Source of the DNA: Oscillibacter sp.
GTDB lineage: Bacteria; Bacillota; Clostridia; Oscillospirales; Oscillospiraceae
Length of the DNA: 48,257 nt
Assembly (NCBI GenBank): GCA_022791135.1
Contig: JAAVYM010000003.1
Coordinates: forward strand, 1 to 48,257
Reading direction: 5' to 3'
The notes under the pieces were generated by a model, which worked only from the letters and a program-made list of their open reading frames with translations, did no database searches and was not told where the DNA came from. This document shows, piece after piece, positions 1 to 48,257 of the stretch. The stretch's first letter is position 1. The number at the start of each line of letters is the position of its first letter. Made by a program: the position numbers and the translations under genes.

Positions 1-1
1 C

Positions 2-442
2 GGCGACGCCATCAAGAGCGGCCTGCAGGACGACCTGTACGACATGACCATCGACCACATCGGCGCCGGCCAGGCCAACACCTCCGAGCTGTGCCTGACC
101 CACGACATGTACGACGTGCAGCTGGGCGAGGAGACCATGGCGAAGATGGTGGAGATGGGCTATGACTACGTCACCGTCGACGCCAACACCTGGAACGGCC
201 AGACCGAGGAGATCAAGACCGTCGGCTCCCAGCAGGTGATCCTGGTTCCCACCAGCCTGGACTACGCCGTGGCCTATCACATGGCGAAGGCCGTCTGTGA
301 GAACAAGGCGGATCTGGCCAGCGCCGTGGCGGCCATGAGCTACTTCGACCCCCAGACCGCCGGCACCCTGACGCTCACCGGCGTGCCCCTGCATCCCGGC
401 GCGGCGGCCTATTACGAAGAGATGGGCTACGCCCACGGCTAA
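2..442 (+). CDS. TAXI-family TRAP transporter solute receptor (3' part)
   Basis: This is the C-terminal 146 residues of an extracytoplasmic receptor; the start lies outside the window and the frame is open from base 2. The end matches the closing motif of TAXI receptors (LHPGAAAYYEEMG), and the preceding stretch has the usual alternating helix/strand pattern of this binding-protein fold. TAXI receptors deliver small acidic solutes to a fused TRAP permease, and such a permease is the next gene on the same strand. The ligand cannot be read from this fragment. The main alternative, a different binding-protein family, is unlikely given the neighbour. Confidence 0.85.
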   Translation, partial: GDAIKSGLQDDLYDMTIDHIGAGQANTSELCLTHDMYDVQLGEETMAKMVEMGYDYVTVDANTWNGQTEEIKTVGSQQVILVPTSLDYAVAYHMAKAVCENKADLASAVAAMSYFDPQTAGTLTLTGVPLHPGAAAYYEEMGYAHG

Positions 443-496
443 ACGAAACACACCCATCGCGCAGTGGGCCTGAGAGCCTGAAAGCAAGACCCAAGT

Positions 497-540
497 GCCG
501 CCGGGGGAAGGAGGGGTTCCCTCGTTTCCCCGGCGGCTTT
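497..540 (+). terminator. Intercistronic GC-rich hairpin between TRAP receptor and permease
   Basis: The arms GCCGCCGGGG (497-506) and CCCCGGCGGC (528-537) pair perfectly and are followed by only three T. With so short a T-run it is more likely a leaky attenuator or 3'-end stabiliser for the receptor mRNA than a full stop. It would allow more receptor than permease. Confidence 0.5.
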
Positions 541-580
541 GCGGAATAAACCCAATACACCTGAGGAGGGGTATGAAACA

Positions 581-2557
581 ATGGGAAAGAAACTCGAATG
601 GCGCCAAGCTGCGGCAATCGGGCTGACAGTGGTATTCTTCCTGTTCCAGATGTATCTGGCACTGATTAAACAGCTCCCCACCATGCTGCAGGCGCCCCTG
701 CATCTGCTTTTCGCCCTGGCGTTGGTTTATCTCTACAATCCCCCTGACAAGAAATACCGCAAAAAGCTCCAGAAGGGAAAGGGCGGCGCCGCCACCGAGC
801 AGGAGCTGAACAAGTTTGCCTGGTCCCGCTGGATTGACATTCTGGTGGCGGCCTGCATCCTGTTCCAGCTTTATTACGTGGTGACCCGGTATCAGTCCCT
901 GGTGGACCATGTGCTCTTTATCAGCCCGGTGGACAGCATCGACATTGCCTTTATGGTCATCACCGTCGTGCTGCTGCTGGAGGCGGTCCGCCGGACCCTG
1001 GGCGGCATCCTCTTCGGCTTCATCCTTCTGTTTATCATCTACGCCTGGACGGCCCAGTACCTGCCCGGCATTCTCTATACCCGCGGCAAGCCCATGGCTG
1101 CTATGCTCAAGCAGTTCACCGAGGGCATGACCATGAGCACCTCCGGCATCTTCGGTTCTCCGCTCCAGACCTCGGCCAACAGTCTGTTCTACTTCATCGT
1201 TTTCGGTGCGTTCTTCTCCGCCTTCGGCGGCGGCCAGCTGCTGATTGACATCGGCATGAAGGCGTCCAACAAGGGTTCCGGTGGCCCGGCGAAGGCGGCC
1301 GTCATCTCCTCCGGCCTCATGGGCATGATCTCCGGCTCCGCCGTGGCCAACGTGGCCACCACCGGCGTCATGACCATCCCCATGATGAAGAAGGTGGGCT
1401 ATGAACCCGAGGAGGCCGGCGCCATTGAGGCCGTGGCCTCTACAGGCGGTCAGGTCATGCCTCCCATCATGGGCGTGGGCGCGTTCATCATGGCCGAGAT
1501 GCTGGGCATCTCCTACGGCAAGGTCGCCGCCAGCGCGATTATCCCAGCCGTGGCGTATTACTTCGCGGTCTTCGTTCTGGTGGACCGGCTGGCCGCCAAG
1601 CGGGCCAGCCGCCTGGACGGCAAGGTGGACACCACCATCAAGGTGGAGCGGAAGATCCTCCCCCGCCTGTACCTGCTGCTTCCCGCCGCGATTCTGGTTG
1701 CGTTCATCATCATGGGCGCGTCCTTGATGCGGGCGGGTACCATGGGCATCTTCGCCTGCCTTGTCTGTGACGTCATCAGCTACTTTGTGGGCGAAAAGAA
1801 GGACTTCGTGGGCCTGAAGGGCATTTGGGATTGCTGCATGGACGGCGCGAAGCAGGCTGCCGAGATTGCCATTCCCACCGCGGCTTGCGGCATCATCATC
1901 AACGTGGTCACCGGCCAGACGGCCCTGGCCACCAACCTCTCCGCTGTCATCAGCGGCCTGGGCACCGAGAATCTGTTCCTGGCGCTGCTGATCGGCATGG
2001 TGGGCTGCATGCTGCTGGGCATGGCTCTGCCTACCGTTGCCGCGTACTTGGTGGGCGTCATCCTCTTTGTGCCCTGCATCCGCCCGATCCTCATTGCCGG
2101 CGGCATGGCGGACGCCACCGCCAACCTCTGCGCCAATATGTTCGTGTTCTACTACGGCATCATGGCCCAGATCACGCCCCCCGTGTGCGTTGCTTCCTAT
2201 ACGGCGGCGGGCATTGCCGACGCCAATGCCATGAAGACCGGCCTGAAGGGCTTCACCTTCGCCATGGTGGGCTTCCTGGTTCCCTTTGTGTTCGTGTACA
2301 ATCCGGCTATCCTGCTGGAGGGCGGCATCGTGGAAATCGCCCTGGGCGCGGCGATGCTGCTGTGCGGCACCTTCTTCCTGGCTGTGGAAGTGTCGGGCTT
2401 CTTCAATGTCGATCTGAACATCGTAGAGCGGGTACTGCTGTTTGTGGCAGCCATCTGCCTCATCAGCCCGGAGATTATCACCTCTGTCGTCGGCGTCGTT
2501 TTGGGCGTGGCTCTGCTGGTGATGAACACCGCCCGGAAGAAGAAGGCTGCGGCCTGA
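581..2557 (+). CDS. TRAP transporter permease, fused 4TM/12TM subunits
   Basis: This 658-residue polytopic membrane protein has the architecture of fused TRAP permeases (small DctQ-like part followed by large DctM-like part) that pair with TAXI receptors. Hydrophobic segments begin near residue 12 and recur to the C terminus. A charged cytoplasmic stretch (about residues 60-80) separates the first helices from the rest. Conserved glycine-rich re-entrant-loop sequences are visible (SGSAVANVATTG, ASTGGQVMPPIMG, GMALPTVAAY). I chose ATG 581 because GAGGAGG at 563-569 is well spaced; an in-frame upstream start lacks such a site. It uses an ion gradient to import the ligand presented by the upstream receptor. 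The tail is lysine-rich. Confidence 0.9.
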   Translation: MGKKLEWRQAAAIGLTVVFFLFQMYLALIKQLPTMLQAPLHLLFALALVYLYNPPDKKYRKKLQKGKGGAATEQELNKFAWSRWIDILVAACILFQLYYVVTRYQSLVDHVLFISPVDSIDIAFMVITVVLLLEAVRRTLGGILFGFILLFIIYAWTAQYLPGILYTRGKPMAAMLKQFTEGMTMSTSGIFGSPLQTSANSLFYFIVFGAFFSAFGGGQLLIDIGMKASNKGSGGPAKAAVISSGLMGMISGSAVANVATTGVMTIPMMKKVGYEPEEAGAIEAVASTGGQVMPPIMGVGAFIMAEMLGISYGKVAASAIIPAVAYYFAVFVLVDRLAAKRASRLDGKVDTTIKVERKILPRLYLLLPAAILVAFIIMGASLMRAGTMGIFACLVCDVISYFVGEKKDFVGLKGIWDCCMDGAKQAAEIAIPTAACGIIINVVTGQTALATNLSAVISGLGTENLFLALLIGMVGCMLLGMALPTVAAYLVGVILFVPCIRPILIAGGMADATANLCANMFVFYYGIMAQITPPVCVASYTAAGIADANAMKTGLKGFTFAMVGFLVPFVFVYNPAILLEGGIVEIALGAAMLLCGTFFLAVEVSGFFNVDLNIVERVLLFVAAICLISPEIITSVVGVVLGVALLVMNTARKKKAAA

Positions 2558-2609
2558 GTGCGGCGCGTACCGGGTTTACCGAGATTACCGAGATTCCCCT
2601 GCGAAGCCG

Positions 2610-2641
2610 GGCGGAACGGCTTGGCCGTTCCGCCTGTTCCT
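2610..2641 (+). terminator. Hairpin downstream of the TRAP permease
   Basis: An 11-bp perfect stem, GGCGGAACGGC (2610-2620) with GCCGTTCCGCC (2624-2634), has a 3-nt loop and is followed by TGTTCCTTTCC. The T-tract is interrupted, so termination may be partial. It lies in the 216-nt gap before the sialidase-like gene. Confidence 0.5.
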
Positions 2642-2773
2642 TTCCGAAGAGCCGGCTGCGTGGGGCTGCTTTTACGGCTTGCGGCGTCTCTCTCCGCCGC
2701 CCGCCGGAAGAGGAGCTTGCTGTTTTCCCGCCGCGCGGCGGCGCGATTCCCAAACAAGAAAGGATGGATTTCC

Positions 2774-3934
2774 ATGAAATATCCCGTTTTGCCCGGCCTG
2801 ACTCCCGATGGCGTTCTCTATGAGAACCTGGACATGGGGACCGTGGAGGCCGTCATTCCCCCGGGGGTTCACCCCACCTGCCACTCTCCCGCCACGCTGG
2901 AGCTGCCCGGCGGGGATCTGTTGTGCTGCTGGTTCGCGGGCACCTATGAGGGCAGCGCGGACGTGCACATCGTCTGCGCCCGCCTGCCCAAGGGGGCGGA
3001 CCGCTGGACGGAGCCGGTGGACATCTCCGGCGACCCGGCCCGCAGCGAGCAGAACCCGTCTTTGTTCTATGGCCCCGACGGCGCGGTCTGGGCTATGTAC
3101 ACAGCCCAGAAGGACCGGGAGGCAGGAAAGGACAACATGCAGTTCACCTCCCAGGTCCGGGTGCAAAAGAGCGTGGACGGCGGCCGGACCTGGGGACCCT
3201 ATGAGACGATGTTCCCCCGGGAGGGCACCTTCTGCCGCCAGGCGATCCAGGTGCTGTCCAACGGCCGCTGGATCTTCGCTAACTGGCTGTGCACCGACTC
3301 CGTGGACGGCCTGTCCGGGGACCCCACCGCCTTCCAGATCTCCGAGGACCAGGGGAAGACCTGGCGTCAGGTGGACATGCCGAAGAGCAACGGCCGGGTT
3401 CACGCCAACGTTGTGGAGCTGGAAAACGGCCATCTGGTGGCCTTCATGCGGGACCGGGAGGCGGCGAATATCTACCGCAGCGAGTCCTTCGACTGGGGGG
3501 ACAGCTGGTCGGAACCCAAGCCTACCCCTCTGCCCAACAACAACTCCAGCATCAGCGCCATCAAGCTCCAAAGCGGCCGCATCGCGATTGCCTGCAACCC
3601 CACCTGCACGCCGCAGCCCAGCCCCGGCAAGGCGGCGTGGCCCGGCCTTCGCTGCCCGGTGGCGGTGGCCCTCAGCGAGGACGGTGGCCTGACCTTCCCC
3701 ATGATCCGCTGGATGGAGCGGGGAGAGGGCTTCATGGGTGAGGAGAACAAGACCAACAACAAGCAGTATGAGTACCCCCACATCATGCAAAGCGCCGACG
3801 GCCGCATTCACCTGACCTACGCCGCCTTCACCCGCAAGGCCATCAAGTATGTCAGCTTCACGGAGGCAGACGTTATGGGCACCAAGCGGGAGAAGGTGGG
3901 GCTGTACAATCCCACCGCCGCGCAGTCCAGATAG
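2774..3934 (+). CDS. Sialidase-like (BNR-repeat) beta-propeller protein without signal peptide
   Basis: This 386-residue protein looks like the BNR_2/sialidase-like superfamily. Four Asp-box motifs are visible: SVDGGRTWG (near residue 133), SEDQGKTWR (190), SFDWGDSWS (238) and SEDGGLTFP (301). The N-terminal part has the pattern typical of this group (LPGGDLLCCWFAGTYEGSADV). No signal peptide or membrane segment precedes it, so it appears cytoplasmic, unlike secreted host-glycan sialidases. I do not see a convincing sialidase RIP arginine motif, so sialic-acid hydrolysis is not established. Its position behind a TRAP system suggests it acts on an imported glycan or sugar acid. ATG 2774 was chosen for AAAGGA upstream; a longer in-frame reading from 2558 has no family similarity. 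Confidence 0.75.
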   Translation: MKYPVLPGLTPDGVLYENLDMGTVEAVIPPGVHPTCHSPATLELPGGDLLCCWFAGTYEGSADVHIVCARLPKGADRWTEPVDISGDPARSEQNPSLFYGPDGAVWAMYTAQKDREAGKDNMQFTSQVRVQKSVDGGRTWGPYETMFPREGTFCRQAIQVLSNGRWIFANWLCTDSVDGLSGDPTAFQISEDQGKTWRQVDMPKSNGRVHANVVELENGHLVAFMRDREAANIYRSESFDWGDSWSEPKPTPLPNNNSSISAIKLQSGRIAIACNPTCTPQPSPGKAAWPGLRCPVAVALSEDGGLTFPMIRWMERGEGFMGEENKTNNKQYEYPHIMQSADGRIHLTYAAFTRKAIKYVSFTEADVMGTKREKVGLYNPTAAQSR

Positions 3935-3974
3935 CTTGATTTTTCCCGGAAAACCGGGTACAATACATCGGGAA

Positions 3975-4003
3975 GCGCCCGCCACAGGGTTGGCGGGCGC
4001 TTT
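3975..4003 (+). terminator. Perfect 10-bp hairpin after the sialidase-like gene
   Basis: GCGCCCGCCA (3975-3984) pairs with TGGCGGGCGC (3991-4000), followed by TTTCG. The T-run is short. The next ribosome binding site (AGGAGG, 4012-4017) follows at once, so partial read-through into the VOC gene is likely. Confidence 0.5.
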
Positions 4004-4025
4004 CGCAAAACAGGAGGAACCTCAT

Positions 4026-4373
4026 ATGGAGAATACCTTTGAACTGGTGCACCTGGGCATCAACACCCCCAGCCCGGAGGAGGCGGAGAAGCTGGCAAAG
4101 CTGCTGAGCCTGCTGTTCAACCTGACGCCCCGCCACGGCCAGAAGTCTGAGTTTGCCGGGAATTACTTTGAATGCATGAAGGCCCCCTTCCTGGGAACCA
4201 ACGGCCATGTGGCCATGGCCACGGCGGATTTGGACGCCGCCGTGGAAGAGCTGAAGGGGAAGGGTTTTGGCTTTCGGATGGACACCGCCGCCTATACGGA
4301 GGACGGAAAGCTGAAAAACGTTTACCTAGACGGTGAGTACGGCGGCTTCGCCATTCATATCATGCGGAAATAA
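4026..4373 (+). CDS. Small VOC (glyoxalase-fold) protein
   Basis: This 115-residue protein has the length and strand/helix order of a single vicinal-oxygen-chelate module. It opens with FELVHLGINT, has a central GHVAMATADLDAAVEELKGKG segment and closes with GEYGGFAIHIMRK. From memory, the sequence resembles the VOC module found at the C terminus of some clostridial KDPG aldolases, which would fit sugar-acid breakdown next to a TRAP importer; I could not check this. A strong AGGAGG at 4012-4017 sets the start. The metal ligands cannot be assigned with certainty. Its substrate is unknown. Confidence 0.7.
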   Translation: MENTFELVHLGINTPSPEEAEKLAKLLSLLFNLTPRHGQKSEFAGNYFECMKAPFLGTNGHVAMATADLDAAVEELKGKGFGFRMDTAAYTEDGKLKNVYLDGEYGGFAIHIMRK

Positions 4374-4427
4374 GCTGGGCCGCCACGGGGCCATCGGGCC
4401 GCGGCGGGCGGCGGAAGGAGCAAAGCG

Positions 4428-5372
4428 ATGCTGGAGAGTTTCCTGGCGGCCCTGGAGGTCGTAGTCCCCATGGCGCTTTTGATGCTGGTGGGCGCCGGCG
4501 CCCGGAAGGCGGGGGTCGTGGACCGCCCGGCCATGCGGAATGTGGACAAGCTGACCTTCCGGATCTTTATGCCGGTGCTGTTGTTTAAAAACATCTACGA
4601 GACGGACCTCTCCCAGAGCTTTGCGCCGAAGGAGGCGCTGTTTGCTGCCGCCGCGCTGGTACTGGTGATCTTCCCCGTGGCGCTGCTGCTGCCGCCCAGG
4701 GTGGTGAAAAATCCCGCCCAGGCCGGCTCCATCGGCCAGGCGATGATACGGACGAATTACATCCTTTTCGGCATTGCCGTGGCGGAATCCCTTTTCGGCG
4801 AGGGGAATATTGGCTCCGTGGCCCTTCTGGGGGCCATCGTAGTGCCCATGACCAACGCCCTGAGTGTCATCGTTCTGGAAGTGAACCGCTCCGGCCGGGC
4901 AGAGCCGGGAAAGCTGGCGCTGTCTATCCTGAAAAACCCCATGGTGATGGCGACGCTGGCGGCCATAGCGGCCATGGCGCTGCCTTTCCGCATCCCGGCG
5001 CTGCTATGGGATGTCGTCAAGAATATCGCCGGGGTCACCACCACCATCAGCTTCATCTCCCTGGGCGTCAGCCTGGATCTGGGGGAGGCCCGGGCAAACC
5101 GCCGGCCCCTGCTGCTTGGCATCGCTTTGCGCATGGTGCTGGTGCCGCTGGTATTCCTGCCGCTCTCCGTGGCCCTGGGCTTCCGGGGGCAGAGCCTGTG
5201 CGGGATGATGGTCCTCTTTGCCGCGCCCACGGCTGTGGCGTCCTATCCCATGGCGGTGGCCATGGGGGCGGACGGCCCCCTGGCGGGCCAGCTGGTCTGC
5301 GCCACTACGGTGCTGTCCGTGTTCACTATGTTTTGCTACACCTTTCTCTTCCGCAGCCTGGGACTATTGTGA
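4428..5372 (+). CDS. AEC-family (auxin efflux carrier-like) permease
   Basis: This 314-residue protein is almost entirely hydrophobic, with about ten predicted membrane helices in two halves of five, the usual layout and length of AEC transporters. Recognisable family segments are the opening PMALLMLVGAGARKAG, the conserved TFRIFMPVLLFKNIYE region, and the second-half SLGVSLDLG and APTAVASYPMAVAMG motifs. AEC proteins move small carboxylates or amino acids; the substrate here is not visible. GGAAGGAG upstream supports ATG 4428. It lies 54 nt behind the VOC gene on the same strand, so it is probably part of the TRAP-linked operon, perhaps exporting or importing a related acid. Confidence 0.85.
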   Translation: MLESFLAALEVVVPMALLMLVGAGARKAGVVDRPAMRNVDKLTFRIFMPVLLFKNIYETDLSQSFAPKEALFAAAALVLVIFPVALLLPPRVVKNPAQAGSIGQAMIRTNYILFGIAVAESLFGEGNIGSVALLGAIVVPMTNALSVIVLEVNRSGRAEPGKLALSILKNPMVMATLAAIAAMALPFRIPALLWDVVKNIAGVTTTISFISLGVSLDLGEARANRRPLLLGIALRMVLVPLVFLPLSVALGFRGQSLCGMMVLFAAPTAVASYPMAVAMGADGPLAGQLVCATTVLSVFTMFCYTFLFRSLGLL

Positions 5373-5406
5373 GGGGGAGGGAAAGCGCCGCCTTTGCAGA
5401 TACAGG

Positions 5407-5449
5407 AGAGGTCCCTTTTCCGGGAAACCCCCGGGAGAGGGACCTCTTT
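5407..5449 (+). terminator. Terminator of the TRAP/AEC operon
   Basis: AGAGGTCCCT (5407-5416) pairs with AGGGACCTCT (5438-5447), with a nested CCGGG/CCCGG inner pairing, followed by TTTG. The rest of the 344-nt gap to the next gene holds a small hairpin (GCCCAAAA 5594-5601 with TTTTGGGC 5606-5613) and the promoter below. I saw no gene in it. Confidence 0.65.
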
Positions 5450-5616
5450 GAAATGCTCCGGCCAGTTGTGCATTTGGGCGCTTTTTGCGGCTCAGGCCGC
5501 CGGGTTTGCCGGAAAAGTTCCCGCGCGGAAGAGCCGGGACATCCCGGCGCATCCTCAAACGCGTCCTGCAAAAAAGCTGAAAATGAAAGAGCGGCCCAAA
5601 AGAATTTTTGGGCATA

Positions 5617-5645
5617 TTGACATTTTCAACCAATCGTATTAAAAT
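5617..5645 (+). promoter_or_regulatory. Strong sigma-A-type promoter of the ABC importer operon
   Basis: TTGACA at 5617-5622, a 17-bp spacer and TAAAAT at 5640-5645. This is a near-consensus housekeeping promoter with an AT-rich spacer, 71 nt upstream of the receptor start. Confidence 0.8.
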
Positions 5646-5716
5646 GAAAATCCACACGGAACGGAAGCCCTTTCGGGCTGCCGTCCCGGCGAAAAAAGAT
5701 TGGAGGAGCATTTGCA

Positions 5717-6877
5717 ATGAAGAAGAAGTTGATATCTCTGCTGCTGGCTGGGGTCATGGTGGTTGCCCTGGCGGCCTGTGGCGGCGACAAGCCCGCCGAT
5801 ACCCAAGCTCCCGCCGACACCGGCGCGCCTGCCGATACCCAGACCCCCGCCGACGCCCAGGAACCCGCCAGCGGCATGGACGCCCTGATCGAGGCCGCCA
5901 AGGCCGAGGGCGAGCTGGTGGTGTACGGCTCCTGCGAGGAGGACTACTTGGCTGTCGCCTGCTCTAAGTTCGAGGAGCTTTACGGCATCAAGACCACCTA
6001 TCAGCGCCTGTCTACCGGCGAGGTCCAGGCCAAGATCGAGGAGGAGAGCGGCAATCCCTCCGCCGACGTTTGGTTCGGCGGCACCACCGATCCCTACAAC
6101 GTCGTCGCTGCCAAGGGGCTGCTGGAGCCTTACGACGCCGAGAACGCCGCCCACCTGCTGGACGACCAGTACCGGGATGCCGACGGCAACTGGTACGGCA
6201 TTTATAAAGGCATCCTGGGCTTCATGGTCAATAAGGACGAGCTGGCCCGCCTGAACCTGGAGACACCCCAGGACTGGCAGGACCTGCTGAAGCCCGAGTA
6301 TCAGGGCCTGATCTGGCTGTCCAACTACAACACCGCCGGCACCGCCAAGCTGGTCATCAACACCATGATCCAGAAGTACGGCCACGACGACGGCATCCAG
6401 TACCTGGTGGATCTGGACAAGAACATTGAGGTTTATACCAAGTCCGGCTCCGGCCCGTCCAAGAACGTGGGCACCGGCGAGTGCGTCATCGGCATCGGCT
6501 TCCTCCACGACGGCATCACCCAGATCGTGGACAACGGCTATGAGAACATTGAGCTGGTTATTCCCTCCAGCGGCACCTCTTTCGAGGTGGGCGCCACCGC
6601 CATCTTCAAGGGAGCCAAGCACCCCAACGCCGCGAAGCTGTGGATCGAGTATGCCCTGTCTCCTGACTGCGTGGACCAGGCGCAGGACAACGGCTCCTAT
6701 CAGTTCCTGGTGATCGACAACGCCAAGCAGCCCGCTCAGGCCGCTGAGTTTGGACTGGACCCCGATAACGTCATGAAATATGACTTCGAGGATGCCAAGA
6801 ACAATATCGAGACCTATATCAGCGAGGTTATGACGGCCCTGGGCAGCGCCGCTGACGACCGTTTCCAGACGGAGTAA
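5717..6877 (+). CDS. ABC importer substrate-binding lipoprotein (AfuA/FbpA-like)
   Basis: This 386-residue protein has a lipoprotein signal: basic start MKKK, hydrophobic core and lipobox LAAC with cysteine 21. A low-complexity linker of DTQAPAD-like units runs to about residue 52. The mature part has the bilobed pattern of the ferric/sugar-phosphate receptor group, opening with LIEAAKAEGELVVYGSCEE and containing SADVWFGG and a conserved hinge-like LGFMVNKDEL. I do not see the adjacent tyrosine pair typical of iron-binding FbpA. Some relatives (AfuA) bind sugar phosphates, so iron should not be assumed. GGAGGA at 5702-5707 precedes the ATG. It is followed by its own permease and ATPase. Confidence 0.85.
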   Translation: MKKKLISLLLAGVMVVALAACGGDKPADTQAPADTGAPADTQTPADAQEPASGMDALIEAAKAEGELVVYGSCEEDYLAVACSKFEELYGIKTTYQRLSTGEVQAKIEEESGNPSADVWFGGTTDPYNVVAAKGLLEPYDAENAAHLLDDQYRDADGNWYGIYKGILGFMVNKDELARLNLETPQDWQDLLKPEYQGLIWLSNYNTAGTAKLVINTMIQKYGHDDGIQYLVDLDKNIEVYTKSGSGPSKNVGTGECVIGIGFLHDGITQIVDNGYENIELVIPSSGTSFEVGATAIFKGAKHPNAAKLWIEYALSPDCVDQAQDNGSYQFLVIDNAKQPAQAAEFGLDPDNVMKYDFEDAKNNIETYISEVMTALGSAADDRFQTE

Positions 6878-6920
6878 TCCAGGCTTACGGATAAAACGGA
6901 AACCATTCGGATCCAAGCGA

Positions 6921-6950
6921 TGGGGGACGGCGGGCCGCCGTCCCCCATTT
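6921..6950 (+). terminator. Intercistronic hairpin between ABC receptor and permease
   Basis: TGGGGGACGGC (6921-6931) pairs with GCCGTCCCCCA (6937-6947), loop GGGCC, then TTT. It lies 44 nt after the receptor stop and 118 nt before the permease. It parallels the hairpin between TRAP receptor and permease and probably raises receptor relative to permease mRNA. Confidence 0.6.
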
Positions 6951-7067
6951 CATCACTCTATCATCCCTCTTGAATGGGCCGGCGGGGCGGCGGTTTCTGT
7001 GCGGAAGCGAGACGCGGGAACCCGTTCCCCGGCGGCCGGACCGGAAATCTGAAAGGAGGTCTCCTCC

Positions 7068-8780
7068 ATGGCAAAAAGCCAGAGCGCGGCGCTGGACCGA
7101 AAAAAACTGATGGCGGACCCGGTTATGGTGATCACCATCGTGGTCCTGATCACGTTCCTGACGGTGTTCATTCTCTACCCCCTGGCCATCCTGCTGGTGG
7201 ACAGCTTTTACGGCGGGAACGGCTTCACCCTGGCCACCTTCCAGCGGATTTTGGCCATGCCCAACTTCATCACCGCCATCGGGAATACGCTGAAGGTGGG
7301 GTTTTTGGTAGGCATTTTGTCCACTGCGGTGGGACTGCTCTTTGCCTATGTGGAGGTGTATGTCCGGGTGGGGAGGCTGGTGGGCGGACTGTTCCGGGTG
7401 GTGTCTATGCTGCCGGTGGTTTCACCCCCCTTCGTGCTGTCGCTGTCCATGATTATGCTCTTCGGCAAGGCGGGGCTGATTACCCGCTTCCTGCTGGGAA
7501 TTTACGACAACAGCGTCTACGGCTTCTGGGGCATCGCCATTGTCCAGACGCTGACCTTCTTCCCAGTGTGCTACATGATGCTCAAGGGCCTTTTGAAAAA
7601 CATTGACCCCTCCCTGGAGGAGGCGGCCCGGGACATGGGGGCCAGCCGGTCCAAGGTGTTTTTGACCGTGACGCTCCCGCTGCTGCTCCCCGGGCTGGGG
7701 AATGCGTTCCTTGTGACCTTCATCGAGTCCATCGCCGACTTTGCCAACCCCATGATCATTGGCGGGTCCTATGACACCCTGGCAACCACCATTTACCTCC
7801 AGATCACCGGCGCTTATGACAAGGAGGGCGCGGCGGCTATGGCTGTGGTGCTGTTGTGCATCACGCTTTTGATGTTCGGGGTGCAGAAGTACTACTTAGA
7901 GGCGAAAACCGCTGCTACGCTGACAGGCAAAGCCTCCCGGGGGCGGATGCTCATCAGCGATAAGAGCGTCACCGTTCCCCTGACCATACTGTGCGGCCTG
8001 GCGGCGTTCTTCGTGATTTTGATGTACGCCTGCGTGCCCATCGGCACACTGTTCCCCACCTGGGGGTATAAATTCACGCCGCTGACCTTTAAGTGGTTTG
8101 GCCAGATGTTCGGGAAGTACAAGGGACTCAAGGCGTTCAAGGACTCCTTTGTGCTGTCCCTGATTGCCGCGCCGGTCACGGCGCTGCTGTCCATGATCAT
8201 CTCCTACCTGGTGGTCAAGCGGAAGTTCAAGGCCAAGGGCTTCATCGAGGCGGTGTCCATGCTGGCCATGGCGGTGCCCGGGACAGTGCTGGGCGTTGGC
8301 TATATTCGGGGCTTTTCCGGGGGCCTGTTCCACACCGGCGTGCTCCAGGGTATCTATGGCACCGGGCTGATCCTGATTATTGTGTTTGTGGTCCGCTCCC
8401 TGCCCACCGGCACCCGGAGCGGCATCTCCGCCCTGCGCCAGATCGACAAGTCCATTGAGGAGTCCGCCTACGACATGGGCGCGGACAGCCTGAAGGTGTT
8501 TATGACGGTGACGCTGCCGTTGATCAAGGACTCCTTCCTCAGCGGGCTGGTGACGGCGTTTGTCCGCTCGATTACGGCCATATCCGCCATCATCCTGCTG
8601 GTGACGCCCCAGTTCCTGCTCATCACCGTGCAGATCAACGAGTTCGCGGAGAAGGGCGCTTACAGCATTGCCTGTGCCTTCGCGACGGTGCTGATTGCCA
8701 TCACCTACGGCGCGGTGCTGCTGATGAACCTGTTCATCAAGTTCTTCGGCACCAGCCGGAAAATCAAGGAGGAGGAGTAA
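7068..8780 (+). CDS. ABC importer permease with two fused permease domains (FbpB/AfuB-like)
   Basis: This 570-residue protein has two tandem membrane domains, the form usual for ferric/sugar-phosphate importers. Each half carries its ATPase-contact EAA loop: LEEAARDMGASRSKVF (near residue 183) and IEESAYDMGADSLKVF (near residue 464), each followed by TVTLPL. Roughly twelve membrane helices are apparent. A cytoplasmic linker (about residues 275-305) joins the halves. The ribosome site is AAAGGAGGT at 7052-7060, close to a full anti-16S match. The stop is three bases from the ATPase start, so the two genes are translationally coupled. Confidence 0.9.
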   Translation: MAKSQSAALDRKKLMADPVMVITIVVLITFLTVFILYPLAILLVDSFYGGNGFTLATFQRILAMPNFITAIGNTLKVGFLVGILSTAVGLLFAYVEVYVRVGRLVGGLFRVVSMLPVVSPPFVLSLSMIMLFGKAGLITRFLLGIYDNSVYGFWGIAIVQTLTFFPVCYMMLKGLLKNIDPSLEEAARDMGASRSKVFLTVTLPLLLPGLGNAFLVTFIESIADFANPMIIGGSYDTLATTIYLQITGAYDKEGAAAMAVVLLCITLLMFGVQKYYLEAKTAATLTGKASRGRMLISDKSVTVPLTILCGLAAFFVILMYACVPIGTLFPTWGYKFTPLTFKWFGQMFGKYKGLKAFKDSFVLSLIAAPVTALLSMIISYLVVKRKFKAKGFIEAVSMLAMAVPGTVLGVGYIRGFSGGLFHTGVLQGIYGTGLILIIVFVVRSLPTGTRSGISALRQIDKSIEESAYDMGADSLKVFMTVTLPLIKDSFLSGLVTAFVRSITAISAIILLVTPQFLLITVQINEFAEKGAYSIACAFATVLIAITYGAVLLMNLFIKFFGTSRKIKEEE

Positions 8781-8783
8781 GCC

Positions 8784-9860
8784 ATGGCAAAGACGAAAAA
8801 AGGGGTCCGGCTGGAGCACATCTCCAAGATCTATCAGGACCCCAAGACCGGCAAGGACTTCTACGCAGTGAAGGACACCTCCCTGACCATCGAACCCGGC
8901 TCTTTTGTGACGCTGCTGGGTCCCTCCGGCTGCGGCAAGACCACCACGCTGCGGATGATCGCCGGGTTTGAAAGCCCCGACGAGGGGGAGATTTACCTGG
9001 GGGACGAGGCCATCAACGCCCTGACCCCCAACAAGCGGGATACGGCCATGGTCTTCCAGAGCTACGCCCTGCTGCCCCATTACAACGTCTTTGACAACGT
9101 AGCCTACGGCCTGAAGCTTCGAAAGGTCCCTGCCGAGGAAATCAAGCGGCGGGTGATGCACATTCTGGATTTGGTGGAGCTGACGGGGATGGAGGGCCGG
9201 ATGACAAACCAGCTCTCCGGCGGACAGCAGCAGCGGGTGGCCCTTGCCCGGGCGCTGGTCATCGAGCCGGGCGTGCTGCTGTTCGACGAGCCGCTGAGCA
9301 ATCTGGACGCCAAGCTCCGGGTGTCCATGCGGACGGAGATCCGCCGCATCCAGCAAGAGGTGGGCATTACTGCCATTTATGTCACTCACGACCAGAGTGA
9401 GGCCATGGCCCTCTCGGACAACATCATTGTGATGAACAAAGGTGTCGTGGCCCAGATGGGCACGCCTCAGGAGATCTACTACCGGCCGGTGAACGAGTTC
9501 GTGGCGGACTTCATCGGCGAGGCGAACTTCCTCAAGGGGACGCTGGACAGGATGGATGGGGATCATGCTATTTTAAATGTGGAAGGCCACCCTGCCCGGG
9601 TTCCTGCCAAGGCGGAGATGGAAATCGGGAAAGAGTATACCGTAGTGCTGCGCCCAGAGTCCGCCCGGCTGGCGGACCAGGGGGGGCTGCCTTGTGAGGT
9701 GGTCTTGTCCTGCTTCATGGGGTCCTACCAGAACTATCATGTGACGGTGGGGAATACCCTGGTGAAGCTGACGGATTACAATCCCAAGAACAAGCGGGTC
9801 TATCAGGTGGGGGAGAGCTGTTCCCTGGCCTTTGACCCGGAGTCTGTGCATATTCTGTAA
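8784..9860 (+). CDS. ABC importer ATP-binding protein (FbpC/AfuC-like)
   Basis: This 358-residue ATPase energises the importer encoded just upstream. Visible motifs are Walker A GPSGCGKTT (residues 46-54), Q-loop MVFQSYALLPH, signature LSGGQQQRVALARA (near 143), Walker B VLLFDEPLSNLDAKLR and switch histidine YVTHDQSEA. The C-terminal 80 residues form a TOBE-type domain, as in the iron, spermidine and sugar ATPase group. Length is normal for the family. GGAGGAGG at the end of the permease gene serves as ribosome site for ATG 8784. The gene ends 29 nt before a strong terminator. Confidence 0.93.
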   Translation: MAKTKKGVRLEHISKIYQDPKTGKDFYAVKDTSLTIEPGSFVTLLGPSGCGKTTTLRMIAGFESPDEGEIYLGDEAINALTPNKRDTAMVFQSYALLPHYNVFDNVAYGLKLRKVPAEEIKRRVMHILDLVELTGMEGRMTNQLSGGQQQRVALARALVIEPGVLLFDEPLSNLDAKLRVSMRTEIRRIQQEVGITAIYVTHDQSEAMALSDNIIVMNKGVVAQMGTPQEIYYRPVNEFVADFIGEANFLKGTLDRMDGDHAILNVEGHPARVPAKAEMEIGKEYTVVLRPESARLADQGGLPCEVVLSCFMGSYQNYHVTVGNTLVKLTDYNPKNKRVYQVGESCSLAFDPESVHIL

Positions 9861-9889
9861 GCGGGCGCCGTTTATTAAAAATCTCTATC

Positions 9890-9933
9890 ATGCCCCTGCC
9901 CGCCTCTGGCGGGCAGGGGCATCGTCGGTTTTT
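9890..9933 (+). terminator. Terminator of the ABC importer operon
   Basis: A perfect 15-bp stem, ATGCCCCTGCCCGCC (9890-9904) with GGCGGGCAGGGGCAT (9908-9922), has a TCT loop and is followed by CGTCGG and five T. It is the strongest terminator in the first 10 kb. Confidence 0.85.
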
Positions 9934-10102
9934 GGCAGGCGGATTTCCCTCAAAACCATGCGGTTTTCCCGCAAATCATCCTGGGGGGTGTGAAAACTGA
10001 TATGATAAACGGTGTTTTCGCCTGGGGCGGCTGCTGCCGTTAGGCAGCGAAAGCATGTGAAATACTGCAGAGAAAAATATACAAAAATCGTTGAAAATAA
10101 AC

Positions 10103-10131
10103 TTCACATACACGGGGGGGTGTGCTATAAT
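10103..10131 (+). promoter_or_regulatory. Promoter of the Pel-type polysaccharide operon
   Basis: TTCACA (10103-10108), 17-bp spacer, TATAAT (10126-10131), with TGC just before the -10 box (extended -10). It lies in the most AT-rich stretch of the region (about 10060-10230), and the nearest gene downstream starts 500 nt away. A weaker TGATATGAT at 9998-10006 could be a second start. Confidence 0.75.
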
Positions 10132-10405
10132 AAGAATCAATTGTTCTTCATATAGGCGTTTTCCTACTTATTTTGATGTATTTACAACAGTTTTTCCTTT
10201 TTTGGAGACTGCGGGAAAATCGCCGCCGGCAGCTTCTGGCCGGGGAGCCATACCATCTATCGCTGCGCGAAAAGCACGCGGCTGAGCAGGTTCATAAATC
10301 GTACAGCGTCCCGGCAAGCTCCATGAGCCTGGGGAATGCATAGCTTCGGGGCGGTTTGGAGCTGCGGTGCTGCGTGGGTTTTCGCTTCTGCGGGCGCTGG
10401 GTTCG

Positions 10406-10427
10406 GGGCCTGTTTTAAAACAGGCCC
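10406..10427. repeat. 22-bp perfect palindrome in the operon leader
   Basis: GGGCCTGTTTT is followed immediately by its exact reverse complement. With no loop it is better suited to a protein-binding site or a mobile-repeat end than to an RNA terminator. Confidence 0.6.
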
Positions 10428-10515
10428 TGGAGGCATCTTAAACTGCAATTTCGCCCAGTAGGAGCGATGCGGCGGGACAGGAGAAGGCCGGTTAAATGAA
10501 AAAACCCATTTTGTG

Positions 10516-10581
10516 CGGCGGCAGCGCCGCCGGGCACGAAAGCGCGCGCTTTCGTGATGATAGCCGTAAACGGCTATCATC
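10516..10581. repeat. Three consecutive inverted repeats in the operon leader
   Basis: CGGCGGC/GCCGCCG (10516-10522 with 10526-10532), then the perfect palindrome CACGAAAGCGC/GCGCTTTCGTG (10535-10556), then GATGATAGCCG/CGGCTATCATC (10556-10566 with 10571-10581, loop TAAA). The three abut within 66 bp. None has a T-run, so simple termination is not the explanation. Confidence 0.65.
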
Positions 10582-10631
10582 ATAACCGGTGTATGCCTCC
10601 GGAGGCGGGCGGCGGAAGGAGTTGAGAGCGG

Positions 10632-11207
10632 TTGTCAGAACTGGAGATGAAAAAGCTGGGCCGGCGAGAACTCCTGGATGTATTGGCGGACCGGGAGGAT
10701 GAAATTGACCGGCTCCGGCTGAAGCTGGTGGAGCTGGAGCGGAAGATGGCGAACCGGGAGGTCCGCATCAGCCGGGCCGGCTCGATCGCCGAGGCTGCGC
10801 TGGCTTTGAACCATGTCTTTGAAAATGCCGAAAAGGCGGCTGCGCAGTACCTGGAGAATATCCAGCGGCTGAGCGGCGAGCAGGAGAGCGTGTGCAGGGA
10901 GATGCAGGAGAAGAGCCAGGCGGAGGCGGAGCGCATCTTGACAGAGGCCAGGAAGCGGGCCGATACGCTGGTGAACGAGTCCCGCAAGGAGTCCGAGTCT
11001 ATCTTGAGCAGCGCCCGGCAGCTGGAGGCCGAGACCATGCAAAAGTGCAGCGAGATGAAGGAAAAGGCCAAGGCGGAGGCGGACGCGTATTGGGACTCGG
11101 TTTACCGGCGGCTGCGGCAGTTCTGCCAGAGCCGGGAGGAATTGAAGGCGTTGCTGCTGGAAAAGAGCGCGCCGCTGCCGGAGGCGTGGGATAATGGGGG
11201 AAATTGA
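10632..11207 (+). CDS. Coiled-coil protein, first gene of the polysaccharide operon
   Basis: This 191-residue charged protein has no membrane segment or signal. An N-terminal motif MKKLGRRELLDVLADREDEIDRL is followed by a short GSIAEAALALNHVFENAEKAA segment. From about residue 75 to 165 there is a long heptad-rich coiled coil full of Ala, Glu, Lys and Arg. I recall similar clostridial proteins annotated loosely as DNA-repair or DivIVA-like; no function is proven. The start is TTG 10632, spaced about ten bases from GGAAGGAG (10614-10621). ATG 10647, five codons later, is the alternative. Position at the head of the Pel-type operon suggests a cytoplasmic scaffold for the membrane complex or a cell-envelope localisation factor. 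Confidence 0.75.
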   Translation: MSELEMKKLGRRELLDVLADREDEIDRLRLKLVELERKMANREVRISRAGSIAEAALALNHVFENAEKAAAQYLENIQRLSGEQESVCREMQEKSQAEAERILTEARKRADTLVNESRKESESILSSARQLEAETMQKCSEMKEKAKAEADAYWDSVYRRLRQFCQSREELKALLLEKSAPLPEAWDNGGN

Positions 11208-11261
11208 GGCGAAAGGCCCCTTTTCCGGCCAGGGGCGGAGAGTGCAGAACAGGGGATTTTG

Positions 11262-11283
11262 ATGGAATCCGGGGAGATTCCAT
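11262..11283. repeat. 8-6-8 inverted repeat upstream of pelD
   Basis: ATGGAATC (11262-11269) and GATTCCAT (11276-11283) pair with a 6-nt loop, 30 nt before the pelD start. It has the size of an operator or a small RNA hairpin; no T-run follows. Confidence 0.4.
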
Positions 11284-11313
11284 GAAATCAGCGGAATTTT
11301 CGGGAGTGGGTCT

Positions 11314-13509
11314 ATGAATGTTTTGCTGATTGGCGGTTCGGGCAGTTTTATTGATAACATTATTATCAAGCTGAAAAAAGAGGGCCACAGAATCAGCCTG
11401 CTGACAGGAAGCAGATATACCGGAACCTCGTATCAGAAGGTTTTTGAAAAATATAATTTTACATACGATTACACCTGTATGGCGGATATTTTCGACAGTG
11501 CAGACCCGGATCTGACCATTTACCTTGGCGCTTTTGACACGAACTACCATTGGAGGGAGCAGGAGGGGGATGCCGTCAAATACTCCGCCGGTTTGATGAA
11601 CATCCTGATGAGCTATTCCACCCGGGGAAAGGGGCGGTTTGTCTACCTCTCCTCCGACGAGGTGTTCAGCGGGGATTACCTGGAGGACATCCGGGAGGAG
11701 GAGTCCGTGACGCCGGTGGGCGTGCGGGGCATGGTGCTGGCCCAGGCGGAGGAGATGTGCAACAACTACCGCAAGAGCCGGGAACTGGACATCATCACGC
11801 TGCGGCTGGACCACTTCTACAACATCCCGGAGAAACGGGCCGATGTGCGGGAGATCTGCAGCGCCATGTGCCTGGAGGCCTTTGAGAAGAAGATGATCCA
11901 CGTCTATCCGGGGCGGAGCTTCTCTTTGCTCTATGAGACGGACGCGGTGGAATTTTTGTGCCGTCTGTCCACCGGAGGAAAGCATCAGGAGTGCTTGTAC
12001 CACATTTCCTCCCCGGACGTGATGACCCAGCGGGAGCTGGCGGAAATCATCCGGGCGGCGATGGGGGAACCGGTGGCCATCGTGGAGGAGCAGGAGATCC
12101 GGGAACGGCGGATTTTATCCGGCGCCCGGTATGAAAGCGAATTCGGCAACCCCTTTTTCTGCCAGGTACAGGGAATCGTGCAGAAAATCACGGCCTACAT
12201 GAAGAAGCACCCGGACCAGTTCCTCAGCGACGGAAGCGGGGAACTGAACTTTTGGCAGCGGCTCTACAAGAAAATCGGCTGGCTGCTGCGGGCGCTGATC
12301 CCGTATGTGGAGAACATGGTGTGCTTCATCCCCTTCTTCATGCTGAATAACCGCGCGGTTGGCAGCACCTATTTCGCTAAGCTGGACTTCTATCTTTTGT
12401 ACGTGCTGCTGTTCGCCATCGTCTATGGCCAGCAGCAGGCCACGTTCTCCGCCGTGCTGGCCGTGGCGGGCTATTGCTTCCGGCAGATGTACAACCGGAC
12501 GGGTTTTGAAGTGCTGCTGGACTCCAATACCTATGTCTGGACGGCGCAGCTGTTCATCCTGGGATTGACCGTGGGCTACATGCGGGACCAGATCCGCCAG
12601 CTGAAGCGGGAGAGCCTGGAGGAGCAGGATTATCTCACCATGCAGATCGCGGATATTCAGGATATCAACGGCAGCAATGTGCGGGTAAAAAACGCGCTGG
12701 AGACCCAGATTGTGAACCAGAACGACAGCGTGGGGAAAATCTACAGCATTACCTCGGCTCTGAACCAGTACAGCTCGGAGGAGGTGCTGTTTTATGCGGC
12801 GGAGATGCTGGGGAAGCTGATGAAGACCAAGGACGTGGCAATTTACACGATTTCCAACGCCACCTATGCCCGGCTGTTTTCCTCCACCTCGGAAAAGGCC
12901 AAGATGCTGGGAAATTCCGTGCGCTATACCGAGCTGGGGGAGATGTACGACACGCTGGCAAAGCGGAAGGTTTTCATCAACCGCCAGCTGGATGAGCGCT
13001 ATCCCCTGATGGCCAACGCCATCTTTGAACAGGATGCGATGCAGCTGATCGTGATGGTGTGGGGCATCCCCTGGGAGAGCATGACCCTGGGCCAGGCAAA
13101 CCACCTGGTGGTCATCAGCTCGCTGATTCAAAACGCGGTGCTGGGCGCCAACCGCTATCTGGCCTCCCTGGAGCAGCAGCGGTATATGGAGGGCACTCCT
13201 ATTCTGAGTGTGGAGGCGTTTTCCGGACTGGTGCAGGCCTTTTTGTCCGCCCGGCGGAAGGGACTCACCGAGTGCACGCTGCTGCGGGCCGAGTCGGAGG
13301 AGGGCGAGGTCAAGAAAAACGGCTGCCTGGTTGCCGGCAGGCTGCGCCAGAGCGACTATACGGGGATTTTAGAAGACGGCGGGCTGTACGTGCTGCTGGC
13401 CAATACCAGCCGCGAGGATGCGTCGCATGTCATGCAGAGGTTTTTGGAGCTTGGCATTCATACCCGGATTGTGGAGAGGGTGGAGGACGACGGAGATGAC
13501 GCAGCTTAG
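11314..13509 (+). CDS. pelD: PelX-like epimerase domain fused to PelD-type c-di-GMP receptor
   Basis: This 731-residue fusion begins with an extended-SDR (UDP-sugar epimerase-like) Rossmann domain, residues 1 to about 290: VLLIGGSGSFI at the nucleotide site and FVYLSSDEVFSG. The YxxxK catalytic pair expected about 25 residues later is missing (GVRGMVLAQAEEM there). Several membrane segments (about 325-430) follow, then a short coiled coil, a GAF-like domain (about 470-620) and a degenerate GGDEF domain (about 630-725). The last part lacks GGDEF but keeps RQSD (678-681), matching the RxxD site through which PelD binds c-di-GMP. PelD gates polymer synthesis in the inner membrane with PelE, PelF and PelG, the next three genes. 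A ribosome site GGAG lies at 11303-11306. Confidence 0.8.
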   Translation: MNVLLIGGSGSFIDNIIIKLKKEGHRISLLTGSRYTGTSYQKVFEKYNFTYDYTCMADIFDSADPDLTIYLGAFDTNYHWREQEGDAVKYSAGLMNILMSYSTRGKGRFVYLSSDEVFSGDYLEDIREEESVTPVGVRGMVLAQAEEMCNNYRKSRELDIITLRLDHFYNIPEKRADVREICSAMCLEAFEKKMIHVYPGRSFSLLYETDAVEFLCRLSTGGKHQECLYHISSPDVMTQRELAEIIRAAMGEPVAIVEEQEIRERRILSGARYESEFGNPFFCQVQGIVQKITAYMKKHPDQFLSDGSGELNFWQRLYKKIGWLLRALIPYVENMVCFIPFFMLNNRAVGSTYFAKLDFYLLYVLLFAIVYGQQQATFSAVLAVAGYCFRQMYNRTGFEVLLDSNTYVWTAQLFILGLTVGYMRDQIRQLKRESLEEQDYLTMQIADIQDINGSNVRVKNALETQIVNQNDSVGKIYSITSALNQYSSEEVLFYAAEMLGKLMKTKDVAIYTISNATYARLFSSTSEKAKMLGNSVRYTELGEMYDTLAKRKVFINRQLDERYPLMANAIFEQDAMQLIVMVWGIPWESMTLGQANHLVVISSLIQNAVLGANRYLASLEQQRYMEGTPILSVEAFSGLVQAFLSARRKGLTECTLLRAESEEGEVKKNGCLVAGRLRQSDYTGILEDGGLYVLLANTSREDASHVMQRFLELGIHTRIVERVEDDGDDAA

Positions 13510-14401
13510 ACTGTTTTTCCTGGTGCTGCTGATCAACGCGCTGGTGGTGCTGCTCTACATGGTGTGGAATGTGCTGATCTGCAAGAAAAAGAATCGGAGC
13601 TTCCTCCTGTGTTCGCTGGTGATGCTGCTGTGCCCGGTTGTGGGGCCTTGCTTTTTTTTGCTGGCATGGCTGCTGTTCCGGCTGTTTTACTTTGCTCCGG
13701 TGGACCTGGAGGACGTGGTGTTCAGTAAGGCGCGGGCAAAGAGGTTCGTCCACGCTGAGGAGGAGCGGGAGCGGAACCTGGCCCCTCTGGAGGAGGCGAT
13801 TGAGATTACGGAGGCCGGCGACCTGCGGACGCTGATGATGAATGTGGTTCGGGGCGATATACAAAACTCTCTGGCGACCATCGCCCTGGCGATGAACAGC
13901 GAGGATACGGAGACGGCCCATTACGCGGCGTCTGTACTCCAGAATACGCTGAACATCTTTCAGGACAACGTGGAAAAGCAGATCGCCCTCATCCGCCAGG
14001 AGGATGAAAACCGCCTTCAGTATGCGGATGCGCTGGTGGGCTATATGAACCAGGTGCTGGAGCAAAAGGTCCTGACGGGCTTGGAGCAGGAGCGGTATGT
14101 CCGGCTGCTGGAGGAAGTCTGCGAGATCCTCTACCAGGAGGGGCAAGAGCAGATGCGCAGCAGCCACTTCGAGGCCATCAGCCTCCGGCTGCTGGATTTG
14201 GAGGATTTCGAGGACTGCGAAAAGTGGTGCATGCGGGCCGCGGCCCGTTTTCCCAATACGCTGGGCACCTATTCCTGTTTGCTGAAGCTCTATTTCAGCA
14301 GCGGCCAGCGGGAGAAATTCTTTGAAACCATCGGGGAGCTGAAGCGCTCGCCGGTGGTGATTGACCGGGAGACGCTGGAGCTGATCCGGGTCTTCCAGTG
14401 A
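13496..14401 (+). CDS. pelE: PelE-like membrane/TPR protein
   Basis: This 301-residue protein has two N-terminal membrane helices (about residues 5-26 and 35-65, the second long and interrupted by CPVVGPC) followed by a helical, repeat-like cytoplasmic part. The final third reads as tetratricopeptide-type helices (ISLRLLDLEDFEDCEKWCM, AAARFPNTLGTYSCLLKLYF). That matches PelE, which holds PelD, PelF and PelG together. Sequence identity alone would not name it; the position between PelD and PelF does much of the work. ATG 13496 overlaps the pelD stop by 14 bases with GGAGGACG upstream, indicating translational coupling. Confidence 0.7.
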   Translation: MTQLRLFFLVLLINALVVLLYMVWNVLICKKKNRSFLLCSLVMLLCPVVGPCFFLLAWLLFRLFYFAPVDLEDVVFSKARAKRFVHAEEERERNLAPLEEAIEITEAGDLRTLMMNVVRGDIQNSLATIALAMNSEDTETAHYAASVLQNTLNIFQDNVEKQIALIRQEDENRLQYADALVGYMNQVLEQKVLTGLEQERYVRLLEEVCEILYQEGQEQMRSSHFEAISLRLLDLEDFEDCEKWCMRAAARFPNTLGTYSCLLKLYFSSGQREKFFETIGELKRSPVVIDRETLELIRVFQ

Positions 14402-14426
14402 CGGCGGAGATCGGGAGGGACGAAGT

Positions 14427-15866
14427 GTGAAAATCTGCTTGGTTGCGGAGGGATGCTACCCCTATGTGGTGGGGGGCGTATCCAGCTGGATTCACAGCAT
14501 GGTTCAGGCGTGGCCCCGGGAGGAGTTCATCCTGCTGGCCATCGTGCCGGACCGCTCAGTCAGCGGGCAGTTTAAGTACGAGCTTCCTCAAAATCTCACG
14601 GCTGTATACGAGGTATACCTGAGCGACAAGGACTGGGGCCGGCGGAAGCGCACCAAGCGCCGGACCAAGCTGCGGACCAAGGAGTATAAGGCGCTGCAAA
14701 GCATCGTGTCCGGAAAGGACGTGGATTGGGACACAGTGTTTACCATGTTCCAGAAAAAGCAGTTCTCCATTGATGATTTGCTGATGGGCGGGGATTTTCT
14801 CCGGATCGTGGAGAGCTATTATCAGCAGCGGTATCCTTATATTGGCTTTTCGGACTTCTTGTGGACCATGCGCTCCATCTATCTGCCGCTGTTCCGGATT
14901 TTGCAGACGAAGCTGCCGGAGGCGGATATCTATCACTGCGTGGCCACCGGTTACGCCGGGGTGCTGGGCAGCATGGGCAGTTTCCTCTACAATTGCGGGC
15001 TACTGATTTCAGAGCACGGCATCTACACCCGGGAGCGGGAGGAGGAGCTGCTGAAGGCGGACTGGGTGGACGGCATTTACAAAAATGTGTGGATGGACCA
15101 GTTTCAGAAGATGTCCCGGTTGGCCTATGAGCGGGCGGATGTGGTGACATGCCTCTATGGCCGGGCGGGAAAGCTCCAGGCGGAGATGGGCTGTCCGCCG
15201 GAGAAGATTCACATCACGCCCAACGGCATTATTACCCAGTCGCTGGAGAACCTGCCGGGAAAGACGGCGGAGGACGAGAGTTTTATCAATATCGGCGCAA
15301 TCCTCCGGGTGACGCCCATCAAGGACGTGAAAACCATGATACGCGCCTTTGCCTTTGCCAAGGAGCGGGACCGGCGGCTGCGGCTGTGGATCATGGGTCC
15401 CACGGACGAGGACGAGAAGTATGCGGAGGAGTGCATGGAGTTGGTGGAGGGCCTGGGCGCCCCCGACGTCATCTTCACCGGGCGGGTCAACGTGAAGGAG
15501 TACCTGGGCCGGATGGACTTCACCATCCTCACCAGCATCAGCGAGGGCCAGCCCCTGACGATCCTGGAGAGCTACGCCGCCCGGAAGCCTGTAATCGCCA
15601 CGGACGTGGGAAACTGCCGGGAGCTGATTTACGGCGAGAACGACGGCTGCGGCAAGGCGGGCATTTTGACCCACGTGATGAACATTACGGAGATTTCCCA
15701 GGCGATGCTGGAGCTGGCCGGCTCCCAGAAGATGCGGGAGGAGATGGGGGAGTGCGGCTGGCGCAGGGTCCAGCTTCGCCACCGCATCCAGCAGATGCAG
15801 CAGGCCTACGAGGATATTTACAAGGAGATCGGCTGGGCCCATGACCGGCCCTGGGGAGACATATAA
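14427..15866 (+). CDS. pelF: PelF glycosyltransferase (GT4 family)
   Basis: This 479-residue protein is the cytosolic polymerising glycosyltransferase of Pel synthesis. The opening EGCYPYVVGGVSSWIHSM is the hallmark of PelF, and the large DUF3492-type N-terminal domain has the usual length. The C-terminal GT-B lobe carries the family's EX7E motif in EGQPLTILE, near residue 375. No membrane segment is seen; PelF is recruited to the membrane by PelD, PelE and PelG. The start is GTG 14427, seven bases after GGGAGGGA; no nearby ATG preserves the conserved N terminus. It ends within two bases of the pelG start. Confidence 0.92.
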   Translation: MKICLVAEGCYPYVVGGVSSWIHSMVQAWPREEFILLAIVPDRSVSGQFKYELPQNLTAVYEVYLSDKDWGRRKRTKRRTKLRTKEYKALQSIVSGKDVDWDTVFTMFQKKQFSIDDLLMGGDFLRIVESYYQQRYPYIGFSDFLWTMRSIYLPLFRILQTKLPEADIYHCVATGYAGVLGSMGSFLYNCGLLISEHGIYTREREEELLKADWVDGIYKNVWMDQFQKMSRLAYERADVVTCLYGRAGKLQAEMGCPPEKIHITPNGIITQSLENLPGKTAEDESFINIGAILRVTPIKDVKTMIRAFAFAKERDRRLRLWIMGPTDEDEKYAEECMELVEGLGAPDVIFTGRVNVKEYLGRMDFTILTSISEGQPLTILESYAARKPVIATDVGNCRELIYGENDGCGKAGILTHVMNITEISQAMLELAGSQKMREEMGECGWRRVQLRHRIQQMQQAYEDIYKEIGWAHDRPWGDI

Positions 15867-15867
15867 G

Positions 15868-17373
15868 ATGGCCGGAATCGGTGTAAAACTGAATAAAATC
15901 TTCAGCAAGAACACGATGGTGACAAACATTGTGGGCTTTGGCTACAGCTCCATCATGACCATCGCGCCGATGTGCATGGTCATCGGGGCCATTATGGCCA
16001 TGCAGAACCTCCTGGGCTTTTCCAAGCTGGGCTACGCGCGGCGGGAGCTGTTTGCCTGCACGGTGCTTTACATTTTTATCTTTGGCCTGCTGTCCTGCGC
16101 GCCCTTTAACGCGGTGCTCTCCCGGTATTTGTCGGACATCATCTACAACGAGACCTACGAGGACATCCTGCCCTGCTTTTATACGGGCATGCTCATCAAC
16201 ATGACGTTCTCCGCCCTGTTCGGCGTCCCCTTCTGCATCCATGAGTACCTGGTGGGGGAGGTTTGGATTTTCTACGTGTTTACGGGCTACTGTGGTTACG
16301 TCTGCCTGGCTTTGGTGTTTTACTGCATGCTGTATCTATCCATTTGTAAGGACTACGGCAAGATCTCCTTCTACTTCATCCTCGGCATGGTGATATCCGT
16401 TGTGCTGTCGCTGATCCTGGTGTATTTTTTCCGGGTGGAAGTGAGCTTTGCCATGCTGATTTCTCTGACGGCCGGCTTTTTTCTCATCGCCTGTATGGAG
16501 ATGGCGCTGGTGAAGAGCTACTTCCGCCAAAACAGCCGGAAGTACGGAACGGTGCTGGGGTACTTCAAGCGGTATTGGCAGCTGGTGGGCACCAACTTTT
16601 TCTACACGCTGGGGCTGTATGTTCACAACTTTGTCTTTTGGACCACGGACATGCGCATGGTGGTGGTGAAGAGCTTCGTCTGCGCCCAGCCCTACGACAT
16701 GGCCACATGCCTGGCGATGTTCACGAACCTCTCCGCCAGCGTGATTTTTATCTCCCGGGTGGAGATGCATTTCCACGAGCGGTATAAGCGCTATTCCGAG
16801 GCCGTGATCGGCGGGCGGGGCAACGACATTGAAAACGCCAAAAACCGGATGTTCTACCAGCTGGCAGAGGAGCTGATGAGCCTGGTGCGCATTCAGTTCA
16901 TCGTCAGCGTAATTCTCTTTTTGGTGTGCATCATCCTGCTGCCCCAGTTCGGGTTCGGGGGGCTGGTGCTTCAGATTTACCCCTGCCTGGCAGGGGGGTA
17001 CTTCATCCTCTTTGTCATGTACGCGGCCATCATTTTCCTGTACTATTACAACGATTTGGCCGGGTCGCTGCTGACCTCTTTGAGCTTTTGCGTGGTGACG
17101 CTGGTTGGCAGCATATTCTCCTCCAGGCTGACGCCGGCTTGGTATGGAATGGGCCTGGTAGCGGGAGCGCTGATGGGCTGGACGGTGGCGTATTACAGAA
17201 TCCGGCGGATGGAGGAAAATCTGGACATCCACATATTCTGCTCCGGCAGCATTGTGGATAAGGGCTTTGGCAAGCGGCCGTCCAGCAAGGTCTATGACCG
17301 GCCGATGCCCACAGCCCGCAAGAGGCGCAAACGGTTTCGGCGCAGGAGGCGCGCTTTGTTCGGGCGCAGGTAA
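15868..17373 (+). CDS. pelG: PelG membrane protein (Pel polysaccharide export/synthesis complex)
   Basis: This 501-residue protein has about twelve membrane helices and the flippase-like (MATE/Wzx superfamily) layout of PelG, thought to move the growing Pel polymer across the membrane. It opens with MAGIGVKLNKIFSKNT, close to the conserved PelG start. Mid-protein features include YWQLVGTNFFYTLGLYVHNFVFW and a loop with EMHFHERYKRYSEAV, both typical of PelG. ATG 15868 sits nine bases after GGGGAG and two bases after pelF. An upstream ATG at 15841 would overlap pelF and adds nine residues without family support. The tail is very basic. Confidence 0.9.
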   Translation: MAGIGVKLNKIFSKNTMVTNIVGFGYSSIMTIAPMCMVIGAIMAMQNLLGFSKLGYARRELFACTVLYIFIFGLLSCAPFNAVLSRYLSDIIYNETYEDILPCFYTGMLINMTFSALFGVPFCIHEYLVGEVWIFYVFTGYCGYVCLALVFYCMLYLSICKDYGKISFYFILGMVISVVLSLILVYFFRVEVSFAMLISLTAGFFLIACMEMALVKSYFRQNSRKYGTVLGYFKRYWQLVGTNFFYTLGLYVHNFVFWTTDMRMVVVKSFVCAQPYDMATCLAMFTNLSASVIFISRVEMHFHERYKRYSEAVIGGRGNDIENAKNRMFYQLAEELMSLVRIQFIVSVILFLVCIILLPQFGFGGLVLQIYPCLAGGYFILFVMYAAIIFLYYYNDLAGSLLTSLSFCVVTLVGSIFSSRLTPAWYGMGLVAGALMGWTVAYYRIRRMEENLDIHIFCSGSIVDKGFGKRPSSKVYDRPMPTARKRRKRFRRRRRALFGRR

Positions 17374-17390
17374 CGGGGCAGGTGATTGAC

Positions 17391-20039
17391 ATGCCGATGA
17401 ATATGCTGACGCTGGTGCAGACGGTGGAGGTTTTCTCTGCGTATCTGTTCGTATCGGCGTGGCTGCCGGCATTCGTGTTCGGAAAAAAGCTGAAGGAGCA
17501 CCGGCTGATCGAGCGGTTCGTGATTTACTTTATGATCGGGAACTTTTACATCATCAACCTGGTGTACCTGCTGCAGCTTTTAAAAATTTCATATCCCGTT
17601 ACCCTGGGGCTGGGAACTTTCGTGCCGGCGGTTCTTGGGCGGCTGGTGCTGAACAAGACCCCGGTGCGGCAGATTGTGGAGGACCGGCTGAGCGATCTGA
17701 AAAAAGTAGTCCGGGGTTCCATGGGCCGCCGGACGGCGCTGTTTCGCATTTTTCGCGCGGCGGGGCGGCAGGTGAAGGCGGCGGGCCGTTTTGTGGGCGA
17801 ATTGCTGGTCCACCACGGAATTGACTGCCTGCTGCTGGCGGCCTTTTTGGGAATGCTGCTCTGTCTTCATGGGATCAGCCTGTTCACGGCTTATGGTTAC
17901 AAGGCCTCCGACATCCCTGTGCACAATTTCTGGATCAATGCCATGGGTGAGAACAACATCTTTGTGGCAGGCGTGTACCCCCACGGGTTTCACTGCGTGA
18001 TTTACTATCTGCACGCGCTGTTTGGCTTTGCGACGTTCAACGTCCTCCGGTTGTTCGGCTTTGTAGAGGCCATCATGGTCAACGTGATGCTGCTGCTGTT
18101 TTTGAAACTGTGCTGCAAAAGCAGCTACACGGCCTATGCCGGCGCGTTTCTCTACGCGGGAAGCCGCTATTTTGCGGAGGCGACGTATTCCCGGTTTTAC
18201 GCCGCATTGCCCCAGGAGTTCGGCATGATTTTTATCTTTCCCACGGTGTATTTCGGCTTTGCCTACTTCGAGACAAAGTACCGGGAGCTGGCGGGGAAGG
18301 AGAAGCCCAAGAAGGAGAGAAAGCGTTTCCGCTGGAAAAAGGGGAGTCAATCCCCAAAGACAAAGACGCCGCACCTGGCTCTGGAGACGGCCGCCCAGGT
18401 AGAGGCGCCGGGAGAAGCGGAGGCAGCGGCGGCGTCCCTGACGGAGGCGGCTGCACCATTGGAGGCAGCGGTGCCCCTGGCGGAAGTGGCTGCGCCTCCG
18501 GAGGAGATAACCGTGTCCCAGCCGGAACCGGCGGTCCCTCCGCCGGAGGAAGCGGGAAAGAAGCGGAGGCTGCTCCGCCTTCCGGGACGCCGGAACCGGA
18601 GGGAAAAGAAGGCGCGGGCCAAGCGGCAGTGGCAGAAGACCTATCTGTACTTAGCCGGTTTTGCCATGAGCTTTTCCATGACGCTGACGGTGCACTTTTA
18701 TGGAACCATGGTTGCGGGCATATTCTGCCTGGCTATGGCAATCGGCTATGGCTTCCTCTTTCTTCGGAAAGACTGCTTCCGGGACGTAGTGCTTACCTGC
18801 CTGCTCAGCGTGTTCATTGCGGTGCTGCCCATGGCGGCGGCCTTTGCCGGAGGCACGCCCTTGCAGGGGTCCCTGGGGTGGGGCCTGGGCGTTATTTTCG
18901 GGTCCCAGGAGGAGACGGCGGAAGCGGACGCCGCCCCTGCGGCCCCCGCCGCCGGGACGGCCCCGGCGGCAGAGGCTGCCCCGGTGGAGAAAAAGCCGGA
19001 TCCGCCACCCACCATCGGTGAGCGGCTGGAGGACCTGATAGACGAAATCGAAGACCTGGTGGACGACTTCCGCACAGCCATCTACCGGCCGCTGTACGCG
19101 GCGGTGCTTCGGCTTCCGGAGTCCAAGATCATCAACTGGGTCATCGCCGGCTTTGCGGTGCTGATCGGGGCGGGCATTGCGCTGTTCCTGCTGCGGCAGA
19201 GGTGTTACGGGGCGATGCTGATTTCCTCGGGGCTTTACCTGTTTTTTATGGGCATCATGATGTCGGCCCGGAGCTTTGGGCTTCCGTCCCTGATGGACAC
19301 CAACCGCGGCGGCATTTACTATGCCTACTCCCTGCCGCTGCTGGCGGCGTTTCTGCCGGACGGAGTGCTGGCGCTGGCGTTCTTGCCGTTCCGGCAGAAG
19401 TATTGGAAGTGGGTGCGGAATCTGTTCTCCCTGGCCTTTGTGGCCCTGGTGGTCTGGCATACCTGGTCCATCGGACAGCTCCGTGCGCCCAGGGATACCC
19501 GCGCCCAGGAGATGAATGAGGCCATTGTCTGCATGGAGAACATCATCGAGACGGAAGAGGACTTCACCTGGACGGTGGTCTCGGCCAACGATGAGCTTCG
19601 CATGGGCACGGACTACGGCTACCATTACGAGACCATCACCTTCCTGGAGGATATGGAGGGCGGGGACAACTGGTCCAGAATCCGCATCCGCATCCCAACG
19701 CCGGTGGTTTACATTTTTGTTGAGAAAATCCCCCTGGATTATTTCGAGCATTACGAAGGAAGTGGGCAGTCCGTCTCGGAGGAGGGTGCGGCCCGCGCCC
19801 TGCCGCGGAACTCCGGTATCAGCATGTACCAAGGGGAGAAGCGGTGGATTTTGATGTCCCGGATGTATTACTGGGCGCAGGAGTTCCAGCGGCTGTATCC
19901 CAATGAACTGGACGTCTATCTGGAGACGGAACAATTCATCTGCTACCGGATTGAACAGAACATGTACCGCCTCTATGATTTCGCCATTGACTACGACTAC
20001 AACACCCGGGATTACACTGCGGCGGAGGAAAGCGCATGA
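17391..20039 (+). CDS. Large polytopic membrane protein of the Pel-type operon, GT-C-like
   Basis: I do not recognise this 882-residue protein. It has three N-terminal membrane helices, a short basic loop and a cluster of helices to about residue 305. A ~125-residue cytoplasmic linker rich in Ala, Pro, Glu and Lys (about 310-425) comes next. More helices, a second Ala/Pro-rich loop (about 505-540) and a final soluble domain of ~170 residues follow. After the fourth helix it has GYKASDIPVHNFWIN, an acidic extracellular loop reminiscent of GT-C glycosyltransferases; this is a suggestion only. ATG 17391 follows GGCAGG; an in-frame GTG at 17382 is possible. Its stop overlaps the next start (ATGA). 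It may replace Gram-negative PelB/PelC functions or add a sugar outside the cell. Confidence 0.7.
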   Translation: MPMNMLTLVQTVEVFSAYLFVSAWLPAFVFGKKLKEHRLIERFVIYFMIGNFYIINLVYLLQLLKISYPVTLGLGTFVPAVLGRLVLNKTPVRQIVEDRLSDLKKVVRGSMGRRTALFRIFRAAGRQVKAAGRFVGELLVHHGIDCLLLAAFLGMLLCLHGISLFTAYGYKASDIPVHNFWINAMGENNIFVAGVYPHGFHCVIYYLHALFGFATFNVLRLFGFVEAIMVNVMLLLFLKLCCKSSYTAYAGAFLYAGSRYFAEATYSRFYAALPQEFGMIFIFPTVYFGFAYFETKYRELAGKEKPKKERKRFRWKKGSQSPKTKTPHLALETAAQVEAPGEAEAAAASLTEAAAPLEAAVPLAEVAAPPEEITVSQPEPAVPPPEEAGKKRRLLRLPGRRNRREKKARAKRQWQKTYLYLAGFAMSFSMTLTVHFYGTMVAGIFCLAMAIGYGFLFLRKDCFRDVVLTCLLSVFIAVLPMAAAFAGGTPLQGSLGWGLGVIFGSQEETAEADAAPAAPAAGTAPAAEAAPVEKKPDPPPTIGERLEDLIDEIEDLVDDFRTAIYRPLYAAVLRLPESKIINWVIAGFAVLIGAGIALFLLRQRCYGAMLISSGLYLFFMGIMMSARSFGLPSLMDTNRGGIYYAYSLPLLAAFLPDGVLALAFLPFRQKYWKWVRNLFSLAFVALVVWHTWSIGQLRAPRDTRAQEMNEAIVCMENIIETEEDFTWTVVSANDELRMGTDYGYHYETITFLEDMEGGDNWSRIRIRIPTPVVYIFVEKIPLDYFEHYEGSGQSVSEEGAARALPRNSGISMYQGEKRWILMSRMYYWAQEFQRLYPNELDVYLETEQFICYRIEQNMYRLYDFAIDYDYNTRDYTAAEESA

Positions 20040-21907
20040 AAGAGCGCATGATCACCCATAGGAAATATTTCAGCATTGTAACCATGATGGTCGTGCTGCT
20101 GTTCATGTTCATGTTTACCCAGGTGGCAAAGGAGAACATCAGCGGTTATACGATTAACGCCTACGCGGCGGAAAAGCCGGTCTCCGGAGGCGGCCGGTGG
20201 ATGCCCCGCCAGGGCGGAAGCGGCCCTGGAACGGAGGGGGAACCCTCCGTGGAGGACGGAGGGTTTATCCTGTTGTTTGGAGACAAGGAGAGCGCCGTCG
20301 GCAATATAGTCCAGCAGTGGTGCCTCTATACAAAGCGGGAACTGGTGACCCGCGGCAGCGTGGCCGGGTACGCGCCGGAATCCGGAAAACTGCCGGAGAT
20401 GGTGCTGGTGGACTCCGCCGTGGTGGACTACGGCCGGGACCTGAAGACCCTGACCGGCTTGGCGGATCGGGGAATCCATCTGGTGTTTTGCACCCTGCCG
20501 GACGTCTCGGTGATCCGGGCACAGCGGGACCTTCGGAAGCTGCTGGGCATTCAGTATGTGCGGGCCGACGAGGTGGAGGTAGAAGGGGTTCACCTGTTTG
20601 AGGATTTTTTCCTGGGCGGGAGCTATATGTACATAGTGGCCTCGGAGGAGGATGAAAAACGGCAGGATTTGGACCTGACGATGCCTTGGTATGTGACGCT
20701 GACCGGCACCAAGACCTATATGGTGGGAATGCTGAATGAGGTGCTGCGGGACGAAGTCGCCAAGAACGAGTATTTCCCCGGCATTATCTGGCGCAACAGC
20801 TATGGGGAGGCCATGGTCTTCGCCGTAAATGGGGATTATATGTCCGATCTGACCGGCATCGGCATCCTGAGCGCCATAGTCTATGAGACGAAGGACTACG
20901 ATATCTATCCCATCATCAACGCGCAGAACCTGGTGATCACGGACTATCCCAACTTTTCCGATGAAAACACCCAAGTGATAGAGGATGTTTACAGCCGGAC
21001 GCCCCGGGTAGTGCAGCAGGATATCTTCTGGCCGACGCTGCTGTCCGTGCTGCGCCGGGGCGGCTGGAAGCTAACCAGCTTCATAACCCCCCAGTATGAC
21101 TACCAAGATGAGATTGAGCCGGTTGCGGACAACCTGGTCTTCTACCTCCAGCAGTTTAAGGAGGCCGGGGCCGAGGCGGGCATCTCCCTGCGGCACGGGG
21201 AGGAGGTGTCCCTGCCGGAAAAGGCCCGGCGGGACGGGGAGTTCTACCGCTCCCTGGACAACGACTACATCTACAGCGCCGCCTATATCAAGACAGAGGA
21301 ATTTTCGGAGTTGGAGGGGCTGGCGGATGTGGAGTTTACGGAAAATCTCCGGACCATCACCTGCGAATACGACCCGGAGGATCATCTGGTGTTCTATTAC
21401 AGCGACGGCGTCACCGGGCAGGGCATCGTCAGCGACGCGCGGCTCCAGACCTATACGGAGAACGTGCGGCTCAGAAGCCTGGAGACGGCGCTGGGCTATT
21501 GCAATGTGAAGATTGACATGCACGATGTGCTCTGGCCGGAGAGCGACGACACGCATTGGGAGAGAGTGTACGAAAGCGTGGCCAGCAACCTGGACACCTG
21601 GTGGAAGCCCTTCGGGAGCTTTACCAAGACGACGCTGACACAAAGCGACACCCGGCTGCGCACATTTTTGAACCTGGATTATGCAACGGGCCGGGAGAAA
21701 GACCGTGTGCGCCTGGAGGTGGAGGGTCTGGAGGGAGAGGCGTGGTTTCTCCTGCGTACCCATGGAGAGGGCGTCGCGGAGATAACCGGCGCGGAGTGCC
21801 AGGAAGTGGAGCGGGACGCCTACCTGCTCCGGGTGACAGAGCCGCAGGTAGAGATCCAGCTTGAGAAAAACCGGGGAATTTTAAAGTATACGATGTCGCG
21901 TGATTGA
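20036..21907 (+). CDS. Membrane-anchored PelA-like protein (DUF2194/polysaccharide-deacetylase-like)
   Basis: This 623-residue protein has one N-terminal signal-anchor (about residues 10-30) and an otherwise extracellular body. An alpha/beta domain (about 75-220) precedes a PelA-type deacetylase-like region with VFAVNGDYMSDLTG. Its NGD (residues 265-267) fits the metal-binding aspartate motif of Pel deacetylases. The second metal motif, a HxxxH pair, is not visible in the following 150 residues, where FSDENTQVIEDVYS occurs instead. In Gram-positive Pel clusters the deacetylase domain stands alone on the membrane, which fits this layout. It could be a divergent deacetylase or a non-catalytic polymer-handling protein. 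Start and upstream stop overlap as ATGA. Confidence 0.7.
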   Translation: MKERMITHRKYFSIVTMMVVLLFMFMFTQVAKENISGYTINAYAAEKPVSGGGRWMPRQGGSGPGTEGEPSVEDGGFILLFGDKESAVGNIVQQWCLYTKRELVTRGSVAGYAPESGKLPEMVLVDSAVVDYGRDLKTLTGLADRGIHLVFCTLPDVSVIRAQRDLRKLLGIQYVRADEVEVEGVHLFEDFFLGGSYMYIVASEEDEKRQDLDLTMPWYVTLTGTKTYMVGMLNEVLRDEVAKNEYFPGIIWRNSYGEAMVFAVNGDYMSDLTGIGILSAIVYETKDYDIYPIINAQNLVITDYPNFSDENTQVIEDVYSRTPRVVQQDIFWPTLLSVLRRGGWKLTSFITPQYDYQDEIEPVADNLVFYLQQFKEAGAEAGISLRHGEEVSLPEKARRDGEFYRSLDNDYIYSAAYIKTEEFSELEGLADVEFTENLRTITCEYDPEDHLVFYYSDGVTGQGIVSDARLQTYTENVRLRSLETALGYCNVKIDMHDVLWPESDDTHWERVYESVASNLDTWWKPFGSFTKTTLTQSDTRLRTFLNLDYATGREKDRVRLEVEGLEGEAWFLLRTHGEGVAEITGAECQEVERDAYLLRVTEPQVEIQLEKNRGILKYTMSRD

Positions 21908-21921
21908 GGGAGGAAACGGCT

Positions 21922-22401
21922 ATGGATGGGAGCATGGGACTGTGTGTAGGGATGATTTTGACGGGAGTGGTTCTTCTGGGCGCGACCTTGTCCTCTCTGG
22001 CGAGGCGGAGGATGGCGGATTCCTTTGTGCTCACCTGGGGGCTGATCAGCATGATTATGATTCTCGCCGGGCTTTTTCTGCATCCTGCGGAACTCAATCG
22101 CTATATCAGTGCCATGGGAATGCTTTTGGTGGCGGCGGTGGGGTTCTGCATGGTATTCGGTACATATTATATGAGCATACGGGTATCGGAGCTGATGCGC
22201 CGGAACCTGGAGCTGACCATGCAGGTGACCTTGCTTTGGCAGGAGCTGGAGACGCTGGAGACAAGTGTGGAAGAACGAATTTCCGAGGAGGGGGCGCTGT
22301 GGAATGAAGAAGGTGCTGGTGGTTATCAACACGCTGGGGCGGGCCGGAGCGGAGACCGCGCTGCTGGAGCTGCTCCGGCACATGGACCCAAAGCGGTATG
22401 A
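21922..22401 (+). CDS. DUF2304-type small membrane protein
   Basis: This 159-residue protein has three membrane helices and then a short amphipathic helix ending in LELTMQVTLLWQELE. That is the usual layout of DUF2304, a family commonly encoded next to GT2 glycosyltransferases, as here. GGGAGGAA at 21908-21915 supports ATG 21922. The last 33 codons overlap the following glycosyltransferase gene in another frame. The residues there (GAGGYQHAGAGRSGDRAAG) look like out-of-frame sequence rather than a conserved tail, so the original stop may have been lost. It probably works with the GT2 at 23525 in handling a lipid-linked sugar; this is inferred from neighbours. Confidence 0.65.
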   Translation: MDGSMGLCVGMILTGVVLLGATLSSLARRRMADSFVLTWGLISMIMILAGLFLHPAELNRYISAMGMLLVAAVGFCMVFGTYYMSIRVSELMRRNLELTMQVTLLWQELETLETSVEERISEEGALWNEEGAGGYQHAGAGRSGDRAAGAAPAHGPKAV

Positions 22402-23518
22402 GGTGTCGCTCTACGTGCTGATGAACCAGGGAGAGATGGCCAGGGAGCTGCCGGGGCATGTCCATCTAGTGAACCGGCGGTATTCGGAGTGCTCCGTGCT
22501 GAACCGGCAGGGACAACGGCGCATGGCGGGGCAGGTCCTCCGGGCCATGGCGGTCCGGGGAACGGCGCTGCGGCTGTCCCCTTATCTGTGCGGGAACCTG
22601 GCGCAGATGCTGCGCCGGCGGGACGTGCGGATGGATAAGCTGCTGTGGCGGGTGCTGTCGGACGGAGGACAGCAGTTGGAGGAGCGGTACGATTTGGCCG
22701 TGTCCTTCCTGGAGGGCGGCTCTGCGTACTACGTGGCGGACCATGTCCGGGCGGCGAAAAAGGCGGCTTTTATCCATGTGGACTATGAACAGGCTGGCTA
22801 CACGCGGACTCTGGACCGGGACTGCTATTTGGAATACGACCGGATCTTCCCGGTTTCCGACGAGGTCAAGGCGGCGTTTTTGAAGGCGTACCCGGAGTGC
22901 GCGGACCGGACGGAGGTCTTCCACAACATCCTCAACCGGGAGAAAATACTCCGCCAGGCCATGCTCCCCGGCGGATTTTCGGACGGTTTCGAGGAGCTGC
23001 GGCTGCTGACGATGGGCAGGCTGACCCGGCAGAAGGCGCTGGAGGTCTCCATTGAAGCGATGCGGCTTTTGAAGGATGCGGGGGAGGCGGTGCGCTGGTA
23101 CGTGCTGGGTGAAGGGGACCAGAGGGCCTTCCTGGAAGAGCGGGTGCGGGCGCTGGGGCTGGAGGCGGACTTTTTGCTTCCCGGTTCGGTGAGCAACCCC
23201 TATCCCTATCTGCGCCAGGCGGACGTCTATGTCCACGCCAGCCGCTTTGAGGGAAAGAGCATCGCCATTCAGGAGGCGCAGGTGCTGGGGAAGGCCATCG
23301 TGGTCTCGGATTGCAGCGGCAACCGGGAGCAGGTGGAACCCGGCAAGGACGGATTGATGTGCGATTTGACGCCGGAGGCGGTGTGCCGGGAGATCCAGAA
23401 GCTTTTGCGGGACGAGGAGCTGCGGGCGCGCCTGGGCGCGGCGGCCGCCCTCCGGCCCCAGACAGACGAGACGGAAATCGGCAAGCTGCTGTCTTTGATA
23501 GACGAAGGGAGAGGATAA
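22304..23518 (+). CDS. GT4-type glycosyltransferase
   Basis: This 404-residue GT-B fold enzyme opens with KKVLVVINTLGRAGAE, a classic donor-lobe start with the glycine-rich loop. The C-terminal lobe has TMGRLTRQKALEVSIEAM and the EX7E nucleotide-sugar motif in FEGKSIAIQE, near residue 325. There is no membrane segment. It probably adds one sugar to a lipid-linked repeat unit or branch. The start lies 98 bases inside the DUF2304 gene but has its own GAGGAGGGGG site (22285-22294), implying translational coupling. Acceptor and sugar cannot be read from sequence. Confidence 0.85.
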   Translation: MKKVLVVINTLGRAGAETALLELLRHMDPKRYEVSLYVLMNQGEMARELPGHVHLVNRRYSECSVLNRQGQRRMAGQVLRAMAVRGTALRLSPYLCGNLAQMLRRRDVRMDKLLWRVLSDGGQQLEERYDLAVSFLEGGSAYYVADHVRAAKKAAFIHVDYEQAGYTRTLDRDCYLEYDRIFPVSDEVKAAFLKAYPECADRTEVFHNILNREKILRQAMLPGGFSDGFEELRLLTMGRLTRQKALEVSIEAMRLLKDAGEAVRWYVLGEGDQRAFLEERVRALGLEADFLLPGSVSNPYPYLRQADVYVHASRFEGKSIAIQEAQVLGKAIVVSDCSGNREQVEPGKDGLMCDLTPEAVCREIQKLLRDEELRARLGAAAALRPQTDETEIGKLLSLIDEGRG

Positions 23519-23524
23519 TGCGCC

Positions 23525-24292
23525 ATGGCTGAAAGGGGACTTCTGATTATCATCCCGGCGTATAATGAGGAGCAAAACATCGGCGCATTTTTGCAGGAGC
23601 TGCGCCGGCTGGAAGAGGCGGATGTTCTCGTCATCGACGACGCCTCTACGGACCGCACGGCGGAGATTGCAAAGAGCATGGGCTGCGCCGTGGTGACGAA
23701 CATCTACAACCTGGGCTATGGCAGCGGGCTGCAGATTGGCTATAAGTACGCGGTGAAGATGGGCTATGACTATGTAATCCAGATGGACGCAGACGGGCAG
23801 CACGACGTCTGCAATGTGAGAAGGCTGTATGAGGAGCTTTTGAAGCGGGACGGGGAGGGAAAGCAGCTGGATATTGTGCTGGGTTCCCGGTTTTTGGACG
23901 GCAGCGTCACATATCCGATTTCCCTGGCAAAGAAAATCGGTTATCAGATTTTCCGGCTGCTGATACGCCTGGGTGCCGGGCGGAAGATCCTGGATCCCAC
24001 CACCGGACTCCAGGGACTCAGCCGCAGGGCCTTCACCTTCTACGCGCAGTACAACCACTTCGACGACAAGTACCCGGATGCGAACATGCTGATGCAGATG
24101 CTGCTGCTGGGCTTCCGGGTAAAGGAGATTCCGGCGGTGATGCATCCGCGGACCGTGGGCGTCAGCATGCACTCCGGGCTGCGGCCGGTGGCCTACATGT
24201 TCCGCATGACCTTTTCCCTGATAGCGGTATGGGTGCGGATCAAGCTGTTTCACATGGATGTGGGGGGATTGGATGAGAATCCCGTTTTTTAG
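23525..24292 (+). CDS. GT2 glycosyltransferase, polyprenyl-phosphate sugar transferase type
   Basis: This 255-residue GT-A enzyme resembles dolichyl/polyprenyl-phosphate sugar synthases. It begins LLIIIPAYNEEQNIG, has LVIDDASTDRT, NIYNLGYGSGLQIGYKYA and the metal motif QMDADGQHD (DxD near residue 90). The C-terminal part is only weakly hydrophobic, so it is likely membrane-associated rather than integral. The usual role is charging undecaprenyl phosphate with a sugar that is flipped and used outside the cell. That fits the DUF2304 protein two genes upstream and the putative GT-C-like membrane protein further up. It starts six bases after the previous stop. Confidence 0.85.
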   Translation: MAERGLLIIIPAYNEEQNIGAFLQELRRLEEADVLVIDDASTDRTAEIAKSMGCAVVTNIYNLGYGSGLQIGYKYAVKMGYDYVIQMDADGQHDVCNVRRLYEELLKRDGEGKQLDIVLGSRFLDGSVTYPISLAKKIGYQIFRLLIRLGAGRKILDPTTGLQGLSRRAFTFYAQYNHFDDKYPDANMLMQMLLLGFRVKEIPAVMHPRTVGVSMHSGLRPVAYMFRMTFSLIAVWVRIKLFHMDVGGLDENPVF

Positions 24293-25592
24293 GACCGGGG
24301 GAAGGCAGAGCCGCTTTCACCCGGCGGAGCTGGCAGAGAGCACGGAACCCCTTTCCAATCCGGCCAGGGGCTGGTATCAAATTCACACCTTTCTCATTGA
24401 AGAGGAACCGGACCTGGAGAAGCAGTGCTGGTGCCTGAACCCGGCGGACACGCTGGCGCTGGTGCTGATCAATATCGGGAGCTATAAGACCCGGGACCTG
24501 GACGAGGAGGCCCTGGAGCGGATACGGCGCATCCTGCGTTTTTTTGCCCAGCAGGGGCGGGACTGCATTTTGCGGGTGGTCTATGACCACGAGGGGCGTG
24601 CGCCGGAGCGGGAACCCTTTTTCTTTGCCCAGGTGCGCAAGCATTTGCAGCAGGTGCTGGAGACCGTGGAACCCTTTTCTTCCTCGGTGTTTGTGTTCCA
24701 GGGGATGCTGGTGGGGAACTGGGGGGAGATGCACACTTCCCGCTTTCTCAGCAAAGAGCGCCTGGGGCAGATGGCGGAGGTCCTCCGGGCCAACCGGATG
24801 GAGGACACCTGGCTGGCGGTCCGGCGGCCGGTTCAGTGGCGGATCCTGCACCGGGACCAGGAGGGGAGGGAGGAGCCGGTCTGCTCCGATGGAATCGGGC
24901 TGTTTGACGACGGCATGTTTGGCTCCTGGGACCACCTGGGCACCTTCGGCACGAAGGGCCGGGAAGGCGTTCCCTGGGACTCCCCCTGGCGCCGGGAGGA
25001 TGAGCTGGCGTTTGAAAACGCCCTCAGCCGCCAGGCGCCCAACGGCGGCGAGGCCGTGTACGGCGGGGGCTACATCCATGAGCTGACGCCCGGGGACGTG
25101 GTGTCCGTTTTACGGAGCATGCAGGTCACCTATCTAAACCGGGACCACGACCCCCGGCTGCTGGACGTCTGGAGAGGATGGCGCTGCCCGGACCGGGGTG
25201 TGTGGGCGGGCGCGAGCCTGCTGGACTATGTCGGGGCGCATTTGGGCTACCGGCTGCTGGTTCGAAGCGCCCGGGCGTCGCAGACCCGGCGGGAGGGCGT
25301 CTTGCTTCTGGAGGCGGAGGTGGAGAACACCGGCTTCGCGCCGGTCTACCAGGAGGGGCAGATTGTCCTGGAGTATACGGACCGGGAGGGCGCATCCCGG
25401 CAGTTGGTTTTGGACGGCGGCCTGCGGGGATGGCAGAGCGGGGAGACCCGGCGCTGCTGCGGCGAGATTGTGCCGGGAGAAGGCCCGGTATTGCTGCGGG
25501 CGGAGAGATGCCGGGACGGCGCGCCGGTCCGCTTTGCCAACGTCTGCGGGGAGGACGGGAAGGTTCTGCTGGGCAGAGTGCTGAACCCATAG
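24273..25592 (+). CDS. DUF4874/DUF4832 protein, cytoplasmic paralog
   Basis: This 439-residue protein matches the DUF4874-DUF4832 pair found in polysaccharide clusters, thought to be a TIM-barrel plus beta-sandwich like a glycoside hydrolase. Family landmarks are LSNPARGWYQIH, VGNWGEMHTSRFLS, LAVRRPVQWR, GLFDDGMFGS, NGGEAVYGG and VTYLNRDHD, with a C-terminal NTGFAPVYQEG sandwich. No signal peptide or anchor precedes it. ATG 24273 is chosen because GGGGGGA lies five bases upstream; it overlaps the GT2 gene by 20 bases. An ATG at 24258 is the alternative. It is clearly related to the next gene, with the same motifs in the same order. Confidence 0.75.
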   Translation: MRIPFFRTGGRQSRFHPAELAESTEPLSNPARGWYQIHTFLIEEEPDLEKQCWCLNPADTLALVLINIGSYKTRDLDEEALERIRRILRFFAQQGRDCILRVVYDHEGRAPEREPFFFAQVRKHLQQVLETVEPFSSSVFVFQGMLVGNWGEMHTSRFLSKERLGQMAEVLRANRMEDTWLAVRRPVQWRILHRDQEGREEPVCSDGIGLFDDGMFGSWDHLGTFGTKGREGVPWDSPWRREDELAFENALSRQAPNGGEAVYGGGYIHELTPGDVVSVLRSMQVTYLNRDHDPRLLDVWRGWRCPDRGVWAGASLLDYVGAHLGYRLLVRSARASQTRREGVLLLEAEVENTGFAPVYQEGQIVLEYTDREGASRQLVLDGGLRGWQSGETRRCCGEIVPGEGPVLLRAERCRDGAPVRFANVCGEDGKVLLGRVLNP

Positions 25593-25619
25593 AATCCACA
25601 GGGTTGAAGGAGAACAACG

Positions 25620-27068
25620 ATGGTTGGGAAACGGATTTGGAGGCTGGGCTGGGCAGCGGCGCTGCTTTTGCTGATGGCTGTGCTGCTGGCGGCCGCCGGA
25701 AGGGAGACGCCGGTTCCTTTGGCGCGGACAGAGTGCGTCTCCTTCACGGAATCCGCAAAGGAATTGAAAAATCCCAACCGGGGGTTTTACCATATGCACG
25801 GTTTCGTCATCAGCGACGAAGAGGCCGATTATGCCAAGACGGTGGCCAGACAGTTCCGCGCAGAGGCGGACGCATCGCTGACGCTGATTGAGATCAACCT
25901 CAAGGAGTATCGGGACCGGCCGATTTCGGCGAAGGGGCTGGCCAATCTGGAGGAGCTGTTCCAGGCGCTGGCCAAGACGGACAAACAGTTGATTCTCCGC
26001 TTTCTCTACGATTGGGAGGGGCGGGCCAAGGAGACCGAGCCGGATTCCCTGGGACAGATTCTCTCCCATATGCGGCAGCTGGGGCCGCTGCTGAAAAAGT
26101 ACAGCGGGATCATCTTCACGCTCCAGGGCGTATTTGTGGGGGAGTGCGGAGAGATGCACGGGTCCAACTTCCTCTCGGAGGAGCAGGTTCTGACCCTGGT
26201 GCGGCAGCTGGAGAAGGTGACGGAAGAGGGCACCTACCTCGCCGTCCGCACGCCGGCCCACTGGCGGCGGACAGCCAAGGTGTCGAATCCGGCCAAACTC
26301 AGCCGGAAAGATCGTATTTTGGCCCTGCGCCTGGGTCTGTTCAACGATGGGATGCTGGGCAGCAGCAGCGACTGCGGGACTTACGGCAACGGGACCCTGG
26401 AAAGGGACGGCCCCAATGTCAACTGGAAGCGGGAAGAGGAGCTGGCCTTTCAGGACGCGCTTTGCCGCCTGGTGCCCAACGGCGGCGAGGTGACCATCGA
26501 CAACCCCTATAACGACCTGGAACCGGCCCTGGAGGCCCTGGGCAGGATGCGCGTGACCTATCTCAATTGGGAGCATGACGAGGAGGTTTTGGAAAAGTGG
26601 GCGGCGTCAAAGGTCTCGGAGAAGAGCTGCTTTGACGGTATGGACGGCCTGAGCTATGTGGAGCGGCATCTGGGTTACCGGCTGGTGCTCCGGGAGGCGC
26701 GGCTGAGCAGCGATGAGAATTCCGGGGCGCTGAGCGTGGCGGCGGACATTCAGAACGTGGGCTTCGCGCCGGTGTACAAGGAGGCGGAGGCCAAGGCGGT
26801 GCTGTGGAACTCCGCGACCGGTCAGAAGCTGGAATATGCGTTTACGCAGGATGTGCGGAGTCTGGCAGGGGGAACGGACTCCGGCCGGCGGCTGACGCTG
26901 TGGCTCAGCATTCCCCAAGAGGAGCTGAAGGAGGGGGATTGGGCGGTATTTCTGGACCTGCGGGACAAAGCCAGCGGCAAGCGGATTTTCTTTGGCAATG
27001 AGCAGGCCCCGGGACGGTATGGCTACCGGCTGGGCGGGGCGGATTATACGGGAGGCGCAGAAAGATGA
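25620..27068 (+). CDS. DUF4874/DUF4832 protein, exported paralog
   Basis: This 482-residue protein is a diverged tandem copy of the preceding gene with an added N-terminal signal or anchor (about residues 7-27). Shared landmarks are LKNPNRGFYHMHG, VGECGEMHGSNFLS, LAVRTPAHWRR, GLFNDGMLGSSSDCGTYGNG, NGGEVTIDN, VTYLNWEHD and LSYVERHLGYRL, and the C-terminal NVGFAPVYKEA sandwich. The invariant GEMH and NDG acidic residues are candidates for a hydrolase site; no activity is established for the family that I can name. AAGGAG lies 8 bases before ATG 25620. The stop overlaps the Stealth gene start (ATGA), so the two are coupled. Confidence 0.75.
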   Translation: MVGKRIWRLGWAAALLLLMAVLLAAAGRETPVPLARTECVSFTESAKELKNPNRGFYHMHGFVISDEEADYAKTVARQFRAEADASLTLIEINLKEYRDRPISAKGLANLEELFQALAKTDKQLILRFLYDWEGRAKETEPDSLGQILSHMRQLGPLLKKYSGIIFTLQGVFVGECGEMHGSNFLSEEQVLTLVRQLEKVTEEGTYLAVRTPAHWRRTAKVSNPAKLSRKDRILALRLGLFNDGMLGSSSDCGTYGNGTLERDGPNVNWKREEELAFQDALCRLVPNGGEVTIDNPYNDLEPALEALGRMRVTYLNWEHDEEVLEKWAASKVSEKSCFDGMDGLSYVERHLGYRLVLREARLSSDENSGALSVAADIQNVGFAPVYKEAEAKAVLWNSATGQKLEYAFTQDVRSLAGGTDSGRRLTLWLSIPQEELKEGDWAVFLDLRDKASGKRIFFGNEQAPGRYGYRLGGADYTGGAER

Positions 27069-28072
27069 GGGAGCCGATTGATTTCGTGATTACCTGGGTG
27101 GACGGAGGAGACCCCGCCTGGCGGGAGGCGCGCGCTCAGTTCAGCGGGAACAAGGGTGAGGATAACACCGAGTGCCGCTATCGGGACTGGGGGCTTTTGC
27201 GGTATTGGTTCCGGGGCGTGGAGAACTACGCGCCCTGGGTGCGGAAGATCCACTTTGTCACCTGGGGCCACCTGCCTCCGTGGCTGAATACGGAGCATCC
27301 CAAGTTGCACATCGTGCGGCATGAGGACTATATTCCGGCGGAATTCCTGCCCACCTTCAGCAGCCATGTGCTGGAGATCTATCTGCACCAGATTCCGGAC
27401 CTGGCAGAGTGCTTCGTGTATTTCAATGACGATGTGTTTCTGATCCGCCCGACAAAGCCGGAGCGCTTTTTCCGCAAGGGGAAACCCTGCGATATGCTGG
27501 CGTTTCAGCCAGTGGCAGCGAATCCCTACAACCCCCTGATGTCCCACGTGTTTTTGAACGATGTGATGGTCCTTTGCAAGTACTTCGACAAGCGAAAGAA
27601 CGTTTTGAAGCAGCCCCTGAGCTATTTCCACCCGGGCTATCCTCCGCTGTACTTTTTCTACAATCTGATGGAGCTGACATTTCCGAAGTACACCGGCTTC
27701 TCGGCTGTCCACGGCACCATGCCCTTTCGCAAGCAGACCTTTCGGGAGGTTTGGGAGCGGGAGGAGAGGCGGCTGCGGGTCGTCGCGTCCCACCGCTTCC
27801 GGGACGACCGGGATGTGACGCCGAACCTGTTTCGAAACTGGCAGAAGCTGACGGGGGATTTCCATGCCCAGAACGTGCAGTGGGATTTTTCCTACTTCGA
27901 AATCGGGAGTTGGGGAGACGAGCGGCTTCTCAGCACCATACGGGGACAGAAGAAGCGGGTGATCTGCATCAACGATGCCCCGGAGGGGAAGGAAGAGGCG
28001 CCCCATATGCGGGAGGAGCTTCAGCAGGCTTTCCAGCAGATTCTGCCGCGGGCGTCTTCTTTTGAGCGGTAA
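27065..28072 (+). CDS. Stealth-family sugar-phosphate transferase
   Basis: This 335-residue protein carries the conserved Stealth regions in order. CR1 is IDFVITWVDGGDP at residues 5-17. CR2 contains LRYWFRGVENYAPWVRKIHF and the metal-binding FVYFNDDVF. CR3 includes HGTMPFRKQTF and ASHRFRDDRDVTPNLF. CR4 is ICINDAPEG near the end. Stealth enzymes transfer hexose-1-phosphate from a UDP-sugar to make phosphodiester-linked capsule or, in animals, mannose-6-phosphate tags. It has no membrane segment. It suggests that the product of this locus includes sugar-phosphate links, which a pure Pel polymer lacks. Its start overlaps the previous stop. Confidence 0.88.
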   Translation: MREPIDFVITWVDGGDPAWREARAQFSGNKGEDNTECRYRDWGLLRYWFRGVENYAPWVRKIHFVTWGHLPPWLNTEHPKLHIVRHEDYIPAEFLPTFSSHVLEIYLHQIPDLAECFVYFNDDVFLIRPTKPERFFRKGKPCDMLAFQPVAANPYNPLMSHVFLNDVMVLCKYFDKRKNVLKQPLSYFHPGYPPLYFFYNLMELTFPKYTGFSAVHGTMPFRKQTFREVWEREERRLRVVASHRFRDDRDVTPNLFRNWQKLTGDFHAQNVQWDFSYFEIGSWGDERLLSTIRGQKKRVICINDAPEGKEEAPHMREELQQAFQQILPRASSFER

Positions 28073-28091
28073 CTTGGAGACAAAACGGCCT

Positions 28092-29636
28092 ATGGACAAA
28101 AGCAGGACAGAGCATTCCGCCAGAAACGCAATGGCGGCGGTAATCGGGAAAACGCTGACCATCCTGGCGGGGTTCTGCACGAGGGTGGTGTTTACCCGCA
28201 CCCTCAGCCAGGAATATGTGGGCATCAACGCCCTGTTCTTCGACATTCTCAACGTGCTGGCGCTCTCCGAGCTGGGCACCGGCGCCGCGATTACCTACGC
28301 GCTGTACCGCCCAATTTCAGAGGGGGACATTGAAAAGCAGAAATCCCTGATGCGGATGTTCCGGCATTTTTACTGGGTGGTGGCCGGCGTTGTGCTGGCC
28401 GGCGGGCTTGCTGTGGTTCCCTTCCTGGACGTGCTGATGAAAGATCCCCCGGATATCGGCCATTTGCTCCTGATTTATCTGCTGTACCTGTGCAACTCCG
28501 TGCTGTCCTATACCATGGTCTACAAGCAGACGCTGGTGATGGCGCATCAGCTTTCCTATCTCAGCACCCTGTGCAAGACCATCTCGTCCGTTTTGCAGAA
28601 CCTGTTTCAAATTGTGGTGCTGGTGTCCAGCGGAAATTTCCTTTTGTTTGTCTGCGTGATGATTCTGTGCACACTGCTGAATAACGTGAGCATTTCTGCC
28701 ATTGCGGACCAGCTCTTCCCCTATCTGCGGGACCGGAATATTCAGGACCTTCCGCCTGGGGAGCGGAAGGCGATATTTCAAAACACGCGGGCCATGCTGA
28801 TGCACAAAATCGGCCTGGTGATGGTGAAGAACACAGACAACCTGCTGCTGTCGGCCCTGGTGGGGATTATCAGCAGCAGCCTGTATTCGAATTACTATCT
28901 GATCATCGGCTCGGTCCGCCAGGTGCTCCAGCAGGTTTTTTCCGGGATCACCGCCAGCGTCGGCAACCTGGGCGTTGAGACAGACAAGGCCCGGGTCCGG
29001 CGGATTTTCGAGGCGTCCTTTTTCCTGGGCCAGTGGGCCTATGGCCTGGCCGCCATCTGCCTCTACGAGCTGATCGACCCCTTTATCGGTTATGTCTTTG
29101 GAAAGCACTATGTTTTCAGCCAGGACGTGACGCTGATTTTGTGCATAAACTTCTACCTGACCGGGATGCGGGAGGCCACCCATACATTTCGGGATTCCCT
29201 GGGGGTGTTCTGGTATGACCGGTACCAGTCCCTGCTGGAGGCGGCGGTGAACCTGGTGGTATCCATCATCTTGGGCCGCTGGCTGGGAACGGCGGGGGTC
29301 TTCCTGGGAACGCTGGTGAGCACCGTGTCCGTACCCCTTTGGGTAGAGCCGATGGTACTGTACCGCTACAGCCTGGGTTCCTCTTCCAAGAGGTTTTTCC
29401 TCCGCTACGGGCTTTACGCCTCCGTCACCTTCCTGCTGTGGTATGTGGCGGACGTGCTGTGCCGGAACGTGGACGGGGGAGTGCTGGCGGTGTGCAGCAA
29501 GCGGCTTTTGATCTGCATGGTGCTGGTGAATTTGGCCTATTTCGCGTTGTACCACCGGACGAAGGAGTTTCGCCTGCTGGCAGAGAAGGGCTGTAGGATC
29601 CTGGCCCGGCGGCGCGCTCCAGGCAAAGAATCGTAA
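28092..29636 (+). CDS. Wzx-like polysaccharide flippase
   Basis: This 514-residue protein has twelve to fourteen membrane helices and the motifs of Gram-positive repeat-unit flippases: SARNAMAAVIGKTLTILAGF at the start, then FTRTLSQEYVGINALFFDILNVLALSELG and the mid-protein LMHKIGLVMVKNTDNLLLSALVG. It moves undecaprenyl-linked glycan units to the outer face. It is the last gene of the run and ends nine bases before the terminator stem. ATG 28092 was chosen on homology-like pattern; GGAG lies about 12 bases upstream, which is weak. With PelG, the locus thus encodes two different export-type proteins. Confidence 0.87.
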   Translation: MDKSRTEHSARNAMAAVIGKTLTILAGFCTRVVFTRTLSQEYVGINALFFDILNVLALSELGTGAAITYALYRPISEGDIEKQKSLMRMFRHFYWVVAGVVLAGGLAVVPFLDVLMKDPPDIGHLLLIYLLYLCNSVLSYTMVYKQTLVMAHQLSYLSTLCKTISSVLQNLFQIVVLVSSGNFLLFVCVMILCTLLNNVSISAIADQLFPYLRDRNIQDLPPGERKAIFQNTRAMLMHKIGLVMVKNTDNLLLSALVGIISSSLYSNYYLIIGSVRQVLQQVFSGITASVGNLGVETDKARVRRIFEASFFLGQWAYGLAAICLYELIDPFIGYVFGKHYVFSQDVTLILCINFYLTGMREATHTFRDSLGVFWYDRYQSLLEAAVNLVVSIILGRWLGTAGVFLGTLVSTVSVPLWVEPMVLYRYSLGSSSKRFFLRYGLYASVTFLLWYVADVLCRNVDGGVLAVCSKRLLICMVLVNLAYFALYHRTKEFRLLAEKGCRILARRRAPGKES

Positions 29637-29644
29637 ATTCATTC

Positions 29645-29688
29645 AAAAGGCCCCTCCGCCGGGATTGATCCTGGCGGAGGGGCCTTTT
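29645..29688. terminator. Strong terminator closing the polysaccharide operon
   Basis: A perfect 16-bp stem: AAAAGGCCCCTCCGCC (29645-29660) with GGCGGAGGGGCCTTTT (29673-29688). The A/T ends make it work in either direction. It lies nine bases after the flippase stop. Confidence 0.88.
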
Positions 29689-29839
29689 GCGGCGTTTTCA
29701 AGACCCGTTCAGGGGTCCGTGTTCCGGGCCGCAAAAAAAGAATTCCAGATAAAACCAGGATGGCCGGTTTTGGTACTTAATATTATAGAAGGACAACATT
29801 CCCTTTTTGGGAAGCTGCCCAAAAAAGAAGGAGGATTTT

Positions 29840-32800
29840 ATGAAAAGCAGACAATGGAAACGCGTGACAGCCCTATTCTGCGCCTTTGCGCTGATACTGT
29901 CGCTGTCACCTGCCATCTCGGCAGCCGGGACCCCGGCGAGTTCCCGGAACATCAACCGGCAAGACTATACCACCTACGGCAATACCGTGACTTCTTATCT
30001 TTATGAGAACGACCAGGGCGGCGTCACCCGGGTGGAATATACAGGCGGGGACCTCATTGTCGAGGATTACGACCGCGCCTATGAGCTGGCGGACAGCCGG
30101 ACGGTCTCGGTGGGCCTCCCGATTTGGGGCGGCTTCTTCGCCGGAGAGGACGCGAATTTCGTGATCTCCGGCCAGACCAACCAGAGCGAGAACGACAGTG
30201 CAGAGGTCATCCGCGTGGAGAAGTACTCCAAGGACTGGCAGTACGAGGGGGAGGCCAGCCTCCGGGGAGCCAACACCACGGTCCCCTTTGACGCGGGTTC
30301 CCTCCGCTGCGCGGAGTACGGCGGATACCTCTACATCCGCACCTGCCACGAGATGTATGAGTCCGACGACGGCCGGAACCATCAGTCAAACCTCATGATC
30401 CAGGTGGACGAGGACAGCATGGACGTCGTGGACGCCTATTACGACATTTACTGCGTGGACTACGGCTACATCAGCCACTCTTTCAACCAGTTCATCCTGA
30501 TTGACGGCGACCGCAACATCATCGGCCTGGACCACGGTGACGCAGACAGCCTGAGCATGGGACCCAACTGGCAGCCCATCGACGTGAACACCCGGGGCGC
30601 GACGCTGGTGAAGTACACCGCCCGGAAGGCCGGGGAGAGCGGCTTCACCGCCAACGCCCAGAAGTTCTGCGACTACAGCATCGTGGAGAACTTCGCCGGG
30701 CGCAGCGGCGACAACACCACTGGCGCTTCCATCGGCGGCCTGGCGGAGACCTCCGGGGGCTACGTCTCCGTGTTCAACTACGACGGCGTAGGCGGGCGGA
30801 GCAACCCCCGGGACGTCTACCTGGGCTACACTAGCAAAAGTGGCCTGTCCAGCACGGCCCGAGTGATTTCGGACTCCTCCGGGACCACCACCCCCGTCCT
30901 GGCCCCCACGGGCCTGAGCGGCGGCTATGTGATGTGGAACGGCAAGAGCGGCTCCACGCCGGACGACACGCTCTATTACACCTCCTACTCCGACGGCGGG
31001 CAGGTGGGTCCGGTTGAGACGGGCACGGCTTCTTTGTCGGACTGCCAGCCCATCTATCACGACGGCATGGCGGTGTGGTACGTGACAGACGGCTCCGAGC
31101 CGGTCTTTTACGGCCTGGACGAAAGCGGCGTCACGGTGCTGAACAATGGCTCCGAGGGTCCAGACGAGCCGGATAACCCGGATGAACCCGGCCAGCCGGA
31201 TGAACCCGGCCAGCCGGATGAACCCGGCCAGCCGGATGAACCCGGCCAGCCGGATGAACCCGGCCAGCCGGATGAACCCGGCCAGCCGGATGAACCCGGC
31301 CAGCCGGATGAACCCAGCCAGCCGGATGAACCCGGCCAGCCGGATGAGCCGGACCAGCCGGATGAGCCGGACCAGCCCACCCCGCCCGCCGGGGACCTGA
31401 CGGTAGAGCAGTGCGCCCTGGCGCAGCCCACCTTCTCCCACAGCAAAGCGGTGCTGAAAAACGGCGACCTGTACAGCTGGGGTACTGCAAGCCGCAATCT
31501 TGGCGTCGGCGATAAGACCAACGCCAGCGGCGGACTCTATCAGTCCGTGCCCATGAAGCTGGACAGCGGCTACATCTCCGTGGGAACCGAGTATTGGGGC
31601 ATCAAGTCCGACAACAGCCTCTGGACCTGGTGGGATATCGTGCCCAATGGGTTTGAGGAGGTCACGAATCCCCCGGTGAAAAAGGCGGACAACGTGGCCT
31701 TCGCGGTCCGCGGGTATACCATCGATATGTCCAGCGGCGGCATGATTCTCCGTTCTGACGGTTCTCTTTACACGTGGGGGAGCAACTGGTTCCCGGGCGT
31801 TGACGCCCGCAATTTCAGTGCGGCCGAGGCGGTCAAATGCATGGACGGCGTGAAGCAGATTTCTTCCATAGAGACGATGAATGACTTCTGCTTCCTGAAA
31901 AAGGACGGCACCCTGTGGGGTATTGAAATGAAGCAGGGCGAGCGCTTCCTGGTCAAGACGATGGACAACGTCGCGGCGTTTGAGATGCATTACGGCGCCT
32001 TTTACGCCATCAAGACGGACGGAAGCCTCTACAAGTGGACCGGGTCGACCGCCAAGGTTCCCAGCGCGGCGGAAGTCACCAAGGTGATGGACGGCGTGGT
32101 CGACGTGACCTGCTTCCGGGGAAACTGCTATTTCCTGACCTCCGGCGGGACGCTGTATAAAACCAAATCCGCCCCGGACGCGGAGATTGTCAAGGTGATG
32201 GATGGCGTTGTGGCCATTGAGGACAACTGCGCGCTGAAGGCGGACGGGTCCCTCTGGACGACATGGGACCCCGCGACGGATAACGTCACCGAAAACACCT
32301 TCCGCAAGCTTCTGGGCAACGTGCTCCTCCCCGGCGAGAGCATCCAGACAAGCAAGCCCAGCCGCCCCAGCAGTAGCAGCAGCTCCAGTTCCGGAACAAC
32401 GGGCACTGTTATGACGAATAACGGCGGCGGCGCCGGCGCCCGTCCCGGCACGGCCACAAAGCCCAATCCGCCCGCTGGGGAAACCAAGCCCACCCAGCCC
32501 GCGAACCCCTTTACGGACATTTCCGAGGGCGCGTACTATTATGACGCGGTGCTCTGGGCGCTGGAGAACGGCATCACCACCGGCGTCACGGAGACGGAGT
32601 TCCGTCCCAGCGCGACCTGCACCCGGGGTCAGGTGGTGACCTTCCTGTGGCGGGCCAAGGGCAGCCCGGAGCCGAAGACGCAGACGAATCCCTTCACAGA
32701 CGTCTCGCCCTCCAGCCCGTTCTACAAGGCCATCCTCTGGGCCTATGAGAACAACATCACTGCCGGGCAGACCGCCGGTACCTTTAACCCCGGCGGAAAC

Positions 32801-33028
32801 TGTACCAGCGGCCATGTGGTGACTTTCCTGTGGCGGGCCAACGGCAAGCCTTCGGCCTCCGGGAGCAGCACCCTGGCTGCCGCCAACCCCGGCAAATATT
32901 ATACGGATGCCATTGCCTGGGCGGACGCCGCCGGACTTCTCTCCGGCATGGGCGGGGACTTTGTCCCCGGCAGCAGCTCTCCCAGAGCGGACATCGTGAC
33001 GTACCTCTATCGCGATATGGAAAAATAA
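29840..33028 (+). CDS. Secreted SLH-domain surface protein with DEPGQP and RCC1-like repeats
   Basis: This 1,062-residue protein has a signal peptide (MKSRQWKRVTALF... cleaved near AISAAG, residue 30) and an N-terminal beta-rich, propeller-like region to about residue 440. Twelve DEPxQP-type units (442-513) form a proline-rich stalk. RCC1-like repeats follow, seen as LYSWGTA, LYTWGSN, LYKWTGS and KTDGSL (about 520-830). A serine-rich linker leads to three SLH domains (about 888-1062: PFTDISEGAYYYDAVLWALENG, PFTDVSPSSPFYKAILWAYENN, KYYTDAIAWADAAG). SLH domains bind pyruvylated cell-wall polymer, so it sits on the cell surface. ATG 29840 follows AAGGAGG. TATTAT at 29781-29786 may be its -10 box, without a clear -35. 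Confidence 0.85.
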   Translation: MKSRQWKRVTALFCAFALILSLSPAISAAGTPASSRNINRQDYTTYGNTVTSYLYENDQGGVTRVEYTGGDLIVEDYDRAYELADSRTVSVGLPIWGGFFAGEDANFVISGQTNQSENDSAEVIRVEKYSKDWQYEGEASLRGANTTVPFDAGSLRCAEYGGYLYIRTCHEMYESDDGRNHQSNLMIQVDEDSMDVVDAYYDIYCVDYGYISHSFNQFILIDGDRNIIGLDHGDADSLSMGPNWQPIDVNTRGATLVKYTARKAGESGFTANAQKFCDYSIVENFAGRSGDNTTGASIGGLAETSGGYVSVFNYDGVGGRSNPRDVYLGYTSKSGLSSTARVISDSSGTTTPVLAPTGLSGGYVMWNGKSGSTPDDTLYYTSYSDGGQVGPVETGTASLSDCQPIYHDGMAVWYVTDGSEPVFYGLDESGVTVLNNGSEGPDEPDNPDEPGQPDEPGQPDEPGQPDEPGQPDEPGQPDEPGQPDEPGQPDEPSQPDEPGQPDEPDQPDEPDQPTPPAGDLTVEQCALAQPTFSHSKAVLKNGDLYSWGTASRNLGVGDKTNASGGLYQSVPMKLDSGYISVGTEYWGIKSDNSLWTWWDIVPNGFEEVTNPPVKKADNVAFAVRGYTIDMSSGGMILRSDGSLYTWGSNWFPGVDARNFSAAEAVKCMDGVKQISSIETMNDFCFLKKDGTLWGIEMKQGERFLVKTMDNVAAFEMHYGAFYAIKTDGSLYKWTGSTAKVPSAAEVTKVMDGVVDVTCFRGNCYFLTSGGTLYKTKSAPDAEIVKVMDGVVAIEDNCALKADGSLWTTWDPATDNVTENTFRKLLGNVLLPGESIQTSKPSRPSSSSSSSSGTTGTVMTNNGGGAGARPGTATKPNPPAGETKPTQPANPFTDISEGAYYYDAVLWALENGITTGVTETEFRPSATCTRGQVVTFLWRAKGSPEPKTQTNPFTDVSPSSPFYKAILWAYENNITAGQTAGTFNPGGNCTSGHVVTFLWRANGKPSASGSSTLAAANPGKYYTDAIAWADAAGLLSGMGGDFVPGSSSPRADIVTYLYRDMEK
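31163..31378 (+). repeat. 18-bp coding tandem repeat, 12 units (DEPGQP)
   Basis: Twelve 18-bp units encode DEPDNP, seven DEPGQP, DEPSQP, DEPGQP and two DEPDQP. The middle units are nearly identical at DNA level, so unit number is likely to vary by slippage. There are no spacers, so it is not a CRISPR array. Confidence 0.9.
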
Positions 33029-33051
33029 GGCGTTCGCCTCTCTACAAAGTA

Positions 33052-33080
33052 TTGCGGCCTCTGTCGGATTGTGCTATGAT
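33052..33080 (+). promoter_or_regulatory. Promoter upstream of the sigma-ectodomain gene
   Basis: TTGCGG (33052-33057), 17-bp spacer, TATGAT (33075-33080) with TGC before the -10 box. Predicted start is about 33087, 168 nt before the ATG. Confidence 0.65.
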
Positions 33081-33118
33081 AACAGCAGGCCGCGGCCCGC
33101 TGGCGAAATGCGAACAAG

Positions 33119-33158
33119 ACCGGCCTCTCCTGCGCTGCGCAGGGGAGGCCGGTTTCTT
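33119..33158 (+). terminator. Terminator-like hairpin in the leader of the sigma-ectodomain gene
   Basis: The arms 33119-33135 and 33137-33153 (ACCGGCCTC... with ...GAGGCCGGT) pair over about 15 bp with one wobble, then TTTCTT. It lies between the promoter above and the gene. It may end transcription of the SLH gene, attenuate the sigma gene, or both. Confidence 0.6.
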
Positions 33159-33254
33159 CACCGGGGCGGCCGAAGTTCTTTAAATGGCGGCGGAGCACAC
33201 GCCTTGGGAGGGCGGCAGTTCCGCCAGCGCCATCGCAGAGGGGGGGAGGCTTTT

Positions 33255-36200
33255 ATGGATCGGGAGCTGATCGAAAAGAGCCGGGCAGGGGACCGGGAAG
33301 CTCAGGAAGAGCTGATAAAAAAGGTACAAGACCAGGTACATTACCACTGCCGGAAGATGTTGAATCACGAAGAGGACGCCCTGGATGCCACCCAGGACGT
33401 CCTAATTGCCATGTTGAAGGGGCTGGAAACCCTTCGGGAGCCGTCGGCTTTTTGGAGCTGGCTGAACCGGATGACCACCAATATTTGCTGCAAAAAGCTG
33501 CGGGATTGCCGGGAGATCCCCCTTCCGCCGGGCGCACCCGTACAGGACGCCTATGGAAATTTTGACGACCAGACCATCCCGGAGAAGGTCTTGGACAACG
33601 AGGAGAACCGCCGGCTCATTGTAGAGCTGGTGGAGGCTCTGCCGGAGGCCCAGCGCCTGTGCGTGCTGTGCTATTACTACGATGAGATGAGCATCCGGGA
33701 CATCGCAGAGGCGATGGAGACCTCGGAGAACACGGTGAAAAGCCGCCTCTATTACGCCCGGAAGGCCATCAAGGAGGGCGTAGACCGCTATACGGCCGAG
33801 GGCATCAAGCTCTATGCCTTCTTTCCGCTGCCGTTCCTGCGCTATTTCCTTCAGAAGGAGGCGGCAGAGAGTCTGCTGACCCCCATAGCGGCGGAGGCCC
33901 TGCGCCAGGCGGTGCTGGCGGGCGTGGCTGGAGCCGCCGGGGCTGCTGCGCAGGGCGGGGCCGCCGTTCTTGCCGGCGCCGCGGCCAAAACGCTTGGCGG
34001 CGCGGCGGTGCGCAAAGGGCTGCTGGCCCTGGCGGGGCTGGTCGCGGCCGGAAGCGTGGGCGGCGCGCTGCTGAGCGCCCGCCGGACTCTGCCGGAATCC
34101 TCACAAGAACTCTTGCCTGCGCCTCCGGCGGTGGTAATAACCGCGCCCCATCCCGCACCGAAGGATATTCCGCCGCCGCATGCGGGCGAAGCCGAAGAGA
34201 TCCAGATTCTGCCGCCGCCCGTGGAGGAGACGCCGCGCTTCCAGCCGGCGGAGGAGGGAGTCCCTCAGCCGTTGGCGGAGTTTTCCGGCCCGCAGATGGT
34301 GGTGGTGGATCTGGAGCCGTATGTCCCGCCCCAGGAGGGCGGGGAGGAACCGGTCCAGCCGCCGTCCTCGCAGCCAGGGAAGGGGACAAACCGTGTTCCC
34401 ACACGCAATCCCCAGGCCAGCAGGGACGAGGATAGGGATTCCGACGGCGATGACAGCAGCTCCGGTCCGCCTCCGGTGGACCCGGTAGTCCCGCCTTCGG
34501 TGGACTCAAATCTGAAAAACCCGGTAGACCCTCCGCCGGTGGACCCGCCTCCGGTGGACCCGCCTCCGGTGGACCCGCCTCCGGTGGACCCTCCGCCGGT
34601 GGATCCGGTGGGTCCGCCTCTGATAGATCCTTCGCCGGTGAATCCGGTAGACCCGCCCCCGGTGGATCCGGTAGACCCTCCGGTAGTCATTCCGCCGGTG
34701 ACGGGCATAGTCTACCGGCCAAATCCAGACTTTGGAGCCTATCTGGGGCAGAATGCGGAGGGCGTCTATGAGTTTGATGTCGAACTTCTCGCAAATTGGG
34801 AGAACCATCCCTACCCCTTCCTGAACGGCCATTATTACTGCAAGGAGGAGCTGTCCGACGGCGATCGCCTTGGCTGCCGGGCCGGGTATATTTACGGAAA
34901 GGTTCCCGGATCCTGCGAGGTGCGCTATTATGTCAGCAAGGATCCCAATGGCCCCTATGAGCTGAAGGGCATTGCCCATGTAAAGGTGCTTCCGGAGGTT
35001 CCCCTTGCGCCGGATTACGATTGGGGCGGCTATCAGAAGACCGGCACGGACGGCGTCTATCGCTTTCGCCGGACTCTCACGCCTGGGACCATCGTCTATC
35101 GCGAACCCTATTCCGGCAGCCAGCTGATCAGCAAGGTGGAGAGCAGCAATTCCGGCGTGATTAAGGCCATGTCCACAAACCAGCTTTGGGCTGTGGAACC
35201 CGGCTCTGCCGAGGTGCTGTACTACACCCGTTATTTGGAGGCAGACCCCTGGAAGCTGACGGCCGCCGTCCAAATAACGGTTCCCAGTCCCTCGACTCCG
35301 CCTGCGCCTCCGAAAGAGGTCTTCCAGCAGGAGCTTACCGTTGGCTACGGCTATGCATCCAATTTCCACGACGTGTGGAAGGGTGAGCTGCCGGACGGGC
35401 TGTCCTTTGTCTCTTCCAAGCCCTCGGTGGCCTACATAACTGGCAGCGGAGGAGGTTTCTGCACCCTGATTCCGGGCGTCACGGTCCTGAGTGCCGAATC
35501 CCCGGACTGCCGCTATGAGCTGACGGTGAATGTCGAGGATGCCCTGGCCTGGAAGTACACGCTGGAGGATAAGACTCTCCCGGCCGGGACCTCTGTGGAG
35601 CAGGAGCTGGTCTATGAGCGCCTTCCCTATATGGAGATGAACGGCCTCTATTGGGAGAGCGAAGACCCCCGGATAGCCCATATAAAAGCTTTGGAGGGCG
35701 AGAAGTGCCTGATTTCCGGCATCGGCCCCGGCACGGTCACGATCAAGGCCCACGCGTCGTTTTGGGTTCTGACGCCGGACGGAGAGAAGGCCATGAAAGA
35801 GACCGTCTCCTTCCAGGTCCATGTGGAAGAACCGGTGCTGCCGCCGGAGGAGGAAATGGTGGTCCACCGGAAGGAGCTGGAAAAATTCGGATACTGTTCC
35901 GGTTACGGCGGCAGCTTTGTCTTTGCCAATAAATGGGGAGATGAGTTGCCGGAGAATTTGGTCTATACCTCCTCAGACAGCGCCGTGGCGGTTGTGGATT
36001 CCAACGGACATTGCGACGCCCTCTCCGCCGGAAGCGTAGAGCTGATGGCCTTCGACCCGGATGAGCCGAAGGTCCAGTATGTCCTGGCTCTGGAGGTTCA
36101 GGACCGGTTTGACTGGTCCTACCGCTTTGAAGACGGCGAGGTCGATTTGACTAATTACTCGGATCGCCACGGGATTGATAGCATGGCCATAAGCGGCGCG

Positions 36201-37319
36201 GTCATTCGGTCGGTGAAGTTTACCAGCAGCGACCCGGATACGCTGGAGGTGCTCTTCACCGCGCTGAATACCCGCAGCTGCTCTCTGAAAGGTCTCCGGC
36301 GGGGCAGCGTGGAGCTTTTCTGCACGCTCACCTTCGAGGTGGACACTTGTGTGGGCATGCGGATGATGGAGGATACCATCTCCTGCCAGATAACGGTGGA
36401 TTATCTGAGCTTTCAGGGGGAGACCGAGGAAGTAGTTCTGACGGACTTCGGCTATTGCTCCGGCTATGGCTACAAGGATACGTTCCGCCGGGCCTTTGAG
36501 TCGGCGGGGAAGACCATGCCGGAGGAGGATCTGTACTTCAGATCTTCCGACAGCTCGGTGGCCGACTTTGAAAAAGACCGGAATTTTATAACCAAGAAGG
36601 AAGGAATTTTCCTCACGAAGAAAGCGGGCCGGGCGATTTTGCTGGCTCAGCCTGTGTCCGGCGATTCCGGCGTGCAGTATGCCATCATCATCGAAGTGCA
36701 AAACCGATTTGACTGGCGCTATACGCTGGATAATCTGACACTGGAGGCGGGCAGCTCCGCAGAGCATGGCGTTTCGGCCTATGAGGTGGGCAGCGATGTT
36801 ACGGTAGGCTTTGCAAGCTGGACATCCCGCAACGCGATCGTGCTCTCCGCAGAGCGGAAACCGGGCGACTATTTGACCTGCGTCATCAATGCTTCCCAGC
36901 GCGGCGTAACGGAGGTCAGCGGGTTTATCAGCTTCAACGTAAAAAACTGGGGGACGTATTATGAGAATGTTTCCTTCCAGGTTACGGTTGTAGAACCCGC
37001 TCCCGAGCCACCCCCGGAGACGCCGGACCCACCCGGCGAGCCAGACCCCCCGGAGACGCCGGACCCGCCCGGCGAGCCAGCCCCCCCGGAGACGCCGGAC
37101 CCGCCCGGCGAGCCAACCCCTCCGGAGACGCCGGACCCACCCGGCGAGCCGAACCCTCCGGAGACGCCGGACCCGCCCGGCGAGCCAGCCCCCCCGGAGA
37201 CGCCGGACCCGCCCGGCGAGCCAACCCCTCCGGAGACGCCGGACCCGCCCGGCGAGCCAACCCCTCCGGAGACGCCGGACCCGCCCGGCGAGCCGAACCC
37301 TCCGGAGACCTCGGAATGA
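33255..37319 (+). CDS. ECF-type sigma factor fused through a membrane helix to a large Ig-like ectodomain
   Basis: This 1,354-residue protein opens as a complete sigma-70-family factor. Region 2 (about residues 10-80) includes EDALDATQDVLIAMLKGLE and FWSWLNRMTTNICCKKLR. Region 4 (about 118-178) has LPEAQRLCVLCYYYDEMSIRDIAEAM and TSENTVKSRLYYARKAI, the DNA-binding helices. An Ala/Gly-rich stretch with one likely membrane helix (about 250-275) follows. Outside lie a proline-rich stalk with PVDPP units, at least three diverged beta-sandwich modules, and a C-terminal stalk of eight 12-residue PPETPDPPGEPx units. Repeats are seen in GYGYASNF, FGYCSGYGG and FGYCSGYGY, each later closed by WKYTLED, WSYRFED or WRYTLDN. 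There is no wall-anchor motif. GGGGGGAGG precedes ATG 33255. No separate anti-sigma gene is seen; the ectodomain probably supplies sensing. Confidence 0.85.
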   Translation: MDRELIEKSRAGDREAQEELIKKVQDQVHYHCRKMLNHEEDALDATQDVLIAMLKGLETLREPSAFWSWLNRMTTNICCKKLRDCREIPLPPGAPVQDAYGNFDDQTIPEKVLDNEENRRLIVELVEALPEAQRLCVLCYYYDEMSIRDIAEAMETSENTVKSRLYYARKAIKEGVDRYTAEGIKLYAFFPLPFLRYFLQKEAAESLLTPIAAEALRQAVLAGVAGAAGAAAQGGAAVLAGAAAKTLGGAAVRKGLLALAGLVAAGSVGGALLSARRTLPESSQELLPAPPAVVITAPHPAPKDIPPPHAGEAEEIQILPPPVEETPRFQPAEEGVPQPLAEFSGPQMVVVDLEPYVPPQEGGEEPVQPPSSQPGKGTNRVPTRNPQASRDEDRDSDGDDSSSGPPPVDPVVPPSVDSNLKNPVDPPPVDPPPVDPPPVDPPPVDPPPVDPVGPPLIDPSPVNPVDPPPVDPVDPPVVIPPVTGIVYRPNPDFGAYLGQNAEGVYEFDVELLANWENHPYPFLNGHYYCKEELSDGDRLGCRAGYIYGKVPGSCEVRYYVSKDPNGPYELKGIAHVKVLPEVPLAPDYDWGGYQKTGTDGVYRFRRTLTPGTIVYREPYSGSQLISKVESSNSGVIKAMSTNQLWAVEPGSAEVLYYTRYLEADPWKLTAAVQITVPSPSTPPAPPKEVFQQELTVGYGYASNFHDVWKGELPDGLSFVSSKPSVAYITGSGGGFCTLIPGVTVLSAESPDCRYELTVNVEDALAWKYTLEDKTLPAGTSVEQELVYERLPYMEMNGLYWESEDPRIAHIKALEGEKCLISGIGPGTVTIKAHASFWVLTPDGEKAMKETVSFQVHVEEPVLPPEEEMVVHRKELEKFGYCSGYGGSFVFANKWGDELPENLVYTSSDSAVAVVDSNGHCDALSAGSVELMAFDPDEPKVQYVLALEVQDRFDWSYRFEDGEVDLTNYSDRHGIDSMAISGAVIRSVKFTSSDPDTLEVLFTALNTRSCSLKGLRRGSVELFCTLTFEVDTCVGMRMMEDTISCQITVDYLSFQGETEEVVLTDFGYCSGYGYKDTFRRAFESAGKTMPEEDLYFRSSDSSVADFEKDRNFITKKEGIFLTKKAGRAILLAQPVSGDSGVQYAIIIEVQNRFDWRYTLDNLTLEAGSSAEHGVSAYEVGSDVTVGFASWTSRNAIVLSAERKPGDYLTCVINASQRGVTEVSGFISFNVKNWGTYYENVSFQVTVVEPAPEPPPETPDPPGEPDPPETPDPPGEPAPPETPDPPGEPTPPETPDPPGEPNPPETPDPPGEPAPPETPDPPGEPTPPETPDPPGEPTPPETPDPPGEPNPPETSE
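34521..34690 (+). repeat. 15-bp coding repeat (PVDPP) in the ectodomain stalk
   Basis: Five near-identical PVDPP units at 34521-34595 are followed by degenerate copies (PVDPV, LIDPS, PVNPV, PVDPV) to about 34690. It encodes a stiff proline-rich spacer just outside the membrane. Confidence 0.8.
37011..37298 (+). repeat. 36-bp coding tandem repeat, 8 units (PPETPDPPGEPx)
   Basis: Eight 36-bp units encode PPETPDPPGEP followed by D, A, T, N, A, T, T, N, then a partial PPETSE and the stop. The DNA units are nearly identical, which makes recombinational length change likely. Confidence 0.9.
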
Positions 37320-37348
37320 CCTCACACTTGAAGCCACATAATGATATG

Positions 37349-37381
37349 AACAGGGCTAGCCGTATGCCGGCTGGCCCTGTT
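37349..37381. terminator. Bidirectional terminator between convergent genes
   Basis: AACAGGGCTAGCCG (37349-37362) pairs with CGGCTGGCCCTGTT (37368-37381) with one wobble, loop TATGC. It serves the sigma-ectodomain gene on one strand and the amidohydrolase on the other. Confidence 0.75.
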
Positions 37382-37391
37382 TGAGCGTTTT

Positions 37392-38210
37392 CTATGCAAG
37401 TCCTAAGCCATAAATGCGGTTGGCGTTGCCAAAGAATACGGCGTCCCAATGCCTTTCCGGGACCAGCCGCTGGATGAAGCGGATATACTCACCCAGGTTG
37501 ACAATGGGCCAGTCTGTGCCAAAGAGGATGCCGTCCCATTTTTGGATTGCCGTCAGCCAGGTGCGGAGCAGGGAGGCGTATCCCGCTTGCTCCTGAAAAT
37601 AGCGCCCCAAATCCGTCCGTCCTTCCAGCAGCCCGGAGAGGTCCGCCGCCACGTTGGGGTTTTTCTCCACCACTGCGGCGGCGGCCTCCAGGAAGGGGTT
37701 CCCGAAGTGGCACATGACGAACTGAGTTTCCGGGTAATCCGCCGCCGTTTCGTCCAGAACCAGGGGATGGGCGTATTTCAAATGCGCGCCGGGGAAGGCG
37801 GTAAGCCCCATGTGAATGGCCACCGGCTTGCCGTACCGGGCGGCCAGCCGGTAAACCGGCGCGTAGCAGGGGTCCGAGAGCCAGATGTGGTTGTAGCCGG
37901 GATAGAGCTTCACGCCGCAGCAGCTTTCCCTCCGGAGATTTTCCTCCACCTGCTCCACGTAGTCCGGAGGCAGCCCGCCGTCTTGTATGGAGCTGTCCAA
38001 GCCCACGCAGTAGTGGAACAGGTCCGGTGGGTATTGGTGATAGGCGGGGTCCAGGCTGTGGTTTCCCATGACGACGCCGTGGACGATGCCCAGTTCGCCA
38101 TAGACCTGGCGAAGGTGATCGGTGCTGTTGTGATGTCCCACCTGCCGGGCCATTTCCTCCGTGTCGGGGTCCTGAGGAAACAGGTGGAGATGGGCGTCGA
38201 TAATCTTCAT
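37392..38210 (-). CDS. Amidohydrolase-2 family metal-dependent hydrolase
   Basis: This 272-residue protein is a single-domain TIM-barrel amidohydrolase. Metal and active-site landmarks are IDAHLHLF at residues 4-11 (HxH), a likely ligand histidine in VAIHMGLTAF, CHFGNPFLEA, and the closing FGTDWPIV aspartate. The family includes decarboxylases and lactonases acting on aromatic or sugar acids; the substrate is not visible here. It has no signal peptide. GGAGGA lies just before ATG 38210 and it has its own promoter on the minus strand. No neighbour on the same strand shares its direction, so context gives little help. Confidence 0.8.
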   Translation of the reverse strand: MKIIDAHLHLFPQDPDTEEMARQVGHHNSTDHLRQVYGELGIVHGVVMGNHSLDPAYHQYPPDLFHYCVGLDSSIQDGGLPPDYVEQVEENLRRESCCGVKLYPGYNHIWLSDPCYAPVYRLAARYGKPVAIHMGLTAFPGAHLKYAHPLVLDETAADYPETQFVMCHFGNPFLEAAAAVVEKNPNVAADLSGLLEGRTDLGRYFQEQAGYASLLRTWLTAIQKWDGILFGTDWPIVNLGEYIRFIQRLVPERHWDAVFFGNANRIYGLGLA

Positions 38211-38236
38211 AATGGATTCCTCCTCTATCTGGTATT

Positions 38237-38265
38237 ACTATAGCACAGAGGGCTGTCCGCCGCAA
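38237..38265 (-). promoter_or_regulatory. Promoter of the amidohydrolase gene
   Basis: Read on the minus strand: TTGCGG (38265-38260), 17-bp spacer, TATAGT (38242-38237), with TGC before the -10 box. The box is 27 nt from the ATG. Confidence 0.6.
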
Positions 38266-38565
38266 CACCGGGGGTGAAGGAGTCCGTCCCGGCTGGAAAT
38301 TATGAAAAAAATTTTCCCAGGATAAAACAAAAATGCCATAGGCGGTACTTATCGTTCGGAAAGAAGCTGTGCCAATCGCCCGGTGCGCACCCCGGCGGAA
38401 GAAATTCTTCCCCCAGGATTGTCCGATTTCCTTGCCGGGCAAAGATGTTCCCACAAACCGGCGCACAGCGGCCATTGGTGCAGTTTCTTGCATGATGAGC
38501 CTGTGATGAGCGCTTCAGCTAGGGGCGGAAGCGCCATGCGGAGTCCCGGATTACGGCCACATGAA
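38266..38565. other. Non-coding stretch before the fragment cluster
   Basis: I see no gene, promoter pair or strong hairpin here. A reading frame from 38383 is open across its second half and runs into the FecR fragment, but the residues before about 38590 have no recognisable pattern. The lost 5' end of the FecR gene probably lay here. Confidence 0.5.
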
Positions 38566-39219
38566 ACGCGGTCCCCGTGCGCAAGACTGTCCGCTGCCCC
38601 GGCGGCGGAGAGCGCCGCCATGATCTGCCTGAGCAAGACCGAGGGAACCGCAGGAGTTGGCAAGAGCAGCGGCAAGAGCTTGACCCGGCTGCCGAACATG
38701 CACCTTTACAGTGGCTATTACGCCGTCACGGAGGAGAAGAGCTATGCCTGGATGAACCTGGACGACACGAAGACCATCAAGGAAGATGCGTCCAGCGAGA
38801 TAGAGGTCCGCAAGGACGGAAAAAAGCTGGAGGTGAACCTCAGCTCCGGCAATCCCGCTGTGCGAGGAAATGGAGGGAGAGACTGGCCTGAGATTCTCAA
38901 GGATCTGGCAAAAGCGGAAGGCGAGGACCCCAGCGGAAAGACCCCCGACGGAAAAACCGCCACGCCCCAGGCCATCAAAGAGGCCCGGCGGCGGCAGGAC
39001 GGGGAGGAAATGAAGCAGGAGCAGGAGCTGGATGCGGCCCGAAAGCAGCAGAGCGGGCAGCCCCACATCGTTTCCCAGGAAAAGGCATTTCCGAAGCTGG
39101 TAGCGCCTACCCAGGGCTGGAACCCGGCCATTGACGGCGGCAGCACCAGCAGCGGCGGCAGTTCATCGTCCTTAAGTACGAAGCCCAGGACCATGAAGCT
39201 GAAGGACACAGAGGTCTAG
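38566..39219 (+). pseudogene. FecR-domain protein, decayed
   Basis: The reading frame holds a clear FecR-type core: AAPAAESAAM, a degraded LSKTEGTAGV, then LPNMHLYSGYYAVTEEKSYAWMNLDDTK and DASSEIEVRKDGKKLEVNLSSGN. FecR-domain proteins of this kind in Clostridia are usually secreted or lipid-anchored. Here the signal peptide is gone. The core is cut after LSSGN, where a LFFNV-like strand and GIRGTxG-like motif would be expected. The rest is an Ala/Lys/Gln-rich tail ending at an amber codon (39217-39219). The same frame continues beyond that codon into the next fragment. No good ribosome site exists at any start. Confidence 0.65.
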
Positions 39220-39792
39220 GCGCTTCTGGAGGGGCGGGGTTCGCTCACCGTGCAGCCCAACACGGAATCTGCGGATACCCTGCGGAATAGCGGCACAGTG
39301 TCCGTCACCAGCGGCGACACGTTGCGGCTGCGGAGGGATCTGGCCAGCTCGGGCACGCTGACGGTCTCCGCCACCGGCCGGATTCTGGTGGATGGCGTGT
39401 TCACGCGGACCGCCGCAGCAGCCCTGACGGCCGGCGCGGATATAAAGGCGAAATCCTTTGCACCCGTTGTAGCGCATGGCAGCTGGGCGGCATCTGAGGA
39501 GCCGGATGCCACGGGCTATTACACCTTGATTCCCACAGAGGCCCCGCCGCCCCAAAGGACTTACACCGTCACCTTCCATGCGAATCAAGGCGTGTTTGCA
39601 GACGGCTCGGAGACAAAAGCGGTCCAGACGAATACGGACACCCGCGTGACGCTTCCGGAGGAACCCACCCGCGGGACGTCCTATGAGTTCCTGGGCTGGT
39701 TCGACGCGTCGGAAGGCAGAAATCAGGTTCTTCCCACAGACAGCCTGCCCAATGCGGACCAGACCTTCTACGCGCAATTGCCAGCAGCTTGA
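39220..39792 (+). pseudogene. Surface-repeat protein fragment (List_Bact-type repeat)
   Basis: Directly after the amber codon and in the same frame, this fragment has a repetitive beta-rich part (SGTVSVTSGDTLRL, SSGTLTVSATGRI). A Listeria/Bacteroides-type repeat follows: YTVTFHANQGVFADGSETK with the typical ending YEFLGWFDASEG and NADQTFYAQ. It has no signal peptide and no ribosome site, and it ends where the leucine-rich fragment begins in another frame. It is most simply the middle of a large adhesin-like gene that has been deleted on both sides. Confidence 0.6.
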
Positions 39793-39975
39793 CGGACATC
39801 GGAGAAACCGCGTTTTTCGGCAATATAAATCTGACGGAGATCACACTTCCCAAGAACGGGTTTCCCATCATTGGAAAGGAAGCCTTTAGCGGCTGCAAGG
39901 CCCTGAAAACCATTGTTTTCCGAGGCACGCAGGCGCAGTGGTCCGCCCTGAACTGCACCGCGCCCAGTGGTGTAA
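39771..39975 (+). pseudogene. BspA-type leucine-rich-repeat fragment
   Basis: In a shifted frame the sequence reads SSLTDIGETAFFG, LTEITLPKNG, IGKEAFSGCKALKTIVF and GTQAQWSAL. These are two or so LRR_5/BspA repeats with the usual closing motif. It has no start and no stalk or anchor. The frame change at about 39770-39790 suggests a small deletion from the preceding surface-repeat fragment. Confidence 0.65.
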
Positions 39976-39993
39976 GCGTCCAATGCGGCGAGC

Positions 39994-40083
39994 CAGGCGG
40001 CGTTCTCCGGTCCCAAGGGTGTGGCGGTGGACGACGGCGGCACGATTTATGTAACGGACACAGACAATGGCGCGGTGCGCCGG
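39994..40083 (+). pseudogene. Single NHL-repeat fragment
   Basis: The reading FSGPKGVAVDDGG, TIYVTDTDNGAVRRI is one almost perfect NHL propeller blade with nothing recognisable around it in the same frame. NHL propellers need about six blades, so this is a remnant. Confidence 0.6.
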
Positions 40084-40087
40084 ATTC

Positions 40088-40689
40088 GAGGCGGCCTTGG
40101 CGGCCTCGGGGCTGCTGATGGTGCTGGCGGCCTCGGGTCTGCTGGACAAGGCGGACTGGAGCGTTTCGGACGCATGGTATCAAAGCCGGAGCACGCCGGA
40201 AGAAGACGTGGTCTTAGTGGGCATTGACGAGCGGACAATCCAGGAGATTGGCCCCTATCAGCGTGGGGGCGGGACGTCATTGCCATGGCCGTCGAGGCCA
40301 TGAACTACATTCACTCGGCCCTGGAGAAGCGGCGGGTCACCGCGACCTTTAAGCGTTACGTAGCCCCGGAGATTGTCAACGAGATTCTCAAAGAGGGTTC
40401 TGACGCCTTGGAGCTTGGCGGGAAGCTGACGAACATCGCGGTGCTGTTTGTGGATGTCCGGGGCTTCACAACCATGTCCGAGCGCCTTCAGCCGAAGCAG
40501 GTGGCGGAGATTCTGAACCGGTATCTGACCCTGATTGTGGACTGCATCCTGCGAAACGGCGGCGCGCAGCCGCCCCTTTCCCGTCCCTTCCTGAACGGAT
40601 CGGTTTCTCTTCCGGCTGTGACCTCCGTCCCGATTGGAGTCTCCCGCCTTTTGCAAAACAGCCGGAGCCTCATCCGGCAGCGCGCCTGA
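40088..40689 (+). pseudogene. CHASE2-adenylate/guanylate cyclase, decayed
   Basis: The first part (to about 40263) reads as a membrane helix and the start of a CHASE2 sensor: ASGLLDKADWSVSDAWYQSR, VVLVGIDERTIQEIGPYQR. A one-base loss near 40262 shifts the frame to WGRDVIAMAVEAMNYIHSALEKR, joining the beginning of CHASE2 almost directly to the linker after its last helix. Most of the sensor is therefore deleted. The class III cyclase domain follows (YVAPEIV, IAVLFVDVRGFTTMSERL with the first metal aspartate) but stops after DCILRNGG. The rest of the catalytic core is replaced by unrelated residues before the stop at 40689. It cannot be an active cyclase. Confidence 0.75.
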
Positions 40690-40714
40690 CAAGAGGAACC
40701 GGAAGGATCCTCCC

Positions 40715-40743
40715 TTGATTTTTTAGCCGCGCCGGAGTATGCT
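40715..40743 (+). promoter_or_regulatory. Possible promoter of the LacI-family gene
   Basis: TTGATT (40715-40720), 17-bp spacer, TATGCT (40738-40743), 43 nt before the start. A moderate match to consensus. Confidence 0.45.
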
Positions 40744-40785
40744 TAACTCAAGTTTGCTCAATAAAGCCACAACAGGGGGGATCAC

Positions 40786-41865
40786 ATGGCTACCATATAC
40801 GATGTCGCCGCCCGCTGCGGCGTATCGGCCTCCACGGTGTCTTACGTCCTCAGCGGCCAAGGAGACCGCCGCCGCATCGCCCCGGCGACGCAGGCGCGGG
40901 TGAGGGCGGCGGCGGAGGCGCTGGGATACACGGCGCGGCGGCGGCGTCCCGGCGGAGCCGCCGGGACGCCGGTCATCGCCGTCTATTGGCCCCGGCGGGA
41001 TTTTGAGATGTGCATGCCGCCGCTGACGCAGGGGCTGAACAACGCCCTTTCTGCCTCGCCCTGCGCGGTGAACATCTCCATCCGTCCCTATGACCAGGGC
41101 TGCCTCGGCGCCCTGCTGGAGGATCAGGTCCCGGCTTGCGATACGATGCTTTTCGTAGCCGGGCAGAAGGACGACCTGGGCTGGCTGGAGAGCCACCCGC
41201 CGGCGGTGCCCGCCGTGCTGCTGAACCGGAATCTGCCCGGCTATTCCTCCGTCTCCGTGGATCATATTCAGGCGGCGCGCCTGGCGACGGAGCACGCGCT
41301 GCGTTGCGGCGGCACGGATGTGACGATGGTGATGAACACCGTGGACTATTATGGCCTGACCTCCCGGAGCGAGCACATGGCGGAAATTCTCCGCGCCCAG
41401 GGCTGGACGCCGGAGGGCCGCACGCTGTATTGTGCAAACCGGGTGGACGACGGCTATGACCTGGGCCGGGAGCTGCTTCGGTCCGGGAAGCTGACCCGGG
41501 TGATCCTCTGCGCCTACGACATGGTGGGCCTGGGGATACTGAGCGCCCTCTACGAGGCGGGCTGCGAGGTGGGGCGGGATGTGCAGGTTCTGGCGGTCAG
41601 CACAGGCCCCCAGCGGCTGTTTGCCCGGAGCTGCCCGCCGATGACGGTGGTGGACCTGCGGACCCGGGAGATTATGGAGCGCTGCCTGACGATGGCGATA
41701 GACCTGGCCGCCGGCCGGCAGGCTGAGCCGCGGGTTTTGACGGTGCAGCCGGAGATTGTGTTCCGCCAATCGGCGCCCCAGCGCGCCCTGGCGCGGCAGA
41801 CCGTTCAGGAGGAGGGCAGGCCGGGACCATGCCGGGGAGGGGAAGAGGCCCCGGGCGATTCGTAG
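40786..41865 (+). CDS. LacI-family transcriptional regulator
   Basis: This 359-residue protein has the LacI helix-turn-helix at the N terminus (TIYDVAARCGVSASTVSYVLSG, residues 3-24) with the hinge-region ALGYTARRRR. The periplasmic-binding-protein-like effector domain includes VDHIQAARLATEHALR and VILCAYDMVGLGILSALYEAG. These regulators usually bind a sugar and control nearby uptake or catabolic genes. No sugar operon lies next to it here, and the fragments upstream are decayed, so its target may have been lost or lie elsewhere. The C terminus is longer and more charged than usual. AGGGGGG lies upstream of ATG 40786. Confidence 0.88.
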   Translation: MATIYDVAARCGVSASTVSYVLSGQGDRRRIAPATQARVRAAAEALGYTARRRRPGGAAGTPVIAVYWPRRDFEMCMPPLTQGLNNALSASPCAVNISIRPYDQGCLGALLEDQVPACDTMLFVAGQKDDLGWLESHPPAVPAVLLNRNLPGYSSVSVDHIQAARLATEHALRCGGTDVTMVMNTVDYYGLTSRSEHMAEILRAQGWTPEGRTLYCANRVDDGYDLGRELLRSGKLTRVILCAYDMVGLGILSALYEAGCEVGRDVQVLAVSTGPQRLFARSCPPMTVVDLRTREIMERCLTMAIDLAAGRQAEPRVLTVQPEIVFRQSAPQRALARQTVQEEGRPGPCRGGEEAPGDS

Positions 41866-41897
41866 ACGTCTTTGTACTCCGGCGAAAAAATGGGCCG

Positions 41898-41913
41898 CCC
41901 GTCCCGGGACGGG
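41898..41913. repeat. 16-bp perfect palindrome between lacI-type and carboxypeptidase genes
   Basis: CCCGTCCCGGGACGGG has a central CG, as LacI-type operators do. It lies 72 bp before the carboxypeptidase start. It could equally be the hairpin of a weak terminator. Confidence 0.3.
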
Positions 41914-41969
41914 TCATGAATGTCCCCTTTTGCACATAAGATGCAGAGAAATAGCAAAGGGGGATCGTC

Positions 41970-43091
41970 ATGAAAAAAACAATTGCGCTGCTGTGCGCGG
42001 TACTGCTGCTGACCTCCGGCGCACGTGCGGTGGAGGTTTCCGCGCCCTCGGCCATCCTGATGGAAAAAGAGACGGGGACCGTCCTGTTTGCCAAGGACGA
42101 GCACAAGCAGCTGGAACCCGCCAGCGTCACGAAGGTGATGACGCTGCTGCTGACGATGGAGGCCATCGACCGGGGCCAGCTGAGCTATGACACCACGATC
42201 ACGGCCTCGCCCCACGCCTGCTCCATGGGCGGGTCCCAGATCTGGCTGAAGGAGAACGAGCAGCTCAGCGTCAGCGACATGCTGAAGGCGGTCTGCGTCG
42301 TCTCCGCCAACGACTGCGCAGTGGCCCTGGCGGAGGCGGTAGCGGGGAGCGAGGATTCCTTTGTAGAGCGGATGAACCAGCGGGCGTCGGAGCTGGGGAT
42401 GAAGGACACGGTTTTCAAAAATGCCACGGGCCTGCCGGCGGCGGGGCATGTCACCTCGGCATATGACATTGCCCTGATGAGCCGGGAGCTGGTGCTGCAT
42501 CACCCGGATATCCGGCAGTACACGACGATTTGGATGGATACCCTCCGAAACGGGGAGTCCCAGCTGGTGAACACGAACCGCCTGGTCCGCTTTTACGAGG
42601 GAGCCACGGGGTTGAAAACGGGTTCCACGGACAGCGCTCTCTACTGCCTCTCCGCCACAGCGGAGCGGGACGGCATGGAGCTGATTGCGGTCATCATGAA
42701 GGGGGCGACCTCCGCCCAGCGCTTTGAGGACGCCCAGGCTCTGCTGAACCACGGTTTCGCGTCCTACGCCCTGCGCCGGATTGTTCCCGAGGGTCCTCTT
42801 CCGCCGGTTCCGGTGGAGCTGGGCGCCCAGGCCACGGTTCAGCCGGTGCTGGGGGAGGGGAGCGCCCTGCTGCTGGAGAAGGGCAAGGCAGGGGATCTGA
42901 GCCAATCGGTGACGCTGGAGGAGCGGGTGTCCGCGCCCGTGGCGCTGGGGGACCGCCTGGGGACGCTGCACGTATCCTCCGGCGGGGAAGTGGTCTCGGA
43001 GATTCCCCTTCTGGCGGGGGAAGAGGTCCCCAGGGTCACCTATGGCCAGATGCTCACCCGGATGCTGAAGCTTGCCTGCCTGGCAGGCTGA
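41970..43091 (+). CDS. D-alanyl-D-alanine carboxypeptidase (low-molecular-weight PBP, DacF type)
   Basis: This 373-residue protein has a signal peptide (about residues 1-22) and all three penicillin-binding motifs: SVTK (nucleophile serine 52, lysine 55), SAN (112-114) and KTG (216-218). It trims the terminal D-alanine of peptidoglycan stem peptides outside the membrane. The C-terminal beta-domain (about 270-365) and the short hydrophobic end (LKLACLAG) fit the DacF/PBP5 layout, though the end is too short to be a clear anchor. AAAGGGGG precedes ATG 41970. It is 104 nt behind the LacI-type gene and may be transcribed separately. Confidence 0.92.
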   Translation: MKKTIALLCAVLLLTSGARAVEVSAPSAILMEKETGTVLFAKDEHKQLEPASVTKVMTLLLTMEAIDRGQLSYDTTITASPHACSMGGSQIWLKENEQLSVSDMLKAVCVVSANDCAVALAEAVAGSEDSFVERMNQRASELGMKDTVFKNATGLPAAGHVTSAYDIALMSRELVLHHPDIRQYTTIWMDTLRNGESQLVNTNRLVRFYEGATGLKTGSTDSALYCLSATAERDGMELIAVIMKGATSAQRFEDAQALLNHGFASYALRRIVPEGPLPPVPVELGAQATVQPVLGEGSALLLEKGKAGDLSQSVTLEERVSAPVALGDRLGTLHVSSGGEVVSEIPLLAGEEVPRVTYGQMLTRMLKLACLAG

Positions 43092-43153
43092 CGGCCGGGG
43101 GAAATCCGGCGGTTCGAGCCGCCGCGACAGATTTCTTTCGCAGGACGTGCTAT

Positions 43154-43189
43154 ACTCCAGCCTGATGGGAACATCGGGCTGGAGTTTTT
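43154..43189 (+). terminator. Terminator of the carboxypeptidase gene, overlapping a possible promoter
   Basis: ACTCCAGCCTGATG (43154-43167) pairs with CATCGGGCTGGAGT (43172-43185) with one wobble, then TTTTT. TGCTATACT at 43148-43156 is an extended -10 box that overlaps the first bases of the stem; no convincing -35 lies upstream. Confidence 0.75.
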
Positions 43190-43215
43190 CCGCCAAAGAA
43201 AGGATGGTACATAGC

Positions 43216-44391
43216 ATGTCGGAGTTTTTGGAATTGTACGAGCTGCGGCGGTTTCTCCCCCTGCCCTATGAAGCGGCGGCGGCTCCCCGGCTGAAGATGG
43301 CCCAGGACAAGCTGCAAGGGGAGCGTCCGGCCTGGGTGAGCCTGCCGGGGGAGGGAACGGCGCTGCTGCGGCTGCACACTCTGGCGGAGAGCATCCTGGC
43401 CCAAGGGCAGACGTTGCTGGTGGTGGAGGATGGGGTCCTCCGCTCCGGGGTGGAGGGCGTAGCGGGGTGCTTAGGGGCTGCGAGCGGGCAGGTCCGCCTG
43501 CTCAGCGGCCTTCCCCGGGAGGAGGAACTGCGCCAGGCCCTGGCACTGGCGGAGTGTCAAGATGTTGTACTTTACACAGCGGAGGGGGAGGACACCCCGG
43601 CCTTCCGCCTGCTCCGCCAGGTTCTGATGAAGCGCTACGGTGGGGAGGCAGGCCGGCGCCTGCTGCTGGCGGAGAATTTGGGAACCGGCGGGCGGAGCGG
43701 CTTCGGCCTGCTCACGGCGGCGGGGCTGCTGCCCATGGCGGTGCTGGGCGTGGACCTGGGGGCGCTGCTGTGCGGCGCGGTGAGGATGATGGAGCGGTGC
43801 AGGGCGGCCACGTTTGAAAACCCCGCCTGGCGCTACGCCGCCGTCCGCCGCCAGCTCTGCCGTTCCGGCTTCACGGTGGAGCTGTTGTGCGGCTGGGACG
43901 CGGCTCTGCGACCGCTGCTGGAGTGGGCGAAGGGGCTGTTTGCCGCCGCGGAGGGGAAGGAGCGCAGGACGCTGTTCCCGGTGGTGGTGGACTACAGCCG
44001 GGACTTCCGCTCCCTGGGCCAGTGCCTTCAAGACGGTCCCCGGCTGTTTTTTGAAACGGTGGTCCGCCTGGATGCTGCCGGAGACGGAGAAACCGGCCTG
44101 ACCCGCCTCCGGGAAGCGGTCATGGAGGGGACGCTTCTGTCCCACACGGAGCACGGCGTGCCGAACCTGATCCTGCGTCCCGGCGGAGCGGACGCGGCGT
44201 CCCTGGGCGGGCTGATCTACTTTTTTCAGTATGCTTGCGGCCTTTCCGCCTGTCTGCTGGACGCGGACCCGGCGGCCCGCCCCGGGGTAGAGGCGTGCGA
44301 AGGACGGATTCGCTCCCTGTTTCCTCCGGCCTGGGAGGAATTAGAAGAGGGTCCAGCCCGGGAGCGTCCGGTCCCGGCAGGGATTCTGTGA
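43216..44391 (+). CDS. Glucose-6-phosphate-isomerase-like protein lacking phosphate-binding motifs
   Basis: This 391-residue protein keeps clear Pgi landmarks: GGRSGFGLLTAAGLLPMAVLGVDLGALL (from about residue 158), FPVVVDYSRDFRSLGQCLQDGPRLFFETVV, GTLLSHTEHGVPNLI and RPGVEA. It retains the glutamate of FETVV and the histidine of SHTEHG. The usual IGIGGSYLGA loop is replaced by VVEDGVLRSGVEG, the SKSGTTTE phosphate loop by YTAEGEDTPA, and the C-terminal QPGVEAYK by RPGVEACE, which removes the active-site lysine. It is also shorter than typical Pgi (about 450). It is probably not a working isomerase; a regulatory or altered-substrate role is possible. AAAGGA lies upstream of ATG 43216. Confidence 0.75.
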   Translation: MSEFLELYELRRFLPLPYEAAAAPRLKMAQDKLQGERPAWVSLPGEGTALLRLHTLAESILAQGQTLLVVEDGVLRSGVEGVAGCLGAASGQVRLLSGLPREEELRQALALAECQDVVLYTAEGEDTPAFRLLRQVLMKRYGGEAGRRLLLAENLGTGGRSGFGLLTAAGLLPMAVLGVDLGALLCGAVRMMERCRAATFENPAWRYAAVRRQLCRSGFTVELLCGWDAALRPLLEWAKGLFAAAEGKERRTLFPVVVDYSRDFRSLGQCLQDGPRLFFETVVRLDAAGDGETGLTRLREAVMEGTLLSHTEHGVPNLILRPGGADAASLGGLIYFFQYACGLSACLLDADPAARPGVEACEGRIRSLFPPAWEELEEGPARERPVPAGIL

Positions 44392-44417
44392 ACAATTGTC
44401 AAATTTGGTTTTATGCA

Positions 44418-44446
44418 TTGTTTTTTTTCCGGAAGTGTGGTATGGT
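44418..44446 (+). promoter_or_regulatory. Promoter of the P-loop gene
   Basis: TTGTTT (44418-44423), 17-bp spacer, TATGGT (44441-44446) preceded by TGG (extended -10). The predicted start, about 44453, coincides with the first base of the inverted repeat below. Confidence 0.65.
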
Positions 44447-44451
44447 TAATC

Positions 44452-44576
44452 CAGGCCCTATTTGAAAAATGGCGGAGCGCCGGTCCGAGGCGGTTTTCCG
44501 GCGGGCGCGGCAGCTTCCCAGGGGACCGGTCCGCCAAAAACGGCGCGGCGTTTCGATGTTTTTCAAATAGGGCCTG
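44452..44576. repeat. Long inverted repeat forming the 5' leader of the P-loop gene
   Basis: CAGGCCCTATTTGAAAAA (44452-44469) and TTTTTCAAATAGGGCCTG (44559-44576) are perfect 18-bp reverse complements, 89 nt apart. Inside, GGCGGA and CCGGTCC pair with GGACCGG and TCCGCC. In RNA this would close the leader from +1 to about 37 nt before the start codon. As DNA it resembles the ends of a small non-autonomous repeat. Confidence 0.75.
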
Positions 44577-44613
44577 AGGTTCACGCAATTAAAAATGACA
44601 GGAGTGTTTTACT

Positions 44614-45024
44614 ATGGTCAGATTGATTATGGGCATGAAGGGTTCCGGCAAAACCAAGCAGCTCATTGAACTGATTAACAACGCGGCGAAGGACGAGCCG
44701 GGCAATGTGGTATGCATTGAGGCCAACCGCAACATGACCTACGATATCCACTATCACATCCGCCTGATCGACGCGCATGAATACAAACTCAACAGCTACG
44801 ACCTGCTTCAGGGCTTTATCAGCGGCCTTCACGCGGGCAACTACGACATTTCCCACATGTTTATCGACAATTTCTGCAAGATCGTGGGCAGGGAAGTGGA
44901 TGGCGAGACGGAGCGCTTCCTGAGCTGGCTGGACAATTTCGGCGAGCGGAACAACATCAAGTTCACGGTCACCATCAGCGCGGACCCCGCCCAGGCCACC
45001 GAGGGGATGCAGCGTTACCTGTAA
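44614..45024 (+). CDS. Small P-loop NTPase-like protein
   Basis: This 136-residue protein begins with a Walker A motif almost at its start (MGMKGSGKTKQL, residues 6-17). A weak Walker B-like strand is HMFIDNF (near residue 88), and the C-terminal helix/strand pattern is RNNIKFTVTISAD. Similar short clostridial ATP-binding proteins exist; I recall some mislabelled as PilT, which this is not, since it lacks the secretion-ATPase core. It is small for a complete NTPase and may bind rather than hydrolyse nucleotide. AGGAG at about 44600 supports ATG 44614. It is a single-gene unit with its own promoter, structured leader and terminator, suggesting steady or strong expression. Confidence 0.7.
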   Translation: MVRLIMGMKGSGKTKQLIELINNAAKDEPGNVVCIEANRNMTYDIHYHIRLIDAHEYKLNSYDLLQGFISGLHAGNYDISHMFIDNFCKIVGREVDGETERFLSWLDNFGERNNIKFTVTISADPAQATEGMQRYL

Positions 45025-45053
45025 GAGAGAACCGCAAATCAGACGAAAAAGAG

Positions 45054-45082
45054 CCGCTGTTCAGCCGGAACAGCGGTTTTTT
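45054..45082 (+). terminator. Terminator of the P-loop gene
   Basis: CCGCTGTTC (45054-45062) pairs with GAACAGCGG (45068-45076), followed by six T (45077-45082). Confidence 0.85.
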
Positions 45083-45163
45083 CATGCCTTTGCGGCGGAA
45101 GGATCCGCGCCGGAAAAATTCCGCTCATCGTGTGCGGAGCGAAATTCCGGCAGAGGAAGGCGT

Positions 45164-45191
45164 AGGCGGCCGTCCGGAAGGACAGCCGCCT
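45164..45191 (-). terminator. Possible terminator of the minus-strand SLH gene
   Basis: AGGCGGCCGTCC (45164-45175) and GGACAGCCGCCT (45180-45191) pair with one mismatch. There is no T-run on the minus strand, so this is weak. Nothing else is seen between 45083 and 45308. Confidence 0.3.
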
Positions 45192-45308
45192 GAAAACGGG
45201 ACCCCGTTGGAAAGAAGGCTCCCGAAGGGCGCTTTGGGGTTTGACCAACAGGTTTTCATATATTTGACGAACTGAGAAATCAGCGCCCGGCGGCATGTGC
45301 TCCGGGGG

Positions 45309-46796
45309 TCAGGGCATAGCCTCCAGCACCTCCGGGAGGGTGTGGTTCAGGTCGGAAAGGCAGAGGTGCCCGCCGCCGAAGAGGCGGGCCAGCTGAATCC
45401 GCTCCGCGATGGACTGCCCGTTGAGATACCAGATGACGGAGGTTCCCCGGCTCAGGTAGGCGCAGGCATAGCGGCTGGAGTAGTGGCTTGCGGCCCCCTG
45501 CTCGGCCAGGTACTCGGTCAAATCCTCTCCGCTGACAGGGGTGGAGGTTTCCCCGTCCCAGTCCGAGCCGGTGGAGGTGAGGAACAGGGTCAGCTTGTTG
45601 GCGTCCACCACGCCGCGGAGGCGGCTCAGGCCGTAGTAAATGCGCTCCAGCGGTTCCAGCGGGGCGGCGAAACGTTCCCCGGCGCGGTCCGCCCGCTGGG
45701 TGACCCGGAGGACCAGGCGGTCGGCAAGTCCGCCCAGGGCGGCGTAATCGTAGCCGGAGATGACGCCCTTCCAGGAGGAGGCCTCCGCCGCGATGAAGAG
45801 TAGCCGCTCCCCCAGCCCCTCCCGCAGCAGGCGGGCGGCGCCGGTCAGGGTTTTGCTCTGCGTGTTGTTGGTCAGTCCGGAGATGTCCAGGAACAACCCC
45901 TCATAGCCCCCGTCCTTCACCGCCTGGAGCAGCACCGCCGCCAGCTTTTCCTCGTCGTTTTCCCGGAGGTGGTAATCGGTTCCGGAGACGTAGAGCAGCG
46001 GCTTGGCCCCGGCGGAGGAGACGGCGGAGCAGATGGCCTTCACCTCGTCCGCCCCCAGCAGGGAGGTCAGCTGAGGCGCTCCGTTATAAGCCAGCTTGGC
46101 GGCGGCGACGCCCACGGCCTCATAGCCCTTCAGCCCCGGCAGGCCCTCCGCCGAGGTAGCCACGCCGATACGGCTGACGGTGCCGCTGCGCAGCTTGTCG
46201 TGCAGGCGCATGAGGATGACGGCGGCCTGTTCCCGGGTGACATGGCCCTCGGGGGAGAAGGCGGTGACGGAAGTGCCGTCCATCAGCCCCAGGCCGTAGG
46301 CCATGATGATATAGCCATTGTTGGACCGGATGTCCTGGAAGGGGAGGGGCATATCCTGGATCAGTCCGGCAATGCTGCCATAGCCCAGGGCGCGGACCAG
46401 CATGGCGGCGGCTTCGCTGCGGGTGATGAGGCTGTCGGGGCGGAAGCTGCCGTCCTGGCTGGTAATTGCCCCCTGGTGGTAGGCGGTCTCCACCACGCCG
46501 GCATACCATGCCTTTTCCGGGACATCCTCGTAGATAGACCGGGCGGGAGCTGCGGGTTTCCAGCCGAAGAGGCGGCTGAGCACGACCAAAAACTCCGCAC
46601 GGGACATCTCCTTGCCCACGCCGAAGCTGCCGTCCGATTCTGCGTAGAAATATTTCAGGGCGATGCAGCGGTCAATGTCCTCCTTTGCCCAGAAGTCCTC
46701 CGGCACGTCGGAGAGGGCGGCGGCGGGGGCGGACAGCCCGCACGCCAGCAGGGCGCACAGCATAAGGCAGGATAGGACCTTTTGCAGACGTTTCAT
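45309..46796 (-). CDS. SLH-domain surface protein with degenerate GH18-like domain
   Basis: This 495-residue protein has a signal peptide (about residues 1-27) and three SLH domains: LSDVPEDFWAKEDIDRCIAL, IYEDVPEKAWYAGVVETAYH and FQDIRSNNGYIIMAYGLGL, spanning about 28-205. The rest reads as a TIM barrel similar to the GH18-like hydrolases of spore and cell-wall proteins. Its catalytic strand is GYEGLFLDISGL, where active GH18 enzymes have DGxxxDxE; the proton-donor glutamate is a serine here. It is therefore likely a surface-bound glycan-binding protein rather than a hydrolase. AAGGAG precedes ATG 46796 and a near-consensus promoter lies upstream. The gene stands alone on its strand. Confidence 0.8.
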   Translation of the reverse strand: MKRLQKVLSCLMLCALLACGLSAPAAALSDVPEDFWAKEDIDRCIALKYFYAESDGSFGVGKEMSRAEFLVVLSRLFGWKPAAPARSIYEDVPEKAWYAGVVETAYHQGAITSQDGSFRPDSLITRSEAAAMLVRALGYGSIAGLIQDMPLPFQDIRSNNGYIIMAYGLGLMDGTSVTAFSPEGHVTREQAAVILMRLHDKLRSGTVSRIGVATSAEGLPGLKGYEAVGVAAAKLAYNGAPQLTSLLGADEVKAICSAVSSAGAKPLLYVSGTDYHLRENDEEKLAAVLLQAVKDGGYEGLFLDISGLTNNTQSKTLTGAARLLREGLGERLLFIAAEASSWKGVISGYDYAALGGLADRLVLRVTQRADRAGERFAAPLEPLERIYYGLSRLRGVVDANKLTLFLTSTGSDWDGETSTPVSGEDLTEYLAEQGAASHYSSRYACAYLSRGTSVIWYLNGQSIAERIQLARLFGGGHLCLSDLNHTLPEVLEAMP

Positions 46797-46832
46797 TCTG
46801 TTCAGCTCCTTGTAATATGGAATGGTTAGCCT

Positions 46833-46861
46833 ATTCTAGCAGATTTTTTCCCGCCCGTCAA
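46833..46861 (-). promoter_or_regulatory. Promoter of the SLH/GH18-like gene
   Basis: Read on the minus strand: TTGACG (46861-46856), 17-bp spacer, TAGAAT (46838-46833), 37 nt before the start codon. Confidence 0.75.
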
Positions 46862-47056
46862 ATGGAGGGGTGAATCCACCCGTCCGCCCCTGCACGGCGG
46901 CCGCCAGATTTTCAAAGCCTTGCGAAACGGCCCAAGGAGATAAGCCGGCATGCTGGCTGGCATTGCCAGCGCTGCGGACCGGCGGCAAAAGGGCGAGCGG
47001 AATGGAAGACCGGGGCGAAGCATAGGCGGAATTTGGGGAAAAGGCGAAAAAAAGCC
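46862..47056. other. Divergent intergenic region
   Basis: Between the minus-strand SLH promoter and the MerR promoter I see only short inverted repeats (for example CTGGC/GCCAG near 46955-46969) and no gene. Confidence 0.5.
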
Positions 47057-47087
47057 TTGACATAGAGTCCGCTCCAAGGAGTATGCT
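47057..47087 (+). promoter_or_regulatory. MerR-type promoter with 19-bp spacer
   Basis: TTGACA (47057-47062) and TATGCT (47082-47087) are separated by 19 bp. The spacer holds an imperfect dyad, TAGAGT...GCTCCA. An overlong spacer with a dyad between the boxes is the hallmark of promoters that MerR-family activators bind and untwist. The regulated gene directly downstream is the MerR gene itself, so autoregulation is likely. Confidence 0.75.
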
Positions 47088-47116
47088 GAGGAAAACGTGG
47101 CCGGAGGAGGACGGGT

Positions 47117-47497
47117 ATGACGATTTCGGAAGTGAGCAGGAAGTATGAGCTTTCCGCCGACACGCTGCGGTATTATGAGCGCATCGGGCTGATTCCGCCG
47201 GTGCCCCGGAGCAGCAGCGGCTTGCGGGATTATGATGCGGCCTCCCTGGGATGGGTGGAGCTGATCAAGTGCATGCGGGCCGCCGGGGTGAGCATTGAGG
47301 CGCTGATTGAGTACAGCCGCCTGTTCCAGCGGGGGGAGGAGACGATGGAAGAGCGCAAGGCCCTGCTGGTGGAGCAGCGGCGGCAGCTCTTGACGCGGAT
47401 GGAGGATATGCAGCGGTCTCTGGACCGTCTGGACCAAAAGATTGCGAATTACGAACAGGGGCTGGCCCGCAAGGATCGGGAGCTGCGGGGACGGTGA
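47117..47497 (+). CDS. MerR-family transcriptional regulator
   Basis: This 126-residue protein has the MerR winged helix-turn-helix at the N terminus (TISEVSRKYELSADTLRYYERIGLIPPVPRS, residues 2-32, with the conserved LRYYE) and SGLRDYDAASLGWVELIKCMRAAGVS. It ends with the long dimerisation coiled coil (about 75-120). No cysteine cluster for metal binding is seen; the single cysteine lies in the IKCMRAAG helix. It resembles the subgroup that senses electrophiles or small organics and controls reductases. GAGGAGGA precedes ATG 47117. Its own promoter has the 19-bp spacer expected of its target site. Confidence 0.9.
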   Translation: MTISEVSRKYELSADTLRYYERIGLIPPVPRSSSGLRDYDAASLGWVELIKCMRAAGVSIEALIEYSRLFQRGEETMEERKALLVEQRRQLLTRMEDMQRSLDRLDQKIANYEQGLARKDRELRGR

Positions 47498-47611
47498 CGA
47501 AATCTCCCCCAAAATGGGGAAAGGCCTTCCGGGAGGGGCCTGCAAAGCGGCCGCAGCTTCGTCTGCGCGCCCGGCCGGCAGCTTTTGATCCGGGATAGTC
47601 CGGCGCCGGGG

Positions 47612-47636
47612 AAACGGCTTCCGGGCCGCCGTTTTT
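47612..47636 (+). terminator. Probable terminator of the merR-type gene
   Basis: AAACGGC (47612-47618) pairs with GCCGTTT (47628-47634), followed by further T to 47636. The stem is short but placed 115 nt after the stop. Otherwise the 325-nt gap 47498-47822 holds only minor hairpins (for example CCCCAAAATGGGG near 47510) and the promoter below. Confidence 0.5.
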
Positions 47637-47718
47637 GGCGGAATGCACAGCGCGCTCCGGCGTTGACGGGGCGGGATTTTCGGTCCTGCCATTTTTTTCA
47701 CAAGAGGCATTTTGACTC

Positions 47719-47747
47719 TTGCTTTTTGAGAGGAAAGCGGGTATATT
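47719..47747 (+). promoter_or_regulatory. Promoter of the last gene
   Basis: TTGCTT (47719-47724), 17-bp spacer, TATATT (47742-47747). A closer -35 match, TTGACT at 47712-47717, is too far from this -10 box. Confidence 0.5.
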
Positions 47748-47822
47748 AGTAGCGTACGTGCAGCGAACCCGCCGCTCCGCCGAGCGGGAACGTTTTTAAG
47801 AACTCATCAAGGAGGAACTGTT

Positions 47823-48257
47823 ATGTCTACGAAAGCCTATTACCCCAGAACCGAAATCGGACCCGGCAAGGTTGGGTTCTCCAAGACCCGCTCCATCATT
47901 GAGGCCCCCTTCTATGGCAATAACGTCGTGAAAATCAACTCCCTCCGGGAAGCCTATGATATGGCGAAGAACTCCCCCGGCACCGTCGTCACCGATATGC
48001 CCGTATACCGGGGCGAGGAGTTCGGCCTGGAGCCGGACGCGAAGGTGCTGCTGTTTAACGACGGTTCCATCACCGGCCGCTATGCCGCCGCCCGCCGCAT
48101 CACCGGCAAGCCCGGCGTGGACACCACCGCCCTGGACAAGATCGTCATGGACGCCGTGTACGTCACCCGCTGGAAGACCATGTACCACGCTGAGGTTTTT
48201 ATCGGCCTGGACCCCGAGTTTATGGTCAAGGCGCACCTGCTCATCCCCGAGGGGGAG
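47823..48257 (+). CDS. Unrecognised protein, 5' part (weak PEP-carboxykinase-like pattern)
   Basis: The first 145 codons of a gene that runs out of the window. A strong AAGGAGGA (47809-47816) and promoter support ATG 47823. Codon choice is strongly biased (AAG, ATC, GTC, CTG), which suggests high expression. I do not recognise the family with confidence. The segment VFIGLDPEFMVKAHLLIPEGE loosely recalls the GADPEYRLPVRVITE region of ATP-dependent phosphoenolpyruvate carboxykinases, and the preceding VLLFNDGSITGRYAAARRITG would then belong to the N-terminal domain. No nucleotide-binding loop is reached before the window ends, so this remains a guess. No signal peptide; probably a cytosolic enzyme. 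Confidence 0.55.
   Translation, partial: MSTKAYYPRTEIGPGKVGFSKTRSIIEAPFYGNNVVKINSLREAYDMAKNSPGTVVTDMPVYRGEEFGLEPDAKVLLFNDGSITGRYAAARRITGKPGVDTTALDKIVMDAVYVTRWKTMYHAEVFIGLDPEFMVKAHLLIPEGE

Follow-up and report, generated by a model that had tools for sequence, protein, structure and literature searches.

An open reading frame in the Oscillibacter sp. DNA analysed here (the window, 48,257 nucleotides) raises the question of whether a sigma factor, a membrane anchor and an outer sensor can be joined in one polypeptide, and which genes such a protein would control. The gene lies at 33255..37319 on the forward strand, like every feature of the window located below (ATG at 33255, stop at 37319), its frame is open from end to end, and it encodes 1354 amino acids. 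Sigma-70 region 2 occupies residues 20-84 (33312..33506; Pfam PF04542 Sigma70_r2, 5.9e-12) and region 4 residues 120-172 (33612..33770; PF08281 Sigma70_r4_2, 5.9e-14), the NCBIfam model sigma70-ECF matches the chain at 4.7e-26, and neither Pfam nor NCBIfam lists a region 3. The chain therefore has the general composition of an ECF sigma factor, with regions 2 and 4 and without region 3. SigW is the best PDB match of the sigma-part model, and the profile of the 72-member family introduced below matches SigW, RpoE and AlgU-type chains in the PDB. A degraded sigma part was rejected on the Pfam matches of both regions and the SigW-like model.

Behind region 4 lies a conserved juxtamembrane stretch (residues 183-222; 33801..33920), with the consensus G-x-KLY-S-x-x-P-x-PFL-x-x-x-L-R in the 72-member alignment and two predicted helices (191-205 and 210-225). 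It is followed by a linker modelled at low confidence (residues 223-253; 33921..34013), which is rich in Ala and Gly across the family, and by Lys254 (K in 69/72 members) together with a single hydrophobic helix, residues 255-273 (34014..34073), also of low confidence in the model. The mean hydropathy of this helix over 19 residues is 1.97, and the best segments starting before residue 170 or after residue 285 reach 1.29. From hydropathy alone we infer that the sigma part is cytoplasmic and the ectodomain outside.

The part after the helix comprises about 1,080 residues (1,079 counted from residue 276). It begins near the membrane with a stalk of tandem repeats (34086..34694), Pro making up 31% of residues 278-480, and continues as an Ig-like beta-sandwich ectodomain, residues 481-1265 (34695..37049), assigned from Pfam, the model and PDB comparison; a Pro-rich repeat tail (37004..37309, a 36-nt unit repeated 8.6 times) lies at the C-terminus. 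Residues 481-1265 are modelled as beta domains (mean pLDDT 84, pTM 0.48), and in the PDB this model matches chiefly proteins of Ig and cadherin type, and also the S-layer proteins SbsB, SbsC, Sap and EA1, in every case with a low TM-score. The preliminary description had read the locus as one chain of ECF regions 2 and 4, a membrane helix and an Ig-like ectodomain of ~1,075 residues, and reading frame, Pfam, hydropathy and model agree with it. Its repeated beta-sandwiches hold as far as the modelled beta domains and three stretches of ~170 residues that are 25-36% identical to each other are concerned, but Pfam calls one Ig domain only (Big_2 at 902-940, 3.6e-7).

The fused architecture recurs in other genomes. 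Relatives were taken as the best 80 of 228 confirmed, from named Oscillospiraceae and Lachnospiraceae genomes, and 74 of these 80 have the same sigma-helix-ectodomain chain; five of the other six are truncated at a contig end or by an N gap. Candidate scoring gave a figure of at least 19 of 295 genomes, with at most eight candidates scored per genome. The window does come from a draft assembly (119 contigs; genome 84.5% complete), which might favour the joining of separate sigma and adhesin genes by assembly or frameshift. Against such an artefact, to which we assign next to no probability, stand the open frame and the fusion in relatives from other assemblies, including that of cultured Oscillibacter valericigenes An411; because the fused chain recurs in these genomes, the artefact is refuted, and the locus is a single gene, not a frameshift-joined pair. 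The same recurrence means that the architecture, earlier called striking, is not singular. Alignment of the 71 complete chains among the 80 relatives with that of the window (72 members) gives 28-69% identity to the window's sigma and juxtamembrane part, and the ectodomain varies in type (Big_2 in 17, RCC1 in 4 and LRR_5 in 3 of the 72). Judging from these sequences, the sigma part is kept while the ectodomain is swapped across relatives (Ig-like, RCC1, LRR and others). Spread on plasmids was rejected, as a search of 72,556 plasmid records gave nothing at E 1e-20.

Many family members also go with an ECF-type promoter of the form ATAAAACC-N15-(-10 hexamer ending in CT). This promoter code is the new finding; the preliminary description mentions neither it nor the swappable ectodomains or the SLH partner gene. 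Of the 90 distinct ATAAAACC sites that the window and 80 loci contain, 55 have CT at spacer 15, while CT follows at most 8 at any one other spacer from 10 to 23; 60 permuted 8-mers used as a control give a mean of 1.3 N15-CT sites (maximum 6). The -10 hexamer differs by sigma clade, being GGTACT-like in that of the window and GGCACT, GTTTCT/GTGTCT or CGTCT elsewhere. Placed on the sigma tree, the -10 class requires 4 changes (minimum 3), compared with a mean of 15.5 in shuffled data, and 0/200 shuffles were as low. In region 2, two sigma clades that use different hexamers diverge at columns 70-73 and 81. No classed site is present at 45/81 loci, among them L064, a close relative, and most loci of Lachnospiraceae. 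Sites can also differ within one carrier: G354, G000 and G023 have one that fits no known class (in G023 it is the only site), and in G034 and G373 GGCACT occurs beside CGCACT or AGCACT.

Across 86 genomes of the genus, whose carriers are related so that genomes and loci are partly non-independent, the 17 sigma carriers hold 37 sites and the 69 non-carriers 30 (Mann-Whitney p 2e-7); at least three sites per genome are present in 7/17 carriers and 0/69 non-carriers. The reversed control pattern is itself somewhat commoner in carriers (14 in 17 carriers versus 34 in 69 non-carriers, p 0.12), and the 30 matches of the non-carriers are about as many as their 34 control matches. Two of the 17 carriers (G022 and G352) lack a site altogether. 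The window's genome holds 6 N15-CT sites, where the reversed control pattern gives seven; only the site at 29749 has GGTACT, and four of the six look like chance. At another, C88:19708 (GGAACT), the site precedes a protein whose N-terminus resembles, as judged by eye, that of the partner protein described next.

The genes behind the sites point to the cell surface. The window's ATAAAACC-N15-GGTACT promoter (29749..29777) lies 91 nt upstream of the gene for a secreted SLH/RCC1 protein of 1062 residues (29840..33028), the likely target and partner, which is directly upstream of the sigma gene and has a signal-peptide-like N-terminus, an N-domain of ~430 residues, Pro-rich repeats, and RCC1-like and SLH domains. 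Of the 55 N15-CT sites, eight precede the sigma gene itself; among the remaining 47, 33 are followed by a reading frame with a ribosome site and a hydrophobic N-terminus, compared with 2/33 other ATAAAACC sites and 133/2000 random positions. Simple rules of length, ribosome site and hydropathy served to select these reading frames and signal peptides. In the three non-carrier regions among 18 examined (L162-L164), no gene with a hydrophobic N-terminus was found behind the site. The 69 proteins downstream of 70 sites (one duplicate left out) include 23 with SLH, 4 with ALGX and 1 with MBOAT domains. The neighbours scanned comprised 33 reading frames upstream (26/41 nearest, plus 7 second-nearest at loci with a short nearest frame) and, on the downstream side, 30 (26/36 nearest and 4 second-nearest), and since only part of the nearest and some second-nearest frames were scanned, neighbour fractions are those of a hand-picked set.

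An ECF promoter of its own just upstream of the window's sigma gene was considered and dropped, because what lies between the two genes is a housekeeping-type promoter, TTGCGG-N17-TATGAT, its -10 preceded by TG (33052..33080). Close relatives L061, L064 and L096 have similar TG-N-TATAAT boxes; a scan for the strict sigma-70 consensus returned no promoter at 32950-33300 and did not flag this box. Transcription from 29749 could also read through into the sigma gene.

Membrane-tethered sigma factors with a sensor extension, and thus with extra C-terminal domains as the preliminary description noted, are already known (ECF52 and the ECF243 protein IutY), and the present family is set apart from both by their descriptions. 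The anti-sigma domain fused in IutY is of the FecR type. Like IutY, the window's chain joins an ECF sigma factor to a membrane part; unlike IutY, it has no FecR, zinc-finger or other anti-sigma domain among its Pfam matches up to E 1. At least two Cys follow region 4 in only 4/72 members, and on these counts and the Pfam matches a zinc-finger or FecR-type anti-sigma domain in the linker was rejected. The adjoining genes (SLH/RCC1 upstream, amidohydrolase downstream, by Pfam) are not anti-sigma genes either, in agreement with the preliminary description. IutY of Pseudomonas putida is described as activated by Prc and RseP proteolysis (PMC8999054; PMC7593790), its extension being the anti-sigma factor of iron cell-surface signalling (PMC8999054). 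The ECF52 protein SCO4117 of Streptomyces coelicolor is described as one chain in which an ECF sigma factor is joined to a transmembrane region, a Pro-rich extension and a sensor-like domain outside the cell (PMC5826349), with proteolytic release of the sigma part proposed (PMC5826349; PMC8999054); the group has zinc-finger and carbohydrate-binding domains and is reported as exclusive to Actinobacteria (PMC5826349). The window's chain shares the transmembrane region followed by a Pro-rich extension, but shows no zinc finger between sigma part and helix (Pfam up to E 1) and no C-terminal carbohydrate-binding domain, Big_2 being all that Pfam finds in the ectodomain; the family's recognised ectodomains include Ig, RCC1 and LRR types, and its named hosts are Clostridia. 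In the SigI/RsgI systems of cellulolytic clostridia, a membrane helix is described as linking substrate sensing to sigma control, and RseP cuts within this helix (PMC12203970); the sensor of these systems is an anti-sigma protein in its own right, whereas the window's sigma factor carries the outer part itself.

We regard a single-chain, receptor-type ECF sigma factor with a clade-specific promoter, surface targets and proteolytic release as the probable reading. Its architecture and conservation, the promoter code with its co-variation with sigma, and the likely targets are supported by the data. The receptor of the window's clade would probably be made beforehand from the housekeeping-type promoter, its cytoplasmic N-terminal sigma part tethered by one membrane helix to the outer Pro-rich stalk and Ig-like ectodomain. 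The outer part would sense a cell-surface change, whereupon site-1 cleavage of the stalk and then site-2 (RseP-like) cleavage in the Ala/Gly-rich helix would most likely free the sigma part. The sigma factor would recognise ATAAAACC-N15-GGTACT (or CGTACT/GTTACT) and drive genes for S-layer-associated (SLH) surface proteins; in relatives the targets would include O-acyltransferases of the AlgX and MBOAT types, and some relatives would drive their own gene. The window's genome encodes a site-2 protease homologue, and the sigma part is probably freed by intramembrane proteolysis; for the chain, the analysis turned up no cleavage site, site-1 protease or signal. The one-protein membrane-to-promoter switch suggested earlier thus stands as the best reading, with an active sigma part supported by the promoter co-variation, and with a proteolytic release that we infer.

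The sigma part might instead act while tethered, the long flexible Ala/Gly linker letting it reach polymerase and promoter at the membrane in the manner of membrane-bound one-component regulators, and the ectodomain altering its accessibility without proteolysis. The low-confidence, Ala/Gly-rich linker between the juxtamembrane helices and the membrane helix is consistent with this, as is the chain's lack of a detectable anti-sigma domain that would need removal. A sigma factor, however, normally departs with RNA polymerase and recycles from it. Moreover, for the membrane-fused sigma factors discussed in one review, release by proteolysis is either shown (IutY) or expected (ECF48/52/53) (PMC8999054), and proteolysis is described even for ToxR and TcpP, which are membrane-bound activators (PMC7593790), so that we consider tethered activity unlikely. 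Much less likely still is that the promoter is read by a different ECF sigma factor encoded in these genomes and that the membrane chain is a decoy or anti-sigma-like sponge. Other promoter readers do exist, since the genome yields 33 matches to region 4, 31 of them above the family cut-off, and the loci without a classed site could be taken the same way; yet the -10 class follows the tree of the membrane-chain sigma, sites are enriched in carriers, eight lie at the sigma gene itself, and both DNA-binding regions match their families well. On the sequences, these patterns support a sigma part that works as a sigma factor with a surface regulon.

A broader reading, which we put forward tentatively and at slightly less than even chances, is a Clostridia-wide family of receptor sigma factors without any anti-sigma domain, whose swappable outer domains would read the state of the S-layer; because each clade would have a private -10 on a common -35, several receptors could operate in one cell without cross-talk; G365, with its four sigma matches and its sites in two -10 classes, would be such a case. 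To our knowledge, surface regulation in gut Clostridia has been little studied. A surface receptor of this kind may tie S-layer (SLH) proteins to AlgX/MBOAT-type acylation. In Bacillus anthracis, according to a review (PMC7759979), loss of O-acetylation of the secondary wall polymer leads to retention of different SLH proteins, and direct binding studies reported there find little effect of this O-acetylation. The clade-specific hexamers make the regulon directly testable and, combined with a constant -35, offer a naturally occurring series of sigma-promoter pairs that may be orthogonal. If the single-chain reading is true, the protein would be among the shortest routes from surface to promoter, a single polypeptide serving as sensor, as anchor and as promoter-recognition subunit.

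The preliminary description had proposed a single chain with ECF sigma regions, a membrane helix and outer beta domains, and this anatomy was borne out by the reading frame, Pfam domains, hydropathy, structure model and internal repeats. The sigma ORF (33255-37319, + strand) encodes 1354 residues, with Pfam matches to sigma region 2 (residues 20-84), region 4 (120-172) and one Big_2 domain (902-940). A hydrophobic segment at 255-273 stands out (mean 1.97; other windows outside the linker region reach at most 1.29) and is followed C-terminally by a Pro-rich stalk, ~785 residues of beta domains and a repeat tail. The model of the beta-domain part (mean pLDDT 84, pTM 0.48) has Ig-type, cadherin and S-layer structures among its nearest folds, and three mutually related stretches make up part of the ectodomain.

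Residues 1-277 were searched in 60 genomes, 37 of them from the same genus, counting that of the window; 9 of the 37 gave strong matches (E 9e-36 or better), the next best match across all 60 being 1.1e-21. A profile search found matches at E 1e-35 in 17/86 genus genomes. Order-wide profile scoring of 295 genomes, with at most eight candidates scored per genome, gave at least 26 matches in at least 19 genomes at 168 bits or more, followed by scores of 135 and below. Among named genomes, the search confirmed 228 relatives, of which the 80 best were retained; Oscillibacter, Flavonifractor, Intestinimonas, Pseudoflavonifractor, Blautia and Lachnospiraceae are among the hosts. Under a hydropathy rule, exactly one hydrophobic helix follows the sigma part in 74 of these best 80; five of the other six are truncated by a contig end or N gap, and L133 ends early.

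The sigma and juxtamembrane part of relatives is 28-69% identical to the window protein, and mean column identity in the ectodomains is 9%. Region 4 is followed by a conserved stretch, an Ala/Gly-rich linker, a near-invariant Lys (kept in 69/72 members) and the helix, within which a Gly is kept in 63/72; the structure model adds two helices, 191-205 and 210-225. No anti-sigma zinc finger was seen: beyond region 4, at least two Cys residues are present in 4/72 members. Pfam (E 0.01) assigned Big_2 to 17 of the 72 ectodomains, RCC1 to four and LRR_5 to three, and gave most of the others no name. In one genome (G018), a short helix-less sigma paralogue (L045 1251-1871) directly precedes a full RCC1-type receptor sigma. 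By eye, a CxxC...CxxC zinc-ribbon-like stretch precedes region 2 at the ORF start in L106 (3812-5512) and L111 (5908-7593), possibly an extra cytoplasmic sensor.

Directly upstream of the window sigma gene lies a secreted-type partner gene (29840-33028) with an N-domain of ~430 aa, Pro-rich repeats and RCC1-like and SLH domains. Its homologue is the next large same-strand upstream gene in 6/40 loci L061-L100 (L062, L063, L065, L068, L071 and L076; 37-53% identity), and some further loci have the N-domain or SLH domains nearby. In a hand-picked set of scanned neighbours, SLH was found in 14/33 upstream and 6/30 downstream. A total of 65 SLH matches, in about 32 places as read from the match list, lie in the window's genome, and the window holds a second SLH-domain protein gene (45309-46796, - strand). 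Also in the window are a surface-type gene apparently split across several frames (38383-39792), similar on visual inspection to the FecR/List_Bact_rpt protein that follows a promoter site in G002 (L149), and a short ORF (40285-40689) that may be a class III nucleotide cyclase fragment.

Upstream of partner genes, the -35 element ATAAAACC was found, followed by a clade-specific box. The window and 80 loci contain 90 distinct ATAAAACC sites, 55 with CT at spacer 15 and at most 8 with CT at any other spacer from 10 to 23; 60 permuted 8-mers averaged 25 sites, 1.3 with CT at the spacer-15 place. Among the -10 hexamers, GGCACT and its variants are the most frequent; the window's clade has GGTACT, CGTACT or GTTACT, and others are GTTTCT, GTGTCT, TCGTCT and ACGTCT. 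A classed site is present for 36/81 sigma parts. On a quick sigma tree the -10 classes require 4 changes (minimum possible 3; shuffled mean 15.5; 0/200 shuffles as low), and GTTTCT and GTGTCT loci also separate into two sub-clades. Nine sigma columns set GCACT loci apart from GTKTCT loci, and five of them (70-73 and 81) lie within region 2, the part that reads the -10. Among loci L101-L140, a classed ATAAAACC-N15 site is confined to L106, L111, L117, L121 and L129; the remaining sigma loci there may have promoters with a different -35.

Across 86 genus genomes, ATAAAACC-N15-VKBWCT occurs 37 times in the 17 carriers of the membrane-spanning sigma versus 30 times in 69 non-carriers (Mann-Whitney p 2e-7), and a reversed control pattern 14 versus 34 times (p 0.12). 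Sites are often alike within a carrier (GGTACT four times each in G002 and G015, GTTACT three times in G020, GGCACT four times in G018), but G034 and G373 mix GCACT-class variants. G365, with four sigma matches, has GGCACT three times and GTGTCT once. Against a match of site and sigma, G000 (the window's genome), G354 and G023 hold a site outside the known classes, and the scan found no site in carriers G022 and G352.

The window sigma gene has a housekeeping-type promoter (TTGCGG-N17-TATGAT), and a TG-N-TANRAT box lies within 300 nt in 17/81 members, including the window, L061, L064 and L096 (random windows, 4.6%). Between this promoter and the sigma start, an 18-pair hairpin (two G-U) with a T-rich 3' end (33117-33155) could be either a terminator of the SLH gene or a sigma attenuator. 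Just upstream of many sigma genes, overlapping their start, is a small ORF with a peptide like MRYITFFQFLRRCLLxDAExH or MTFFQWVRxxLLSDA (L062 5880, L063 5886, L065 5865, L073 5686, L079 5868, L081 5877, L082 5895, L086 2004, L088 5868, L091 5868, L094 5865 and others); none was seen before the window sigma gene. The peptide keeps a constant relative frame in 18 loci despite differing spacer lengths, and could reflect a leader peptide, translational coupling or a frameshift. Two further pattern matches, in L078 and L114, have a different frame and appear to be coincidental.

In the simplest account, the receptor sigma would be made in advance, with the tether, and perhaps also the juxtamembrane helices, keeping the sigma part from working until a surface change led to two-step proteolysis and freed it. 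The window's genome encodes a site-2 protease homologue (G000:C91, E 2.9e-58), and we infer proteolytic release; the main rival is that the sigma part works while still tethered. The single-chain membrane sigma layout is already known: in the portions consulted of the reports on ECF52 (SCO4117) and IutY (PMC8999054, PMC5826349), both are such factors and share the layout of this family. As described there, they differ in sensor domains and phylum, and the zinc-finger or other anti-sigma part of such chains was not detected in our family. Among the publications listed for extended or membrane-anchored sigma factors and for such proteins in Clostridia, none was seen to describe the family; the 2021 ECF classification may list the group.

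As to likely targets, for 8 of the 55 spacer-15 sites the sigma gene itself follows at a distance of 172-410 nt. An ORF with a ribosome site and hydrophobic N-terminus lies behind 33 of the remaining 47, compared with 2/33 other ATAAAACC sites and 133/2000 random positions. In the window's genome, a GGTACT site at 29749 precedes the SLH/RCC1 partner, and C88:19708 (GGAACT) is perhaps a second site; the N-terminus of the protein behind it is similar by eye to the partner's N-domain. Proteins downstream of sites (n=69, including those behind 15 distal sites fetched from carriers; the ORFs were selected with a fixed rule, and chance probably accounts for a few of the sites) comprise SLH (23), sigma (8), transglutaminase-like (6), AlgX-like (4), LRR_5 (4) and MBOAT (1) types. 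The four AlgX-like SGNH proteins and one MBOAT protein lie behind the promoter in five carriers (L147, L153, L155, L157 and L156), which suggests regulated O-acylation of a surface polymer.
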